A DNA stretch of 49,808 nucleotides, taken from the IMG/VR virus record IMGVR_UViG_3300046675_000477, positions 1 through 49,808 of that record. The stretch is one strand, 5' to 3'. The notes under the pieces are model-generated. The model was not told where the DNA came from. It saw only the letters and a program-made list of their open reading frames with translations, and ran no database searches. The stretch comes from a virus. Shown piece after piece: positions 1-49,808 of this stretch (position 1 is its first letter; each line of letters starts with the position of its first letter). Position numbers and translations under genes: made by a program.

Positions 1-228
1 TGCATCGGCTGTCGCGGTGACCAGGCGACCAAGCATCCGGCCTACCTGTCCGACGCTGACGATGAGTGGTTCGACTCCACCTACCGGACCTACCGGTTCA
101 GGGTCGGCAACCCCGACGTCACGCCCGACATCATCGCCACCCTGCTGGAGGTGGCCGATGACGAGCCGAGGGACATGTCAGAGATCTGGCGACTGGCGCT
201 CGACAGCATCAGTCAAGTGCTGAGCTGA
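1..228 (+). CDS. Hypothetical protein, 5'-truncated
   Basis: The reading frame is open from base 1 to TGA at 226-228, giving the last 75 residues of a protein that starts left of the window. The visible part begins with a Cys-x2-Cys pair (CIGC), possibly half of a zinc knuckle, and is then acidic and mostly helical. I do not recognise the family. It ends just before the strong promoter at 242, so it is the last gene of an upstream rightward unit. Confidence 0.75.
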   Translation, partial: CIGCRGDQATKHPAYLSDADDEWFDSTYRTYRFRVGNPDVTPDIIATLLEVADDEPRDMSEIWRLALDSISQVLS

Positions 229-241
229 CCTAACTGTCAGG

Positions 242-270
242 TTGACAAATAGGTTTGTTTATGGTATAAT
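242..270 (+). promoter_or_regulatory. Consensus sigma-70-type promoter
   Basis: TTGACA at 242-247 and TATAAT at 265-270 are separated by exactly 17 bases: a perfect consensus in a genome whose other promoters are weaker. Transcription should start near 277 and leaves about a 135-base leader before the next gene. The leader carries a TTCAGTC palindrome (309-323) and a hairpin (327-358). Likely the main early rightward promoter of this region. Confidence 0.88.
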
Positions 271-308
271 AGAAGTAGTAGGTGGAAGTCTGCCTACTCC
301 ATGGACGC

Positions 309-323
309 TTCAGTCGGACTGAA
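309..323. repeat. TTCAGTC palindrome copy 1
   Basis: TTCAGTCGGACTGAA, exact consensus, in the leader about 32 bases after the predicted start of the 242 promoter. Confidence 0.9.
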
Positions 324-326
324 GCA

Positions 327-358
327 GCCCGGGCCGGAGTCGCTCTCCGGTTCCGGGC
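327..358 (+). other. Leader hairpin
   Basis: GCCCGG (327-332) pairs with CCGGGC (353-358), and inside it CCGGAG (334-339) pairs with CTCCGG (345-350) around a 5-base loop. No T-run follows, so it is more likely an attenuator or leader structure than a strong terminator. It lies between the promoter at 242 and the gene at 412. Confidence 0.5.
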
Positions 359-411
359 ACTCGTTCGTCTGGCACCAGGCCGGGCGAAGAACCAGAAGGA
401 GCAACCACGCA

Positions 412-822
412 ATGACAGCAGTGATGAACGGAGACAGCCGGACCGCGGACATGGCGAGGCTGGAGCAGGATCTGGCTTCAGTCCGGACTGAGCTTGCCAA
501 CTTCCGGACGCTGGTCCGGAACGTCGCGATCAACCGGGCCATCGAGCACGAGTGGTGCTCGGTGATCGACGACATCCTCGACGAGCTCGGCCTGGAGCCA
601 CGCCGGCGGGCGTACGACGTCGAGGTCAAGGTCACCTACACCGCCTGGGTCCAGGTCAGCGCGGCATCGGAGACGGACGCGCTGGAGCAGATCGAGTCGG
701 AGAGCAGGACGACGCAGCTGCGGGTGTTCAGTCCGTTCGAGGACGTGCCCCTGACCGAGGTCTTCGTCAACCAGCGAGACGTCACCATCGAGGTGTCGAG
801 TGCGGAGGTGGCGGACGACTAG
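412..822 (+). CDS. Hypothetical early protein, coiled-coil N-terminus
   Basis: 136 aa. The start at 412 is chosen for the AAGGAG 10 bases upstream; an in-frame ATG at 301 has no such site. Residues about 12-45 have heptad-like Leu/Val spacing typical of a coiled coil, followed by a strand-rich domain with many Val/Thr residues (YDVEVKVTYTAWVQVSA). Family not recognised. It is the first gene after the 242 promoter. A 16-base form of the dispersed palindrome lies inside it at 477-492. Confidence 0.8.
   Translation: MTAVMNGDSRTADMARLEQDLASVRTELANFRTLVRNVAINRAIEHEWCSVIDDILDELGLEPRRRAYDVEVKVTYTAWVQVSAASETDALEQIESESRTTQLRVFSPFEDVPLTEVFVNQRDVTIEVSSAEVADD
477..492. repeat. TTCAGTC palindrome copy 2 (16-base form)
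   Basis: TTCAGTCCGGACTGAG: same arms but two central bases, inside the gene at 412. Confidence 0.7.
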
Positions 823-845
823 TCAGTCAACGAGCCATACCCCCC

Positions 846-1193
846 ATGGCATCACTCACCGTCGACAGCGACGACCCGACCTCGGTCACCGTGCCAGGGT
901 TCGTCGACCAACATGGGACCAACCATCCCCCGATCACGCTCACCGACATGCACACCGCGGTGCAGTGTGTCGGTCCGAGCTGCATCATCCATCGGCCGAG
1001 CGCGCACCACATGCTCACCTGGCCGCTGGCATGGCACGAGGCGGCAGAGATTCTGATCCGCCTCTGTCCTCATTGGGTCATGCATCCAGACCCTGACGGC
1101 TGGGGTCCGCTCATCCATTTATGCGATGGCTGTTGTGATCTCAACTATCGGCAGCGGCCTTCGCTGCCGGTGCATCAGATTCAGTCCGACTGA
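846..1193 (+). CDS. Hypothetical Cys/His-rich protein
   Basis: 115 aa. The ATG at 846 is the first in frame after the preceding stop; its ribosome-binding site is weak (ACGAG). Several Cys and His residues (CVGPSC, HHM, CPHW, CDGCC) suggest metal binding. The last residues (IQSD) and the stop codon are written by the palindrome at 1180-1194, so the C-terminus has been shaped by that repeat. Function unknown. Confidence 0.7.
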   Translation: MASLTVDSDDPTSVTVPGFVDQHGTNHPPITLTDMHTAVQCVGPSCIIHRPSAHHMLTWPLAWHEAAEILIRLCPHWVMHPDPDGWGPLIHLCDGCCDLNYRQRPSLPVHQIQSD

Positions 1194-1194
1194 A
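1180..1194. repeat. TTCAGTC palindrome copy 3
   Basis: TTCAGTCCGACTGAA, exact; provides the TGA stop of the gene at 846. Confidence 0.9.
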
Positions 1195-1216
1195 CAACGA
1201 GACGAAAGGCGTGACG

Positions 1217-2341
1217 ATGGCTACCACCATCCTGCAGGTCGGGGACAAGATCCCCGACCTGCGTCATGCCCAGCGATACCTCCCGCTGGGCAGTGTGATC
1301 AACCTCGGAAGAACCCCGGGAACCCGGTACCGGCTGGTCGCGCCAGCCACCTGGCTGACCGACGACAACAACCCCAGGCCGATGGATCCCTACACCTACA
1401 CCTATGAGCCGTACCTGGACAGCACGCCGGACGGAGAGCCGGACTCGGTGAGTATCACCGAGACCGCGGTGCAGTTCCTCTGGCGCCTGCGTGACTCCGC
1501 GCTGACGTCGGCCCACACGGCGCGGATCGGCATCGGCAATGTCGAGTCGTGCCTGGCCAAGCTGCGCGCCAGGCCGTCCGACTTCCCACTCGGACAGGGC
1601 ATCTACCTGACCAACCACACCGACGTCACGCGGCTGCCCGACGACAGCCTGATCTACACCGGGCATCCGAGTGACCTGCGTGGGTTCGGCCTGTACCGGG
1701 TCCACAGTGGCCGGGTCCACGCGGTGCTCGGCTCGATCCCCTACGAGGACGGTGGCCTGTGGCCGATGTACGTCCATCGCTCCGACCCGACACCGGCCTG
1801 GGCCACGGCCGGGCCCGAGCCGGAGGACGAGGCCAACCTGCGACTCATCAAGGCCAAGGCGTGGACCATCGGGATGACCGGCAAGCGTCAGCACTCGTGG
1901 TGCTCGGTGCTGGAGACGACACTCAACCATCTCGGGGTGACCAGTGACTCACCGGTCCAGGTCGGTGAGTCACCGTTCGTGCTGGGTGACGTGCTGACAC
2001 CGAGCCAGGTCGCGCGGCTGCCCGAGGGAACGATCCTCGGCTGGCGCTGGGGCAACGGCACCGGATACGTCACGCTCTACGAACGCAGCGCTGCGGCCCG
2101 CAACGCGGCCGGCACCCATCGGCTGTGGGGTACCGACCCGAACGAGGCCAACAGCCACGACCCGATGACCATGCTCGGCTCGTCACGACGGGAGTTCGCG
2201 TGGCGGATCGGCGGACAGGCGCTGCAGCAGATGCCCGACGGCACGGTCTACGAGGTCGGCGAGCAGCGGTTCAGTCTGACTGAAGACACCAGATCGCAGA
2301 TCGCGAGCTGGAACAACTACCAGGTGGTGACCATCCCATGA
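1217..2341 (+). CDS. Hypothetical protein, 374 aa
   Basis: The start is ATG 1217 because GAAAGG lies 8 bases upstream; a GTG at 1211 would be too close. It is the largest protein of the left early cluster. It has a strand-rich layout with repeated VGDxxPDL / GDVLTPSQVARLP-like phrases (near residues 10, 255 and others), suggesting repeated small domains. No known family recognised. It is followed by an ATGA overlap with the next gene, indicating translational coupling. A palindrome copy lies near its 3' end (2270-2284). Confidence 0.85.
   Translation: MATTILQVGDKIPDLRHAQRYLPLGSVINLGRTPGTRYRLVAPATWLTDDNNPRPMDPYTYTYEPYLDSTPDGEPDSVSITETAVQFLWRLRDSALTSAHTARIGIGNVESCLAKLRARPSDFPLGQGIYLTNHTDVTRLPDDSLIYTGHPSDLRGFGLYRVHSGRVHAVLGSIPYEDGGLWPMYVHRSDPTPAWATAGPEPEDEANLRLIKAKAWTIGMTGKRQHSWCSVLETTLNHLGVTSDSPVQVGESPFVLGDVLTPSQVARLPEGTILGWRWGNGTGYVTLYERSAAARNAAGTHRLWGTDPNEANSHDPMTMLGSSRREFAWRIGGQALQQMPDGTVYEVGEQRFSLTEDTRSQIASWNNYQVVTIP
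2270..2284. repeat. TTCAGTC palindrome copy 4
   Basis: TTCAGTCTGACTGAA, exact, inside the gene at 1217 near its 3' end, encoding FSLTE. Confidence 0.9.
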
Positions 2342-2604
2342 GCACGACAGATCTGACCGACATCATCGGCAAGCACGACTTCCCGTTCGAGGTACGGCAG
2401 CAACTGCTGGCCGATCTCGTCACCCGCGAGGACGCCGCCCTGCACCTGCTCGTCCATGCGGCGGCGCAGTTCGGGCTCTACCCGCAGATCGTGCTGGAGG
2501 TCCTGGCCCAGTCCGGGCTCGGCTCTCCGCTCACGCCGCAGCGGCGAGCCGAGATCAGGGATGACTACGACACCCTGATCGAGAAGCTGAGGGAGCAGGG
2601 ATGA
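2338..2604 (+). CDS. Hypothetical small helical protein
   Basis: 88 aa. ATG 2338 overlaps the upstream stop (ATGA) and the gene ends in an ATGA overlap with the next one, so it sits in a tightly coupled run of four genes. The protein looks almost entirely helical and Leu/Ala-rich. No family recognised. Confidence 0.78.
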   Translation: MSTTDLTDIIGKHDFPFEVRQQLLADLVTREDAALHLLVHAAAQFGLYPQIVLEVLAQSGLGSPLTPQRRAEIRDDYDTLIEKLREQG

Positions 2605-3119
2605 GCACCGCGCTGACGACCCTCGCCGACATCGCCGAGGGTGAGGAGTTCGTCATCATCACCGACAACCATCGCGGTCACTGGGTGATGGGTGCCAATG
2701 GCGCAGCCTCACCGCGTGGGCAGAGCTTCGACATCCCCGACATCGGCTTCTTCCTCGACGGCCTGCTGCACAGTGGCAGCGTCTACCGCCGGGATGCCAC
2801 GCCACCCGAGGCGGGGGAGTGGTGGACCTACCGCCACTACAGCGTGCTGGTGCTGGGCGTCTCCGGTGACACGTGCCGGACCGCCTGGTTCTCCGCCTCC
2901 GGCCACCTGTCCTCGTGCCGTGACGTCGACGATCTTGGTCATGAGGGAGTCAGGCGCGAGCCGGTGACTCTCGGTGGTGAGCACCTGCTGTACCTGATGC
3001 AGAACTACGACTCGATGCAGACCCGGGTCCACACGCTGAGTGACCAGGTGCGGCAGATGGGCAACCTCCGGCACGCGGTGGAGCGGATCAGCCAGATGGC
3101 GAACGCGGTGCTGACATGA
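2601..3119 (+). CDS. Hypothetical protein, 172 aa
   Basis: Starts within the upstream ATGA overlap. The first 110 residues are strand-rich (EEFVIITDNHRGHWVMG, WWTYRHYSVLVLGVSG); the last 50 form a probable helix. Conserved aromatic residues but no recognised domain. Ends in an ATGA overlap with the gene at 3116. Confidence 0.78.
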   Translation: MSTALTTLADIAEGEEFVIITDNHRGHWVMGANGAASPRGQSFDIPDIGFFLDGLLHSGSVYRRDATPPEAGEWWTYRHYSVLVLGVSGDTCRTAWFSASGHLSSCRDVDDLGHEGVRREPVTLGGEHLLYLMQNYDSMQTRVHTLSDQVRQMGNLRHAVERISQMANAVLT

Positions 3120-3493
3120 ACGCCCAGGCACGGCGACCGCGTGGGCTGGCTGCGGTCACCAATCAACGAGCGGCCAGCGCCAGGGCCCTGATCCTGGCGT
3201 GCCGGGCGAGCACCTGTCAGTGGGACATCCTCGGCTCGGCCGTGTACATCGGGCAGAGTCGGACGGGCCGGCGGATCTGGGTCCACCGGATCCGCTGTGT
3301 CCGGTGTGGTTCGATCCGGATCGCGCACTACCCGCCGGGTCGGACCCTGACCAGTGATCGGATCGGCGGCTACAGGTACGAGCGGCCGACCGGCTGGAGT
3401 GACGTCACGGTCTACTACGGCTACGCCCTGCAGGCGCTGGTCGATGAGGGTGCCATCACCGTGAGTGATGAGCCGGTCCCTGACGATGCCTAG
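3116..3493 (+). CDS. Hypothetical basic protein with one CxxC
   Basis: 125 aa, basic N-terminus. CVRCGS in the middle (IRCVRCGSIRIAHY) resembles half of a zinc ribbon; other Cys residues (LACRAS, CQWD) could complete the site. Coupled to the upstream gene by ATGA. Function unknown. Confidence 0.72.
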   Translation: MNAQARRPRGLAAVTNQRAASARALILACRASTCQWDILGSAVYIGQSRTGRRIWVHRIRCVRCGSIRIAHYPPGRTLTSDRIGGYRYERPTGWSDVTVYYGYALQALVDEGAITVSDEPVPDDA

Positions 3494-3803
3494 CCAGGTC
3501 ATGAACGGGGTTTCAGTTCGACTGAGCCAGGCCCTGGCCGCGTTGCCGGGGACCAGTCGCGGGGTGGCCGAGTTCCTGCTGGCGGGTGGGTACGTCGGGG
3601 AGCGCAACTCCCTGAAGGGGTGCCCGGTCGCCCTCTATCTGGGGGGCGAGCTGGGGGGCGAGGTGTGTGTGGCGATGGATGGTGCCTGGATCTATGGGCT
3701 CGGCCCGTACACGGCGCTGCCCAGTGGTGTGCGCAACTTCGTCGACGACTTCGACAAGGGGATGTACCCGCCCCTGGTGAGGATCGGTGGTGCCGCTGGA
3801 TAG
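3486..3803 (+). CDS. Hypothetical protein, 105 aa
   Basis: The frame is open from 3465. ATG 3486 gives a short overlap with the upstream gene; ATG 3501 and GTG 3465 are alternatives, and no start has a strong ribosome-binding site. The protein is Gly-rich with VSVRLSQALAALPGT near the N-terminus, part of which is encoded by the palindrome at 3512-3526. Function unknown. Confidence 0.62.
   Translation: MPSQVMNGVSVRLSQALAALPGTSRGVAEFLLAGGYVGERNSLKGCPVALYLGGELGGEVCVAMDGAWIYGLGPYTALPSGVRNFVDDFDKGMYPPLVRIGGAAG
3512..3526. repeat. TTCAGTC palindrome copy 5
   Basis: TTCAGTTCGACTGAG, two changes from consensus, near the start of the gene at 3486. Confidence 0.75.
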
Positions 3804-3834
3804 GCCGTGTCGTGACAAACCCTCTGATCAACTT

Positions 3835-3849
3835 TTCAGTTAGACTGAA
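3835..3849. repeat. TTCAGTC palindrome copy 6
   Basis: TTCAGTTAGACTGAA, one change, intergenic, about 22 bases before the ribosome-binding site of the gene at 3884. Confidence 0.85.
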
Positions 3850-3883
3850 GCACAGCAACCAACACCTAGGAGAACAACCGCAG

Positions 3884-4225
3884 ATGAGCACCATCGAAGA
3901 GACCGTCCGCCGCGCCCTCGCCGAGCGTGGCCTGAGCAGCTACGTCCAGTCGGCCGGCCCAGCAATCGATGCGCTGGTCCAGCGCGAGCGTGGCATCGCA
4001 GCCAAGCTGATCGACTACGCCAGGACGGAGACCGACATCGACGACGACGAGGTCCGGGAGTTCCTGGAGTCGACCGGCATGGCCGTGCCGGAGCCGGAGC
4101 CGGAGCTGGAGCCCCGTGTCGGTGTCGACGGAGAACTCGGCCAGGTCCTGGAGGCGCTGCAGGCCATCGCCACCAAGGTCGACTCGTTGACCCGGTACGC
4201 CCGAGCCAACGGCTACGAGGGCTAA
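3884..4225 (+). CDS. Hypothetical acidic protein
   Basis: 113 aa; start chosen for AGGAGA about 9 bases upstream. The N-terminal half is helical, a Pro/Glu repeat (PEPEPELEP) forms a linker near residue 65, and the C-terminus is a probable helix. This reads like two small helical parts joined by a stiff linker. A 12-bp hairpin right after the stop ends the unit. Confidence 0.75.
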   Translation: MSTIEETVRRALAERGLSSYVQSAGPAIDALVQRERGIAAKLIDYARTETDIDDDEVREFLESTGMAVPEPEPELEPRVGVDGELGQVLEALQAIATKVDSLTRYARANGYEG

Positions 4226-4232
4226 TCGAACT

Positions 4233-4264
4233 GGGCACCCCGGGTCGCGTGGCCCGGGGTGCCC
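4233..4264 (+). terminator. 12-bp perfect hairpin
   Basis: GGGCACCCCGGG (4233-4244) pairs perfectly with CCCGGGGTGCCC (4253-4264) around an 8-base loop, eight bases after a stop codon. No U-run follows, a form common for actinobacterial terminators. Confidence 0.65.
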
Positions 4265-4290
4265 GCCACCCCCCGAACAGGAGCAACCAC

Positions 4291-4704
4291 GTGACCGAGA
4301 CCCACTACGAGCAGCCATGCGTGCCGACAGCCACCGGCTACTGCTTCGTGCACCAGCACCAGCTTGAGCCGCCGGCTTCAGTCCCGACTGAGCTGGCATC
4401 ACAAGCGGCATGGCAGACACCACCGATCTCCTACCGCAACCGCAACTGGCTGGAGGTGATGGAGATGCTGCACTCCAGACCCGGTGAGTGGCTGTTCATC
4501 GGAGACCTGGTTCCCATCTCCGTCGCCAACGCCATCCGGCAGGGGCGGATCGCCGCACTGCGGGACGGCGTGACGGTGAAGACCCGCAACAACACCCGCG
4601 GTGAGAACAGGACCCTGAGCCTGTATCTGAAGTGGGACACCCCGGCCGCCCGCAGGAAAGCGGCCAAGAACAAACCGCCGAAGCAACTACCCAAGGAGAA
4701 CTGA
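4291..4704 (+). CDS. Hypothetical protein upstream of SSB
   Basis: 137 aa, GTG start preceded by GGAGCAACC. Cys/His residues in the first 30 (CVPTATGYCFVHQHQ) may bind metal; the middle (WLEVMEMLHSRPGEWLFIGDL) resembles a winged-helix-like fold of the kind used by small phage DNA-binding proteins, and the tail is Lys/Pro-rich. Its stop abuts the SSB start, so a role in replication is plausible but inferred. A 16-base palindrome lies inside at 4377. Confidence 0.75.
   Translation: MTETHYEQPCVPTATGYCFVHQHQLEPPASVPTELASQAAWQTPPISYRNRNWLEVMEMLHSRPGEWLFIGDLVPISVANAIRQGRIAALRDGVTVKTRNNTRGENRTLSLYLKWDTPAARRKAAKNKPPKQLPKEN
4377..4392. repeat. TTCAGTC palindrome copy 7 (16-base form)
   Basis: TTCAGTCCCGACTGAG inside the gene at 4291. 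Confidence 0.7.
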
Positions 4705-5148
4705 GTGTTACCACGCATCGCGTTCGAGGCCCGAGTGGCACAGGACCCCGAGCTGAGGTTCGGCCAGTCGGGCACAGCCATCTGCCGACTGCGACTGGTC
4801 GCCGCCGATCGCCGGCGCAACCAGCAGACCAACGAGTGGGAGGACGCCGGCACGCTGTGGATCGATGGCACCTGCTTCAAGGACACCGCCGAGCACGCGG
4901 CCGAGTCGCTGGTCAAGGGCGACAACGTCCTCGTCCAGGGCAAGCTGCAGACCGAGGAGTGGAGCGACCGGGAGACCGGTGACAAGCGGTCCAAGATCGC
5001 GCTGGTCATCGACGAGATCGGCCCGAGCCTGCGCTTTCGCACTCTCCACCACGGCACGGGGCAGGACCAGCAGCGCCAGCGCACCGGTCAACCAAGCAGC
5101 CAGGATCCGTGGGGTGGCAGTGGTGCCGATGACCAGCCACCGTTCTGA
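4705..5148 (+). CDS. ssb: Single-stranded DNA-binding protein
   Basis: 147 aa, GTG start directly after the upstream stop with AAGGAG in front. Residues 1-110 form an OB-fold: FEARVAQDPELRFGQSGTAI at the start, WIDGTCFKDTAEHAAESLVKGDNVLVQG in the middle. A Gln/Gly-rich linker leads to the tip DDQPPF, the classic SSB docking tail for partner proteins. It coats ssDNA during replication and recombination, and probably works with the Rad52-type protein (16658) and the primase-helicase (13654). Confidence 0.95.
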   Translation: MLPRIAFEARVAQDPELRFGQSGTAICRLRLVAADRRRNQQTNEWEDAGTLWIDGTCFKDTAEHAAESLVKGDNVLVQGKLQTEEWSDRETGDKRSKIALVIDEIGPSLRFRTLHHGTGQDQQRQRTGQPSSQDPWGGSGADDQPPF

Positions 5149-5152
5149 GCAG

Positions 5153-5167
5153 CTCAGTCCGACTGAA
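5153..5167. repeat. TTCAGTC palindrome copy 8
   Basis: CTCAGTCCGACTGAA, one change, between the ssb stop and the ribosome-binding site of the gene at 5180. Confidence 0.85.
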
Positions 5168-5179
5168 GAAGGAGCAACC

Positions 5180-5566
5180 ATGAAGTTCCGAACGGCCGTC
5201 CGCGACGTCGGCCATGACGATGAGAAGTGGACCGTCTACGGGGACAACGGCGGTCTGTTCACCGCGGCCCTGACCTCGGTGATGGGACAGCGGGTAAGCA
5301 CCCATCTGATCGACCGGATGGTGACGATCGACTGTGACGACACATACCGGATCACCGGCCTGGTGGTCGGGGAGAAGGTGGCGCCGAGCTGTCGCTGCTG
5401 TGGTGGCAGCGGCGGCCACGAGTACCGGGCCTATGTCGGTGGCCGGAGTCCGGAGGATCTGGATACCGAGTGCAGCAACTGCGCGGGCAACGGTCGGTCG
5501 TACTTCAACAGCAGGCGCGACTCCTGCTCGGGCTATCGAGACCTGGTGCGGAGTGTGCACAGGTGA
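5180..5566 (+). CDS. Zinc-finger protein, DnaJ-like CxxCxGxG repeats
   Basis: 128 aa; AAGGAGCAACC precedes the ATG. Two motifs, CRCCGGSGG and CSNCAGNG, at about residues 73-80 and 99-106 match the CxxCxGxG repeats of the DnaJ zinc domain, enough for one zinc centre. The N-terminal 65 residues are strand-rich and not recognised. It may be a small chaperone-like or nucleic-acid-binding protein. It ends in a GTGA overlap with the next gene. Confidence 0.8.
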   Translation: MKFRTAVRDVGHDDEKWTVYGDNGGLFTAALTSVMGQRVSTHLIDRMVTIDCDDTYRITGLVVGEKVAPSCRCCGGSGGHEYRAYVGGRSPEDLDTECSNCAGNGRSYFNSRRDSCSGYRDLVRSVHR

Positions 5567-5910
5567 AGGCGGTGAGGATACCGGTCGCCACTGACAGCCC
5601 GATCGAGGTGGTCGACGCCGGTGGTGGTCGCTGGGAGCAGCTGGCCCGGATGATCGGTGACCCGTGCAGCTACATCGAGATCGTGAACTGCGTGCTCACC
5701 CCGGAGTTCAGCCTCGTGATGGTGGTCGACGAGGAGGGACTGCTCAACGGCCAGCCACCGAACCGCCGGGCCCAGTACCTGTACCCGTTCTCTCCCATCA
5801 CCGGCACCGTGCTGGTGATGTGCGAGGGCTGGGTCAACGACGGCATGGATCTGGTCGACCTGCCGGATCCGGAGCAGGCCCTGGCTCTGGTGAAGGGGGT
5901 CACCCAGTGA
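5563..5910 (+). CDS. DUF3846-like protein
   Basis: 115 aa, GTG start overlapping the upstream stop. The phrases GDPCSYIEIV, MVVDEEGLLNGQPPNRRAQYLY and ITGTVLV fit the DUF3846 family, common in phages and conjugative elements and of unknown function. Located in the small-gene early cluster and coupled to its neighbours by GTGA overlaps at both ends. Confidence 0.75.
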   Translation: MKAVRIPVATDSPIEVVDAGGGRWEQLARMIGDPCSYIEIVNCVLTPEFSLVMVVDEEGLLNGQPPNRRAQYLYPFSPITGTVLVMCEGWVNDGMDLVDLPDPEQALALVKGVTQ

Positions 5911-6110
5911 GCGAGCCGATGGCCATGCCCAGCACGGGGGAGAGCGTGGCCGAGGCATGTGCCGACGCCCTGCTCACCGCCTGTGCCCACGTCATCTTCC
6001 TGGCCAAGCCGGAGCTGGAGGAGGCCAGTGTCCTGGAGGTCGTGGAGCTGGCGATGTCGATGATCGACCGCGTCCTGATCAAGTCGCAGGAGCAGGGGGC
6101 AAGGCCATGA
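5907..6110 (+). CDS. Hypothetical small helical protein
   Basis: 67 aa with a GTGA-coupled start. Mostly helical with a hydrophobic stretch (ADALLTACAHVIFLA) that is borderline for a membrane segment but contains Asp and His. Function unknown. Confidence 0.65.
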   Translation: MSEPMAMPSTGESVAEACADALLTACAHVIFLAKPELEEASVLEVVELAMSMIDRVLIKSQEQGARP

Positions 6111-6412
6111 CCTCACCGGCTGGCTACGTGGAGCTGAGCAAGGGCGATCCGGTCTACTCCATCTGGATCTGGCGGCAGGACAGCATTACCCTCGCTCGCC
6201 TGCGCGGGCCACTGATGAACCTCATGGAGCTGGCCAACCATCGGTGCGAGCACCTTCTTCACGCGCCGCTGCTGTGCGCGGAGACCGGCGAGCACAAGCA
6301 GCACTGGTGCTGGCCGTGCAAGATCAAGCAGTTGGTGATGGACATCCAGCTGGCTACCGCATCACATTCAGTTCCGACTGAAGCAACCAACGAAGGGAAG
6401 CCCGATGCCTGA
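6107..6412 (+). CDS. Hypothetical Cys/His protein
   Basis: 101 aa, start inside an ATGA overlap. Residues 45-75 carry HRCEH, LLCAETGEH and HWCWPCK, a set of Cys and His suited to one or two zinc sites. The C-terminal tail is partly encoded by a 16-base palindrome (6367-6382). The last 8 bases overlap the next gene. Confidence 0.72.
   Translation: MTSPAGYVELSKGDPVYSIWIWRQDSITLARLRGPLMNLMELANHRCEHLLHAPLLCAETGEHKQHWCWPCKIKQLVMDIQLATASHSVPTEATNEGKPDA
6367..6382. repeat. TTCAGTC palindrome copy 9 (16-base form)
   Basis: TTCAGTTCCGACTGAA near the 3' end of the gene at 6107, just before the GAAGGGAAG ribosome-binding site of the gene at 6405. Confidence 0.8.
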
Positions 6413-6908
6413 AGCGCCGGAGATGATGACCGCTGACGACCTGTTGGCGGACATGCGCGACATGCTGGCCAACGACCCTGACCAGAACGCGACGATCTAC
6501 CTGGGTGGCCCGGGTAGCCAGCTCGGCATCGTGCCCTGTGTGGCGATGGCGCCGAGGGACACGCTGCGCGCGATCGGAATGCTCGTGCTGGACGGCAAGC
6601 TCGACCCGCCGGTCTGGGTCACCCTGGTCGCCGACAGCTACACCTCAACCGACATGACGGAGAGTGAGCGAGGCCAGCTCGTCGGCTCACTCGAATCCCT
6701 GTTCGAGGCCGGTGACCCGCGCGTCAGCGAGGCGATGATGGCGCTCGGCATGCACTCCGACGGCACCAGCTTCGTCGTCGAGCAGCCCTACGTCCACCAG
6801 GATGGGTGCTTCACCTGGGGCGAGATCAAGCACAGCGACGGGATGGAAGGTCCGATGGTCGATGCCATGCGGACCATCCTGCGGGCCAGCTCGGCGGTTC
6901 AGTCGTGA
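6405..6908 (+). CDS. Hypothetical protein, 167 aa
   Basis: ATG preceded by GAAGGGAAG. Compact alpha/beta protein with GGPGSQLGIVPCVAMAP near residue 35 and an acidic surface. No family recognised. Its end (AVQS, stop TGA) lies within a palindrome that also holds the GTG start of the next gene. Confidence 0.75.
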   Translation: MPEAPEMMTADDLLADMRDMLANDPDQNATIYLGGPGSQLGIVPCVAMAPRDTLRAIGMLVLDGKLDPPVWVTLVADSYTSTDMTESERGQLVGSLESLFEAGDPRVSEAMMALGMHSDGTSFVVEQPYVHQDGCFTWGEIKHSDGMEGPMVDAMRTILRASSAVQS

Positions 6909-6913
6909 CTGAA
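6898..6913. repeat. TTCAGTC palindrome copy 10 (16-base form)
   Basis: TTCAGTCGTGACTGAA; its centre contains GTGA, which is both the stop of the gene at 6405 and the start of the gene at 6905. Confidence 0.85.
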
Positions 6914-7219
6914 CTCCATCCGTTCGAGGGTCCACGGGGACTGCACGGCTACACGAGATTCACCGACACCTACGGCGCAACCATCGAGCTCCAGGAGTCC
7001 AGTGCCCTCATTCTCGGCGACGTCTTTTCTGCCGTCGCTATCGCACCGGACAGTCCTGGTGACTACTGCTGGCTCCGGGTCTACGCCGCAGGCTGGGAGC
7101 CACAGCCGGAGGGACAGGCCGCAGCACACCTGTCCCGACCACAGGCACGGGAGTTGTTCATGGCCCTTGCTGAGTTCCTTGACGACGACGAGGCGATCGA
7201 TGTTGGAGGTGACACATGA
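6905..7219 (+). CDS. Hypothetical protein, 104 aa
   Basis: GTG start within the centre of the palindrome at 6898-6913. Strand-rich N-terminal two thirds (YTRFTDTYGATIELQESSAL, YCWLRVYAAGW) and an acidic helical C-terminus. Function unknown. Translation is probably coupled to the gene at 6405. Confidence 0.7.
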   Translation: MTELHPFEGPRGLHGYTRFTDTYGATIELQESSALILGDVFSAVAIAPDSPGDYCWLRVYAAGWEPQPEGQAAAHLSRPQARELFMALAEFLDDDEAIDVGGDT

Positions 7220-7421
7220 GTCCACTGGACCCGGTGTTGTCGAGATCCTGCAGTCCACCCGGTGGCGCTGTCGGGTGTGCGGCCGGCACGGGAAGCCGGA
7301 GAACTACTCGGAGTCGATCATTTGCATGGCGGGCCACCCGTTCGGGTGCTCGTGCGGCAGGTGGTTCTCCAGCTTCAACTACCGGAAGGCTCACATCAGG
7401 ATGGTCCACCGAGATGCATGA
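7200..7421 (+). CDS. C2H2-like zinc-finger protein
   Basis: 73 aa in the frame that ends at TGA 7419-7421. ATG 7200 has GAGG 6 bases upstream; GTG 7209 is an alternative. CRVC and later CSC with H-x4-H (KAHIRMVH) form a finger resembling C2H2 types. The competing frame from ATG 7216 has a better Shine-Dalgarno (GGAGGT) but a low-complexity product, so I prefer this one. It overlaps both neighbours. Confidence 0.6.
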   Translation: MLEVTHESTGPGVVEILQSTRWRCRVCGRHGKPENYSESIICMAGHPFGCSCGRWFSSFNYRKAHIRMVHRDA

Positions 7422-7521
7422 GCGGTGGCGTGAGGTCGTCTTCACCTGCCTCGGTGTCCTGGTCGTCGCGGTGGCCGTCACTCTGATCGGCTACATGCTG
7501 ATGGCCGGGGTGTTGCAATAG
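7414..7521 (+). CDS. Small single-span membrane protein
   Basis: 35 aa, ATG in an ATGCATGA overlap with the zinc-finger gene. Residues about 9-31 (VFTCLGVLVVAVAVTLIGYM) form one clear transmembrane helix after a charged MHERWRE start. Small early membrane peptides are frequent in phages; the role is unknown. Confidence 0.6.
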   Translation: MHERWREVVFTCLGVLVVAVAVTLIGYMLMAGVLQ

Positions 7522-7793
7522 TGACCCCGGACGAGCTGGCCGCAATCCGCGGGCGAGATGAGGGCTGGCGGTCGAGCGTCAACCGACTCGTAGCAGATGA
7601 GCACTGGGTTACCGCCGCTGACCGCCGTCACCTGCTGGCCGAGGTGGACCGACTCATGGCCGAGGCCGCTAAATGGCAGGGCATCGCGGAGCGGTTGGAT
7701 GCCGATGTGGAGGCGGTGACCGCGAATGCACTGCGCTATGAGGCCGAGGTGGACCGGCTCAACGCTGAGGTGGCCAAGGCGGGGCTTGGCTAG
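7521..7793 (+). CDS. Hypothetical coiled-coil protein
   Basis: 90 aa, GTG start overlapping the upstream stop by one base. Heptad-like Leu/Val spacing and the repeated phrase EVDRL (near residues 41 and 77) indicate a coiled coil. The last codons run into the GGCNN repeat array, so the present stop may result from array growth into the gene. Confidence 0.7.
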   Translation: MTPDELAAIRGRDEGWRSSVNRLVADEHWVTAADRRHLLAEVDRLMAEAAKWQGIAERLDADVEAVTANALRYEAEVDRLNAEVAKAGLG

Positions 7794-8018
7794 CCAAGGC
7801 AGGGCTTGGCTCGGCGGGGCAGGTCACGGTATGGCATGGCGTGGCGAGGCATGGTCAGGCTGGACAGGGCGAGGCCGGGCGCGGCGAGCTACGGCGCGGC
7901 AGGGTCTGGCCTGGCGAGGAGCGGTATGGCATGGCGTGGCGAGCCACGGCCAGGCGAGGCAAGGTGTGGCATGGCTCGGCTAGCTTCGGCTGGGCCAGGC
8001 GGGTAGGGGTCTGGCGAG
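7781..8018. repeat. GGCNN pentamer array 1
   Basis: About 45 consecutive 5-base units of the form GGCNN on the + strand (for example ggcat ggcgt ggcga ggcat), with scattered units changed to GGTNN or GCNNN but phase largely kept. No believable gene inside. It starts at the end of the gene at 7521 and runs to the start of the gene at 8031. Confidence 0.92.
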
Positions 8019-8030
8019 ATGGGGCGAGGC

Positions 8031-8219
8031 ATGGACCAACGCTGGTTACTCGTCGTCTGCGATGCACCGGGATGCGAGAACGAACTCCGCGTCCCGATCC
8101 GCGCCGGCTACTGGCTGGGGCAGCCCTGGCAGGAGGCCATGAACTACGGCTGGGATGTCAGTCGGGATCGGGATCTCTGCCCGATGCACATCGAGTGGTT
8201 CCCCGTTCAGTCGGACTGA
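8031..8219 (+). CDS. Small zinc-ribbon protein between two arrays
   Basis: 62 aa; ATG 8031 chosen, ATG 8019 is in frame upstream. CDAPGCEN and CPMH provide a likely zinc site, and codon use is normal, unlike the flanking repeats. Its end (PVQSD, stop) is written by the palindrome at 8206-8220, after which array 2 begins. It is an isolated gene surrounded by non-coding repeats. Function unknown. Confidence 0.72.
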   Translation: MDQRWLLVVCDAPGCENELRVPIRAGYWLGQPWQEAMNYGWDVSRDRDLCPMHIEWFPVQSD

Positions 8220-8220
8220 A
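8206..8220. repeat. TTCAGTC palindrome copy 11
   Basis: TTCAGTCGGACTGAA, exact; supplies the stop of the gene at 8031 and directly abuts GGCNN array 2. Confidence 0.92.
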
Positions 8221-8325
8221 CGCGGCGTGGCCAGGCATGGCGCGGCGTGGCTAGCTTCGGCCGGGCTTGGCACGGCTAGGCAGGGCGAGGCTAGGCGCGG
8301 CTTGGCCGGGTTTGGCGTGGGCAAC
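8221..8325. repeat. GGCNN pentamer array 2
   Basis: About 20 units of GGCNN in phase (ggcgt ggcca ggcat ggcgc), beginning immediately after a palindrome copy. Confidence 0.9.
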
Positions 8326-8472
8326 AACGAGAGGGGGGACGGATGAAGAACAGATCACCACCGTGGTGAGAAGGAAGTGACATCAACATGAGCAACCAAA
8401 CTCCAAGAAGGAAACAGCAGTGGCTAGTAGCACAAACGCAGGAGCAACCAACAACACAAGAAGGAGGGCGTC
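8326..8472 (+). other. A-rich leader of the gene at 8473
   Basis: A 147-base stretch richer in A than its surroundings, with several ribosome-binding-like boxes (GAAGGAAG, GGAGCAACC, AGAAGGAGGG). A short reading frame from 8388 overlaps the next gene and is not convincing. The stretch looks like an untranslated leader with reiterated Shine-Dalgarno-like motifs. Confidence 0.5.
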
Positions 8473-9300
8473 GTGAGAATCACGATCCCGAAGGACGACA
8501 ACGAGGCCAGGGAGATGGCGGACCTGGCCGCACTCAGTGGCTGGGCACTGGCTGGCTATGTGGCCAGCCAGGTCAGCCTCAACGCTGAGGGGCAGGGGAC
8601 ACGAAGCGACCTCGGTCGAACTTCGGTCACTTCTGACCGAAGTCTCAGTCCCAGAGAGTTCGCGGCGAAGGGGCTCCGAGGACTCAGATCCAAGAACACC
8701 GTGCAGTTGTACGCACAGCGGTGGCGGGACTACGTCGGTCGACCACCAGTACCCGGGCAGGAGATCGACATCCCGGACATCGACTGGCCGCCACCACCAC
8801 CGGCAGGCAAGACGCCGGCCACCAACACCAGGGCAGCCAAGTCTGCTGCTGAGGCGAAGACCGTGGCTGCTGCGATCGTCTCCAATCCAGCCGCGGCGAA
8901 GGCTGCAGTACAGGCTCTCGTCTCGACGAGGAAGGGCAACGACGCCATCAACAAGGAGCGGAAGGAGAGGATCCGCACCAAGGCGAACGAGGACCCTGCG
9001 GCACGTGAGCGGTTGGAGAAGTCCGAGGAGGTGATCAAGCAGGCGATCGCTGATGACGTCGAGCTGACCAGGATCACCACTCGTCGCAACCTGCTGACCA
9101 TCGACATCTGGATCAAGGAATGGGCAAGGATCGGAGACGCCCACGCACTCGATCAGGTCGGCCTCATGCTCGACGAGGTCCGGGGCGTCATCGCCGAGCA
9201 GGCCCAGGCTCTCACGCCGGAGATGTTCGTAGATGGCGATGAGAACGGCGATGAGAACTCGGATGGCGGTGAGAACCATGACCGGAATATCCAGGGATGA
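8473..9300 (+). CDS. Putative DNA-binding protein, 275 aa
   Basis: GTG start with GAAGGAGGG 7 bases upstream. Residues 55-82 (LSPREFAAKGLRGLRSKNTV...YAQRW) resemble a helix-turn-helix-type segment seen in actinobacterial phage and plasmid regulators. A Pro-rich linker (WPPPPPAGK) leads to a long Ala/Lys/Glu-rich helical domain (100-230), and the tail is acidic (DGDENGDENSDGGEN). It is the only sizeable candidate regulator in the left arm; assignment as regulator is inference. An inverted repeat CTTCGGTC/GACCGAAG lies inside at 8621-8642. Confidence 0.72.
   Translation: MRITIPKDDNEAREMADLAALSGWALAGYVASQVSLNAEGQGTRSDLGRTSVTSDRSLSPREFAAKGLRGLRSKNTVQLYAQRWRDYVGRPPVPGQEIDIPDIDWPPPPPAGKTPATNTRAAKSAAEAKTVAAAIVSNPAAAKAAVQALVSTRKGNDAINKERKERIRTKANEDPAARERLEKSEEVIKQAIADDVELTRITTRRNLLTIDIWIKEWARIGDAHALDQVGLMLDEVRGVIAEQAQALTPEMFVDGDENGDENSDGGENHDRNIQG
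8621..8642. repeat. Inverted repeat CTTCGGTC...GACCGAAG
   Basis: Two perfect 8-base arms with a 6-base spacer inside the gene at 8473; it resembles but does not match the genome-wide palindrome. Confidence 0.6.
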
Positions 9301-9778
9301 GTGGTACCTACGGGTCCGCACCATCATCCGGACCATGTCCACCCTGCGAGACCATCGAATCAGCCAGCATCAGCTGGCCGAGATCGCCAGCCGGCACGTC
9401 TACACGCCGGTGACAGCAGGGTGGGTTCAGTGCCACTGGGACACGATCACCCGGGAGACACACGACGACCACCCGGATCTCTTTGTGTTCCGCCCGATGT
9501 CGCAGTGGGGCTGGTACGTCGGAGCGACCACGAACATCAGCTACGCCAAGATCACGCTGTTCGAGCGTCATCGGCAGGCGAGAAACCGGATGCTCTGGGA
9601 CCTTCGCAACAGCGGGATGCGTGACCTGGCAAGACTGGATCCGGATGTCGCCGCTCTGACTCAGCGGTACGACCAGTTCATCAATGGACCAGATCCTGTC
9701 GATGAGCAGTACAGGCAGCTGCTCGACAGCCTGGCCGAGCTGCCGGTGGTCACGGCGCTAGACACGATCGGGCTGTAG
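9278..9778 (+). CDS. Hypothetical protein with helix-turn-helix-like segment
   Basis: 166 aa; ATG 9278 preceded by GGCGGTGAG, overlapping the upstream gene by 23 bases. Residues about 25-50 (RISQHQLAEIASRHVYTPVT) read like a helix-turn-helix, followed by WVQCHWDTI and a region with several Trp/Phe. It could be a second small regulator next to the 8473 gene. The stop is directly followed by a palindrome and a hairpin. Confidence 0.68.
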   Translation: MTGISRDEWYLRVRTIIRTMSTLRDHRISQHQLAEIASRHVYTPVTAGWVQCHWDTITRETHDDHPDLFVFRPMSQWGWYVGATTNISYAKITLFERHRQARNRMLWDLRNSGMRDLARLDPDVAALTQRYDQFINGPDPVDEQYRQLLDSLAELPVVTALDTIGL

Positions 9779-9793
9779 CTCAGTCCGACTGAA
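9779..9793. repeat. TTCAGTC palindrome copy 12
   Basis: CTCAGTCCGACTGAA, one change, starts at the base after the stop of the gene at 9278. Confidence 0.85.
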
Positions 9794-9838
9794 GCACCAG
9801 CCCGGCGGGGTGTTGAAGCCCCGCCGGGCACCTGGTGC
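9794..9838 (+). terminator. Two-tier hairpin after the 9278 gene
   Basis: CCCGGCGGGG (9801-9810) pairs perfectly with CCCCGCCGGG (9819-9828); an outer GCACCAG (9794-9800) pairs with CTGGTGC (9832-9838). No T-run. Probable terminator, directly downstream of a palindrome copy. Confidence 0.65.
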
Positions 9839-9881
9839 AGGTGGATCGGCCACCTGCCCACAGCAGAAGAAGGGTAGTGCA

Positions 9882-10562
9882 GTGGTAACAGCAACACGAG
9901 GAAATGGTGTGGTCCCGCCCGAGGTCGTGGCCCTGGCTGGCGACGTCAGCAACGCCGGCGAGGAGACGATCCTGGTCGATGCTCCGTATCGGGTGTCGGT
10001 GACGATCGAGGGTGTGGCTCCGATCCTGTTCCATCGGTGGCAGTCGGACTCGGTCGAGGCCAAGGCGAGGGCAGCCAAGGGCTCTACCGCGAAGAAGACC
10101 GACGACCTGGAGAGCTACGTCTGGCGCGATACCCAGAACAGGATCTGCCTGCCCGGTGAGTACCTCAGGGGCACGATGATCGACCCGAAGAACGGCGCCA
10201 GCAAGTACCGGCAGGATCCGCGGTCGCCACGCAAGAGTGCACTCGACCTCTACAAGGCGAGCGTGCTGGCACTGACGGATCTGGCTCCGCTCATCAAGGC
10301 GGACGGTGAGGAAGCCGTGGCGTGGGAGTACGTCGACCGGCGACGGGTCACCGTGCAGCGCCAGGGGGTGACCAGGGAGCGGCCGGCCTTCATCGCCGGC
10401 TGGTCGGCGACGATCATCTTCCTGTGCCAGTCACCGGGGTACATCCCGCCCAGGGAACTGCACAGCTGCCTGAACGATGCCGGTCGCCTGGTCGGAATCG
10501 CCGATTTCAGACCGACCTTCGGCAGGTTCAACGTGACGAACTTCGAGGTTCTCGAAGACTGA
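9882..10562 (+). CDS. Conserved phage protein of unknown function
   Basis: 226 aa, GTG start after GAAGAAGGG. Phrases such as ILFHRWQSDSVE, YVWRDTQNRICLPGEYLRG, RQDPRSPRKSALDLYK, DRRRVTVQR and GRLVGIADFRPTFGRFNVTNFEV belong to a family I have seen in many phages of Gram-positive hosts with no assigned role. The Gly-rich loop near the C-terminus and the strand-rich build suggest nucleic-acid binding, but that is inference. It sits in the early region among replication-linked genes. Confidence 0.85.
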   Translation: MVTATRGNGVVPPEVVALAGDVSNAGEETILVDAPYRVSVTIEGVAPILFHRWQSDSVEAKARAAKGSTAKKTDDLESYVWRDTQNRICLPGEYLRGTMIDPKNGASKYRQDPRSPRKSALDLYKASVLALTDLAPLIKADGEEAVAWEYVDRRRVTVQRQGVTRERPAFIAGWSATIIFLCQSPGYIPPRELHSCLNDAGRLVGIADFRPTFGRFNVTNFEVLED

Positions 10563-10584
10563 TCCGAGCCTTGGATCACCGACC

Positions 10585-10890
10585 ATGAGCTTTCTGACGA
10601 CGTTCCTAAGCGAGGCCGAAGAGTCGGCGAAGCGCGCCGACCTGACCGACCTCGGCGCACCCGAGGCGTACGCAGTCAAGATCGCACTGATCGACGGCAC
10701 GGTGATTGTCGGCCATGTCGCGGTACGCGACGACGACGACGTGTGCTCGGTCTGGCCACTGATCTGGCCGAAGCTCCGGGGCAGGCGAGTCGAGAACGCC
10801 GAGATCAGCGAGTACCCGTACCACGTCCGCCTGGAAGCGATCTTGTGGGCACGCTACTACGACACCGACGACGACGCCTGGGACAACTGA
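10585..10890 (+). CDS. Hypothetical acidic protein
   Basis: 101 aa. Starts 22 bases after the previous stop. A beta-rich core (YAVKIALIDGTVIVGHVAVRD) is followed by YHVRLEAILWARYYD and an acidic tail. The core resembles a small barrel (Sm-like or SH3-like), not verified. Function unknown. Confidence 0.75.
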   Translation: MSFLTTFLSEAEESAKRADLTDLGAPEAYAVKIALIDGTVIVGHVAVRDDDDVCSVWPLIWPKLRGRRVENAEISEYPYHVRLEAILWARYYDTDDDAWDN

Positions 10891-10924
10891 CCGACAACGC
10901 AAACCAACCACGAAGGAATCGAGC

Positions 10925-10999
10925 ATGAGCAAGGACACGATGTACGGGATCGTCACCGAGAAGATCGACCGGAGGACGAGAGGAGCAACCGATGGATGA
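10925..10999 (+). CDS. Possible 24-residue peptide gene
   Basis: ATG 10925 with GAAGGAATC upstream, ending at TGA 10997-10999 inside the start of the next gene (ATGGATGA). The product is short and charged (MSKDTMYGIVTEKIDRR...). It may be a real small gene or a leader peptide coupling translation to the gene at 10992. Confidence 0.45.
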   Translation: MSKDTMYGIVTEKIDRRTRGATDG

Positions 11000-11351
11000 C
11001 GAGGCAACGACACAGGCCAAGGCCACGGCGTGGCGGGAGTGTGTGGCCTGGTTTGCCTACTGGCCACAGATGATGTTCGGCCCGGACTACCGGGTGTCAC
11101 AGACCGTGCTCGATGCGATCGAGTCGGCCAATCCCTACGACCCGGATCCGGTGCAGCTGCAGGCCGGCGTCGACGTCGAGCAGGTGGCGGAGGCGATGGC
11201 CCGAGCCCGTGACCTGCCTGGCTGGAACACCAGGACATCGGGCACGGACAGCAGTCAGGCGTTCGCCGATCGTCTGCTGCTGGCCCGGTGGATCAGCGCG
11301 ATGCACCGCGAGCTCGAACTGCTCAGTGAGCGAGCGGCTCAGTTGGACTGA
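10992..11351 (+). CDS. Hypothetical helical protein
   Basis: 119 aa, ATG preceded by GAGGAGCAACC. Trp-rich N-terminus (WRECVAWFAYWPQMMFG), then helical segments with VEQVAEAMARARDLPG. The C-terminal AAQLD and stop come from the palindrome at 11338-11352. Immediately after it GGCNN array 3 begins. Function unknown. Confidence 0.78.
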   Translation: MDDEATTQAKATAWRECVAWFAYWPQMMFGPDYRVSQTVLDAIESANPYDPDPVQLQAGVDVEQVAEAMARARDLPGWNTRTSGTDSSQAFADRLLLARWISAMHRELELLSERAAQLD

Positions 11352-11352
11352 A
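11338..11352. repeat. TTCAGTC palindrome copy 13
   Basis: CTCAGTTGGACTGAA, two changes; forms the stop of the gene at 10992 and abuts GGCNN array 3. Confidence 0.82.
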
Positions 11353-11630
11353 CGGCCCGGCCGGGCAAGGTCAGGCTGGGCAGGGCGAGGCCGGGCGAGG
11401 TTGGGTATGGCGGGGTGTGGCCAGGTCGGGTAGGGCTAGACAAGGTGCGGCGTGGCGAGGCAGGGCAGGGCAAGGTAGGGCGCGGCTAGGTCTGACGTGG
11501 CAGGGCACGCCATGGCGTGGAAAGGCCAGGCCAGCATCGGCCGGGCAGGGCATGGCTGCGTAGGGCGTGGCCAGGCCGGGCGCGGCGTGGAGTGGTTCGC
11601 CCTGGTTGGGCCGGGCAAGGTGAGGTTTCG
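11353..11630. repeat. GGCNN pentamer array 3
   Basis: About 54 units of GGCNN/GGTNN, phase mostly kept (ggcag ggcga ggccg ggcga), starting right after a palindrome copy. No coding signal. Confidence 0.92.
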
Positions 11631-11751
11631 ACAATCAGCAATCCGGCACGCAGATCTGACTAGGCTGGCGTTCCCGGCCGGACCCGACAGGTAGCTCAAC
11701 CCCCCGAGCCATCCTCTCCAACGGGTCCGGCTGGCCCCTTCTTGCATGGTG
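11631..11751. other. Unique spacer with long-range inverted repeat between arrays
   Basis: About 120 bases without the pentamer pattern. GCCGGACCCG (11677-11686) pairs perfectly with CGGGTCCGGC (11722-11731); within the 35-base loop GCTC and GAGC can pair around a C-run. No gene and no convincing tRNA fold. Candidate structured RNA or DNA cruciform, for example a replication or packaging site. Confidence 0.6.
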
Positions 11752-12216
11752 CGGTTCGGCATGGCCTGGTGTGGTGCGGCTGGCTAGGGCTAGGCATGGC
11801 ATGGCATGGCCTGGATCGGCATGGCTCGGCAGGGCCTGGCGTGGCGCGGCTGGCCGGGGCTAGCAACGGCTCGGCGTGGCTCGGTGGGCCTAGGTCCGGC
11901 TAGGCGTGGCAGTGCGTGGCAGGGCGCGGCTTGGCATGGCTTGGCCAGGTGAGGCCAGGCAGGGCGCGGCTCGGTAGGGCTTGGCAAGGTGAGGCCAGGC
12001 AGGGCAGGGCGCGGCACGGCCCAGGCAAGGCGTGGCTCGGCAGGGCGTGGCTAGGTCTGACGTGGCAAGGCATGGTCAGGCTCGGCAGGGCTAGCTACGG
12101 CTTGGCATGGTGAGGAATGGCTGGCATGGGCACGGCTCGATTGGGCATGCCTAGGTTGGGCCGGGCTAGCAGCGGCTCGGCATGGCGTGGCACGCAGAGG
12201 TTCGGCGTGGCAAGCG
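11752..12216. repeat. GGCNN pentamer array 4 (longest)
   Basis: About 90 units of GGCNN with drifted members; contains long in-phase runs such as ggcat ggcat ggcat ggcct, and a repeated block around aggtgaggccaggcaggg at about 11,950 and 11,990. It ends directly at the strong terminator at 12219. Confidence 0.92.
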
Positions 12217-12218
12217 AA

Positions 12219-12257
12219 GGGCGCGATCACCAGATGGTTGGTGATCGCGCCCTTTTT
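12219..12257 (+). terminator. Strong intrinsic terminator
   Basis: GGGCGCGATCACC (12219-12231) pairs perfectly with GGTGATCGCGCCC (12240-12252) over 13 bp with an 8-base loop, followed by TTTTT on the + strand. It stops any transcript that has run through array 4. Confidence 0.92.
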
Positions 12258-12267
12258 CATGCCCTCA

Positions 12268-12282
12268 TTCAGTCTGACTGAA
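12268..12282. repeat. TTCAGTC palindrome copy 14
   Basis: TTCAGTCTGACTGAA, exact, abutting the stop of the leftward gene at 12283. Confidence 0.9.
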
Positions 12283-12612
12283 TCAGGATGTCTCCACCTC
12301 GTGAGCCTTGCAGCTACGTCTCGGGCAGATACAGACGTACCTGATCTCGACCTCGTTGTTCCACTCCTCCGCGACCCGACGCGCGCTGTGGAGTCTGGCC
12401 AGCCTGGTCGCGTCCGTCGCGCCTGCCGACAGGACCGATGTCGTCCCGTACTTCTTCTTCACCGCTCGGTCGCGCGCCTTCAGCTTGCGCTGCCGGTTCT
12501 TGGCATCCGCCTTGACCTGGTCGGCCATCGCGGCTAGTTCAAGCATCCGTTGATCGTGTTCCATCTGGCGTTGTTGGTTGCGTTCCGTTCTGCGTTTCAT
12601 GTTCCGATCCAT
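12283..12612 (-). CDS. Hypothetical basic coiled-coil protein
   Basis: 109 aa from ATG 12612; an in-frame TTG at 12660 inside an inverted repeat would add 16 residues. Very basic helical N-terminal half (MDRNMKRRTERNQQRQ, KNRQRKLKARDRAVKKKYG), probable coiled coil, and a C-terminal CICPRRSCKAH that may bind zinc. It is the only leftward gene in the left arm apart from 16320-16601. Its basic character suits nucleic-acid binding, and its position opposite the early promoters makes it a candidate regulator. Confidence 0.68.
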   Translation of the reverse strand: MDRNMKRRTERNQQRQMEHDQRMLELAAMADQVKADAKNRQRKLKARDRAVKKKYGTTSVLSAGATDATRLARLHSARRVAEEWNNEVEIRYVCICPRRSCKAHEVETS

Positions 12613-12636
12613 CGTGGCTCTGTTTGGGGCACTTCC

Positions 12637-12672
12637 CCTCCTGGTCTTTTGGGTCGGCAAAAGACCAGGAGG
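12637..12672. repeat. 14-bp perfect inverted repeat
   Basis: CCTCCTGGTCTTTT (12637-12650) and AAAAGACCAGGAGG (12659-12672), 8-base spacer. In leftward RNA it would form a stem hiding an AGGAGG box upstream of the 12283-12612 gene, so it could control that gene or end transcription arriving from the right. Confidence 0.75.
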
Positions 12673-12959
12673 TCTTCCCGTTGGTCAGCGGCTCCGCCAG
12701 GCGTGTTGGAGGTCGGATCAGCAGGCGCAGGAACCCATACCCATGAAGGCTCCAGTACTGGCTTTTCGGCACTCGGAGGCGTTACTTCCCCAACGAGCAG
12801 GTAGATCCCTCCCGGAGGTGCAGGGCACCGGGTGATCCGGTAGACTCCACTGCGTCGGTGTTCCAGTTTTCCACCGACCACGACCCCGGACCTGTAGCAA
12901 GGTTGCGGGGTCGAAACCTGTTCTGGAACCCTATCGCGAGGGTCCCATCACTTGCAACT
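12673..12959. other. Gene-poor stretch with dense secondary structure
   Basis: No convincing gene on either strand; short frames exist but lack starts or good codon use. Base composition is less GC-rich than the neighbours. The stem set at 12800-12945 is listed separately. Confidence 0.55.
12800..12945. ncRNA. Candidate structured RNA with competing stems
   Basis: GTCGGTG (12854-12860) pairs with CACCGAC (12872-12878). CGACCCCG (12881-12888) pairs with CGGGGTCG (12906-12913), extended by ACCT/AGGT. GTTCCAG (12860-12866) can instead pair with CTGGAAC (12923-12929), and a further small hairpin CCCT...AGGG follows. Mutually exclusive stems are typical of riboswitch-like or attenuator elements. 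Strand and role are not certain. Confidence 0.4.
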
Positions 12960-12962
12960 ACC

Positions 12963-12991
12963 AGTCTATCAGAATTCCTGTCATGTGTACA
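12963..12991 (-). promoter_or_regulatory. Possible leftward promoter with operator-like repeat
   Basis: On the minus strand TGTACA (12986-12991) and TAGACT (12963-12968) are 17 bases apart. The -35 lies in the inverted repeat CCTGTCATGTGTACAGG (12977-12993), a possible operator. It would drive the structured stretch and the 12283-12612 gene. Confidence 0.45.
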
Positions 12992-13011
12992 GGCTGTCTC
13001 ACATACTGGAC

Positions 13012-13063
13012 GGTTGACTTAAAGGTTGACTTTCTTGACGTTCTACCTATGCGGTAATAGAAT
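13012..13063 (+). promoter_or_regulatory. Rightward promoter for the replication genes
   Basis: TTGACG (13035-13040) and TAGAAT (13058-13063) with 17-base spacing. Just upstream GGTTGACTT occurs twice (from 13012 and 13024), spaced 12 bases, which could be a tandem regulator site. Start near 13070, leading to the gene at 13099 and possibly on to the primase. Confidence 0.8.
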
Positions 13064-13098
13064 AGACACGTCACTACAAGAAGAAGGAGCAGCCTCTC

Positions 13099-13350
13099 AT
13101 GGCGAAGGCGGAGATGGACACGGCAGAGCGTAACAAGCAACTGGGTATTGCGTACAGCCGTGCCAGCAGAGACCTGCGAGATGCCCACCGGGACGAGTTC
13201 AACAACCTGTACCAGCGATGGGCCCGAGAACTGGGCATCGACTGGGAGCCGAGACTGTCCAAGGAGGATGCCGCGCTCAACCAGATCCAGAAGCTACTGG
13301 CCGAGTTCCCGGAACTGGCCAGCAAGATCCAGCCGCTTCAGTCCGCCTGA
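13099..13350 (+). CDS. Hypothetical helical protein, first gene after promoter
   Basis: 83 aa, ATG after GAAGGAGCAGC. Charged helical protein (RDLRDAHRDEFNNLYQRWARE, LNQIQKLLAEFPELASKIQ), likely small and DNA- or protein-binding. Its end LQSA and stop derive from the palindrome at 13337-13351. A hairpin terminator follows, so it may be made at high level on its own. Confidence 0.8.
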   Translation: MAKAEMDTAERNKQLGIAYSRASRDLRDAHRDEFNNLYQRWARELGIDWEPRLSKEDAALNQIQKLLAEFPELASKIQPLQSA

Positions 13351-13351
13351 A
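13337..13351. repeat. TTCAGTC palindrome copy 15
   Basis: TTCAGTCCGCCTGAA, one change; contains the stop of the gene at 13099. Confidence 0.85.
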
Positions 13352-13356
13352 ACGCC

Positions 13357-13394
13357 AGAGCCGCCCAACGCCGCTACCACGGCAGGGCGGCTCT
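13357..13394 (+). terminator. Hairpin after the 13099 gene
   Basis: AGAGCCGCCC (13357-13366) pairs perfectly with GGGCGGCTCT (13385-13394); inner GCCG/CGGC extends it. No T-run. Probable partial terminator between the 13099 gene and the primase operon. Confidence 0.7.
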
Positions 13395-13429
13395 GAACCG
13401 GAGCAACCAACTCCTGTCTCACAGGTCTG

Positions 13430-13501
13430 ACCCTGTTCGACGTCCCCATGGTATCGGGACGAGACCCCCTCTGGCGTGTCGCCACACGGGCGGAGCAGGG
13501 T
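13430..13501 (+). ncRNA. Candidate three-way-junction RNA upstream of primase
   Basis: Outer stem ACCCTG (13430-13435)/CAGGGT (13496-13501) encloses two hairpins: CGTCCC (13441-13446)/GGGACG (13456-13461) and CGTGT (13475-13479)/ACACG (13484-13488). It lies in the 190-base gap between a terminator and the 13541 gene, a position typical of leader elements. Fold predicted by eye only. Confidence 0.4.
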
Positions 13502-13540
13502 GACCCTCACACCCGTTCCAGTCTCTTGAGGAGTGCGTCC

Positions 13541-13657
13541 ATGCTCGCACCAGCAAGCCAGTCAGCCCGGCCTCTACGCAACGCCAGCGGCCCGCCGACC
13601 CGATACACCGGGACAGGGGGTGACCTCGCTCAGAGCGCCACACAGGCCCTCTCGTGA
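13541..13657 (+). CDS. Possible 38-residue leader peptide
   Basis: ATG 13541 has GAGGAG 7 bases upstream and its stop overlaps the GTG start of the primase (GTGA). The product is short and low in hydrophobics (MLAPASQSARPLRN...). Likely a coupling peptide for primase-helicase translation. The frame is open back to 13448 but without a ribosome-binding site. Confidence 0.5.
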   Translation: MLAPASQSARPLRNASGPPTRYTGTGGDLAQSATQALS

Positions 13658-15243
13658 CCGGGCCGGAGATCCTCGAAAAGCTGGAGCGGGTCAGGGTCAA
13701 CGGACCCGGCGCCTGGCTGGCCAGTTGTCCGGTCCCCGACCACGGCAAGGGCCGCGGTGATGCCGACCCGAGCCTCTCGATCGCCCACCGGGACGGCCGG
13801 GTGCTGTTCTCCTGCATGTCCGGGTGTAACACCCAGGATGTCCTGGCCGCACTCGACCTCGACTGGCCCGACCTGTTCGATGAGCCACTCACCAACGAGC
13901 GCGGGGTCAAGGTCTGTGAGTGGATCTACCAACGGCCCGACGGCACGCCGTACATGATCGCCGAACGATGGCAGACACCGACTGGGAAGCGGTTCGTCCA
14001 GCGCCTGCCCGGCGCCGACAAGCCCGGACTCGGGCGGGGCTTCAAGCCAGCCCTCTACAAGCTGCCCAAGGTGCTCGATGCGGCCCGGGCGGGGGAGGAG
14101 ATCTGGATCGTCGAGGGCGAGAAGTGCGTATCGGCCGCGGAACGACTCGGTCTGGTCGCCACCACCGCACCGGCGGGGGTCAACAGCTGGCGGGACTACT
14201 ACGCCGACTGGCTGAAGGGTGCCAGCCGGGTGAACATCATCGCTGACAACGACGAGCCGGGGATGCGCTACGCCGCCACCGTCGCAGCCTCCCTCAAGGG
14301 CCGAGACATCCCGGTGAAGACCTGGAAGTGCGCGATCGACCGACCGAAGGCCGACCTGTACGACCATGTGCTCGCCGGCTACGGGCTCGAGAATCTGGTT
14401 TCAGTCAAACTGAACCGGCTCAGGCCGCTGGGGATGAATGCCGACGACCTGATGATCACCGAGTTCCTCCCGATCACCGAGGTCATCCCGGGTCTGCTCC
14501 CGGCGGGGCTCGGACTGCTCGGTGGGGCACCGAAGGTCGGCAAATCCCTGCTGGCCCTCGACTTCGCCATCTCCGTGGCGCGTGGCTGCCCGACCCTGGC
14601 CGATGTCGACACCAGGCAGGGCTCGGTGCTGTTCCTCAGCCTCGACAACGACTCCATGAGGCGCACGCAGTACCGGATCGACAAGCTGATGCACGACAAG
14701 CACATCAGCCCGGGCTGTCGGCTACCGATCGAGTTCCACACCGAGTTCCCGGTGGGCGATCAGGCCATCGCGGCGTGCATCGAGTGGGCCAACGACCAGA
14801 AGGACTCCGGCCGGCGCCCGCTGCTCATCGTGGCCGACACCCTGGCCAGGATCGAGCCCAACTTCGAGGGCTCGTCGTACGAGAACAGCTATCTGGCCTC
14901 CACCGCACTGCTCGCGCGGTGGTCACGGATGGCAGAGGAGCTCGACCTCGCCCTGCTGGCCGTCCACCACGATCGGAAGGGGGAGGACGAGGACTGGGTC
15001 AACAGATTCACCGGATCCAGAGGCATTACTGCGTCGGCGCAGACCTTGATGTTCGTCGACGTGCCCCGCGGACAGACCGAGGGGCACCTCCGGGTGGCCG
15101 GACGTGACCTCGGGACGCTCGATCTGAGGGTGGAGCGGAAGGGGTGGACCTGGGTCACTCCCGATGGAGCAGAAGTTGACGCAAACAAGCAACCCACCTG
15201 GAAGCCGAAGGTTGTCCAGGGTGGAAAGGAACAACCAACATGA
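13654..15243 (+). CDS. DNA primase-helicase (Toprim plus RecA-like ATPase)
   Basis: 529 aa, GTG start coupled to the upstream peptide. Zinc site C25/H30/C54/C58 (SCPVPDH, SCMSGC), then a Toprim domain with VEGEKC (153-158) and ADNDEPG (197-203). A linker near residue 250 is followed by a RecA/RepA-like ATPase with Walker A GGAPKVGKS (290-298), Walker B LLIVADT (390-396) and LLAVHHDRK. It should prime and unwind DNA at the phage fork, a two-in-one plan known from many phages. A palindrome copy (14400-14414) lies in the linker between the two enzyme halves. Confidence 0.93.
   Translation: MTGPEILEKLERVRVNGPGAWLASCPVPDHGKGRGDADPSLSIAHRDGRVLFSCMSGCNTQDVLAALDLDWPDLFDEPLTNERGVKVCEWIYQRPDGTPYMIAERWQTPTGKRFVQRLPGADKPGLGRGFKPALYKLPKVLDAARAGEEIWIVEGEKCVSAAERLGLVATTAPAGVNSWRDYYADWLKGASRVNIIADNDEPGMRYAATVAASLKGRDIPVKTWKCAIDRPKADLYDHVLAGYGLENLVSVKLNRLRPLGMNADDLMITEFLPITEVIPGLLPAGLGLLGGAPKVGKSLLALDFAISVARGCPTLADVDTRQGSVLFLSLDNDSMRRTQYRIDKLMHDKHISPGCRLPIEFHTEFPVGDQAIAACIEWANDQKDSGRRPLLIVADTLARIEPNFEGSSYENSYLASTALLARWSRMAEELDLALLAVHHDRKGEDEDWVNRFTGSRGITASAQTLMFVDVPRGQTEGHLRVAGRDLGTLDLRVERKGWTWVTPDGAEVDANKQPTWKPKVVQGGKEQPT
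14400..14414. repeat. TTCAGTC palindrome copy 16
   Basis: TTCAGTCAAACTGAA, one change, in the interdomain linker of the primase-helicase gene. Confidence 0.82.
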
Positions 15244-15470
15244 TGGATCGCACCAAGATCATGCGCGCACTCGACAGCTACATCGACTGGGCGCGGGACC
15301 GCACCGACCTGTCTCTGGCGGAGGAGTCCGGCACGGCCCGGTCGAACGACTGGGCCCGTAGTGATGACGTCGGCTGCGAGGGGTACGACAAGATGGCCGA
15401 CCTACTGGCCGAACTCGTCGGCTTCGACCTTGAGGGTGCCGTCACAGCAGAACTGGCGGACGTCCTGTGA
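15240..15470 (+). CDS. Hypothetical small acidic protein
   Basis: 76 aa; ATG 15240 overlaps the primase stop (ATGA), ATG 15243 is also possible. Acidic and helical (IMRALDSYIDWARDR, YDKMADLLAELVG). Coupled to both neighbours. Function unknown; expression together with the primase suggests a replication accessory role. Confidence 0.72.
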   Translation: MMDRTKIMRALDSYIDWARDRTDLSLAEESGTARSNDWARSDDVGCEGYDKMADLLAELVGFDLEGAVTAELADVL

Positions 15471-15667
15471 AGCCTAAGCCTGTACAGGTGACGCTCTGCA
15501 AGGTGTGCGGCCTCCCCTGGGCTCGGCACCTGCTCTACGCGCGGCACCGAGAAGACCAGAGGGTGAAGCTGAGCGACTGCGTTGCCCTGCTGAGGAGTGA
15601 GCGGACCGGTCCACCAGGTCCCCAGGGGGCCGTGGGTCCGATGGGACCAGCCGGTCAGAGCGCATGA
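15467..15667 (+). CDS. Zinc-finger protein with collagen-like tail
   Basis: 66 aa, GTGA-coupled start. CKVCGLPWARH (residues 11-21) is half of a zinc ribbon, with C38 as a further candidate ligand. The C-terminus is a short collagen-like Gly-x-y run (GPPGPQGAVGPMGPAG). This is an odd combination for an early protein. ATGA overlap with the HNH gene follows. Confidence 0.68.
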   Translation: MKPKPVQVTLCKVCGLPWARHLLYARHREDQRVKLSDCVALLRSERTGPPGPQGAVGPMGPAGQSA

Positions 15668-15981
15668 GCAAGATCCCCGACGAGTCCCGGGTGCTGGTCG
15701 GCACCCGGGACGGAAATCGATGTCAGCGGTGCGGCGTACCATGCGCACCCCACTGGCATCACCGCAGGAGTCGCAGCGTCCACGACGATCACACCCACTG
15801 CTCCTGCAACGGTGTCCTTCTGTGCCCAGAGTGTCACGGCTGGGTCCATGCCCATCCTCAGATGGCTCGCGAGACGGGCTTCATCGTCAGCCGATCGGCC
15901 AGCTTCCCCGGCCTGATTCCGTACAAGTCCCCCTGGGGGATGCTCACGCCGAACTGCACAGGAGGATTCAGTGCCAGGTAG
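15664..15981 (+). CDS. HNH endonuclease
   Basis: 105 aa. CQRCG (residues 20-24), HWHHRRSRS (30-38), an Asn in CNGVLLCPECHGWVHAH (48-64): the ordered Cys pairs, HH and N-x-H of the beta-beta-alpha metal fold. Such enzymes nick or cut DNA; here it sits between primase and a VRR-NUC nuclease, so it may serve recombination or be a resident homing enzyme. The small size and coupling to neighbours favour a regular phage gene. Confidence 0.88.
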   Translation: MSKIPDESRVLVGTRDGNRCQRCGVPCAPHWHHRRSRSVHDDHTHCSCNGVLLCPECHGWVHAHPQMARETGFIVSRSASFPGLIPYKSPWGMLTPNCTGGFSAR

Positions 15982-16348
15982 GAAGAACGTGCTCGACAAG
16001 ACGATGACGGAGGCCGACTTGCAGAAGCTGATCATCCAGGCAGCCCAGCTGTACGGCTGGCGGGTCAGCCACTTTCGCCCGGCGCTGACCGCCAAGGGCT
16101 GGCGCACGGCTGTCGAAGGGCATGCCGGCTTTCCCGATCTGGTGCTGGCCAGGGCTGGCGTCGTCATCGTCGCCGAGCTGAAGACCGAGCGCGGCAAGCT
16201 GACCGCGGCACAGGCCGTCTGGCGTGAGGCACTGGGGGACTGCTACCGACTCTGGCGTCCGCACGACATCGGAGCAATTCTGTCCGAGCTTCGTGGTAGA
16301 TCAGTCGGACTGAAGGCGGTCAGCCGCGGTGATCGCCCCAGTGCGTGA
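15971..16348 (+). CDS. VRR-NUC domain nuclease
   Basis: 125 aa, GTG after ACAGGAGG. TEADLQKLIIQAAQLYGWRVSH, GHAGFPDLVLAR and VVIVAELKTERGKLTAAQ match the VRR-NUC family (PD-(D/E)XK fold: E14, D55, E69-x-K71). Phage members act as Holliday-junction resolvases or structure-specific nucleases. Its 3' end carries a palindrome (16300-16314) and overlaps the convergent gene at 16320 by 29 bases. Confidence 0.9.
   Translation: MPGRKNVLDKTMTEADLQKLIIQAAQLYGWRVSHFRPALTAKGWRTAVEGHAGFPDLVLARAGVVIVAELKTERGKLTAAQAVWREALGDCYRLWRPHDIGAILSELRGRSVGLKAVSRGDRPSA
16300..16314. repeat. TTCAGTC palindrome copy 17
   Basis: ATCAGTCGGACTGAA, one change, near the 3' end of the VRR-NUC gene. Confidence 0.85.
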
Positions 16349-16601
16349 GCCGGCCACGACGCTCGTTCTCGGCCCGGGTGAAGGCCAGTGCCCTCTTGTT
16401 GCTGTGCAGCCCGAGCGCCAGTGCGGCATCGAAGCGTCCGGTCAGTCTGGCTTCGTAGTAGGTCTGCCGCCACATCGCCTCGACCTCCTTGTCGAACCGC
16501 TCCTTGGCACCGGAGAGCCAGACCAGCCGCTCGATGGCGTCGTGCGGGGCGGCCGAGAAGTCGATCGTCATGGTCCTGTCGGAGTTGGTCACGGTCGACA
16601 T
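16320..16601 (-). CDS. Hypothetical divergently transcribed protein
   Basis: 93 aa from ATG 16601. A TAGGAT box lies just 3 bases upstream on the minus strand, so the message may be leaderless, which is common in actinobacteria. Residues about 50-85 (YEARLTGRFDAALALGLHSN, RAENERRGR) have a weak helix-turn-helix look. A divergent partner sharing an operator-like repeat with the Rad52 promoter makes it a candidate regulator, but the fold is not confirmed. Confidence 0.65.
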   Translation of the reverse strand: MSTVTNSDRTMTIDFSAAPHDAIERLVWLSGAKERFDKEVEAMWRQTYYEARLTGRFDAALALGLHSNKRALAFTRAENERRGRLTHWGDHRG

Positions 16602-16628
16602 ACTATCCTATTTGGGTATAGAATAGGA
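16595..16628. promoter_or_regulatory. Divergent promoter region with operator-like repeat
   Basis: Rightward: TCGACA (16595-16600), 18-base spacer, TAGAAT (16619-16624). Leftward: a TAGGAT box (rc of ATCCTA, 16605-16610) directly before ATG 16601. The inverted repeat TCCTATT (16606-16612)/AATAGGA (16622-16628) covers both -10 boxes, so one bound protein could close both promoters. Confidence 0.7.
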
Positions 16629-16657
16629 ACGTCTACAACAGCACAGAAGGAGCAACC

Positions 16658-17296
16658 ATGCCGCTCACAGCGGAGCAGATCAAGCGATTGCTGACCCCGG
16701 TCCGACCCGACCGGATCGAGAACAAGCAAGGACTCGGCTACGTCCCGACACATGAGGTGAAGGCCGAACTCAGCCGGGTCTTCGGACCGGGCAACTGGGA
16801 CCACACCATCCACGATCTCCGGCTGCTGTGGGAGTCCGAGGAGGATGTCACCAACCAGAAGACCAACGTCACGAAGCGGATGTACCGGGCCTGCTACCTG
16901 GCGGCCTGCACGCTGCGGGTTCGCGACTACGACGGCAACCCGATCTTTGAGACCACCGAGTACCACGCCGAGGCCAACTCGAACCTGCCCGACCGGGGCG
17001 AGGCTCATGCCATGGCCGTGACCAGCGTGGAGTCCTACGCCCTGCGCCGGGCTGCGCTCGACCTCGGTGACGCCTTCGGCCTGCACCTGTACGCCGACGG
17101 CCAGTTGGCCCCGCTGGTCCGGGGCTCACTCATCTTCACCGACCAGGAGTCGCCACTGTTCAGTCCGCCTGAACCGCCGACGGAGAAGCAGCAGAGCGCG
17201 CTGCAGCACTCGGTCGGAGCGCAGCTGCAGGGCGCGATCAACACCCTGCAGCAGGAGCTGGGTGCCTCCCCGGTCAACGAGGAGGCCAACGCATGA
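16658..17296 (+). CDS. Rad52-type single-strand annealing protein
   Basis: 212 aa, ATG after AAGGAGCAACC. GLGYVPTHEVKAELSRVFGP (26-45) and SVESYALRRAALDLGDAFGL (126-145) are the signatures of the Rad52/Rad22 family. It anneals complementary ssDNA during recombination-dependent replication, fed by the exonuclease at 17692 and helped by SSB. The C-terminal 60 residues are a flexible tail with FSPPEPPTEKQQ, part of which is written by the palindrome at 17159. Confidence 0.88.
   Translation: MPLTAEQIKRLLTPVRPDRIENKQGLGYVPTHEVKAELSRVFGPGNWDHTIHDLRLLWESEEDVTNQKTNVTKRMYRACYLAACTLRVRDYDGNPIFETTEYHAEANSNLPDRGEAHAMAVTSVESYALRRAALDLGDAFGLHLYADGQLAPLVRGSLIFTDQESPLFSPPEPPTEKQQSALQHSVGAQLQGAINTLQQELGASPVNEEANA
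17159..17173. repeat. TTCAGTC palindrome copy 18
   Basis: TTCAGTCCGCCTGAA, one change, in the Rad52-type gene at the border of its annealing domain and tail. Confidence 0.82.
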
Positions 17297-17454
17297 GCAC
17301 CACCGTGACGACCGAGCGACCGAAGCCGGCCATCTGTCCGGAGTGCAGGGTCGGCAAGCACGGCAACTGCGATACCGGGGCATGGGACTTCGACACCGAC
17401 ATGCCGACCCGCTGCGACTGCTGGGCCAACAATCACGAGGGCTCGCGCAGGTGA
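17293..17454 (+). CDS. Small zinc-ribbon protein
   Basis: 53 aa, ATG in an ATGA overlap with the Rad52-type gene and GTGA overlap with the next. CPECRVGKHGNC and RCDCWANNH give four Cys plus His in a pattern I associate with many actinophage small proteins. Function unknown; position suggests a recombination accessory. Confidence 0.75.
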   Translation: MSTTVTTERPKPAICPECRVGKHGNCDTGAWDFDTDMPTRCDCWANNHEGSRR

Positions 17455-17699
17455 GCACCGTCGCCACGCAGGATCCTGCACTGCAGGCCGTAGCGATGGC
17501 AGTGGCAACCATCGTCCTCGACCGAGCCGTGGTGGGCGGCGACGTCGGGGACCTGTGGGAGGAGTTCCCCGACGTCGGGGAGAACGACTGGATCCGGATC
17601 AGCGATGCGGTGACGCACATCGCCCAGGAGCTGTACCCACCACCCACGGTCCTTGACGAGGCATACGCAACGCTGGCAAGGAGAGCAACCAATGACTGA
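17451..17699 (+). CDS. Hypothetical protein, 82 aa
   Basis: GTGA-coupled start. Helical and acidic (LQAVAMAVATIVLDRAVVGG, WIRISDAVTHIAQEL). The 3' end overlaps the exonuclease start by 8 bases. No family recognised. Confidence 0.7.
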   Translation: MSTVATQDPALQAVAMAVATIVLDRAVVGGDVGDLWEEFPDVGENDWIRISDAVTHIAQELYPPPTVLDEAYATLARRATND

Positions 17700-18672
17700 C
17701 GAGATGCTGGAACGACTGCCCGTACGTCCGATGAGTGAGATCGAGTCTCAACTAGCGGTCGAGATCTACGACTCCCTGAACGACTTCAGCGAGAACACCG
17801 ACCGGAGCCTGCAGGCCACCGACAACCGGATCGGGGTCAGTGACCTCGGCTTCTGTTCGGAGCGGGTGCGCCGGTCGATCGCCGGCATCCCCGAACCGCC
17901 GATCGACCAGCTCCCTGCGTTCATCGGAACCGCCATCGGCGACTACGTTGAGCAGGCCCTGTGTCGGGTCTGGCCCGACGCGATCCGGCAGAGCGAGGTA
18001 GCTGTCACCCTGCACGGTGACCAGGGATCCTACCGGCTGATCGGTCACCCGGACATCGTCCGGCCGGGCGGACTGCTGCTGGATGTGAAGACCAGCTACC
18101 GCCTCGGTCTGCCCCGCCGAATGGGCCCGAGCCAGTACCAGCAGTTCCAGCGGCACTGCTACGCCAAGGGCGCCTATGACGCCGGGCTGTTCGACGACGG
18201 CGTGCTGCAGTCCGACATCCTGGTCGGCAACGTCTGGGTCGACCGGTCGGCCCAGGAGCGCGAGGTCTATCTCCAGGTCGAGCCCTATGACCCGTTCGTG
18301 GTCGACACGGCTGCTCGCTGGCTTGATGATGTCGTCTACTCATTCAGACATGACGAGCAGGCCCGCAAGGAACCACCGCGCGAGATGTGCTTCAAGGCGT
18401 GTGGTCACGCCCCCGACTGCCGAGGGACGGATACCGACGCCCGCGGTCTGATCATCGACCCGGAGCAGCTGACCGCCGTTCAGATGTACGCCGACGCGCT
18501 GGAGATGGAGCGCACGGCCAAGGCCATGAAGGACGAGGCGAAGTCCGCGCTCGACGGAGTGCATGGCTCGACCGGACAGTTCACCGTGAGGTGGACGAAG
18601 GTTGGTGGTAGCCATGTCGAGTTCGACCGGAAGCCCTACGAGAAGCTCGACGTCCGGAAGCTGCGCTCGTAG
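17692..18672 (+). CDS. Cas4/RecB-like PD-(D/E)XK exonuclease
   Basis: 326 aa, ATG after GAGAGCAACC. Catalytic core IGHPDIVRPGGLLLDVKTSY (117-136) with D121, D131 and K133; downstream QYQQFQRHCYAKGAYDAG fits the RecB-family QxxxY motif. C55 with C233, C237 and C243 could hold an iron-sulfur cluster as in Cas4/AddB. It likely resects DNA ends to supply the Rad52-type protein; the pair forms the phage's two-component recombination system. Confidence 0.86.
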   Translation: MTDEMLERLPVRPMSEIESQLAVEIYDSLNDFSENTDRSLQATDNRIGVSDLGFCSERVRRSIAGIPEPPIDQLPAFIGTAIGDYVEQALCRVWPDAIRQSEVAVTLHGDQGSYRLIGHPDIVRPGGLLLDVKTSYRLGLPRRMGPSQYQQFQRHCYAKGAYDAGLFDDGVLQSDILVGNVWVDRSAQEREVYLQVEPYDPFVVDTAARWLDDVVYSFRHDEQARKEPPREMCFKACGHAPDCRGTDTDARGLIIDPEQLTAVQMYADALEMERTAKAMKDEAKSALDGVHGSTGQFTVRWTKVGGSHVEFDRKPYEKLDVRKLRS

Positions 18673-18674
18673 CC

Positions 18675-18689
18675 TTCAGTCGGACTGAG
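18675..18689. repeat. TTCAGTC palindrome copy 19
   Basis: TTCAGTCGGACTGAG, one change, just after the exonuclease stop and before the gene at 18706. Confidence 0.86.
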
Positions 18690-18705
18690 CTGGGATAGTT
18701 CGGCC

Positions 18706-19218
18706 ATGACGTTCACGCCACTCCCCAAGGTCATGCTCGCTCCTGTCGAGGATCTGATGACAGCCCTCGAAGGAGCCGGCGACCAGATTCTCTCCCGGCT
18801 CTACTACGCCGAGCAGGACGCGCTGTGGGCGGCAACCGCTATCGCCGATCTGTACGCCTCCATGGCGGACCTGCTGATCGACCGGTTCTGGAAGTTCGCC
18901 GGAGCCAACGCCAGCGCTGACCCCGGGGTCGGGCGTGTCGCCATTGCCAACCTGGCCGGCCTGGATCGCCTGTTCGCGATCAGCACGATCGACGCGGACA
19001 ACAACGCCGCACTGTTCGGTGGCGTCGGCCAGGGCTCGACGGCCGTCCTGACCGATGACCCGAGCACGCCGCCGATCACCACGTTCCGGCACTACCTCAT
19101 CACCACGGACCTGACCGACCATGGGACGTGGGTCTCGTTCAAGGCCACCCGGGATGCCACCTACGGCACGCCGACCGCTCCGCCGATCGACTCACGGGTG
19201 CGCCTGATCTTCCGCTGA
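18706..19218 (+). CDS. Hypothetical protein, 170 aa
   Basis: No strong ribosome-binding site. The N-terminal half is helical (EDLMTALEGAGDQILSRLYY, then AGANASADPG); the C-terminal half is strand-rich and ends in VRLIFR. It could be a structural or accessory protein; not recognised. It precedes the last rightward gene of the arm. Confidence 0.72.
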   Translation: MTFTPLPKVMLAPVEDLMTALEGAGDQILSRLYYAEQDALWAATAIADLYASMADLLIDRFWKFAGANASADPGVGRVAIANLAGLDRLFAISTIDADNNAALFGGVGQGSTAVLTDDPSTPPITTFRHYLITTDLTDHGTWVSFKATRDATYGTPTAPPIDSRVRLIFR

Positions 19219-19228
19219 AGGAGCAACC

Positions 19229-19552
19229 ATGGCCGGCCATCGGATCACCTACCTGGAAGCACTGGACGGCAAGTGCCAGGCGCGGTGTTCGTGCAAGAGC
19301 AAGTCGACGTTCGGCAGCAGGGCCGATGCCGATGAGTGGACCTATCGCCACCACGAGCTGGTCGAGCAGGTCAAGGCTCACCTCGGCAGCAAGACACCGT
19401 CGCTGAGGTCGCAGCGAGACTGGTTCCGGTTGCAGGCCGATGATCCCGAGAACACGCGGGACGACCGGGACCTCTGGCGACAGCTGGCCGACGAGGTTGA
19501 CCGGCACATGGCGAGCAAGGTGCCGGTCATCCAGTCCGAGACCCTGTTCTGA
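19229..19552 (+). CDS. Hypothetical protein, last rightward early gene
   Basis: 107 aa, ATG after AAGGAGCAACC. CQARCSCKSKSTFGSRADAD near residue 16 gives three close Cys, possibly metal-binding, followed by a charged helical part. Its stop (19550-19552) directly abuts the stop of the leftward fibre gene at 19553, with no terminator between. Confidence 0.75.
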   Translation: MAGHRITYLEALDGKCQARCSCKSKSTFGSRADADEWTYRHHELVEQVKAHLGSKTPSLRSQRDWFRLQADDPENTRDDRDLWRQLADEVDRHMASKVPVIQSETLF

Positions 19553-20476
19553 TCAGTAGCAACTGGCCTGATACCAGCCACTGATCGGCTGGCTGGCCAG
19601 TGGTGTCCCATCGCTCAACCGGTAGGCCGTGCCATTCAGGTGGTCGATCGCCGGGTTGAGTACGACACCCATGCCGATCAAGCCACTCGGCGTGAAGTAG
19701 GCCGAGAGCACACCGGAGAGACCTGTCAGGTCCGCCGCCGGCACGGCGGTGAAGTTGCCGTTCGCATCCGTCGTGGCCGTCACCGGATGCGTCACGACCG
19801 TGATCGGAAGCCCGTCGGAATACGGGCCGGACAGCTGCAGGATCGCGGCGCCCGCGCGCCACTTCGTCGTGTAGGTGGCCGGCTGCCAGGCCGCACCGTC
19901 CCAGTAGTCGATCCGCCCCGGAGCAGTGTCGAGCATGGTCAGCGTGTTGACCCGCGGGCTCGACATGGCCGCGGACCGCATGCTCGCGTCGGTGAAGTGG
20001 ATGACGACGCTCGACATGCCGGCATCGGTCAGGCCGAGTCCGGTCGGGAAGGTGCCGAGCAGCCGGTTGGTGTCGGCCACCGCGCCGAGCGGAGTGCCGG
20101 CCGAGCCATCACCCTGCAGCGTGAGGTCGTGCTGGACAGCTCCGGTCGGCGCCACCGTGGGAGCTGCCGGCTGCCACTTCGACGTCGCGGTGTTCCAGGC
20201 CAGCACCTGGGCGTTGCCGGGCGTCGAGGCATTGACGTCCGGGATGTCGTCGAGCTTGGCCGTGGCCGCGTAGCGGGTCTCGACCACCCACGGCGTGGCA
20301 GAGCTGCCATCACCAGTGACGATGACGTCGAAGCTCTGGTTGTGACCACCGATGAGCTCCCCGTCCATGCTCAGGATGAACGGATCGTTCGGCTGGCCGG
20401 ATCCGGTGACGTGAAGCTGACCGGTCGTCTCGATCTTGCAGGAGCAGGTTGCCCCCTGGCCGCAGCATGATGGCAT
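19553..20476 (-). CDS. Tail fibre-like protein, Cys-rich N-terminus (paralog A)
   Basis: 307 aa, AAGGAGCAAC before the ATG. N-terminus MPSCCGQGATCSCKI with four Cys in 13 residues, then a strand-rich stalk (VTGSGQPNDPFILSMDGE, LDDIPDVNAS, WQPAAPT). It shares layout and several phrases with the rightward genes at 45350 and 46459. It is the last gene of the late block, so a receptor-binding or fibre-tip role is likely. Confidence 0.75.
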   Translation of the reverse strand: MPSCCGQGATCSCKIETTGQLHVTGSGQPNDPFILSMDGELIGGHNQSFDVIVTGDGSSATPWVVETRYAATAKLDDIPDVNASTPGNAQVLAWNTATSKWQPAAPTVAPTGAVQHDLTLQGDGSAGTPLGAVADTNRLLGTFPTGLGLTDAGMSSVVIHFTDASMRSAAMSSPRVNTLTMLDTAPGRIDYWDGAAWQPATYTTKWRAGAAILQLSGPYSDGLPITVVTHPVTATTDANGNFTAVPAADLTGLSGVLSAYFTPSGLIGMGVVLNPAIDHLNGTAYRLSDGTPLASQPISGWYQASCY

Positions 20477-20497
20477 TTGTTGCTCCTTCAGGTGTGC

Positions 20498-20512
20498 TTC
20501 AGTCTGACTGAA
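20498..20512. repeat. TTCAGTC palindrome copy 20
   Basis: TTCAGTCTGACTGAA, exact, between the genes at 20532 and 19553 just upstream of the latter's ribosome-binding site. Confidence 0.9.
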
Positions 20513-20531
20513 TGTCGCGGCGCGGTCATCC

Positions 20532-20804
20532 CTAAGGGATCAGGATCGACTGGACGGCGGACAGGATCTGCTCGTCCGTGATCACCGTGTCATCTTTGCC
20601 CGGTGCCGGATTGCCATTGGCAAGGGCGTAGGCGTAGGCGTCGCCGAAACCCGGCTGTGCTGCCATTAGCCAGGCGTGGAAACTGGCCCAGGACATCGGA
20701 TTCTCCGCGTCCAGGTCACTGACCGTCTCGGTCGCGTAGGCGGCCGCCACCCGGTTCAGGAAGTCACCGTCACCGGCCAGCAGGGCGATGTCGTAGTAGG
20801 CCAT
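20532..20804 (-). CDS. Small fibre-associated protein (paralog of 47447)
   Basis: 90 aa, MAYYDIALLAGDGDFLNRVA. It is clearly related to the 97-aa product at 47447 (shared MAYYD start, DxxFLxR, FGDxYAxALAxGxPxPGxD and IxxEILSAVQ-like end). Both copies sit beside Cys-rich fibre genes, so a fibre-assembly or capping role is inferred. The pattern is not a family I recognise by name. Confidence 0.78.
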   Translation of the reverse strand: MAYYDIALLAGDGDFLNRVAAAYATETVSDLDAENPMSWASFHAWLMAAQPGFGDAYAYALANGNPAPGKDDTVITDEQILSAVQSILIP

Positions 20805-20813
20805 CTGTGTCTC

Positions 20814-21881
20814 CTAGTCGATCAGCCACGAGGTGTTCGGGAAGTTGTAGTACGTCGAGCCGGTGGTGCCGAGCCGCAGGCGGACCACACCCGTGTTCGG
20901 GTCGATGTCGATCCTGGTGTTGTAGATGTTGGATGTGCCGGAGAGCACCGCGTAGATGAAGACGTTCATCCCGAACGAGGCCGGGGGACGGAAACCCGCC
21001 GGAACGATCCCGACGTTGTAGTCGGCCACCGCGCTGATCCCGGTGTTCGACCAGCCACCTCGGCAGTAGACGACGTTGTTGATCTTGCGCACCTGGGGTG
21101 GGGTCGACCCGTTGGCCGCGAACCCACCGGAGATGGTCACTGCCGTCCAGCCACTATCGGTGTCGGTCCCGGCCGGCCCCTGCGGACCGGTCGGCCCGGT
21201 CGCACCGGTGGTACCTGGATCACCCTTGGGGCCCTGTGGACCGGGCACCGTTGAGTCGGCACCGGTCGCGCCCGTCGGACCGATAGGCCCCTGTGGGCCG
21301 GTCAGACCTATCGGTCCCTGGGCACCGGTCAGACCGGTTGCACCGGTGTCTCCCTTCGGCCCCTGAGGTCCCGTGGCTCCGGTCGGTCCCGTCGCCCCTG
21401 TGGGACCCGTAGCTCCCGTGGGTCCGGTCGGTCCAGGCGGTCCAGGCGGTCCAGGCGGCCCCTGTGCGCCACCACCGGTGGCCACCTGAGCCCAGGCCGA
21501 AAACACTCGCTGGCCGGTGGTACCGGGCGAGAACGTCCTGATGTAGCTGACCGGCGGGGTGGTGCCGCCGTTGTACTCGACGACCTGCTCGAATCCGTAT
21601 CCGTCACTGGTGGCCTGGCTGGTGCCCATCCAGTAGCGGGTGCCTGCCGGTGAGTTCTGTGACCCAGGCAGGGAGTGGAACATCCCGTTGAAGGAGGTCT
21701 CCGACTGGCTCCAGTCCTGGATCTCGACGCTGTTCGGGCTGATGCCGGGACCGAGGAGATCGACCGCAGACGTGACCAGCGGACGCCGCTCCTCGTGGAG
21801 CATCCGCTTCTCCATGTCGCGCATCCAGTCGGCACCGGTGACCTGTGCCCGCCATGCGTTGGAGCCGCCCGTCCTACCCAC
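20814..21881 (-). CDS. Collagen-like tail fibre protein
   Basis: 355 aa, GTG start after AAGAGGGG. Residues 1-135 are an attachment domain ([18 protein letters not shown]); 138-240 is a Gly-x-y collagen-like stretch ([19 protein letters not shown]); the last 105 residues form a strand-rich C-terminal head. Collagen-like stalks trimerise and project receptor-binding heads from phage tips. It lies between the 1029-aa tail protein and the 20532 gene. Confidence 0.88.
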
Positions 21882-21887
21882 CCCCTC

Positions 21888-24800
21888 TTAGTTCGCCGCG
21901 TCCGCGGCACTCTGGTCGGCATCCGGATCCTGGCCGCCGTTGGGCGCCGGCGACAACACGACGGCTATCTGCTCATCGCCAGACTCGTAGCTCACGCTGA
22001 CCGAGTCGAGCTTCTGCCACTGCACGACGTTGCGCGCCGTATTGGACGATCGCAGTGGCATCCACACACCGGGGATCAACTGCTGGAATCCGATCATCAC
22101 CCGGGGACTGAGGGTCGAGTTGTCCGGCACCCGCACGATCAGCGGGGATGGCCAGCGACCGGAGATGTTTCGCTTCGCCTGCTCGTTCAGTGCCTTCTGC
22201 ATGGCGGCAATGGCCTCGGGTGTCGCCGCATCGGGGCTGGCTGACGAGGTGTCCGCGTAGGAGGAGGCCAGCTGCTCGACCGGACCGTACGGATTGGACG
22301 GTCCGAACGGCCCGGAGTTGGTCGGCCAGTCCGGCTGTCCGACCGCCCAGCCATAGACGCCGGATCCATTGGTCACCGCCTGGAAGGTCGCCAGCTGCAT
22401 CCCGTACTCGGTCACGATCGGAGCCGCGGAGAAGTCTCCGTCCCGCAGTTCGGGGAGCCGGCCGACCGCACGGTGCGTGTCCCAGAGCAGGATGCGTCGG
22501 CCGACCGTGGTGTAGTCCAGACCGGCCGTGGCCGCTAGGTCGTCGACCTCCTCCCAGGCCGTGCGCGACCAGTCGGCCACGACTCGGGACTCGTTGGCAT
22601 CGTCGGGCCACTCCAGCGCGGTCAGGTAGCGCAGCACGTTCGGATCCCACGGCGCGAGTGCGTCGGTGATCAACAGTGCGGCACGCTTCACCACCGAGAG
22701 CAGCCCGAGGTACTGGTCCGGCTCACCTCCCGTGCCCTTCTTGATCAGTCGGTAGGCGTCGTTGTAGCCCTGCCTCATGATCCGCCGGTAGACGTAGGCC
22801 ATCACGTCCTTGGCTTCGATCTCGACGTTGTCCACGGTGTAGGTGATCCTGGTGATCGGGCCCTCCCAGACCCGCACGCCGTCACGGAAGACCACCAGCT
22901 CATGCATCCAGGACCGCAGTTGGCCGTAGAACGCGCCACAGTCGACCGAGTAGCCGGATGACGTGGCGATGCAGTTGCTGATGTCGTCCCGCAGCCTGGC
23001 GAAGGTCAGCTTCGACAATGGCTCCAGCTCACCCAGCCGCCGCGTTCCGCCCTGCTCGTAGACGAACACCCGGTAGGTGCCACAGCCGAGCTCACCCTGC
23101 ACCCGGCTGACGTCGCCGACCGGGAGCGGTCCGGCATCGGAGCCGGGCGTATCGATCCCGATGAAGGTGGCCGACCCGGACCAGCCGGACTGGTGCCCAC
23201 CGATCTGGTCGTAGGTACGGACCTGCCACTCGTAGTGGTAGCCGGCAACGAAGGTCTCGGCCGGGATCGACCAGGTGCTGCTCGACCCCGGGGCGTTCGG
23301 TGCGATGTCTCCGAGGATGATGACCCAGCTGTCGTCGTCGGAGCCGACAACCCGGTATCGCAGATCGGCCTTGGCCTGAGAGTTGTTGGCGTCTGGGTCG
23401 ACGAACTTCCAGACGAAGTCCTGGGCCTTGTGGACATCGCGGCCGGTGTCCTTGACCGGCGAAATTGGGATGGGGGGTGTCGAGACCGACGAGACATAGA
23501 ACGAGAACAGATCCGACCAGGCGCCCCACTGACCCTCGGTGTCACGGGTCTGGACCTGCCACTCGTGGAACCGATTGCCGGGGAACGTGCTCGGGTTGAA
23601 GACGTACTCGGCCGCGCTCGCCGATGGGGGCCCGGCCACCTTGGGCGCGATCTGCGGCCAGCCCGATGGATGGCTGACCGTCGACCAGGATCCGGCCGCA
23701 ACGGTCGAGCTTGCCGCTGTCCGGTAGCGCAGGTTGAAGCCGATCGCGTAATCGGCCGGATCGGGATCATTGTGGTTCCAGTGGAAGGTCGCCGACGAGA
23801 GCGTCGGCAGGGTCATCCCGGCGCCCTGGGTGTTGATCGTCAGCCCGTCGGGCTGAGCCGGCGCCTGGTCCGACCAGAAGTCGATCTGGTTGTAGCTGGT
23901 CGAGTAGAGGTTGTGCTGGTCCTGGGAGTACAGCCTGGCGTAGTAGTGGGTGTTTAGTGACAGGCCGGTGACGGTGACGGTCGCCGTCTTCCCCTTGGGG
24001 ACCAGACCGGACTTGAAGTCTCGGTAGTGGGCGAAGGACGAACCGACCGAGACCCGGACCAGGAGCCGGACCTGCTCGCCCTTGTCCGGATCGTTGACGA
24101 CGGCCGAGACATGGACGGACGAGGTCGCCTTGGTCAGCACCGTGGTGTTGGCGTCGACGCCGTTGATCTTGACACTGGACGGCGGGGTGGGTGGGAGGTT
24201 CGCCGGAGCTGGTGTGCTCCAGGTGACGATCGCCTCGCCATTGCCGGTGCCACCATTGCCCTGCGTGCTGGCAGCGCCGGTCAGGCCGCCGACGAAGTTC
24301 GAGCCACCGGCGCCACCGCCACCTGGCGCATAGCCGACCGAGGATGCCTGACCACCACCGCCAGGGTGATAGCCACCGCCACCGCCACCGCCACCATGGG
24401 ACTTCAGCGACGAGCTGGATGAGCCACCAGCACCCGCACCGGCCAGCACGGTGTCCGAGGCGTTGTGGCCATTGAACTGCGAGCCGGAGGACGATGTGCC
24501 GCCGTTGCCACCCTGGGACTGGGTGCCACCGGTGGACTGGCCCGTGGCGTTGCTGCCACCGTTTCCTCGGCCACCGGCACCACCGGTCGACGCACCACCG
24601 GGGCCACCCGCCCCACTGTCACCGGAGTCTCCACCCGCGCCACCGGCGACAGCTTTCAGCGAGCCGCTGGTCGACCCGACCCGGACATAGGTGGCACCGC
24701 CACCACCGTCGCCACCGGCCTGGCCCGTGTGCCCCGCTCCGCCGGCAGCACCACCACCGACACCACCGCCACCCGGGGTCGATCCGGAGTTCAGTCCACC

Positions 24801-24977
24801 TGAACCACCGACGTAGAAGAAGAGGTCCTGCTTGTCGTTGACCGCGAGGTTGCCGACGACCTTGCCACCCTGGTGTGAGCCGGAGCCCGCCCCGTGCAGT
24901 TCGATCTTGACGGTCTTGACACCGGTGGGGACGTTGAAGGTGTGCCAGCCGGGACCGCCGAATGTAGTGCTCGGCAT
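21888..24977 (-). CDS. Minor tail protein: Gly-rich N-terminus, FnIII domains, Gp37-like C-terminus
   Basis: 1029 aa; the ATG overlaps the upstream stop (ctgATG). Residues 1-35 (TFGGPGWHTFNVPTGVKTVK) head a Gly-rich domain to about 240 (repeated GGxGG, low complexity), then two or three fibronectin-III-like units (PPTPPSSVKINGVDANTTVL and later). From about 620 on there is a domain like that of siphovirus ReqiPepy6 Gp37-type proteins (YRVFVYEQGG, RDGVRVWEGPITRI, VEIEAKDVMAYVYRR). It probably forms the tail-tip/adhesion hub. A palindrome copy sits in the Gly-rich part. Confidence 0.85.
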   Translation of the reverse strand: MPSTTFGGPGWHTFNVPTGVKTVKIELHGAGSGSHQGGKVVGNLAVNDKQDLFFYVGGSGGLNSGSTPGGGGVGGGAAGGAGHTGQAGGDGGGGATYVRVGSTSGSLKAVAGGAGGDSGDSGAGGPGGASTGGAGGRGNGGSNATGQSTGGTQSQGGNGGTSSSGSQFNGHNASDTVLAGAGAGGSSSSSLKSHGGGGGGGGYHPGGGGQASSVGYAPGGGGAGGSNFVGGLTGAASTQGNGGTGNGEAIVTWSTPAPANLPPTPPSSVKINGVDANTTVLTKATSSVHVSAVVNDPDKGEQVRLLVRVSVGSSFAHYRDFKSGLVPKGKTATVTVTGLSLNTHYYARLYSQDQHNLYSTSYNQIDFWSDQAPAQPDGLTINTQGAGMTLPTLSSATFHWNHNDPDPADYAIGFNLRYRTAASSTVAAGSWSTVSHPSGWPQIAPKVAGPPSASAAEYVFNPSTFPGNRFHEWQVQTRDTEGQWGAWSDLFSFYVSSVSTPPIPISPVKDTGRDVHKAQDFVWKFVDPDANNSQAKADLRYRVVGSDDDSWVIILGDIAPNAPGSSSTWSIPAETFVAGYHYEWQVRTYDQIGGHQSGWSGSATFIGIDTPGSDAGPLPVGDVSRVQGELGCGTYRVFVYEQGGTRRLGELEPLSKLTFARLRDDISNCIATSSGYSVDCGAFYGQLRSWMHELVVFRDGVRVWEGPITRITYTVDNVEIEAKDVMAYVYRRIMRQGYNDAYRLIKKGTGGEPDQYLGLLSVVKRAALLITDALAPWDPNVLRYLTALEWPDDANESRVVADWSRTAWEEVDDLAATAGLDYTTVGRRILLWDTHRAVGRLPELRDGDFSAAPIVTEYGMQLATFQAVTNGSGVYGWAVGQPDWPTNSGPFGPSNPYGPVEQLASSYADTSSASPDAATPEAIAAMQKALNEQAKRNISGRWPSPLIVRVPDNSTLSPRVMIGFQQLIPGVWMPLRSSNTARNVVQWQKLDSVSVSYESGDEQIAVVLSPAPNGGQDPDADQSAADAAN
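24790..24804. repeat. TTCAGTC palindrome copy 21
   Basis: TTCAGTCCACCTGAA, two central changes, inside the Gly-rich part of the 21888-24977 gene; arms intact. Confidence 0.72.
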
Positions 24978-26281
24978 CAGCCCACCCGAGGCACCAGGGA
25001 TAGGTCGACGATCGGCACGGTGTCGTGCTGTGGGGTGTCGACGGTGACCACGTAACCGAAGCCGCAGGACAGCTCGGGCCACTCGAACGGGTTGCCGGTC
25101 GAGTCGGAGATGATGGCGTCGGCACGGCGACGGCCCTGCCCAGGAGCGTCCATGTAGACCAACTTGTCCGTACCGTCGATGACCAGCGTCGAGGACGGTG
25201 GCATGTAGGTGATTACTAGATCGCCGCAGTAGTTGCATGGATCGCTGGACGGGTTACCGGTGTCGAAGACGTCGGCGTAGAAGCGGATCCGGGTGTTGCG
25301 GATCTCCTTGGAGCCGGTGGTCAGGGTGAGGATCGGCACCACGTCGCCCCACAACGGCACCGCTCCGCGGGGGATGACGAAGTTCCGCCGCAGGTAGTTG
25401 ACCGGGAAGTTGAAGCACGTCGGCATGGGGCTCGGGACACCCGGCGGTGGCACGAGCAGCGAGCAGGTCGGGTCGTAGACCGGTGTGTAGCTGACGACCG
25501 GACAGGCCGGCTCGGTCTGCACGAAGCCGTCGTCGTCGAAGCCGCCACCATCGGGAGTGACGCCACCGACGTACGGGTTGTTCACAGCCGGATCCAGGAA
25601 GCCCGCGATCAACGGGTACTCGGCACCGAACTCGATCGGGTTCGCCGCCGTCATCGTCCAGGTGACCGTCCAGGCCCGGCCGCCATCCATGAGCTGGGTC
25701 TTCGCCGTGACGTTCGGGCCCACCGTGGTGGTCACGTTGTGCAGGCTGTGGCCATAGCGAAGGTTGCAGTCGTCCGGAGTGTCGGAGTCGCACTTGCATG
25801 GCGGACAGGCAAGGAAGCACAGCTCACCGCCGGAGCAGTTGCCGAACGCCTTGCCGAAGCACGGGCCGCCACCGAGCACGACCCTGAGCCAGTGCATCCC
25901 GTACATCACCGCGCACTCACTGGCCCCGATCAGCAGCGCGCTGAACACCACGGCCCGGGTCTTGCGCCGGCGCCGACCGACGTACCCACCGTCGAGCGTC
26001 GACTCGGTGACGTTGGCCTCGTAGGTCGAGTCCTCGATGCCCGTAACGTCCAGCGGGTACACACCGTAGAAGTCGTAGGAGTCCAGGTTGCCGGGATCGG
26101 CCCATGGCGCGTCGTCCTGGAGCGGGCTGGAGTACGGAGGATCCTCCAGCAGCCAGTTCAGCTCGGGCTGGTTATAGACGGGCCGAAACCAGCCGGCGCC
26201 CATATGACGGGCGTACGCCTCCGTCCGGGTCGAATTAATGATTTCGGTCCCAGCGAAGCTGAAATAACCAGGCCACGCCAT
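24977..26281 (-). CDS. Minor tail protein, Cys-rich
   Basis: 434 aa. First gene after the tape measure, where the distal tail protein normally lies. Residues 125-175 contain a dense Cys group (GPCFGKAFGNCSGGELCF, CPPCKCD, DDCN), unusual for a virion protein. The flanks are strand-rich (WTVTWTMTAANPIEFGAEY, LVIDGTDKLVYM), fitting a distal tail/Dit-like role. RRRRKTRAVV near 105 is a basic patch. The exact tail position is inferred from gene order. Confidence 0.8.
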   Translation of the reverse strand: MAWPGYFSFAGTEIINSTRTEAYARHMGAGWFRPVYNQPELNWLLEDPPYSSPLQDDAPWADPGNLDSYDFYGVYPLDVTGIEDSTYEANVTESTLDGGYVGRRRRKTRAVVFSALLIGASECAVMYGMHWLRVVLGGGPCFGKAFGNCSGGELCFLACPPCKCDSDTPDDCNLRYGHSLHNVTTTVGPNVTAKTQLMDGGRAWTVTWTMTAANPIEFGAEYPLIAGFLDPAVNNPYVGGVTPDGGGFDDDGFVQTEPACPVVSYTPVYDPTCSLLVPPPGVPSPMPTCFNFPVNYLRRNFVIPRGAVPLWGDVVPILTLTTGSKEIRNTRIRFYADVFDTGNPSSDPCNYCGDLVITYMPPSSTLVIDGTDKLVYMDAPGQGRRRADAIISDSTGNPFEWPELSCGFGYVVTVDTPQHDTVPIVDLSLVPRVG

Positions 26282-26292
26282 GCTGTCCTCCC

Positions 26293-26307
26293 TTCAGTCC
26301 GACTGAA
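26293..26307. repeat. TTCAGTC palindrome copy 22
   Basis: TTCAGTCCGACTGAA, exact, in the 29-base gap between the tape measure stop and the next gene. Confidence 0.92.
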
Positions 26308-26310
26308 TCT

Positions 26311-29300
26311 CTAGATGTAGGCAACCGAAGCCATCCGAGCAATGACCTCGGATGCTACGGCTCGCGGGTCCTGTGTCGGCGTGATCACCGTGATGCCGCC
26401 GACGTCGATGGTCTTCCCGGTGTTGGCCACCTGACCGCTGCCGACGAACATCCCCTGGGCGATGGCCGAGAGTGCGCGCACGGCCGGATCCACCTGGGAC
26501 AGCGGGCGAGCCAGGGGGACAACGGCTTCTGGCCCCGCCTCTCCGATCAGAGCCTGGGTCGGACCCATCACGACGCCACCGCTCGCCAGACCCATCCGAT
26601 GCTTCAGCTCGGACAGGGTCGGCAGGGAGACGGTCGGAACGATGGTGCCGATGGCATTTGCGATCCGGCTGCCAAGGCCGGAGAAGGCGTTCACGATGTC
26701 GTTGGCGACACCACTCGCCGCCGTTCCGACGCCGGAGGCCCAGGTCCTGAACTGAGACACGAGATTGCCAGCCCCTCTGACGATGTCGCTCGCCAGGCCG
26801 CTGAAGGCGCTGACGACCTGGCGGACGATGCCCCGGGCGGCCCCGGGCAGACCGGCCACCCAGCGACCGAATGAGGAGATCAGGCTGCCTGCGGCATTGA
26901 TGGCTCTGCCGGCCATGCCGACGAAGGCAGACACGATGTTCTGCGCCAGGCTGCGAGCCCGGCCAGGGAGCGCGGCGATCCAGGACCCGAACTGGCCAGC
27001 AAGGTTGCCGGCCGCAGTGATGATCCTCCCCGCCAGGCCGACGAAGCCGGAGGCGATCTGAACGGCAAGCGCCCTGATCTGTCCGGGAAGACCGGAGATC
27101 CAGGCACGGAACTGGCCGATGAGGTCGCCGGCCGCAGCGATGATCCTGGGTGCGAGGCCGACGAAGACGCCGATGACATCGGCGATGGCTCGCAGTGCGG
27201 CGCCCGGCAGGTCGGCCAGCCACTGGGTGAAGCTGCCGATGATGTCGCCGGCTGCGGTGATGATCCTTCCGGCCAGACCGATGAAGCCGACGATGATCTG
27301 GCCGACGGTGGTGATCACGGCCACTGGGAGACCGGCCAGCCAGGTGCCGAACTGTCCGGCAAGGTCACCGGCAGCGGTGATGATCTTGCCCGGTAGCCCG
27401 ACGAAGAAGCTGATGATCTGGGTGATGACCCCTGGAATGGCGGAGACGATCCCACTGATCCAGGTGGTGAAGGCGTCGACCAGGCTGCCGGCCGCGGTGA
27501 TGATCTTGACGCCGAGCCCGGTGAAGAAGCCGACGATCTGGCTGATGAGCCCGGGGATCTGTGCGATGCCGCTGGAGATCCAGGAGTCGAGCATCATGCC
27601 GAAGTCACCCAGGGCCGACAGGACCTGAGGCCCGACGTCATGGAAGGCGTTGACAAGCAGGCTCGGGATGGGCGCGATCGTCTGGACAACGGGATTCGCA
27701 GCCGCGGTCTGAGCGGCTCCTCCGATGTCGCCCTTGCCGATCTGGGTCGCGATCTTGTCCCCGACCTTCCCCAGGTTGTCGACGGTGGCGAGGGTCTTCT
27801 GCTGCATCTGGTCGACCCACCCGACCGCCTTCGACAGGAAGTCGAGCAGCGCGGCGGAGTGGTCGAGGATCCAGAACAGGATGGTTCTGTTGAGTGGCGT
27901 GTCGAGGGCGGCGATGAACTCGCCAGCCGCAATGACGATCTTGCCAAGTTCGCCAGCCAGCTTCTCGGCGTCCTGGAACCACTGGTCGATGATCTTGGCA
28001 TTCTTCGGATCAGACAGCCACTTGTGCAGCTCCTCGGCTGAACTGGCAAGTCCAGTGATGATGTTGTCGCCGTGCTTCTTCCCGGCACCGAACAGGTCAC
28101 CGAGTACCAGAGCAACGTCCTTGATCAGTCGCCAGACTTTCTGGGCCGAGTCCCAAGCGTCGTTGAAGAACTTGGCTAGGCCGGACTTCTTGCCGCCCTT
28201 GCTGAAGTTGTCCAGCCTCTTGGCTATGTCATCGAGCCCACCCAGGAACGCCTTGATGAACGGCCCGGCATCAATGAAGGCATTCCCCAGGAAGTCGGCG
28301 AGATGGCCAGCGATGTCGCCAAGAGTCTGGACCATCGGACCGAGCATCTTGGAGATGTCCTGCATCATCTTCTGGAAACCCTTGGTCTGGGTCGCCTTCT
28401 CGAACGCCTTGATGATGCTACCGAGGGCGGTCGCAACAGCCAGGATGACAGGCTTGACAGCGTTCAGCAGTGACCGGAGGGTATTGAGCTGGGCCTGCTT
28501 GTCCTTGCCGAACATGTCCCGCTGGATGGAACTCTGGAGCTTGTCCCAGTCCTTCTTGAAATCTATGAGATCCGACCCCTTACTCATCAGCCCGGACAGG
28601 CCGATGGCAGCTACAGCCAGAGCAGCGCCGAAGGGAATCAGGGCACCGCCAACGGCAGCAAGGGCGCCGACGAGGGCGAAGCCGATAGCTCCAGCCAGTG
28701 CCAGGATCGCTCCGGCCAGGAGGGAGACAGCGGCGGCAGCGACACCCAGGATGAACACGAACCCGTTGACGGCGACAACCATGCCGCCAGCCGCTATGGC
28801 CAGACCTACTACCCCTTCGGAAGCGAAGCCACCGATGGCCTGGATGAGTCCACCGATGGACTTCTGGCCGTTGCTGCTGGCGTCCTTCCATGCCTGGTTG
28901 AAGTCAGCAAAGAAGCCCATGATCGCGTCACGGGCCTTGGGTAGTGCATCTGTGATCGACGCAAACAGGTGTGGTCCGACGGATACGAAGGATCCAAAGA
29001 AGTTCAGAAAGTTGTTTCGGCTGCCCTTGCCGAATGCCTTACCAATGCCATCGGCAATACTGTGGAGACGACCAGAGATCCCTGAACCACTCTTTTTGAT
29101 GTCCGCCTCGGCTCGGGCGACATCCCGTCGAAGATTTTGGAATCTCACACCCAGGGAGTCGAGAGACTGGGCTCCACTCTCGACATCCTTCTTGATGTTG
29201 TCGAACATCTTACCGCCGATGTCCTTGCCGAAGCCCTCCTGCATCTTCTTGCGGAAACCATCGGTGAAGATTTTGCCGATGTCCTCACCATCGGCATTGA

Positions 29301-29535
29301 ATTTGGAAGCCCCGGCGTGAAAGTCCTTCTCGATGGCATCAGCGAGAGTGCCATCCCTCTTGCTGCCCTTGACCCATCCCTCCTGGAACGACTTGTGGCT
29401 CTCGTTGCCAACACGCTCACTGGCGGTCTTGACGGCTGGCTCACTCGCCCTGATCTGCCGCTCAAGGTCCTTGCTGAAACCACGACCATCGGCCTTGACG
29501 ATGACCTCGGCTTCGCCAATCGTTTCCTTGGGCAT
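26311..29535 (-). CDS. Tail tape measure protein
   Basis: 1074 aa, longest gene after the tail chaperones. The N-terminal 190 residues are charged and helical; hydrophobic, Ala/Gly-rich membrane-like segments occupy about 205-310. A long region from about 640 to 960 consists of repeats of about 32 residues built on GLAGRIITAAGDLxGQF and WLAGLPG. The protein sets tail length and helps DNA pass the membrane. The periodic Trp/Ile spacing of the repeats is typical of tape measures. Confidence 0.95.
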   Translation of the reverse strand: MPKETIGEAEVIVKADGRGFSKDLERQIRASEPAVKTASERVGNESHKSFQEGWVKGSKRDGTLADAIEKDFHAGASKFNADGEDIGKIFTDGFRKKMQEGFGKDIGGKMFDNIKKDVESGAQSLDSLGVRFQNLRRDVARAEADIKKSGSGISGRLHSIADGIGKAFGKGSRNNFLNFFGSFVSVGPHLFASITDALPKARDAIMGFFADFNQAWKDASSNGQKSIGGLIQAIGGFASEGVVGLAIAAGGMVVAVNGFVFILGVAAAAVSLLAGAILALAGAIGFALVGALAAVGGALIPFGAALAVAAIGLSGLMSKGSDLIDFKKDWDKLQSSIQRDMFGKDKQAQLNTLRSLLNAVKPVILAVATALGSIIKAFEKATQTKGFQKMMQDISKMLGPMVQTLGDIAGHLADFLGNAFIDAGPFIKAFLGGLDDIAKRLDNFSKGGKKSGLAKFFNDAWDSAQKVWRLIKDVALVLGDLFGAGKKHGDNIITGLASSAEELHKWLSDPKNAKIIDQWFQDAEKLAGELGKIVIAAGEFIAALDTPLNRTILFWILDHSAALLDFLSKAVGWVDQMQQKTLATVDNLGKVGDKIATQIGKGDIGGAAQTAAANPVVQTIAPIPSLLVNAFHDVGPQVLSALGDFGMMLDSWISSGIAQIPGLISQIVGFFTGLGVKIITAAGSLVDAFTTWISGIVSAIPGVITQIISFFVGLPGKIITAAGDLAGQFGTWLAGLPVAVITTVGQIIVGFIGLAGRIITAAGDIIGSFTQWLADLPGAALRAIADVIGVFVGLAPRIIAAAGDLIGQFRAWISGLPGQIRALAVQIASGFVGLAGRIITAAGNLAGQFGSWIAALPGRARSLAQNIVSAFVGMAGRAINAAGSLISSFGRWVAGLPGAARGIVRQVVSAFSGLASDIVRGAGNLVSQFRTWASGVGTAASGVANDIVNAFSGLGSRIANAIGTIVPTVSLPTLSELKHRMGLASGGVVMGPTQALIGEAGPEAVVPLARPLSQVDPAVRALSAIAQGMFVGSGQVANTGKTIDVGGITVITPTQDPRAVASEVIARMASVAYI

Positions 29536-29537
29536 GG

Positions 29538-29858
29538 CTAACCCCCGCTCCTGGCGGAGTGCGCTGCCATCGCGGCCATGAAGTCAGCGCCCTCGGACTC
29601 GATCTGCATCTGGGTCGGGGCAGCGTTCTCGTGGCCGGGGAGTGGCTCAGCCAGCTGTGTCAGCCACATCTCCAGCTTGTCCTCTGGTACTCGTTCGACG
29701 CACCACCCGTAGACCAGGTTCATGAAGCGGTGCGGCGGTTGATTGATTACGTCGATGCTGAAGTAAGCACTGTCGATTTCCGCCCACCGTTCCGCCGCGA
29801 TGACGTAGAGACGGAGGGCGACTGGGTAGGGCGGCCGCCCCACTCCTCGACCATCCAC
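29538..29858 (-). CDS. Tail assembly chaperone, frameshift (downstream) part
   Basis: Open frame overlapping the end of the gene at 29747-30142 in the -1 frame. The real product is probably the fusion made by -1 frameshift rather than a separate protein from GTG 29858. Contributes ALRLYVIAAERWAEIDSAYF and an Ala/Met-rich helical tail. Such G/GT-type fusions guide tail-tube polymerisation around the tape measure. Confidence 0.8.
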   Translation of the reverse strand: MDGRGVGRPPYPVALRLYVIAAERWAEIDSAYFSIDVINQPPHRFMNLVYGWCVERVPEDKLEMWLTQLAEPLPGHENAAPTQMQIESEGADFMAAMAAHSARSGG

Positions 29859-30142
29859 TCCATGATCTCGACGATCGTCTTGGTCGCGATGACCTCGTCC
29901 CTCTTCTCCATCCTGTCCACGACGTAGCGCCGGCTCGGCTCGTCCAGGACGGCGAGGAAGAACTCCATCACTCCGGCGTACTGGCTGGCCTGGCTGGCGT
30001 GCCTTCCCATCGCCATCATCAGCAGGGCGAACTGGCCCTCGGTCGGCTTGTAGGCCCGTAACTCCTCCCCGTCCAAGACGAAGACGAGATCGGGCTCGTC
30101 CTCTCCGGCCGCGACTTCCGCGGCCGTGGTGAATTCCTTCAC
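29747..30142 (-). CDS. Tail assembly chaperone, upstream part
   Basis: 131 aa, GTG start after AGGGAGCAACC. Acidic N-terminal domain (LVFVLDGEELRAYKPTEGQF) and helices (SQYAGVMEFFLAVLDEPSRR), with the typical length and place before the tape measure. After EEWGGRP its frame degrades into Ser/Thr/Arg-rich residues, while the -1 frame continues with good sequence, so the slip lies at or before 29,850. No textbook slippery heptamer is visible; GGGGCGG is a candidate. Confidence 0.88.
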   Translation of the reverse strand: MKEFTTAAEVAAGEDEPDLVFVLDGEELRAYKPTEGQFALLMMAMGRHASQASQYAGVMEFFLAVLDEPSRRYVVDRMEKRDEVIATKTIVEIMEWMVEEWGGRPTQSPSVSTSSRRNGGRKSTVLTSAST

Positions 30143-30178
30143 GGTTGCTCCCTTCGGTCGCCCTGAGCCTAGGGGGGC

Positions 30179-30193
30179 TTCAGTCCGACTGAA
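30179..30193. repeat. TTCAGTC palindrome copy 23
   Basis: TTCAGTCCGACTGAA, exact, directly adjacent to the hairpin at 30194-30215 in the gap upstream of the tail chaperone. Confidence 0.92.
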
Positions 30194-30215
30194 ACTCCCT
30201 GATGATCAGGGGAGT
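30194..30215 (-). terminator. Hairpin abutting a palindrome copy
   Basis: ACTCCCTGAT (30194-30203) pairs with ATCAGGGGAGT (30205-30215) with one bulge, on the minus strand directly after the stop of the 30215 gene and followed by TTT. It may reduce transcription into the tail chaperone genes. Confidence 0.5.
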
Positions 30216-30730
30216 CAGAACGGACACGGACCGATCGCCGGATAAGTGGCCGCCGTGGCAAACCAGGCTTCCCGGAAGAAGTTGTTCTCCCGTTGGCCAT
30301 GCACCCGGAACGCGCGGTGCGTCTCCCTGCCCTGGCTCTTGCCGACGGCCAGTGTTGTGCCTGGCCTGGCCTTCAGTCGACCAGTCTCTGGGTCACGCAC
30401 CAGCCGTCGCTCCAACGGCGCATTGCGCAGCGCGTAGCCCAGGTGGGTGTAGATGTAGCCGGTGCCGTCGTAAGCCGTACCGTGCAGCACGAACATGGTG
30501 TGGTTGGCTGTTGAGCCGATCCGGCCCTCGAGAATCTTCAGCGCAGCCCGCCGCTGCGAGGTCCTGATCCCGGCCCTCAGCTTGCCCGTCCGAATCGGGG
30601 CATGGGCTCGGGCCTCGCGACCGAACCGCCTCGTCACCTTGCCGACCCAGCGATCGACAACTCCACCGCCTGTGTACATGCGCTCGTCGAAGATGGTCAC
30701 CCGACTGTAGACGCCGACCTTCCAGGCCAT
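30215..30730 (-). CDS. HK97 gp10-like tail completion/neck protein
   Basis: 171 aa. Basic protein with RVTIFDERMYTGGGVVDRW, ARAHAPIRTGKLRAGIRTSQ and FVLHGTAYDGTGYIY: the APxRTGxLRxxI phrase is typical of gp10-like minor tail/neck proteins. Position just before the chaperones fits. It connects head and tail during assembly. Confidence 0.82.
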   Translation of the reverse strand: MAWKVGVYSRVTIFDERMYTGGGVVDRWVGKVTRRFGREARAHAPIRTGKLRAGIRTSQRRAALKILEGRIGSTANHTMFVLHGTAYDGTGYIYTHLGYALRNAPLERRLVRDPETGRLKARPGTTLAVGKSQGRETHRAFRVHGQRENNFFREAWFATAATYPAIGPCPF

Positions 30731-30731
30731 C

Positions 30732-31217
30732 TCAGGTCACCAGGATCGAGACCGTGAGGCCCCCACCAACCAGTCCACCCTCGGGACCGACCGGGGTGTA
30801 GGCGGTGATCATGTAGTCCTTGGACTGCCGACAACAGGACACGGCCCGCCACATCGCCAGCATGTCCGCCACCTGCAGCTGCGTCCCGTTCTGCAGTTCC
30901 GGCACCCCGACATCCTCGGACTCGATGCAGCGCAGGACACCGAGCTCGACCTCGACGCCGACGCTGGAGGAACAGTTGCCCGCCTGGGTGTCGGGTACGC
31001 CGATGATCACCGATGGATAGGCGCTGACTAGCCGCACCCACGCCTGGCCGCACCCATTCGCGCAGTCACCCACCATGTCCGGTATCACCAACGCGCCGGG
31101 CACCACACTGCACGCGCACACGGCGGGCAGCCCATCGGTCTCGATCTGCGCGCACAGGCACGTCGCCAGCTCGTCAAGCAGCGTGTAGATCTTGTTGTCC
31201 GGGATCGTCACTGTCAT
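30732..31217 (-). CDS. Head-tail connector or tail terminator
   Basis: 161 aa; ATG overlaps the stop of the upstream gene (ATGA). MTVTIPDNKIYTLLDELATC is followed by a strand-rich body with many Cys (CLC, CAC, CANGC, CC). Small proteins in this position join the tube to the connector. The exact role (stopper or terminator) is inferred from gene order only. Confidence 0.75.
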   Translation of the reverse strand: MTVTIPDNKIYTLLDELATCLCAQIETDGLPAVCACSVVPGALVIPDMVGDCANGCGQAWVRLVSAYPSVIIGVPDTQAGNCSSSVGVEVELGVLRCIESEDVGVPELQNGTQLQVADMLAMWRAVSCCRQSKDYMITAYTPVGPEGGLVGGGLTVSILVT

Positions 31218-31996
31218 GAGTTCACGACCCGCGCCCGGCGCAGGTCGGGCGACCAGACCTTCGCCTGCTGGCGGATCGGGTGTGGATTCCACAGGGAGAT
31301 CCAGGCATCGACCTCGTGAATGCCGGTGAAGCCGTCCGGGAAGGAGCCTGCCGCGACGGTGTAGCTGATGCCAGCCCGGGAGACCGCAACGACATTCGCC
31401 GGCAGCCGGCACTTACCCCCGACGCACGCCTTGGCGAACTCCATCGCCATCACACCAGCGGCCCAGGACGCCATCGCATCCGGGGCGTAGCCGTTGAGGT
31501 AGCGGACGGCGAAGGTATCCGGCTTGTCGTCACCCGCTGTCATGTCCTGGCAGATCGGCCAGGGGCAGTCGCCGGCGCCGATCCAGAGCAGTCGGTTTCC
31601 GTCCACCCTGTAGTTGGTCGGGAGGACGACGTTGCCGTCCACCTTCACCCAGCTGATCGGACCGACCGGGGCCGCCAGTGTGACCTCGCAGAGCGCGACA
31701 CACGAGCAGTCGGTCCCGATGCAGCCACAGGTGTTGACCCACGTTCCGTCGGGCAGCTGCGCCGGTCCCCAGCCACGGTAGAAGGCGAAGCTGGAGACCG
31801 CGTAGGACGTGAGGCACGCCTTGGTGCAGGGACGAACGGTGACCGGACAGCCGCCGACGCGGTAGCCGCTCAGCCGGTGCAGTGTCGCGACGGCGAGCGC
31901 GCTGGCACGCTCCTGCACGGCAGGGTCCAGGGCGTCCCAGTCAGAACCGAGGCACCCGGGATCGAGCGGCCAGTCAGGACAATCCGTGGTTGCCAT
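31214..31996 (-). CDS. Head-to-tail adaptor
   Basis: 260 aa from ATG 31996, with AGAGAGG 9 bases upstream (ATG 32005 is in frame). DPAVQERASALAVATLHRLS near the N-terminus is typical of actinophage adaptor proteins; the rest is Cys-rich (GGCPVTVRPCTKACL, CGCIGTDCSC) and strand-rich. It would sit under the portal at the neck. Confidence 0.78.
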   Translation of the reverse strand: MATTDCPDWPLDPGCLGSDWDALDPAVQERASALAVATLHRLSGYRVGGCPVTVRPCTKACLTSYAVSSFAFYRGWGPAQLPDGTWVNTCGCIGTDCSCVALCEVTLAAPVGPISWVKVDGNVVLPTNYRVDGNRLLWIGAGDCPWPICQDMTAGDDKPDTFAVRYLNGYAPDAMASWAAGVMAMEFAKACVGGKCRLPANVVAVSRAGISYTVAAGSFPDGFTGIHEVDAWISLWNPHPIRQQAKVWSPDLRRARVVNS

Positions 31997-32014
31997 GTGG
32001 CCCATCCTCTCTGG

Positions 32015-32029
32015 TTCAGGCGAGCTGAA
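32015..32029. repeat. TTCAGTC palindrome copy 24 (degenerate)
   Basis: TTCAGGCGAGCTGAA: both five-base arms intact, centre fully changed, extended to CTGG...CCAG on both sides. Lies between the 31214 gene and the tube frameshift extension. Confidence 0.6.
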
Positions 32030-32035
32030 CCAGGC

Positions 32036-32254
32036 TTACGGGGCCACGCCACCGACCCAGCCCGATCCGGTCCAGCACATTCGTCCGGCACCACCGGCTG
32101 TGGTGCCCTGGACGAACTGGCCGGTCGTCCAGGGCGTGGCTGGGCTGGCCATCACCCCCCAGGCAGATGCCTGGGCCACATCCGCTGGCGGCGTCGAACC
32201 TGTCGGCGTCCAGCTACCGGGAGTGCCAGCCGTAGCCCCGGTAGCTACTAAGGG
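32036..32254 (-). CDS. Frameshift extension of the tail tube protein (duplicated domain)
   Basis: In the -1 frame relative to the gene at 32248, 71 codons stay open from the slip site to TAA at 32036-32038. The product (LVATGATAGTPGSWTP..., ending WTGSGWVGGVAP) is a second copy of the C-terminal domain of the main protein (VAATGATAGTPGTYTP..., HWSGTAWVAGIAP). No start codon heads it, so expression is expected through -1 slippage at GCC-CCT-TAG, where tRNA-Pro can move from CCT to CCC just before the stop. Confidence 0.72.
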   Translation of the reverse strand, partial: PLVATGATAGTPGSWTPTGSTPPADVAQASAWGVMASPATPWTTGQFVQGTTAGGAGRMCWTGSGWVGGVAP

Positions 32255-33138
32255 GCGATGCCTGCTACCCAGGCGGTACCGGACCAGTGAGCGTCCGTTC
32301 CGTCATCCAGCACGATGTACTCGCCGCTGGCCCAGGCGGTGGTCGGGCTGGCCGTCACCGACGCCGCGGCGGCGAGATCGGCCGGGCCATAGGAGTCCGC
32401 CGGGGTGTAGGTGCCTGGCGTTCCGGCGGTGGCACCGGTGGCAGCGACACCGACCGGACCCGGATCGCAGTCCGGATCGGGCGGAGCGACCGTGGTCAGG
32501 AACATCTGCAGGTGGTCGTGCGGATCGACCGGCATCAGCAGCGGTCCGGGAACGCCGGTGTCGTCGTTGATGACGTCGTACGGACCGACATCCCAGGCCG
32601 AGCCGTCCTTGGTCTTCGCTCCGGTCATCGAGAAGTTGACCGCGTCGTTGCCGACCGTGAAATCGCCGATCACGCCACCCTTGGCGAATGGGACCAGGAA
32701 GTAGCCGTAGGAGACACCGGCGCCAGGCTCGCAGACCGCGGTCGGCACGTTGCTCCAGATCTCCAGCGCGAAACCGGAGTTGCAGGCATCGACAGCCGAG
32801 TTCATCCGGAAGCCGATCCGGTTGGACTCGGCGTCGTAGATGGAGTCCTGTCCGGTCAGCAGCTCGATCAGCGCCGGGTTCACACCGCAGAACTCGACCT
32901 GCAGGTCGTAGCCGGTGAACACGGGGCACGGCTCGTCCAGGATGCAGACCTTGCCGGCGGCGTTGGTCACGCTGATCGTCTGGCCCGCGTCGGTCTGGGC
33001 CGTCAGCTGGACGGTGATGAAGCCGTCGGAGACGATCGAGGAGTCAGGCCCGAGGTCGACAGCTCCGCAGCCATCGAGCCGGGTCACCCGCATCGCCCGG
33101 CCTCGGACGAGCGAGAAACAGTTGTTGGTCCCAGGCAT
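32248..33138 (-). CDS. Major tail (tube) protein
   Basis: 296 aa. CGAVDLGPDSSIVSDGFITV, LQVEFCGVNPALIELLTGQD and IGFRMNSAVDACNSGFALEI are features of actinophage tube proteins, with a GYFLVPFAKGGVIGDFTVGN core. The last about 70 residues are a separate Thr/Gly/Ala-rich domain. The stop TAG is at 32248-32250; a -1 slip would add a second copy of this end domain, giving a minor long form as known for other phage tube proteins. Confidence 0.87.
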   Translation of the reverse strand: MPGTNNCFSLVRGRAMRVTRLDGCGAVDLGPDSSIVSDGFITVQLTAQTDAGQTISVTNAAGKVCILDEPCPVFTGYDLQVEFCGVNPALIELLTGQDSIYDAESNRIGFRMNSAVDACNSGFALEIWSNVPTAVCEPGAGVSYGYFLVPFAKGGVIGDFTVGNDAVNFSMTGAKTKDGSAWDVGPYDVINDDTGVPGPLLMPVDPHDHLQMFLTTVAPPDPDCDPGPVGVAATGATAGTPGTYTPADSYGPADLAAAASVTASPTTAWASGEYIVLDDGTDAHWSGTAWVAGIAP

Positions 33139-33338
33139 CAGGCTTCCTCACTCTCGGACTTCTTCTTCTTCCCCTTGGGAGGGAAAGCCTTGTCATACAC
33201 GGCCTTCGGGACAACGAAGGCACCCTCGACCGTACGGACGACGTGCGGGTCCAGATCGAGATCCTCCGCAGCCGCCAGCAGCAGCACGGCGTTGTCCCTG
33301 GTCTGGTCGTCGAACTCGACCGTGACTTCGTCGCTCAT
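33138..33338 (-). CDS. Small hypothetical structural-region protein
   Basis: 66 aa, ATGA-coupled to its upstream neighbour. Acidic N-terminus and a Lys-rich, Glu-rich end (KGKKKKSESEEA). Placed between the 266-aa protein and the tube; small charged proteins here are often head decoration or assembly helpers. Role unknown. Confidence 0.72.
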   Translation of the reverse strand: MSDEVTVEFDDQTRDNAVLLLAAAEDLDLDPHVVRTVEGAFVVPKAVYDKAFPPKGKKKKSESEEA

Positions 33339-34138
33339 CAGGTCGGACCCCCGCTGCTTGAGGAATCACCACAGGCGCACAGCGGGACTCCGGGGATGCC
33401 GACGCCGAAGCAGTCGACGAGCGCCGCGTATGCCCGCTCGACCAGGGCGAAGTAGTCGTTGGTGGTGCGGTCGATCGACGGGGGGATCTCGACCAGGTCG
33501 CCCCGGTACAGGTCCATCGCCCCGGTCGCGTAGATGGTCACCGAACCGGCGATATCGGTGCCGTAGTTGCCGACCGAGACGAGGTTGCCCGTCACGGTCT
33601 CCAGGTGGTCGCCGACAGTGCGGAGCAGGTTCTCCCGGGATGCCTCAGCGGCTGCGGTCGGAGAGATGTGCAGGATGATCTGCGCTCCGTACTGAGCCGC
33701 TGCCTCGGTCTCCGCCATGCCGATCGCCTGGGCGATCGTGGCCGGAGCGGTGAGACCCGGGAGATTCGTCAGGATGCTCTGCCGAAGACCCTGCTCGACG
33801 GCGGACTGCTCGGCCGCCAGGAACCGCTTCTTCACGCGAGCCTGCGCCTCGCCGACCCGTCCGACCGTCTTGCAGGTCTCGTACATGTAGGTCAGGAACG
33901 GATCGCCGGGGATGTCGTCGTACCAACTGCGGGACTGCTTGGTCGCAGACGGCCCGCAGGTGATCACGCCGCTGCTCGGCGCGGAGCACTGCTCACCATC
34001 CGCGGTGAGACCACCGAGCATCCAGTACTGATCTCCTCCGTCGTGTGGCGTCACGACGGAGAAGATCCCAAACCGGCGAGGCTTGCGTACGGGTGCCGGA
34101 ACTGTCTGCCGTGCGTTCGTCATCACTGGCGTCGACAC
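33338..34138 (-). CDS. Hypothetical head/connector protein
   Basis: 266 aa, directly downstream of the capsid gene. Residues 18-45 (PRRFGIFSVVTPHDGGDQYW) begin a strand-rich part; 85-140 are helical (EAQARVKKRFLAAEQSAVEQ); the end is Cys/Ser-rich (CACGDSSSSGG). Gene order suggests a head-tail joining or capsid-associated protein; no family recognised. Confidence 0.72.
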   Translation of the reverse strand: MSTPVMTNARQTVPAPVRKPRRFGIFSVVTPHDGGDQYWMLGGLTADGEQCSAPSSGVITCGPSATKQSRSWYDDIPGDPFLTYMYETCKTVGRVGEAQARVKKRFLAAEQSAVEQGLRQSILTNLPGLTAPATIAQAIGMAETEAAAQYGAQIILHISPTAAAEASRENLLRTVGDHLETVTGNLVSVGNYGTDIAGSVTIYATGAMDLYRGDLVEIPPSIDRTTNDYFALVERAYAALVDCFGVGIPGVPLCACGDSSSSGGPT

Positions 34139-34168
34139 TCAGCACCTCCCTCTTGCGTTCGATCCGGA

Positions 34169-34183
34169 TTCAGTTCGACTGAA
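34169..34183. repeat. TTCAGTC palindrome copy 25
   Basis: TTCAGTTCGACTGAA, one change, between the capsid stop and the next gene. Confidence 0.85.
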
Positions 34184-34187
34184 CCGA

Positions 34188-35819
34188 CTACGGAGTGGTG
34201 ACGCAGGTCAGGTCATTGATGCCGGTCCGGCCAGCGGTGCAGACCGGGATGGTGATGGCCAGCGACTCGTAGCACATCTGAGCGACGAGGATGCCCTGCT
34301 CGAAGAACAGCGCCGTGTACTCGTTGACGGCCAGCGAGGCGGCATCGTAGACCGCGTTCAGGTTGATCACGTCGGCGGTGCCCTTGACCCAGGTGCCGGC
34401 CGGGTACATCAGCGCCTCGAAGGTGGCCGGCCATACATCGACGTTGCCGAGTGGCTGCCAGTCGTAGGCGTACTGCACGGCCAGATTCCGGGCGGAGAAC
34501 TCGGAGGCGATCAGGGCGTCGTTCACGGCAACCAGATCGTTGCCGGTCCGGCGGCTCATGTCGGCCCGGAAGATGTCCTTCGCGTAGAACGGGAGGATGA
34601 CCTCCAGGCTGGAGCTCAGGCCGAGGCGGTACTTCTCACGGACCTCGCCGGCGTAGAGGGTGAACGCCTCCAGGGTGTCGGTTGCGACCGCACCGAGACC
34701 GACGACCGTCTTGGCCGTCGAGCCGGTCGCCATCGCGGTGAGCACCTTGGCGTTCATCTTGTGCTGGTGGGCGATCATCGAGCCGCTCACGTAGCGCTGG
34801 ACCAGCTCGGGGTAGGCCGCGTTGGTGAGGATCGGGGCCTTGATGCAGATGCCACAGGCGTCGAGCCGGACCTCGGTGAAGGCCGGGCAGGGCACCTCGA
34901 CACACGTCTTGGCCGTCCCGGTGATGGCCTGGGCCTCGGTCTGGCAGAAGCCGACCGCGGAGTAGATCGCCGAGAAGTCCGGACCCTTGGTGAACTTGAT
35001 GCCGCCGCGGGCCACATTGACCTCCGGCACGCTGATGATGCCGTCCGTGGTCTCACCGGCGCACAGGTCGTAGATCGTCTCGCTCGGTGCACACCAACCA
35101 CCGGAGGCGACCAGCGAACCACCGGGAAGGCGGGACTCCCGCTGTGCGTAGGACAGGACCTCCATGTCATCGGAGTGGCGGTCGATCGTCAGCTCGGGCG
35201 GGAAGTCCAGCCGGAACGAGGCCACCCCGGCGTGCCGGAGATCCTCGGTCATGCCGTCGCCGGACGGGACACCGAAGCCGCGCATCCGGTTCACGAGTGC
35301 CTTGCCGACCTGCTCCAGGCTGATCTTCGAGCCGGTGGCGAAGTCGGGCACGTCGGCCGCGGCGGTGATCACGATCGGCGGGTTGGCCACGGCCGGCTTG
35401 ACCGGGCGGGCGACCTTGCGGCTCAGCGCGACAACACCGGTGGCACGGGCCGACTCGGTACCGGGGACCGGGATCTCGCTGTGGGTGCCGACTTCCTTCT
35501 TCTCCTCGTCGGCCTCATCGGCGCCGTTGTCCGCGGCGTCCTCCTTCTGATCCGCAGCATCCTCCGGCTCGTCCTCGGCAGCGGCGAAGCGATTCCGCAG
35601 GGCGTCTCGGCGAGCAGCCAGCTTGGTGGCGGCCTCAACCCGGCCCGTCTGCTCGGCCTTGATGGCATCCAGGTGGTCAGCCAGCGCCTCGGCCTCACCG
35701 AGCTGTGCCTCAGTCGGTACCTCCAGCGCGGCGATGGCCTTGAAGGCGGTCTTGACGTCAGCGGCGTATGCGACAAGCTCGTCGTCAGCCAGCTCGGAGA
35801 ACTTCTTGTTGAGATCCAC
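34188..35819 (-). CDS. Major capsid protein with N-terminal scaffold-like domain
   Basis: 543 aa from GTG 35819 (GAGGAG 6 bases upstream); an in-frame TTG at 35870 is less likely. Residues 1-85 are helical (FSELADDELVAYAADVKTAF), then an acidic linker (AADNGADEADEEKKE) to about 125: a delta-domain-like scaffold removed during maturation. The HK97-type body follows with GGWCAPSETIYDLC (about 240), Cys pairs, and LGLSSSLEVILPFYAKDIFR near the E-loop/A-domain. Usual actinophage capsid order: protease upstream, connectors downstream. Confidence 0.88.
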   Translation of the reverse strand: MDLNKKFSELADDELVAYAADVKTAFKAIAALEVPTEAQLGEAEALADHLDAIKAEQTGRVEAATKLAARRDALRNRFAAAEDEPEDAADQKEDAADNGADEADEEKKEVGTHSEIPVPGTESARATGVVALSRKVARPVKPAVANPPIVITAAADVPDFATGSKISLEQVGKALVNRMRGFGVPSGDGMTEDLRHAGVASFRLDFPPELTIDRHSDDMEVLSYAQRESRLPGGSLVASGGWCAPSETIYDLCAGETTDGIISVPEVNVARGGIKFTKGPDFSAIYSAVGFCQTEAQAITGTAKTCVEVPCPAFTEVRLDACGICIKAPILTNAAYPELVQRYVSGSMIAHQHKMNAKVLTAMATGSTAKTVVGLGAVATDTLEAFTLYAGEVREKYRLGLSSSLEVILPFYAKDIFRADMSRRTGNDLVAVNDALIASEFSARNLAVQYAYDWQPLGNVDVWPATFEALMYPAGTWVKGTADVINLNAVYDAASLAVNEYTALFFEQGILVAQMCYESLAITIPVCTAGRTGINDLTCVTTP

Positions 35820-35972
35820 GACGGGCTCCTCGGTGAAATCGGATGATCTGCGACTACGCGCATACGCCAACCGGGCACCAAGGACCAGCGGAAATGTCTG
35901 GACGAGACGCTACACCCGAACAGACCCGTCTGCGATCAGGGGAGATGGTTTCGTTTCAGTTCGACTGAATCG
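35820..35972. other. Gap between lysis genes and capsid gene
   Basis: About 150 bases without a gene, containing the capsid ribosome-binding site and a palindrome copy. A separate late promoter on the minus strand would fit here, but no clear -35/-10 pair is visible. Confidence 0.4.
35955..35969. repeat. TTCAGTC palindrome copy 26
   Basis: TTCAGTTCGACTGAA, one change, in the gap between the collagen-like membrane protein gene and the capsid gene. Confidence 0.85.
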
Positions 35973-36557
35973 CTACTGGCCGTCAGCCTGGCAGACACCG
36001 ACATCCAGGTTGCGGTCGACCGGCTCACGCTGGTGCACACTCACCACCTCGAAGTGGAAACCCGACGGGCACGCGCCCGGACTGACGCTCGGTGCAGGCG
36101 ATCCTGGTGGACCACTCGGACCGGGCGGACCGCTCGGTCCAGGAGAACCAGGAGCGCCGGTCGCATTCTTGCCCGGGACGCCTGGAGCCCCGGACGGACC
36201 CGTTGGCCCCGGGGGTCCGACCGCGCCCGTCTTGCCATCCTTGCCGTCCCTGCCGTTCGTTCCGTTCGTCCCGGCCGTGCCATTCGCTCCGGCTCCTCCG
36301 ATCGGACCAGTTCCACCAGGCGCTCCAGGTTGACCGTCTTGTCCATCTGTTCCGTTCTGGCCGGTGAGCCCGTCCGATCCGTTCTTGCCGGCCTTGCCCG
36401 TCGGACCCTGTGGTCCCGCCGGCCCGGACACGGCAGTAGGTGGCGCGGCCGATGCACCCTCACTGTTGATGGCACTGGAGAGCATCACCGCCCACGACGC
36501 GAACGCCGCCGCCGCGCACATCACGGCCAGCGTGTAGCCGAGCCAGTACGGCCTCAT
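35973..36557 (-). CDS. Collagen-like membrane-anchored protein
   Basis: 194 aa, GGAGCAACC before the ATG. One transmembrane helix at about 8-30 ([20 protein letters not shown]), then a Gly-x-y stretch from about 45 to 155 ([16 protein letters not shown]), ending in a small Cys-containing domain ([19 protein letters not shown]). It lies next to holin and endolysin genes, so it may be a lysis accessory or an exposed surface protein; I cannot tell which. Confidence 0.78.
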
Positions 36558-36865
36558 GGTTGCTCCGCTTCCCGCTGCCCCTCCAGCTCGCCCTGCTCGC
36601 GTGCGTCCTTGAGCATCTCGCGTTCCTCGCGGACCCTCAGGTAGTCCGTACGCCCGGCCAGGAAGCCGGCCATCAGACCGAACAGCATGTTGATCACATC
36701 GATGACCACCTGAGCCGCATGGCTGGTGTCCTGCTCGGGGTGGATGAACGCCAGAAAGGCGAGAGCCACGCCGGTCGCCACCACGAAGAAGCAGATCGTC
36801 GAGGCGATCAGCAGGACGAGTAGGTCACCCGTGCTCCGTGTGCCGAGCCACTTTCGCATGGGCAC
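36554..36865 (-). CDS. Putative holin (two membrane spans)
   Basis: 103 aa. Spans at about 13-38 ([20 protein letters not shown]) and 52-70 ([19 protein letters not shown]), then a highly charged C-terminal tail ([20 protein letters not shown]). Size, two spans and position next to the endolysin fit a class II-type holin that opens the membrane at lysis time. It overlaps the next gene by 4 bases. Confidence 0.75.
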
Positions 36866-36878
36866 ACGGTGTCACGGA

Positions 36879-37790
36879 CTAGTCTTCCCAGCCCTTCACT
36901 TCGACGGTGCCGAAGCTGACCTTCTTGCCGCCGGTGTTGACGGCCAGCCGCAGCTTGTGATCCCAGCCGTTCTCTGCTGGCTTGAGATCGAAGTGGTGGA
37001 CCACCTGGAACCGGTCGGTACCGCCGTTGGACCTCAGGTCGATGGGCTGGGATGACCAGTCCACGTTGGTCGAGTCGCCCTTGGTGCCGAGGTACTGCCA
37101 GCGGACACCGATCTCGTCATTGGCCGCAAGCCCGCCGGTGACCGCCAGCACGACATCCACCATGCCCTTGGTATTCGTGGCGATGGTCGCGTGACCCTCG
37201 TCATTGATGGCGATGTGGTGGTCCCAGTTGTTCTCCTGGAGCGACTGGGACTTGCCCCGGTACTTGCTGATGCGCTTGGTCATGCCGAACAGCCCCTCGT
37301 CTCCTCCGCCACCGCCGAGGTCATTGATGTACTTGTCATAGGCGTCCTGCCAGGTGATGGGCGCGACGTGCGGGGACTGGTCGGGACCCCAGCTGGCCAG
37401 TCCGTTGCAGCCCTGCTTGTACTGCGTGACCTGGCCGGAGGCATCCCCGGACAGGTGAGGGCAGCCCTGCCAGATCCCGTGGTTGTGGTCGTCGAAGGCG
37501 GTGTCCTCGGGAGAGCCGCGCTGCCAGTCGGCCACCCCGCACTCTCGCCAGATGATCGTCTCCGCGTCGTCGCCCTTGCGGTGATCGAACGCCCCGCCCC
37601 CGCCGTGCGTACCGGCCGAGGCGGAGACCGAGGAGTTGTAGGCGTACTGGAAAGCGACCACCTGCTCGTTCTGCCCGAGCTTGCCTGCCTTGCGGAGACG
37701 GGGCTCGATGATGTCCTCGATGGAGTGGATCATGCAGCCACACGCATACCCATTTCTCCACCAGGTTTTGCCGAACGTGCCGGGTGCCAT
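36879..37790 (-). CDS. Endolysin, M15-like peptidase plus C-terminal domain
   Basis: 303 aa. SAGTHGGGGAFDHR (58-71) with H62 and D69, then DDHNHGIW (100-107) with H102/H104, match the metal-binding pattern of M15-type peptidoglycan peptidases (HxxxxxxD ... HxH). Residues about 180-303 form a strand-rich domain, probably for wall binding. It cleaves the peptide part of the host wall and works with the holin at 36554. Confidence 0.8.
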   Translation of the reverse strand: MAPGTFGKTWWRNGYACGCMIHSIEDIIEPRLRKAGKLGQNEQVVAFQYAYNSSVSASAGTHGGGGAFDHRKGDDAETIIWRECGVADWQRGSPEDTAFDDHNHGIWQGCPHLSGDASGQVTQYKQGCNGLASWGPDQSPHVAPITWQDAYDKYINDLGGGGGDEGLFGMTKRISKYRGKSQSLQENNWDHHIAINDEGHATIATNTKGMVDVVLAVTGGLAANDEIGVRWQYLGTKGDSTNVDWSSQPIDLRSNGGTDRFQVVHHFDLKPAENGWDHKLRLAVNTGGKKVSFGTVEVKGWED

Positions 37791-37792
37791 GG

Positions 37793-37966
37793 CTACCGCT
37801 TCACGATCTCGTAGGCGGCCTTGGCGAGCACGGCTGCGATGACGTCGTCGGCTGTCTCCTCCCAGGCGATCCGCTGGCCGGTGTCCAGCTCGTCCCAGTG
37901 GGACGGGAAGTCGTCACCTCCGAAGCGCGCGTACAGCCACTTGGCCAACTCGAAGTTCTGAGGCAT
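37793..37966 (-). CDS. Small hypothetical protein
   Basis: 57 aa, MPQNFELAKWLYARFGGDDF..., start with GGTGAG upstream and stop 2 bases before the endolysin start. Aromatic N-terminus and a helical Ala-rich end. Function unknown; possible lysis or head accessory. Confidence 0.72.
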   Translation of the reverse strand: MPQNFELAKWLYARFGGDDFPSHWDELDTGQRIAWEETADDVIAAVLAKAAYEIVKR

Positions 37967-37967
37967 C

Positions 37968-38126
37968 TCACCGACCCTTGACTGTGACACTGCCGCTGCC
38001 CTCACGGATGACCCGGGCCCGCGCCTGGACCTCAGTGCTGTACTCCTGGACTGTCTTTCCATCGCTACTGGTGAACACCCACGTCCGGTTGCTCGACTTG
38101 CCGCCGCCGCAGTTACACGGTGCCAT
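37968..38126 (-). CDS. Small CNCGGG-type virion-region protein
   Basis: 52 aa, GGAGCAACC before the ATG. MAPCNCGGGKSSNRTWVFTS begins a pattern I know from actinophage genes near the capsid and protease; function unassigned. Two close Cys may bind metal or crosslink. It overlaps the end of the protease gene by 14 bases. Confidence 0.75.
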   Translation of the reverse strand: MAPCNCGGGKSSNRTWVFTSSDGKTVQEYSTEVQARARVIREGSGSVTVKGR

Positions 38127-40557
38127 CGGTTGCTCCAACCCTCTCTCGCAGCTTCGCCATCTTGACCTGCCGATGCAAGGCCGCCGAGATGGCATTGGTG
38201 ATCAGCAGGCTCAGCTCGTCCTCCTGGCGATGCACCACGCCACTCGCCATCAGGACCACCTGCTGACGATTCTCCACGCGCGCGATCGGGAAGCCGGCGG
38301 AGTTGACGGCCAGGGCAGCGATCATCTCCATCTTGCCGCCGATGGTCCGCCAGTCCCCCGACACGTCGGAGGCACGCAGAGCGACGACCTTCTCCTCCGA
38401 CGTACCCGGTCGGATCCAGCCGGCGCACCAGATGCCGTGCTCGTCCTCACCGACGCTGACATCCGCCACCGCCGCAGAGGTGGAGTCGTAGTGCGCCGCT
38501 GCCGCCCGGAAGCCGAGGTTCGGGGAGGCGTGCCCACCACCGAGACTGATCACCCCGGTGTACGCGCACGAGCCGTCGTCACACAGCACCTGCTTCGTGG
38601 CGTAGTAGGCGTAGTTGGACTCGCTGATCGGTGGGGCTACGCAGACACCGTCGTAGCCGACATGGCAGGTCCGCCACTCCGCGATGTGACCGAAGACCCG
38701 ACCATCCTCGGTGACCGTCAGATGGGTCGGTCCATCCAGCCCCGGGTCGCGGAACCATGCCGCCGGAGGCTTCAGTCCGACTGAACTCGCCACCAGGGCC
38801 ACGGCCGGAGCCGGGTCACCGGTCGGCTTCTTCAGCGAGCCACCTTCGAGTGGAGCATGGCCGGGCCAGAACCCCGTCGCGTCGTGGTGCCACTGCGAGC
38901 AGATCTGGTTGATGAAGCGCAGCTTCTCCGGGCTGTCCTCACCGATCTCCTCGCCGACCTCCGTGCGGCACCGGTAGAAGTCACCCGGCACTCCCCATTG
39001 GACCTTCTCGTACCCGGCATGACCGGGCACCGTCCAGTAGTCGTGGAGTCGCTTGGTGTCTTCCGGATTGGTGAGCCATCCAGGCCCACGCCCAAACTGA
39101 CCACCGTTGTCAGTTGGAAGTTCGGCTCCACGCTCCAAGCTGGCCTTCAGCGCGTCCGGCGGCTCCTCACCCAGAGTGGAGTACGCGCCACGCAGCGCCC
39201 GGGCGGCCGATGCCTTGGCCTCGGCCGGACCGTCGGTCTGGTTGAAGCGAGCGGCTGCTGCATGGACGCCGGCGCGGGAGAGCGCACCGCCCGGAGTCTT
39301 GATCGGCAGCTTGTGGCAGGACTTCTCATCGCCGGTGCAGACGTGCATCACGCACGCCGACTTCCACTGGGCCGGGGTGTACTGGCCGGCACTGCCGTCC
39401 CAGGTCCCCTCGTCGACAAAGACCTCAGCCGACATCATCGGCTCATCGCCGTCCGGCTCCTGGCCCTTGGCCGCCAGGCAGTCCTCGTAGTCCGGGGAGG
39501 ACGGGTCGCACTCTTCGTCGGCATCGGGGTCGGTCAGGTCGACGACCGGCGCATTGGCGATGTCGGCCGCGGTCACCTCGCCATCAGCCTCGGCCCAGGT
39601 GCCGAGCGCGACGAACGCCTCCGGAAAGGCCGGGATGCTGACCAGGCTGGCCGAGGCGATCCGCGCGCTGGTGAAGGTGATCTGGCCGGAGTCCTCGTCG
39701 AACTCGAACTCACCGTCATCGGCGTCCACCGAGACGCCGAACTTGCCGAACTCCGCGAGCAGGCCGACGACCTCGTCGGTCTCTGGCGTGTCGACGAAGA
39801 CACCCTCGCCGCGCATCATCCCGTCGACCCGCTCGATCGAGTTGATCCGGCCGACCACGACCGAACCGTTGTGGCCCTCACCGGATGCCTTCTGCCAGGT
39901 GAGCGGGAGCGGCAGGTCCCGATGCCGCAGAGAGTCGATGGCGAACCGTCGGCCGTCACCGGAGAACACCCCCTCGGGGGCCAGCACACCGTGCCAGTTG
40001 AGCGGAGTGTCGAGGGGCATGGGGTTCTCCTTGTTCGCAGCCGCCAGTGATACTCGGCTGACGGGCTTCAGTACACACCGGCAGTTGATGACGTTCTCGA
40101 TGGATCCGCGAGGATCGCCGGGATAGCGCAGATTCTCGCCACCGACGAAGAAGTACGCGCCGGCCGGGCGGCGCTGGGTATCGGCGGCAGCATGCGCAGG
40201 ACGGACGTGGTCGTCATGCATGGTCAGCCAGGCGAGCATCACCGGCTCGTCGCCGTCGACCACTGCCTGCCGATAGGCAGCATTCTGGGTCGCCACCGCC
40301 AGCCAGGTGGTCACGGTCTCGGGGTTCGAGGTCTCCTCGGTCGCTCCGACCAGGCCGCGCAGCGATGCCAGAAATCCCGCCGTCCGGCCCCGGCGCTGGC
40401 CACCGGCCGCGGCGTAGGTGTCGAGGTAGAGCTGGGTCAGGACCTCGAAGATGTCGGAGGTGTCGTTCGGGTGGTTCAGCCACTCCTGAACGTGCGGACG
40501 AAGCGAGTTGATCGCCGCGTCCTGCGAGGCCCGGCGCTCTGCGGCGAACTCATCCAT
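38113..40557 (-). CDS. MuF-like minor head protein fused to prohead protease
   Basis: 814 aa. Residues 1-165 are MuF-like (MHDDHVRPAHAAADTQRRPA, VINCRCVL); 180-330 resemble a prohead protease (LPLTWQKASGEGHNGSVVVG, FGKFGVSVDADD). The remaining 480 residues are an acidic linker and Cys-containing domains of unknown role. An internal ATG at 40020 (residue 180) has AAGGAG 6 bases upstream, so a separate protease of about 635 aa may also be made. ATG at 40557 overlaps the portal stop. Confidence 0.83.
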   Translation of the reverse strand: MDEFAAERRASQDAAINSLRPHVQEWLNHPNDTSDIFEVLTQLYLDTYAAAGGQRRGRTAGFLASLRGLVGATEETSNPETVTTWLAVATQNAAYRQAVVDGDEPVMLAWLTMHDDHVRPAHAAADTQRRPAGAYFFVGGENLRYPGDPRGSIENVINCRCVLKPVSRVSLAAANKENPMPLDTPLNWHGVLAPEGVFSGDGRRFAIDSLRHRDLPLPLTWQKASGEGHNGSVVVGRINSIERVDGMMRGEGVFVDTPETDEVVGLLAEFGKFGVSVDADDGEFEFDEDSGQITFTSARIASASLVSIPAFPEAFVALGTWAEADGEVTAADIANAPVVDLTDPDADEECDPSSPDYEDCLAAKGQEPDGDEPMMSAEVFVDEGTWDGSAGQYTPAQWKSACVMHVCTGDEKSCHKLPIKTPGGALSRAGVHAAAARFNQTDGPAEAKASAARALRGAYSTLGEEPPDALKASLERGAELPTDNGGQFGRGPGWLTNPEDTKRLHDYWTVPGHAGYEKVQWGVPGDFYRCRTEVGEEIGEDSPEKLRFINQICSQWHHDATGFWPGHAPLEGGSLKKPTGDPAPAVALVASSVGLKPPAAWFRDPGLDGPTHLTVTEDGRVFGHIAEWRTCHVGYDGVCVAPPISESNYAYYATKQVLCDDGSCAYTGVISLGGGHASPNLGFRAAAAHYDSTSAAVADVSVGEDEHGIWCAGWIRPGTSEEKVVALRASDVSGDWRTIGGKMEMIAALAVNSAGFPIARVENRQQVVLMASGVVHRQEDELSLLITNAISAALHRQVKMAKLRERVGATDGTV
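38771..38785. repeat. TTCAGTC palindrome copy 27
   Basis: TTCAGTCCGACTGAA, exact, inside the C-terminal part of the MuF-protease gene. Confidence 0.9.
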
Positions 40558-42329
40558 CAGGCCGGCACCTGATCGGCCAGCCGCAGCCAGTTCACCAGCC
40601 GGTCCCGGCGGTGGGGTGACTGCTCCTTCAGCAGTGACTCGACGTAGTTCTCCAGCACCGGCACCACGGAGTCCGCATCAGCGATGCCGTCCAGCACCTG
40701 TGGCGCACAGGCGAAGGCGTCGGCCAACAGCCGGGAGGCATCGCCGTTGGCTCTCACATAGACGTGCGTCTCGTAGCTGGGCACGCCGGGCGGCTTCGCC
40801 ACGGTCTGGCGCAGTCGGTTGCCGGCCCGCTCCAGAGCCCGGAAGACCAGCGCCTCGGACGCGGCGACCAGCGCGGACTCGGCGGGCGTGCTCGGCCGGG
40901 TCGGATGATCTTCCAGCGACGGGGCCGGTCGGGCCTCCCGGGTCACCGTTCCGGGAGGGACGGTGACACCGAGATCGATGCCGAGCGCGGAGAGCGCACC
41001 CTGCACCTGCTCCGGTGTCGCGGAGCCGGAGGCGACCTTGATCAACAGCCACTGGTGGAACTCGTCCGACGTCGGCGTGTCGTCGTCGTCGAAGCCGTTC
41101 TCCCGGCGCAGCGCATCGGCGGAGATGAGGCCGCGGTCGTACAGCTCGAACGCCTCCTTGCTCCGGTCCGGCCGAAGTCGGAGAGAGGAGGTGTCGTAGA
41201 TGATGATCGCGGGCGGGTCATCACCGACCATCGGGCGCAGGTAGCCGATCACAATGGCGTTCGCGATCACGTCGAGCATCGGCTCGATGTGCAGCTTGAT
41301 GGTTGACTCTTCAACCTGCCATGCGCCCCAGTGGGAGACGCCGGTACCGGTCGTGCTGCCCTGGCTGCCTCGGGCGGCCATGCCGAGGATCTGCTCGGGG
41401 GGCAGGTCCATGCCGAGAGCGAAGCGCCGGATCGCCTCGGCCCGCAGCTCCATCGCATGACTGTCCAGCTGCGACCAGAACTGCATCAGCCGTGGCTTGT
41501 CGATCGCATCGTCCGGCGCGGTGACGACGATCGGGATCATCGCGCTCGGGGACGACGGGTCGTTGATCGGCGTCATCATGGCGTCGGCCAGGGTGAGCAT
41601 GAAGGCGTCGGCGTCGTTGGCGGTCTCCGGTGCCGATCCATCCACGGTCGGTGGCGGGGGGAACGTCATCCCCTGCGGCATGATCAGAATCCCGGCACCG
41701 GCCAGTCGGCTGGTGATCTGGGCAAAGACGTGGCGGGTCAGCCACTCGATCTCCGACAGGATCGGGAGCAGTGACCGGAAGGCCGAGTCAGCCTCGATCC
41801 GGCGGGCCGGGTTCGGCAGCCAGATCCGGATGACCACGTCATCCTCAGTCAGCGGCACCGCCGGCAGACCGTCGCCGTAGTTGATCTGCCAGGAGGTCCC
41901 GGCGACCACCATCTCGATACAGGAGACGATCTCCCAGGTGTCGATCCCCTCGACCTGGCGACCGACCAGGTAGCACTCACCGGCGATGGTCAGGTGGGTG
42001 CCGATCGCCTCCAGCATCTGGGTCTGGCCGTCCTTGCCGTTGAACAGCGCCTGCAGCGCATCGGCGGCCGGGCCGGTCGTCTGGGCCCGCGGAGTCTGGT
42101 CGGGGCCGAGCAGCGCGGCGCTGAGTGTCGCCCGGGAGACGGCGTGGCCGAAGAACTTCGCGGCGAACCGCGCCTCACCGCAGATGGCGAAGTGCCGGTA
42201 TGCCTCCGCCTGCCAGTCCTGGCGGGGTTGATAGATGCGTGCTGCCTTGCCGGGGTACCTGGTGGCCGAAGCCACCATGGCGGTAGTCGGGATCACAACC
42301 GCCGGCGGTTCGGTCTTGCGTCGAGGCAT
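40557..42329 (-). CDS. Portal protein
   Basis: 590 aa. YLVGRQVEGIDTWEIVSCIE, GDGLPAVPLTEDDVVIRIWL, FAQITSRLAGAGILIMPQGM and MDLPPEQILGMAARGSQGST are portal-type phrases, in the right place between terminase and protease. It forms the twelve-part ring through which DNA enters the head. Size and layout are ordinary. Its stop overlaps the MuF-protease start. Confidence 0.92.
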   Translation of the reverse strand: MPRRKTEPPAVVIPTTAMVASATRYPGKAARIYQPRQDWQAEAYRHFAICGEARFAAKFFGHAVSRATLSAALLGPDQTPRAQTTGPAADALQALFNGKDGQTQMLEAIGTHLTIAGECYLVGRQVEGIDTWEIVSCIEMVVAGTSWQINYGDGLPAVPLTEDDVVIRIWLPNPARRIEADSAFRSLLPILSEIEWLTRHVFAQITSRLAGAGILIMPQGMTFPPPPTVDGSAPETANDADAFMLTLADAMMTPINDPSSPSAMIPIVVTAPDDAIDKPRLMQFWSQLDSHAMELRAEAIRRFALGMDLPPEQILGMAARGSQGSTTGTGVSHWGAWQVEESTIKLHIEPMLDVIANAIVIGYLRPMVGDDPPAIIIYDTSSLRLRPDRSKEAFELYDRGLISADALRRENGFDDDDTPTSDEFHQWLLIKVASGSATPEQVQGALSALGIDLGVTVPPGTVTREARPAPSLEDHPTRPSTPAESALVAASEALVFRALERAGNRLRQTVAKPPGVPSYETHVYVRANGDASRLLADAFACAPQVLDGIADADSVVPVLENYVESLLKEQSPHRRDRLVNWLRLADQVPA

Positions 42330-42399
42330 GGGTGTCTTTCCGCTCCGGGAGTTACCCGGAGTTTGGCACAGATCGCCTGGCCGGAGCCAGGATCACGGC

Positions 42400-42415
42400 T
42401 TCAGTCGGGACTGAA
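42400..42415. repeat. TTCAGTC palindrome copy 28 (16-base form)
   Basis: TTCAGTCGGGACTGAA in the 88-base gap between the DUF1360 gene and the portal gene. Confidence 0.82.
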
Positions 42416-42417
42416 AC

Positions 42418-42765
42418 TCAGTCTGCGCCATCCACTGGTTGATCGTAGGAAACCAGGATCGCAGCTCCGTAGCTCATGACGCCCCACCAGATGTTCGGCA
42501 GCCACCACCACCAGGCCAGATTGGAGAGCAGCGCCCAGGTGATCATTCCCAGCGAGAGATAGGGAGCCAGGCAGAAGCCGCACTCGAACAGCTTGAACCA
42601 TCGGCTCTCACCCATCCGGGCGGCGATCCTGCTCCGAATCCACAGCATCGGAGGGAAGTCGTCGTAGGTGATCAGTCTGGCGGTGCGGCCAACGGAGACG
42701 GTACCGACAATGACGGCCAGGACCCAGACCCACCAAGGGTGGGGCAGGCCGATCAGCGCGATCAC
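42418..42765 (-). CDS. DUF1360-like membrane protein
   Basis: 115 aa, ATGA-coupled to terminase. RTARLITYDDFPP and ECGFCLAPYLS are the marks of the DUF1360 family. Membrane spans at about 11-27 and 65-108. Frequent in actinophage structural operons between terminase and portal; role unknown. Confidence 0.85.
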   Translation of the reverse strand: MIALIGLPHPWWVWVLAVIVGTVSVGRTARLITYDDFPPMLWIRSRIAARMGESRWFKLFECGFCLAPYLSLGMITWALLSNLAWWWWLPNIWWGVMSYGAAILVSYDQPVDGAD

Positions 42766-44183
42766 CCGACCGCCCGGAGGTGGCCACGCTGGACGGTCCG
42801 GCCGCGCAGCAGGGTGTTCGGGTCGGCGATGGCCGCGGGCTCGATGTTCCGCAGGAGTTCGGTGGCCCCGTGGACCAGGGCATCGACGCGGTTCGGAGAC
42901 GGGCCGAGACCGGGCACCCAGGTGGTCTGCTCGTCCTCCAGCTCACCCAGGTCACCGACATGGGTGACCAGCTTGCGCTCGTAGCGGGCCACGATCGGCT
43001 CGGCCCGGATCGCCTTGCCGCGCCGCGAGTTGACCAGGATGATCCGGGTCAGGCCGAAGCCGGTGGTGTCCAGGGTGTGCTTCACCATGTCGCCGCCGTA
43101 GTTCTTCTCGGCCACGATGGCGTCGGCATTGAACTCCTCGACCAGGGTGTGCGCCTTGGTCGCCCAGCCGGCCGGGCTGTACCTCCCCGTGTGATCGGCC
43201 AGTACGTACAGCTGCTTGTCGAAGCCGATCCCGACCACGACGATGCCGGTGTCGTCGGAGCCGACTCTGGTCGAGCCGGCCGGGTCGACGCCGACCACGA
43301 TCCGCAGCAGGGGTGGTGCCTCCTCGGCGGCGACGAACAGGTCCCAACTCCACATCGCCCCCTCGACGTCGGTGAGGATCTCGCCGTGGAGTTCCTGCTT
43401 GCCGAGCCGGGTGCCCTCGTAGCGGTCCAGCACCGTCCGCTTGTAGGTGTCGGCCAGGTTGTCCAGATTGGCGTAGGTGGAGACCCGGCGCAGCACGGTC
43501 AGTGGATCGGCTGCGGTCTCGCGCATCCACCTGGTCGGCTTCGGCGTCGTGGTGGCGACGACTTTCGGGCTCTTCCCGAGTCGTAGCCCCAGCAGCATCG
43601 TGGACCACACGTCGTCGATCAGCGGATAGTGGGCGGGCTCGTCGGCCCAGGCGAACCCGGCCTCAGGGCCACGCAGACGGTCCGGCTCCTCGGCGCTGAA
43701 GCACTGGCCGATCGCCCCGTTGGGCCAGGTGAGTCGCTTCTTGCTCGGTTCCCAGAGCGGACGCTTGCCCGGCGGTGAGGTGGCGAGGATGCCGGACACA
43801 CCCTCCACCATCGTGTCGCGGAGGTCGGGCCCGGTCGCCGCGATCAGGAAGACGCGGGGCACCCGGGTGACCACCTGGTGGGTGATCTCGCTCCCGCTCC
43901 GGGACTTTCCCGAACCACGGCCGCCCGACAGCAGAAGGGTCAGCCAGGAATCCGACCAGCGTGGAGGACGCTGGTCGGATCTGGCGTGCGGCCAGTCCCA
44001 GTCCCCGTGGGGGCGGCCGTCACAGTTGGGGTCCGGGCAGAAGAACGGGTGCCAGGTCGAGTTCTCGTGGTCCTTCAGGAGCTGGAGCGCCCGCTGCTGG
44101 AACTCGGGCTTCCACTGCCGGAAGGCTTCAAGGTCCAGTCCCTGGGGAGTGCCCGGCATTCCGGGCGGTGCCGGATCACGCAT
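42762..44183 (-). CDS. terL: Terminase, large subunit
   Basis: 473 aa from ATG 44183, chosen over an in-frame upstream start whose extra 26 residues look non-coding. Walker A SGGRGSGKS (86-94), a Walker B-type AWADEPAHY, and a nuclease half with VVGVDPAGS and IVAEKNYGGD. It powers DNA packaging and cuts the concatemer, working with the small subunit at 44683 and the portal. Confidence 0.95.
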   Translation of the reverse strand: MRDPAPPGMPGTPQGLDLEAFRQWKPEFQQRALQLLKDHENSTWHPFFCPDPNCDGRPHGDWDWPHARSDQRPPRWSDSWLTLLLSGGRGSGKSRSGSEITHQVVTRVPRVFLIAATGPDLRDTMVEGVSGILATSPPGKRPLWEPSKKRLTWPNGAIGQCFSAEEPDRLRGPEAGFAWADEPAHYPLIDDVWSTMLLGLRLGKSPKVVATTTPKPTRWMRETAADPLTVLRRVSTYANLDNLADTYKRTVLDRYEGTRLGKQELHGEILTDVEGAMWSWDLFVAAEEAPPLLRIVVGVDPAGSTRVGSDDTGIVVVGIGFDKQLYVLADHTGRYSPAGWATKAHTLVEEFNADAIVAEKNYGGDMVKHTLDTTGFGLTRIILVNSRRGKAIRAEPIVARYERKLVTHVGDLGELEDEQTTWVPGLGPSPNRVDALVHGATELLRNIEPAAIADPNTLLRGRTVQRGHLRAVG

Positions 44184-44287
44184 TCCGAACACCACAGTCC
44201 GCGATGGAGGCGGGTGGCGTAGGTGCCGAGGTGGAGGGTCTTGCCGCAACCCCCAGCACACTGCTGAGTCCAGCGGACCTTCTGCAC
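44075..44287 (-). CDS. Possible zinc-ribbon protein overlapping terL
   Basis: 70 aa from a GTG start. CAGGCGKTLHLG and WCSECVIRHRPEC form a believable zinc ribbon, but the last 35 codons run over the terL start in another frame and become Ser-rich. Either a real small gene with a long overlap or a leftover ribbon. I lean to real because the ribbon region lies mostly upstream of terL. Confidence 0.4.
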   Translation of the reverse strand: MQKVRWTQQCAGGCGKTLHLGTYATRLHRGLWCSECVIRHRPECRALPRDWTLKPSGSGSPSSSSGRSSS

Positions 44288-44296
44288 TCTTCTAGT

Positions 44297-44683
44297 CTAG
44301 AAACGGTGTCCAGCACGTTCGGGCACCTCTTCCACGGTGTTCGCCGGGCCGATGTTGCCGACACCACCACCGTTTTCCTCGCTGACTTTGTAGTAGGTCC
44401 GATGCCCACCAGGCTGACGCTCCGGTGGATCGTCCGGATTGAACAGATGGACGGACATCGTCCGTCCCTTCGGCAGCCTGCTCAGCAACTCATCCAGGTC
44501 CACGTCGAGATCGCGAGCCAGCTTCTCGCAGATGGCCGTCTGGGCATAGGTGGTGTTGGAGGAGGTTCCCGTGATCAGACATGCCCGATAGATCATCTGG
44601 GGCATCCAGGCGCCGGTAGTGAACTGGATCTTGGTCCGGGGGGCAACCCCGGCCGGTGTGTGCGGACCCGTTCGGAATGGCAT
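44297..44683 (-). CDS. Hypothetical protein between terminase genes
   Basis: 128 aa, ATGA-coupled to the small terminase. KIQFTTGAWMPQMIYRACLI, then LARDLDVDLDELLSRLPKGR, which is helical, and a Gly-rich end. No family recognised. Position suggests a packaging accessory. Confidence 0.75.
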   Translation of the reverse strand: MPFRTGPHTPAGVAPRTKIQFTTGAWMPQMIYRACLITGTSSNTTYAQTAICEKLARDLDVDLDELLSRLPKGRTMSVHLFNPDDPPERQPGGHRTYYKVSEENGGGVGNIGPANTVEEVPERAGHRF

Positions 44684-45225
44684 CAGGCTTCGATCGCCTC
44701 GTGCTCGTCCTCGATCACTTCACCCTCGAAGATGTCGACGTCGGCCACCTGCGGAGCGAGCGTCATGGTCACCCGGGCCACCCAGTCCTCCAGCTCGCTC
44801 TGGGTCGGGGAGTGCACGACGATCTCGGTCGGGGCATCCAGGCCGAACAGCTTCGCGTGCCGATCGATGATCTCCCTGGCCTTGCCGACGGCCATCAGAT
44901 GCTCGGGACTCTCGCCATCGATGGCCTTCGGCCAGACCGAACGCAGCAGACGGTCCAGTCGGTCGCCTGCCAGCATCCGTAGCTTGTCGCGGTCGGTGGT
45001 CTGCAGTTGCTTGGCCAGCGTGCGCTCGACCGAGACCAGTGCGGCCCGCGGTGTCGGGAAGCCCAGGGTTGTCGCGATCTCGCTCCAGGTGGCTCCGGCG
45101 ATGCGCAGCTGCACCGCCGCTTCCGCCTTGCGCCGGCGCGCCGCCGACACGCTGGACCCGGTCCCCTTACGGCCCGGAAGTTCGGAAACCCCCTGGGGGT
45201 GCGTCGGATCCTGCATTCCTGCCAT
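44683..45225 (-). CDS. terS: Terminase, small subunit
   Basis: 180 aa. RRRKAEAAVQLRIAGATWSE and IATTLGFPTPRAALVSVERT form a helix-turn-helix that would recognise the packaging site; the helical middle (REIIDRHAKLFGLDAP) suits oligomer formation, and the acidic C-terminus may bind the large subunit. It starts the leftward late block. Confidence 0.85.
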   Translation of the reverse strand: MAGMQDPTHPQGVSELPGRKGTGSSVSAARRRKAEAAVQLRIAGATWSEIATTLGFPTPRAALVSVERTLAKQLQTTDRDKLRMLAGDRLDRLLRSVWPKAIDGESPEHLMAVGKAREIIDRHAKLFGLDAPTEIVVHSPTQSELEDWVARVTMTLAPQVADVDIFEGEVIEDEHEAIEA

Positions 45226-45349
45226 ACCGGAACAGTACGACTACGTGGTGTTGTCGGTACAGTGCTGCCAGCGAGACGGCCACCCCGAGAGGGCGGAGCT
45301 TTCAGGCGCAGGAAGAGGCGCGGTATGCGTTCAGTCGGACTGAACTGAG
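45226..45349. other. Divergent intergenic region
   Basis: 124 bases between the leftward terminase operon and the rightward fibre module; it should hold start sites for both, but no convincing -35/-10 pair is visible, so the late genes may use an unusual promoter or an activator. A palindrome copy lies at its right end. Confidence 0.45.
45330..45344. repeat. TTCAGTC palindrome copy 29
   Basis: TTCAGTCGGACTGAA, exact, 5 bases before the ATG of the gene at 45350. Confidence 0.92.
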
Positions 45350-46456
45350 ATGGCACGGTGCTCGTGCGGTAACCAGGCGTGCAGCTGCATCGTCAAAGGT
45401 GAGGCCGGTGTCGTGGTCACCGGCAACGGGACACCGACCCGGCCCTATCTGGTCGGGCTTACCAACTCCGATCTCTCCAAGGCCGTCGTCGTCTCCGACA
45501 CCCCGACCCTCGACCTGCACATCAGCGGGCTCGGCACCCCGACGAGCCCGCTGAACATCTTCGGCTACCCGCTGACGAAGATGACCGACCTGAAGGACGT
45601 GAACGACCCGTTCCCACCAGCCGTCGGTGAGGTGCCGACCTGGATGGGTACCCACTGGGAGTTCCAGCCCCCGCCCGGCGGCGCCGGTGGCACCACGGTC
45701 AGTGCCGGGCATGGCCTGGGTGGCAACGGCAGCGTCGGCACTCCGCTGACCGCACTCACCCCCTCGGAGTGGGCGGTCGGCGAACTCGCCGCCTGGGCGG
45801 CCGGAGCCGTCCCGGCGACCGCCGGCAATACGGTCTACGTCGACACCGCCGGCAACCTCCGCTCGCGCCCCCAGGTCTGGCAACCCTCGACCCTGCCGAA
45901 CGTGACGGCCTCGCCATCCACCTACCCCCTCGGCATGACGATCCTGTCCGTACCCGCCGCCCAGGCCGGGGCTGCCGGCTGGCCGGGTGGCGGCCTGGTC
46001 GTCACACACAACCGCTACAACGACAACGTCGTCGCCCAGTGGTGGCACGCCAACTCCACCACCAAGCCACTGGCCTACTACCGCAGCGGCAATGCGGCGA
46101 ACACTCCGGCCTGGTCGAACTGGGTCACCGTGGTCGAGGACACCGGGTGGATCAACATCACTCCGTCCTCCGGCTCGGGCACCCTGCACTACCGGGGCAG
46201 GAACGGCTTTGTCGAGCTGGCCGGAAGCCTGAGCGGGATGACGGGACTCCCCCAGGGGCAGAACGGTGCGGTCGCACCGGCGGGCAGCATCCCGACCGCC
46301 TACTGCCCACCGGCAACGGTCTACTTCGCCACGAGCACCGGCGGTGCAGGCAACGGCCTCGGGCTGGTCGGACCAGCCGGCGACATCAGCCAGTGGTACA
46401 ACTACCCCGGCTCGTGCACGGTCTTCCGCGGTACGACTGTCTGGGCGAAGGAGTAG
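45350..46456 (+). CDS. Tail fibre-like protein, Cys-rich N-terminus (paralog B)
   Basis: 368 aa; no clear Shine-Dalgarno, the palindrome lies where one would be. MARCSCGNQACSCIVKGEAG matches the plan of the genes at 19553 and 46459, followed by VVTGNGTPTRPYLVGLTNSD and a strand-rich body ending with WSNWVTVVEDTGWINITPSS, a phrase type found in phage fibre tips and hydrolase-like heads. Likely a virion fibre. Confidence 0.78.
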   Translation: MARCSCGNQACSCIVKGEAGVVVTGNGTPTRPYLVGLTNSDLSKAVVVSDTPTLDLHISGLGTPTSPLNIFGYPLTKMTDLKDVNDPFPPAVGEVPTWMGTHWEFQPPPGGAGGTTVSAGHGLGGNGSVGTPLTALTPSEWAVGELAAWAAGAVPATAGNTVYVDTAGNLRSRPQVWQPSTLPNVTASPSTYPLGMTILSVPAAQAGAAGWPGGGLVVTHNRYNDNVVAQWWHANSTTKPLAYYRSGNAANTPAWSNWVTVVEDTGWINITPSSGSGTLHYRGRNGFVELAGSLSGMTGLPQGQNGAVAPAGSIPTAYCPPATVYFATSTGGAGNGLGLVGPAGDISQWYNYPGSCTVFRGTTVWAKE

Positions 46457-46458
46457 CC

Positions 46459-47436
46459 GTGCCGCGCTGTGGATGTTCAGACGTCTGCTCCTGCCTGGTC
46501 GTGCAGGGCGCCGGGATCATCGTCGACGGCAACGGCGGGCTGGAGAACCCGTACCGGATCACCGCCGACCCCGACCCCTCCACCGAGCTGGTCGAGTTCG
46601 GCAACACTGACACGATCGAGTTCAGCGTCTCCGGGGCCGGCACGGTCTCCGATCCGATGCTGGTCATCGCCGACGCCAAGGTGTCGATGCGCGAGCTGAC
46701 AGACGTACTGGCGAGCGACGTACCGGTGACCGGTGAGGTGCCGACCTGGGAGACCGACCACTGGGAGTTCAGGCCTCCGGGCGGGGTGATGCCCCCCGGT
46801 GGGACCGTCGGTCAGTACCTGGTCAAGAAGTCGGGCAGCGACTACGACACCCAGTGGGCCACCGCGGGTGGCGGCCCTCCCTCCGGTGCGGCCGGTGGAG
46901 ACCTGTCCGGGAGCTACCCGAATCCGCAGATCGCCTCCGGTGTCATCGTCGACGCCGACGTCAGCCCGACCGCCGCCATCGCCCAGAGCAAGCTCGGGCC
47001 ACTGAGCATCCCGGCTCCACTCAGCACGATCGTCAGCACGACCCAGCTGTTCGGCAGCCTGACCGAGGCCGAGCTGCCGACCACCATCCGGGTCAGCGTG
47101 ACCAATCCGCACGCGACCAAGAAGCTGCTGGTCAGGGTCGAGTCGAGCGGGACGTTCGAGCAGACCAACAGCATCGGGTCATCCCAGGTGATGTTCTCCG
47201 GCATCCTGGTGCCGGTCGGGGCACCGACCCTGATCGGCCAGGTCAATCCCTTCCGGCACTCCGTCGAGATGAACAACAGCTCTGTCGGTGTCTCCTCCTG
47301 TGTTTCCGCCCTGTACTGGCTGGCCCCCGGGGCATCGGCCACCTGGGGGGTGTCGGCGTGGAAGACGAACAGCGCGGCCACCTGCCAGACTCGCAACCAG
47401 CAGATCACCGCGAACCCGATCCGCTACGACTCCTGA
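46459..47436 (+). CDS. Tail fibre-like protein, Cys-rich N-terminus (paralog C)
   Basis: 325 aa, GTG start after AAGGAG. MPRCGCSDVCSCLVVQGAGI, then IIVDGNGGLENPYRI and GEVPTWETDHWEFRPPG, the last phrase also present in paralog B (GEVPTWMGTHWEFQPPP). The C-terminal half is a different strand-rich head (LGPLSIPAPLSTIVSTTQLF). Tandem with paralog B, so the phage displays at least two related fibres. Confidence 0.8.
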   Translation: MPRCGCSDVCSCLVVQGAGIIVDGNGGLENPYRITADPDPSTELVEFGNTDTIEFSVSGAGTVSDPMLVIADAKVSMRELTDVLASDVPVTGEVPTWETDHWEFRPPGGVMPPGGTVGQYLVKKSGSDYDTQWATAGGGPPSGAAGGDLSGSYPNPQIASGVIVDADVSPTAAIAQSKLGPLSIPAPLSTIVSTTQLFGSLTEAELPTTIRVSVTNPHATKKLLVRVESSGTFEQTNSIGSSQVMFSGILVPVGAPTLIGQVNPFRHSVEMNNSSVGVSSCVSALYWLAPGASATWGVSAWKTNSAATCQTRNQQITANPIRYDS

Positions 47437-47446
47437 GGGCTGAACC

Positions 47447-47740
47447 ATGGCGTACTACGACGTGTACCTGCTTCGCAACGACTCCGACTTTCTCGCCCGG
47501 TCCGCTGCCTGCTACACCAGCGAGACCCCACTGGGCACGGGCGAGGACCCGGGCCAGTGGTCGCAGGAGCACGCCTGGGACCTGGCCGGTTCTCCGACCT
47601 TCGGTGACAAGTACGCCAGCGCCCTGGCCGGTGGCGTGCCGGACCCGGGCCGCGACGAGTCGGTCATCTCCGACCCCGAGATCTTGTCCGCGGTGCAGGC
47701 GATCATGGCTGCCGAACCGCCGGCCGACCCGGTGCCCTAG
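47447..47740 (+). CDS. Small fibre-associated protein (paralog of 20532)
   Basis: 97 aa, MAYYDVYLLRNDSDFLARSA..., sharing the MAYYD start, the FGDKYASALAGGVPDPG core and the IxxxEILSAVQ end with the leftward gene at 20532. Each copy is next to Cys-rich fibre genes. It overlaps the convergent ParB-like gene by 4 bases. Confidence 0.78.
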   Translation: MAYYDVYLLRNDSDFLARSAACYTSETPLGTGEDPGQWSQEHAWDLAGSPTFGDKYASALAGGVPDPGRDESVISDPEILSAVQAIMAAEPPADPVP

Positions 47741-48285
47741 AGCAGGGACCGCAACCGCTCCGCGTCGGTCAGGCCCGGCAGGCTGAACCAGGCATCGGTC
47801 TCCTCGGCCTTCAGGTGCACGTGCACGGTGTGGCCGATCGGGTCGGGCTTGGCCATGATCTGCTCGACTTCAGTCGGACTGAATCCGGTGCCGATCAGCC
47901 CGCGATCCGACTGCTCCAGCCGTTGCAGCAGCGGGCCGAGCAGCCCCTCGTCGATGATCGCCAGCCGGGCGATCTGGTTGTCCCCGACCAGGATCCGAAG
48001 CGCGGCCTCGTCATCGACGTCGCACCAGATGACCGGTACCTCGTCACTGCCCAATGACAGGCAGGCGGCGTAGACGTGATGGCCACCCAGGATGTAGCCG
48101 GTGCTGCGCTGCACCCAGACCGGCCGGTACATCGTGTTCTCCTCGATCGAGGCCACGATCTCCTCGACGTCACCGGAGTTCGGGTTGTCCGGATGGGGTC
48201 GGACCTTGTCCATCGGCACCATCAGGGGACGCAGATCGGCCTGGAATCTGACTCGGCCGTTCCAGTAGTAGTCCGACTCGCGCAT
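47737..48285 (-). CDS. ParB-like nuclease domain protein
   Basis: 182 aa. VRPHPDNPNSGDVEEIVASI, WVQRSTGYILGGHHVYAACL and VGDNQIARLA follow the ParB/Srx N-terminal fold, without the DNA-binding half of true partition ParB. Phage members of this type often sit beside methyltransferases and are thought to act on nucleotides or DNA. Adjacent to the cytosine methyltransferase with 1 base between. A palindrome copy lies inside. Confidence 0.85.
   Translation of the reverse strand: MRESDYYWNGRVRFQADLRPLMVPMDKVRPHPDNPNSGDVEEIVASIEENTMYRPVWVQRSTGYILGGHHVYAACLSLGSDEVPVIWCDVDDEAALRILVGDNQIARLAIIDEGLLGPLLQRLEQSDRGLIGTGFSPTEVEQIMAKPDPIGHTVHVHLKAEETDAWFSLPGLTDAERLRSLL
47869..47883. repeat. TTCAGTC palindrome copy 30
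   Basis: TTCAGTCGGACTGAA, exact, inside the ParB-like gene. Confidence 0.9.
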
Positions 48286-48286
48286 G

Positions 48287-49348
48287 TCAGCTCCTGACGA
48301 CTTCTAGCACGGCCTTCGCCATCGGTGGAGGAATGGCGTTGCCGATTTGTTGGAAGATCTGAGTTCTTGGCCCACGCCATGGATAGTCCGCAGGAAAGCC
48401 CTGAAGCACGGCAGCCTCCTCGATCGTGACGGCCACGCTGCCTTCCTCGTTCTGCCGCGAGGTATCGGTGCGCCAGCCCGGTGCGGAGATGATGTGTGGC
48501 CGGAACGTTCCCACCAGAGTCGTCGCGGGTCGCTCGCCCACCCAGTCCCATGACCGGGCCTTGGCGGTCACCACCTGCGCCGGCACCTCGCTGCCCCGGA
48601 AGTCCCGGGTCCGGTAGCCCTCCTGTGTGGCCCCGCCCCTGCCATCGGCCCTGCGGGCGAAGCCCACCATCACCTCGCTGTCGGTGTCCCAGCCCAGCGC
48701 CTGCGCCATGCTCACCCAGGGAAGCACGCCCGGGTCCAGCTGCTCGGGGTGGCGACGGTGGTATTTGGAGTGGGTCGGAACGGGGAGGTGGACCCGCCGA
48801 TCGAGGCTCGCGATCAGCACGGCCCGCTCTCGGGTCTGAGCCACCCCGAAGCACTCGCTGTTCACGACCCCGGTGACCACCGAGTAGCCCTCGAAGCGCA
48901 GCTCGCGCGCAATGGAGCGCCAGACCGGTAGCACGCTCGGCACCTGCTCCAGCACGATCCAGCGATAGGGCACTCCGGCGTCGATCGCCTGCAGTGCCCA
49001 CCGCAGCGGCTGGAGGACGAGCTCGGTCCGGTAGTCGGCGAAGTCCCGGCCCCGCCCGTTGCCGGTGACCAGGTCCACGATCCCGAAGAGGATCTTCTCC
49101 AGGTCCTCCAGACCCCTGCCCTTCCCGGCCCGGCTGAAGGGCTGACAGGGTGGGGAGCCGATCAGTCCTTCGGTCGGACTGAAGTCCCGTTTCGCCACGT
49201 CGGCCCGGACCGTCGGCAGCCCGGCGGCGTGTCGGGTCCGGACGGTGAAGACGTCCCACTCGATCCCCAGGGTGGACAGTCCGAGGGCCCGGGCCCCGAG
49301 GTCCCAACCCCCCGGACCGGCGAACAGGTCCACCGCGGCGAAGGTCAC
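48287..49348 (-). CDS. DNA cytosine-C5 methyltransferase
   Basis: 353 aa; GTG 49348 is coupled to the upstream gene (GTGA). Motif I VDLFAGPGG near the start, motif IV GSPPCQPFS with the catalytic Cys, VLEQVP in place of the common ENV, QTRERAVLIAS (motif VIII) and IGNAIPPPMA (motif X). It methylates cytosine in some target, likely to protect phage DNA from host restriction. A palindrome variant sits just upstream of motif IV in the gene. Confidence 0.92.
   Translation of the reverse strand: MTFAAVDLFAGPGGWDLGARALGLSTLGIEWDVFTVRTRHAAGLPTVRADVAKRDFSPTEGLIGSPPCQPFSRAGKGRGLEDLEKILFGIVDLVTGNGRGRDFADYRTELVLQPLRWALQAIDAGVPYRWIVLEQVPSVLPVWRSIARELRFEGYSVVTGVVNSECFGVAQTRERAVLIASLDRRVHLPVPTHSKYHRRHPEQLDPGVLPWVSMAQALGWDTDSEVMVGFARRADGRGGATQEGYRTRDFRGSEVPAQVVTAKARSWDWVGERPATTLVGTFRPHIISAPGWRTDTSRQNEEGSVAVTIEEAAVLQGFPADYPWRGPRTQIFQQIGNAIPPPMAKAVLEVVRS
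49169..49183. repeat. TTCAGTC palindrome copy 31
   Basis: TTCGGTCGGACTGAA, one change, inside the methyltransferase gene next to motif IV. Confidence 0.75.
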
Positions 49349-49605
49349 CGCTTCTTGGCCTTCAGCATCGCCGCCCGCTTCGCCGCCGCACCGCACAGCT
49401 TGCACGGCGGGGCCGACCTGGTCTTCGCGTGCTTCTTGGCCGGGGCCTTCTTCGTTGCCGGCTTGGTGTGGGTCTGGGACTTCGGGTCCCAGACGTGCTT
49501 GTTGGCATCGGCCTTGGCCTTGGCCGTCGCGGCCCTGGCCTTGCTCATCGCCTTGGCCGTCGCCGCGAGCTTCGCGTTCGCCCGGGCGTTCCCGCAGCAC
49601 TTCAT
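49345..49605 (-). CDS. Lys/Ala-rich histone-like protein
   Basis: 86 aa from ATG 49605, with AGAAGG 9 bases upstream. MKCCGNARANAKLAATAKAM starts a very Lys/Ala-rich chain (KKAPAKKHAKTR) resembling H1-type tails; CC near the start and CKLCG near the end may bind zinc. Probably coats or bridges DNA. Coupled to the methyltransferase. Confidence 0.7.
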   Translation of the reverse strand: MKCCGNARANAKLAATAKAMSKARAATAKAKADANKHVWDPKSQTHTKPATKKAPAKKHAKTRSAPPCKLCGAAAKRAAMLKAKKR

Positions 49606-49639
49606 CGCTGCGGGCCTTCTCACCTGGACGACCACGGGC

Positions 49640-49808
49640 CTACGCCTTGTCGGTCGGGGTGCCCGCGTTCACCACGATCTCGGTGACCTCACCGGCCACC
49701 ACGTCGATGGCCAGGCTGCCCTGGACGGTGGAGTCGACATTGGACACGGTGACCGCGGCGGTGCCGACCGGGCCGACCGCGACGGCGATGGTGGTCTCGC
49801 CGGTGGCA
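49640..49808 (-). CDS. Hypothetical protein, 5'-truncated at window end
   Basis: Final 55 residues of a leftward gene: ATGETTIAVAVGPVGTAAVT..., ending GEVTEIVVNAGTPTDKA before TAG. Strand-rich and Val/Thr/Ala-rich, similar in character to phage tail or decoration domains (Ig-like). Its start is outside the window. Confidence 0.65.
   Translation of the reverse strand, partial: ATGETTIAVAVGPVGTAAVTVSNVDSTVQGSLAIDVVAGEVTEIVVNAGTPTDKA

What the first reader, a model, noticed from the sequence alone, without database searches (positions are those of the whole stretch)
7781..12216. Four non-coding arrays of a degenerate GGCNN pentamer, about 1 kb in total
At 7781-8018, 8221-8325, 11353-11630 and 11752-12216 the + strand is built of 5-base units GGCNN with phase kept for hundreds of bases while the two N positions vary freely. 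Two arrays start exactly at a palindrome copy (8220/8221, 11352/11353); the last ends at a strong terminator (12219). G-pairs every 5 bases on one strand could favour two-tier G-quadruplexes or R-loops. It resembles no standard phage element that I know.
Basis: partly seen in the sequence, partly recalled or inferred. Interest (0 to 1): 0.87.

Follow-up and report, generated by a model that had tools for sequence, protein, structure and literature searches.

The report
Guide-RNA arrays of a VIPR system
The strange five-base repeats are very probably the guide-RNA store of a recently described phage-borne, RNA-guided DNA-recognition system (VIPR, a relative of CRISPR), because a gene for its guide-binding protein lies between them; the kind of system is already known, but this copy has unusually long, unbroken guide arrays.

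Summary
Four arrays (about 7773-8042, 8224-8325, 11354-11630, 11748-12215) hold 219 in-register pentamers; the first G is kept in 217 and GG in 191. The consensus is GGYNN (C 79%, T 18%), the NN bases are nearly random, and all arrays are on the + strand. They are not coding.

They are not an unknown element. A 2026 preprint (PMC13142463) describes VIPR: a phage RAMP protein (Vipr) with guide RNAs of GGY/NN pentamers whose NN positions read DNA with a one-base skip. Between the arrays, ORF 9882-10562 encodes a Vipr. It matches the solved SUSP1 Vipr by sequence (phmmer E 3.8e-5; profile of its relatives 1e-38). Its AlphaFold model (pLDDT 89) has CRISPR RAMPs (Csm3/Cas7) as its nearest PDB folds. 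In viral contigs 86 of 120 array loci carry a Vipr gene, against 0 of 81 control loci. Where both occur, arrays lie on the vipr strand in 121 of 122 loci.

Special here: arrays of 19-93 units without separators, on both sides of vipr and up to 2 kb away; no recognisable tail or accessory gene; and an unexplained shortage of identical-base NN pairs. No natural target was found. Verdict: a new member of a known, very recently described kind, possibly an architectural variant. The G-quadruplex/R-loop reading is unnecessary.

The parts
7773..8042 (+). Array 1: 53 GGYNN units (44 with GG), candidate vrRNA guides
   Evidence: in-register parse; lag-5 z 9.1
8224..8325 (+). Array 2: about 19-20 units (18 of 19 with GG), begins just after the stop codon of ORF 8019-8219
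9882..10562 (+). vipr gene: RAMP-fold guide-binding protein, 226 aa (GTG start inferred)
   Evidence: phmmer to SUSP1 Vipr chain 36pp_D E 3.8e-5; profile E 1e-38; AF2 pLDDT 89.2; Foldseek to Csm3/Cas7 RAMPs E about 2e-7
11354..11630 (+). Array 3: 55 units (49 with GG)
11631..11747 (+). spacer between arrays 3 and 4 with a 13-base inverted repeat (11674-11686/11722-11734); not a significant fold overall; no Rfam ribozyme
   Evidence: z 0.19
11748..12215 (+). Array 4: 54 + 38 units (80 with GG), one register slip near 12018-12023; includes the longest perfect run, 21 GGY units at 11918
12217..12254 (+). intrinsic-terminator-like hairpin (perfect 16-bp stem, then T run) directly after array 4
   Evidence: z -6.0
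8473..9300 (+). 275-aa ORF of unknown family between array 2 and vipr; unproven candidate accessory (vap) gene
   Evidence: no Pfam or PHROG match, no tblastn match in phages; weak PbeC match E 0.0017 in PADLOC
9278..9778 (+). 166-aa ORF upstream of vipr, unknown; unproven candidate accessory gene
10585..10890 (+). 101-aa ORF just after vipr (the place of vap1 in SUSP1); no similarity to SUSP1 vap1 detected
10992..11351 (+). 119-aa ORF of unknown function whose stop codon lies in a palindrome copy just before array 3

Best explanation
The four arrays are guide-RNA (vrRNA) arrays of a VIPR system in an actinobacteriophage. Transcribed from the + strand, the RNA is bound by copies of the RAMP-fold Vipr protein encoded at 9882-10562, one per pentamer: the constant GGY is held by the protein and the two N bases are presented for pairing. 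By the rule shown for SUSP1 in the preprint, successive NN pairs read double-stranded DNA with one skipped base (NNxNNxNN), usually the codon wobble base, and the bound complex blocks transcription of a competing phage or other mobile element. Shown here: array structure and sense, absence of coding, Vipr identity and fold, and Vipr-array association across phages. Inferred from the preprint and not shown for this phage: transcription, guide processing and length, the one-base skip, target and biological role.
For: The array consensus GGYNN, with near-random NN, equals the GGY/NN motif of vrRNAs (PMC13142463). The ORF between the arrays matches SUSP1 Vipr in the PDB (36pp_D: E 3.8e-5; profile E 1e-38). 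A confident model finds CRISPR RAMPs of types III and VII as nearest solved folds. In 125 loci with a Vipr the arrays are on the vipr strand only in 121, on the other strand only in 0, on both in 1; the median distance is 8.5 bases and 113 are within 500. The SUSP1 locus re-read here shows the same arrays around its vipr. Mycobacteriophage Quico and Gordonia phage UmaThurman have arrays beside Vipr homologues. A + strand hairpin terminator ends the last array.
Against: No target was found: five exact 8-unit searches of the viral collection gave 4-18 hits each whose flanking units match only at chance level. About 1.5 Mb of held loci gave nothing under skips of 0-3, and 397 genomes gave one 3-mismatch hit. 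No SUSP1-type 3' tail or vap1 homologue is seen. The arrays are longer than the 9-16 repeats reported and up to 2 kb from vipr, whereas most are adjacent. 34 of the 120 array loci had no detected Vipr; whether these are cut-off contigs, simple repeats or other elements was not sorted out. NN composition favours codon positions 1-2 over other codon phases but fits a uniform model better still.
Confidence: 0.9

Rival explanations
1. G-rich DNA element: GG every five bases forms two-tier G-quadruplexes or R-loops, acting in replication or transcription.
For: The + strand has 46-50% G in the arrays; they lie upstream of a primase/helicase gene at 13654.
Against: A G-quadruplex needs neither an exact 5-base register over hundreds of bases nor high-entropy NN pairs. 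The same unit recurs beside a RAMP gene in 86 of 120 viral loci and 0 of 81 controls.
Confidence: 0.03
2. Vipr-associated arrays whose RNA has another role: decoy, self-regulation of the phage, or anti-VIPR defence, rather than guides against competitors.
For: No foreign target was found; guide NN content has an unusual shortage of identical-base pairs seen in no other of 19 large arrays to this degree.
Against: No self-target reached 18 of 20 bases in the window; the preprint shows guides acting against satellites and prophages; the search covered a small part of possible targets and needed exact 8-unit matches.
Confidence: 0.12
3. Neutral or slippage-expanded microsatellite with drift.
For: Some short duplications exist in array 4 (40-base repeat, 3.3 copies).
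Against: The first G is kept in 217 of 219 units while NN is nearly random, and shared NN runs are hardly above chance. Slippage would copy NN too. Strand and gene association are near absolute.
Confidence: 0.02
4. Protein-coding repeat with 5-residue periodicity.
For: Some short ORFs cross the arrays, and annotators have called such an ORF in Gordonia phage UmaThurman (gp40).
Against: Stops in all six frames of the two longest arrays and in most frames of the others; register slips.
Confidence: 0.01

Closest known systems
VIPR system of Escherichia phage SUSP1 (PMC13142463; NC_028808, L159; Vipr PDB 36pp)
   Same: RAMP-fold Vipr homologue (phmmer E about 6e-9 to 4e-9 in a 20-protein set; PDB search 3.8e-5), GGY/NN pentamer arrays on the same strand flanking vipr
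   Different: SUSP1 has four vrRNAs of about 100 nt, each with a conserved structured tail, and vap1 after vipr. The window has arrays of 19-93 units with no such tail, more C at the Y position, and unrelated neighbour genes.
VIPR-like locus of Phage DSL-LC04 (OR003939, L157) and viral contigs L151-L155
   Same: closest annotated Vipr, 53% identical over 92%; arrays upstream of vipr
   Different: DSL-LC04 and L152/L153 arrays share much of their NN content and end in a common GGGTTTTT-type tail. The neighbour genes are unrelated to the window's.
Arrays of Mycobacterium phage Quico and Gordonia phage UmaThurman (L148, L149)
   Same: GGYNN arrays beside a Vipr homologue in actinobacteriophages
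   Different: There a 4-base GGCA unit breaks the array every 4 to 14 units, mostly about 10; the window has no such separators. Their Viprs form a different branch.
CRISPR-Cas class 1 effectors (Csm3/Cas7 RAMPs)
   Same: Fold of the guide-binding subunit (Foldseek E about 2e-7)
   Different: No repeat-spacer array; guide information is interleaved every 5 bases instead of in contiguous spacers.

Membership tests
VIPR system | Vipr protein: single-domain RAMP homologue of about 20 kDa | tested here: met
   36pp_D SUSP1 Vipr E 3.8e-5, profile 1e-38; AF2 model with RAMP folds as nearest PDB matches; 226 aa
VIPR system | Tandem YNNGG (GGY/NN) repeats with constant GGY and hypervariable NN in intergenic DNA near vipr | tested here: met
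   219 units, GG 87%, Y 97% in GG units, NN entropy 3.81 of 4 bits; four arrays within about 2 kb on both sides of vipr
VIPR system | Carried by a phage or other mobile element | tested here: met
   virus record with portal, tape measure and minor tail genes
VIPR system | Guide arrays transcribed and bound by Vipr | not testable with these tools
   Only indirect: same strand as vipr and a terminator hairpin at the end
VIPR system | Guide of 9-16 repeats followed by an invariant structured 3' tail (described for the SUSP1 and P. fulva clades; other types differ) | tested here: not met
   arrays of 19-93 units; no common tail after the four arrays. The preprint allows other array types, so this bears on the type, not on VIPR as a whole.
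VIPR system | Accessory vap gene next to vipr | tested here: inconclusive
   No similarity to SUSP1 vap1; neighbour ORFs match nothing known; the preprint's list of vap types is in supplements not readable here
VIPR system | NN positions match a foreign DNA target with one-base skips | tested here: inconclusive
   No target found; searches were exact 8-unit windows or small sets
CRISPR array | Identical direct repeats separated by unique spacers | tested here: not met
   No such family among tandem repeats; the unit is 5 bases with 2 variable positions
Hammerhead-interspersed VIPR array | Hammerhead ribozymes between guides | tested here: not met
   No ribozyme family in 7000-13500 by Rfam at E up to 1

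The most novel reading that the evidence does not exclude
This clade's long, unbroken arrays (up to 54 units in one register here, 93 in array 4 with one slip) are used as very long or freely overlapping guides, so that one transcript addresses many positions by sliding Vipr assembly rather than through discrete, tailed 9-16-unit guides. The window would then be a distinct VIPR architecture with arrays distant from vipr, a relaxed second G, and guide content that avoids identical-base pairs.
Probability: 0.3. Interest if true: 0.7.

Novelty: new member of a known kind. Interest (0 to 1): 0.58.

Why it matters
It places VIPR, an RNA-guided DNA-recognition system proposed to predate CRISPR, in an actinobacteriophage with one of the largest guide stores among the loci examined here (about 219 pentamers). 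It gives a simple sequence signature (GGYNN in register) that found a Vipr gene in most matching viral contigs, and it points to isolated mycobacteriophages and a Gordonia phage, grown on standard laboratory hosts, in which the mechanism can be tested. It also shows that guide arrays are being annotated as hypothetical proteins.

Tried and rejected
Before the literature search I considered a ring-shaped RNA-binding protein with a 5-base step (TRAP-like); the Vipr match removed the need. Target hunts failed: window guides against 1.47 Mb of held loci with skips 0-3, all arrays against all loci (one search's apparent skip-1 excess came almost only from loci fetched by that rule, and skip 1 gave 11 eight-unit matches against 2-4 for other skips, not followed up), five exact scans of viral contigs (flanks at chance), and 397 genomes of the phylum of an actinobacterial MAG. 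A test of whether NN looks like codon positions 1-2 was inconclusive. Search for hammerheads or other Rfam RNAs: none. Search for a conserved neighbour gene shared with other members of the clade: none found for the window. Promoter scan: none of sigma-70 type. The preprint's supplements (types, fig. S18 staggered arrays) could not be read, so the VIPR type of this locus is not assigned.

Full report
WHAT IS THERE. The window is a 49.8-kb virus record. Its portal and minor tail proteins are distantly related (34-39% identity) to those of Arthrobacter and Microbacterium phages. Re-parsing gives four arrays with 219 in-register pentamers: the first G is kept in 217, both G's in 191; among GG units the third base is C (79%) or T (18%), and the NN pair has 3.81 of 4 bits of entropy. 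All 28 departures are single units, mostly a change of the second G to C or A. The two longest arrays have stops in all six frames. Shared runs of NN between arrays are close to chance, which excludes simple slippage.

WHAT IT BELONGS TO. A pattern scan for (GGYNN)x10 in the viral collection stopped at its limit with 120 stretches. Most show degenerate arrays of the same kind: high unit diversity and stops in most frames. A literature search found one paper that describes exactly this motif: VIPR, PMC13142463. It reports a phage RAMP protein (Vipr), guide RNAs of alternating GGY/NN, DNA targeting with a one-base skip, and repression of competing elements.

THE PROTEIN. ORF 9882-10562 lies between the arrays. 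phmmer against the PDB hits chain 36pp_D, 'SUSP1 Vipr protein', at 3.8e-5; a profile of 52 relatives hits it at 1e-38 over nearly its whole length. AlphaFold2 gives pLDDT 89. Foldseek against the PDB returns Csm3/Cas7-like RAMPs of type III and type VII CRISPR complexes, best E 2e-7 and TM about 0.45-0.5. The closest annotated relative is in Phage DSL-LC04, 53% identical.

ASSOCIATION. An iterated Vipr profile finds a homologue in 86 of the 120 array loci and in none of 81 viral loci fetched for other reasons. Over all loci with a Vipr, arrays lie on its strand only in 121, on both in 1, and on the opposite strand only in 0; the median gap is 8.5 bases. Some of these loci are related to each other, so the counts are not independent events. 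In bacterial genomes the window's Vipr clade occurs in Phycisphaerae, a cyanobacterium, Thermomonas, Alicyclobacillus and others, nearly always with an array.

HOW IT MOST LIKELY WORKS. From the preprint, the GGY triplets are held by a filament of Vipr and the NN pairs read duplex DNA as NNxNNxNN, blocking transcription. For this phage, transcription, processing, target and effect are inferred. The arrays follow the direction of the flanking genes, and the last one runs straight into a strong hairpin terminator, as expected for RNA.

WHAT DIFFERS. SUSP1 guides are about 100 nt with structured tails. Quico and UmaThurman arrays are broken by a 4-base GGCA unit, mostly about every 10 units. The window and some of its clade (L105, L019, L053, L101) have long arrays without separators. 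In the window the arrays are about 0.8-2 kb from vipr, with four unrelated ORFs between. No vap gene or tail is recognisable. The NN pairs avoid identical bases (17 seen, 40 expected, p 3e-6; the extreme of 19 loci with at least 50 units); this is unexplained. The preprint mentions 'staggered arrays with overlapping vrRNAs', which may cover this architecture, but its supplement was not readable.

TARGETS. None found. Five exact 8-unit scans of the viral collection gave 4-18 hits whose flanks match at chance. A 12-unit pattern with up to 3 mismatches in 397 genomes gave one hit. This limits but does not refute the guide reading: the host is unknown, guide ends are unknown, and only a small part of the units was tested.

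VERDICT. A well-supported new member of VIPR, a kind first described in April 2026. The G-quadruplex or R-loop reading and the coding reading are not needed. The scientific interest lies in the size and layout of the guide store and in the unanswered target question.

Noticed in passing
window, 27 sites, e.g. 309, 1180, 2270, 8206, 11338, 12268, 20498, 26293, 30179, 38771, 45330, 47869: A 15-base palindrome TTCAGTCNGACTGAA is dispersed over the whole phage (27 sites with up to 3 mismatches, 1.6 expected). At several sites its TGA is the stop codon of an ORF. It looks like a dispersed operator comparable to mycobacteriophage stoperators (comparison from memory), with no factor identified.
   Followed up: partly
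window arrays 7773-12215: NN pairs avoid AA, CC, GG and TT (17 seen, 40 expected, p 3e-6), the extreme of 19 loci with at least 50 units. Unexplained.
   Followed up: partly
window arrays 7773-12215: About one unit in eight has the second G replaced, mostly by C, while the first G is almost invariant (217 of 219); similar GCC/GAC units sit at matching places in arrays of L152, L153 and L157.
   Followed up: partly
L149 4013-4336 (Gordonia phage UmaThurman gp40): A GGYNN array is annotated as a hypothetical protein; several mycobacteriophage records also list hypothetical proteins over array-like matches.
   Followed up: no
L019 2001-2082 and 2663-2747: Two near-threshold Twister-P5 ribozyme matches (E 0.0006 and 0.013) in a viral contig of the same Vipr clade, about 3 kb upstream of its vipr.
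   Followed up: no
L105, between its three arrays: A similar non-repeat spacer (with GCCGACATATG and ACGAGAGACAAGCGAGGC) recurs between the arrays, a possible processing element; no Rfam match.
   Followed up: no
L183 and L184 (Stenomitos rutilans, one contig): Two copies about 100 kb apart of a Vipr locus with the same layout and the same array positions in a cyanobacterial genome.
   Followed up: no
L152, L153, L157: One long array (about 20-34 units) is largely conserved in NN content between different phages, suggesting a shared conserved target.
   Followed up: no
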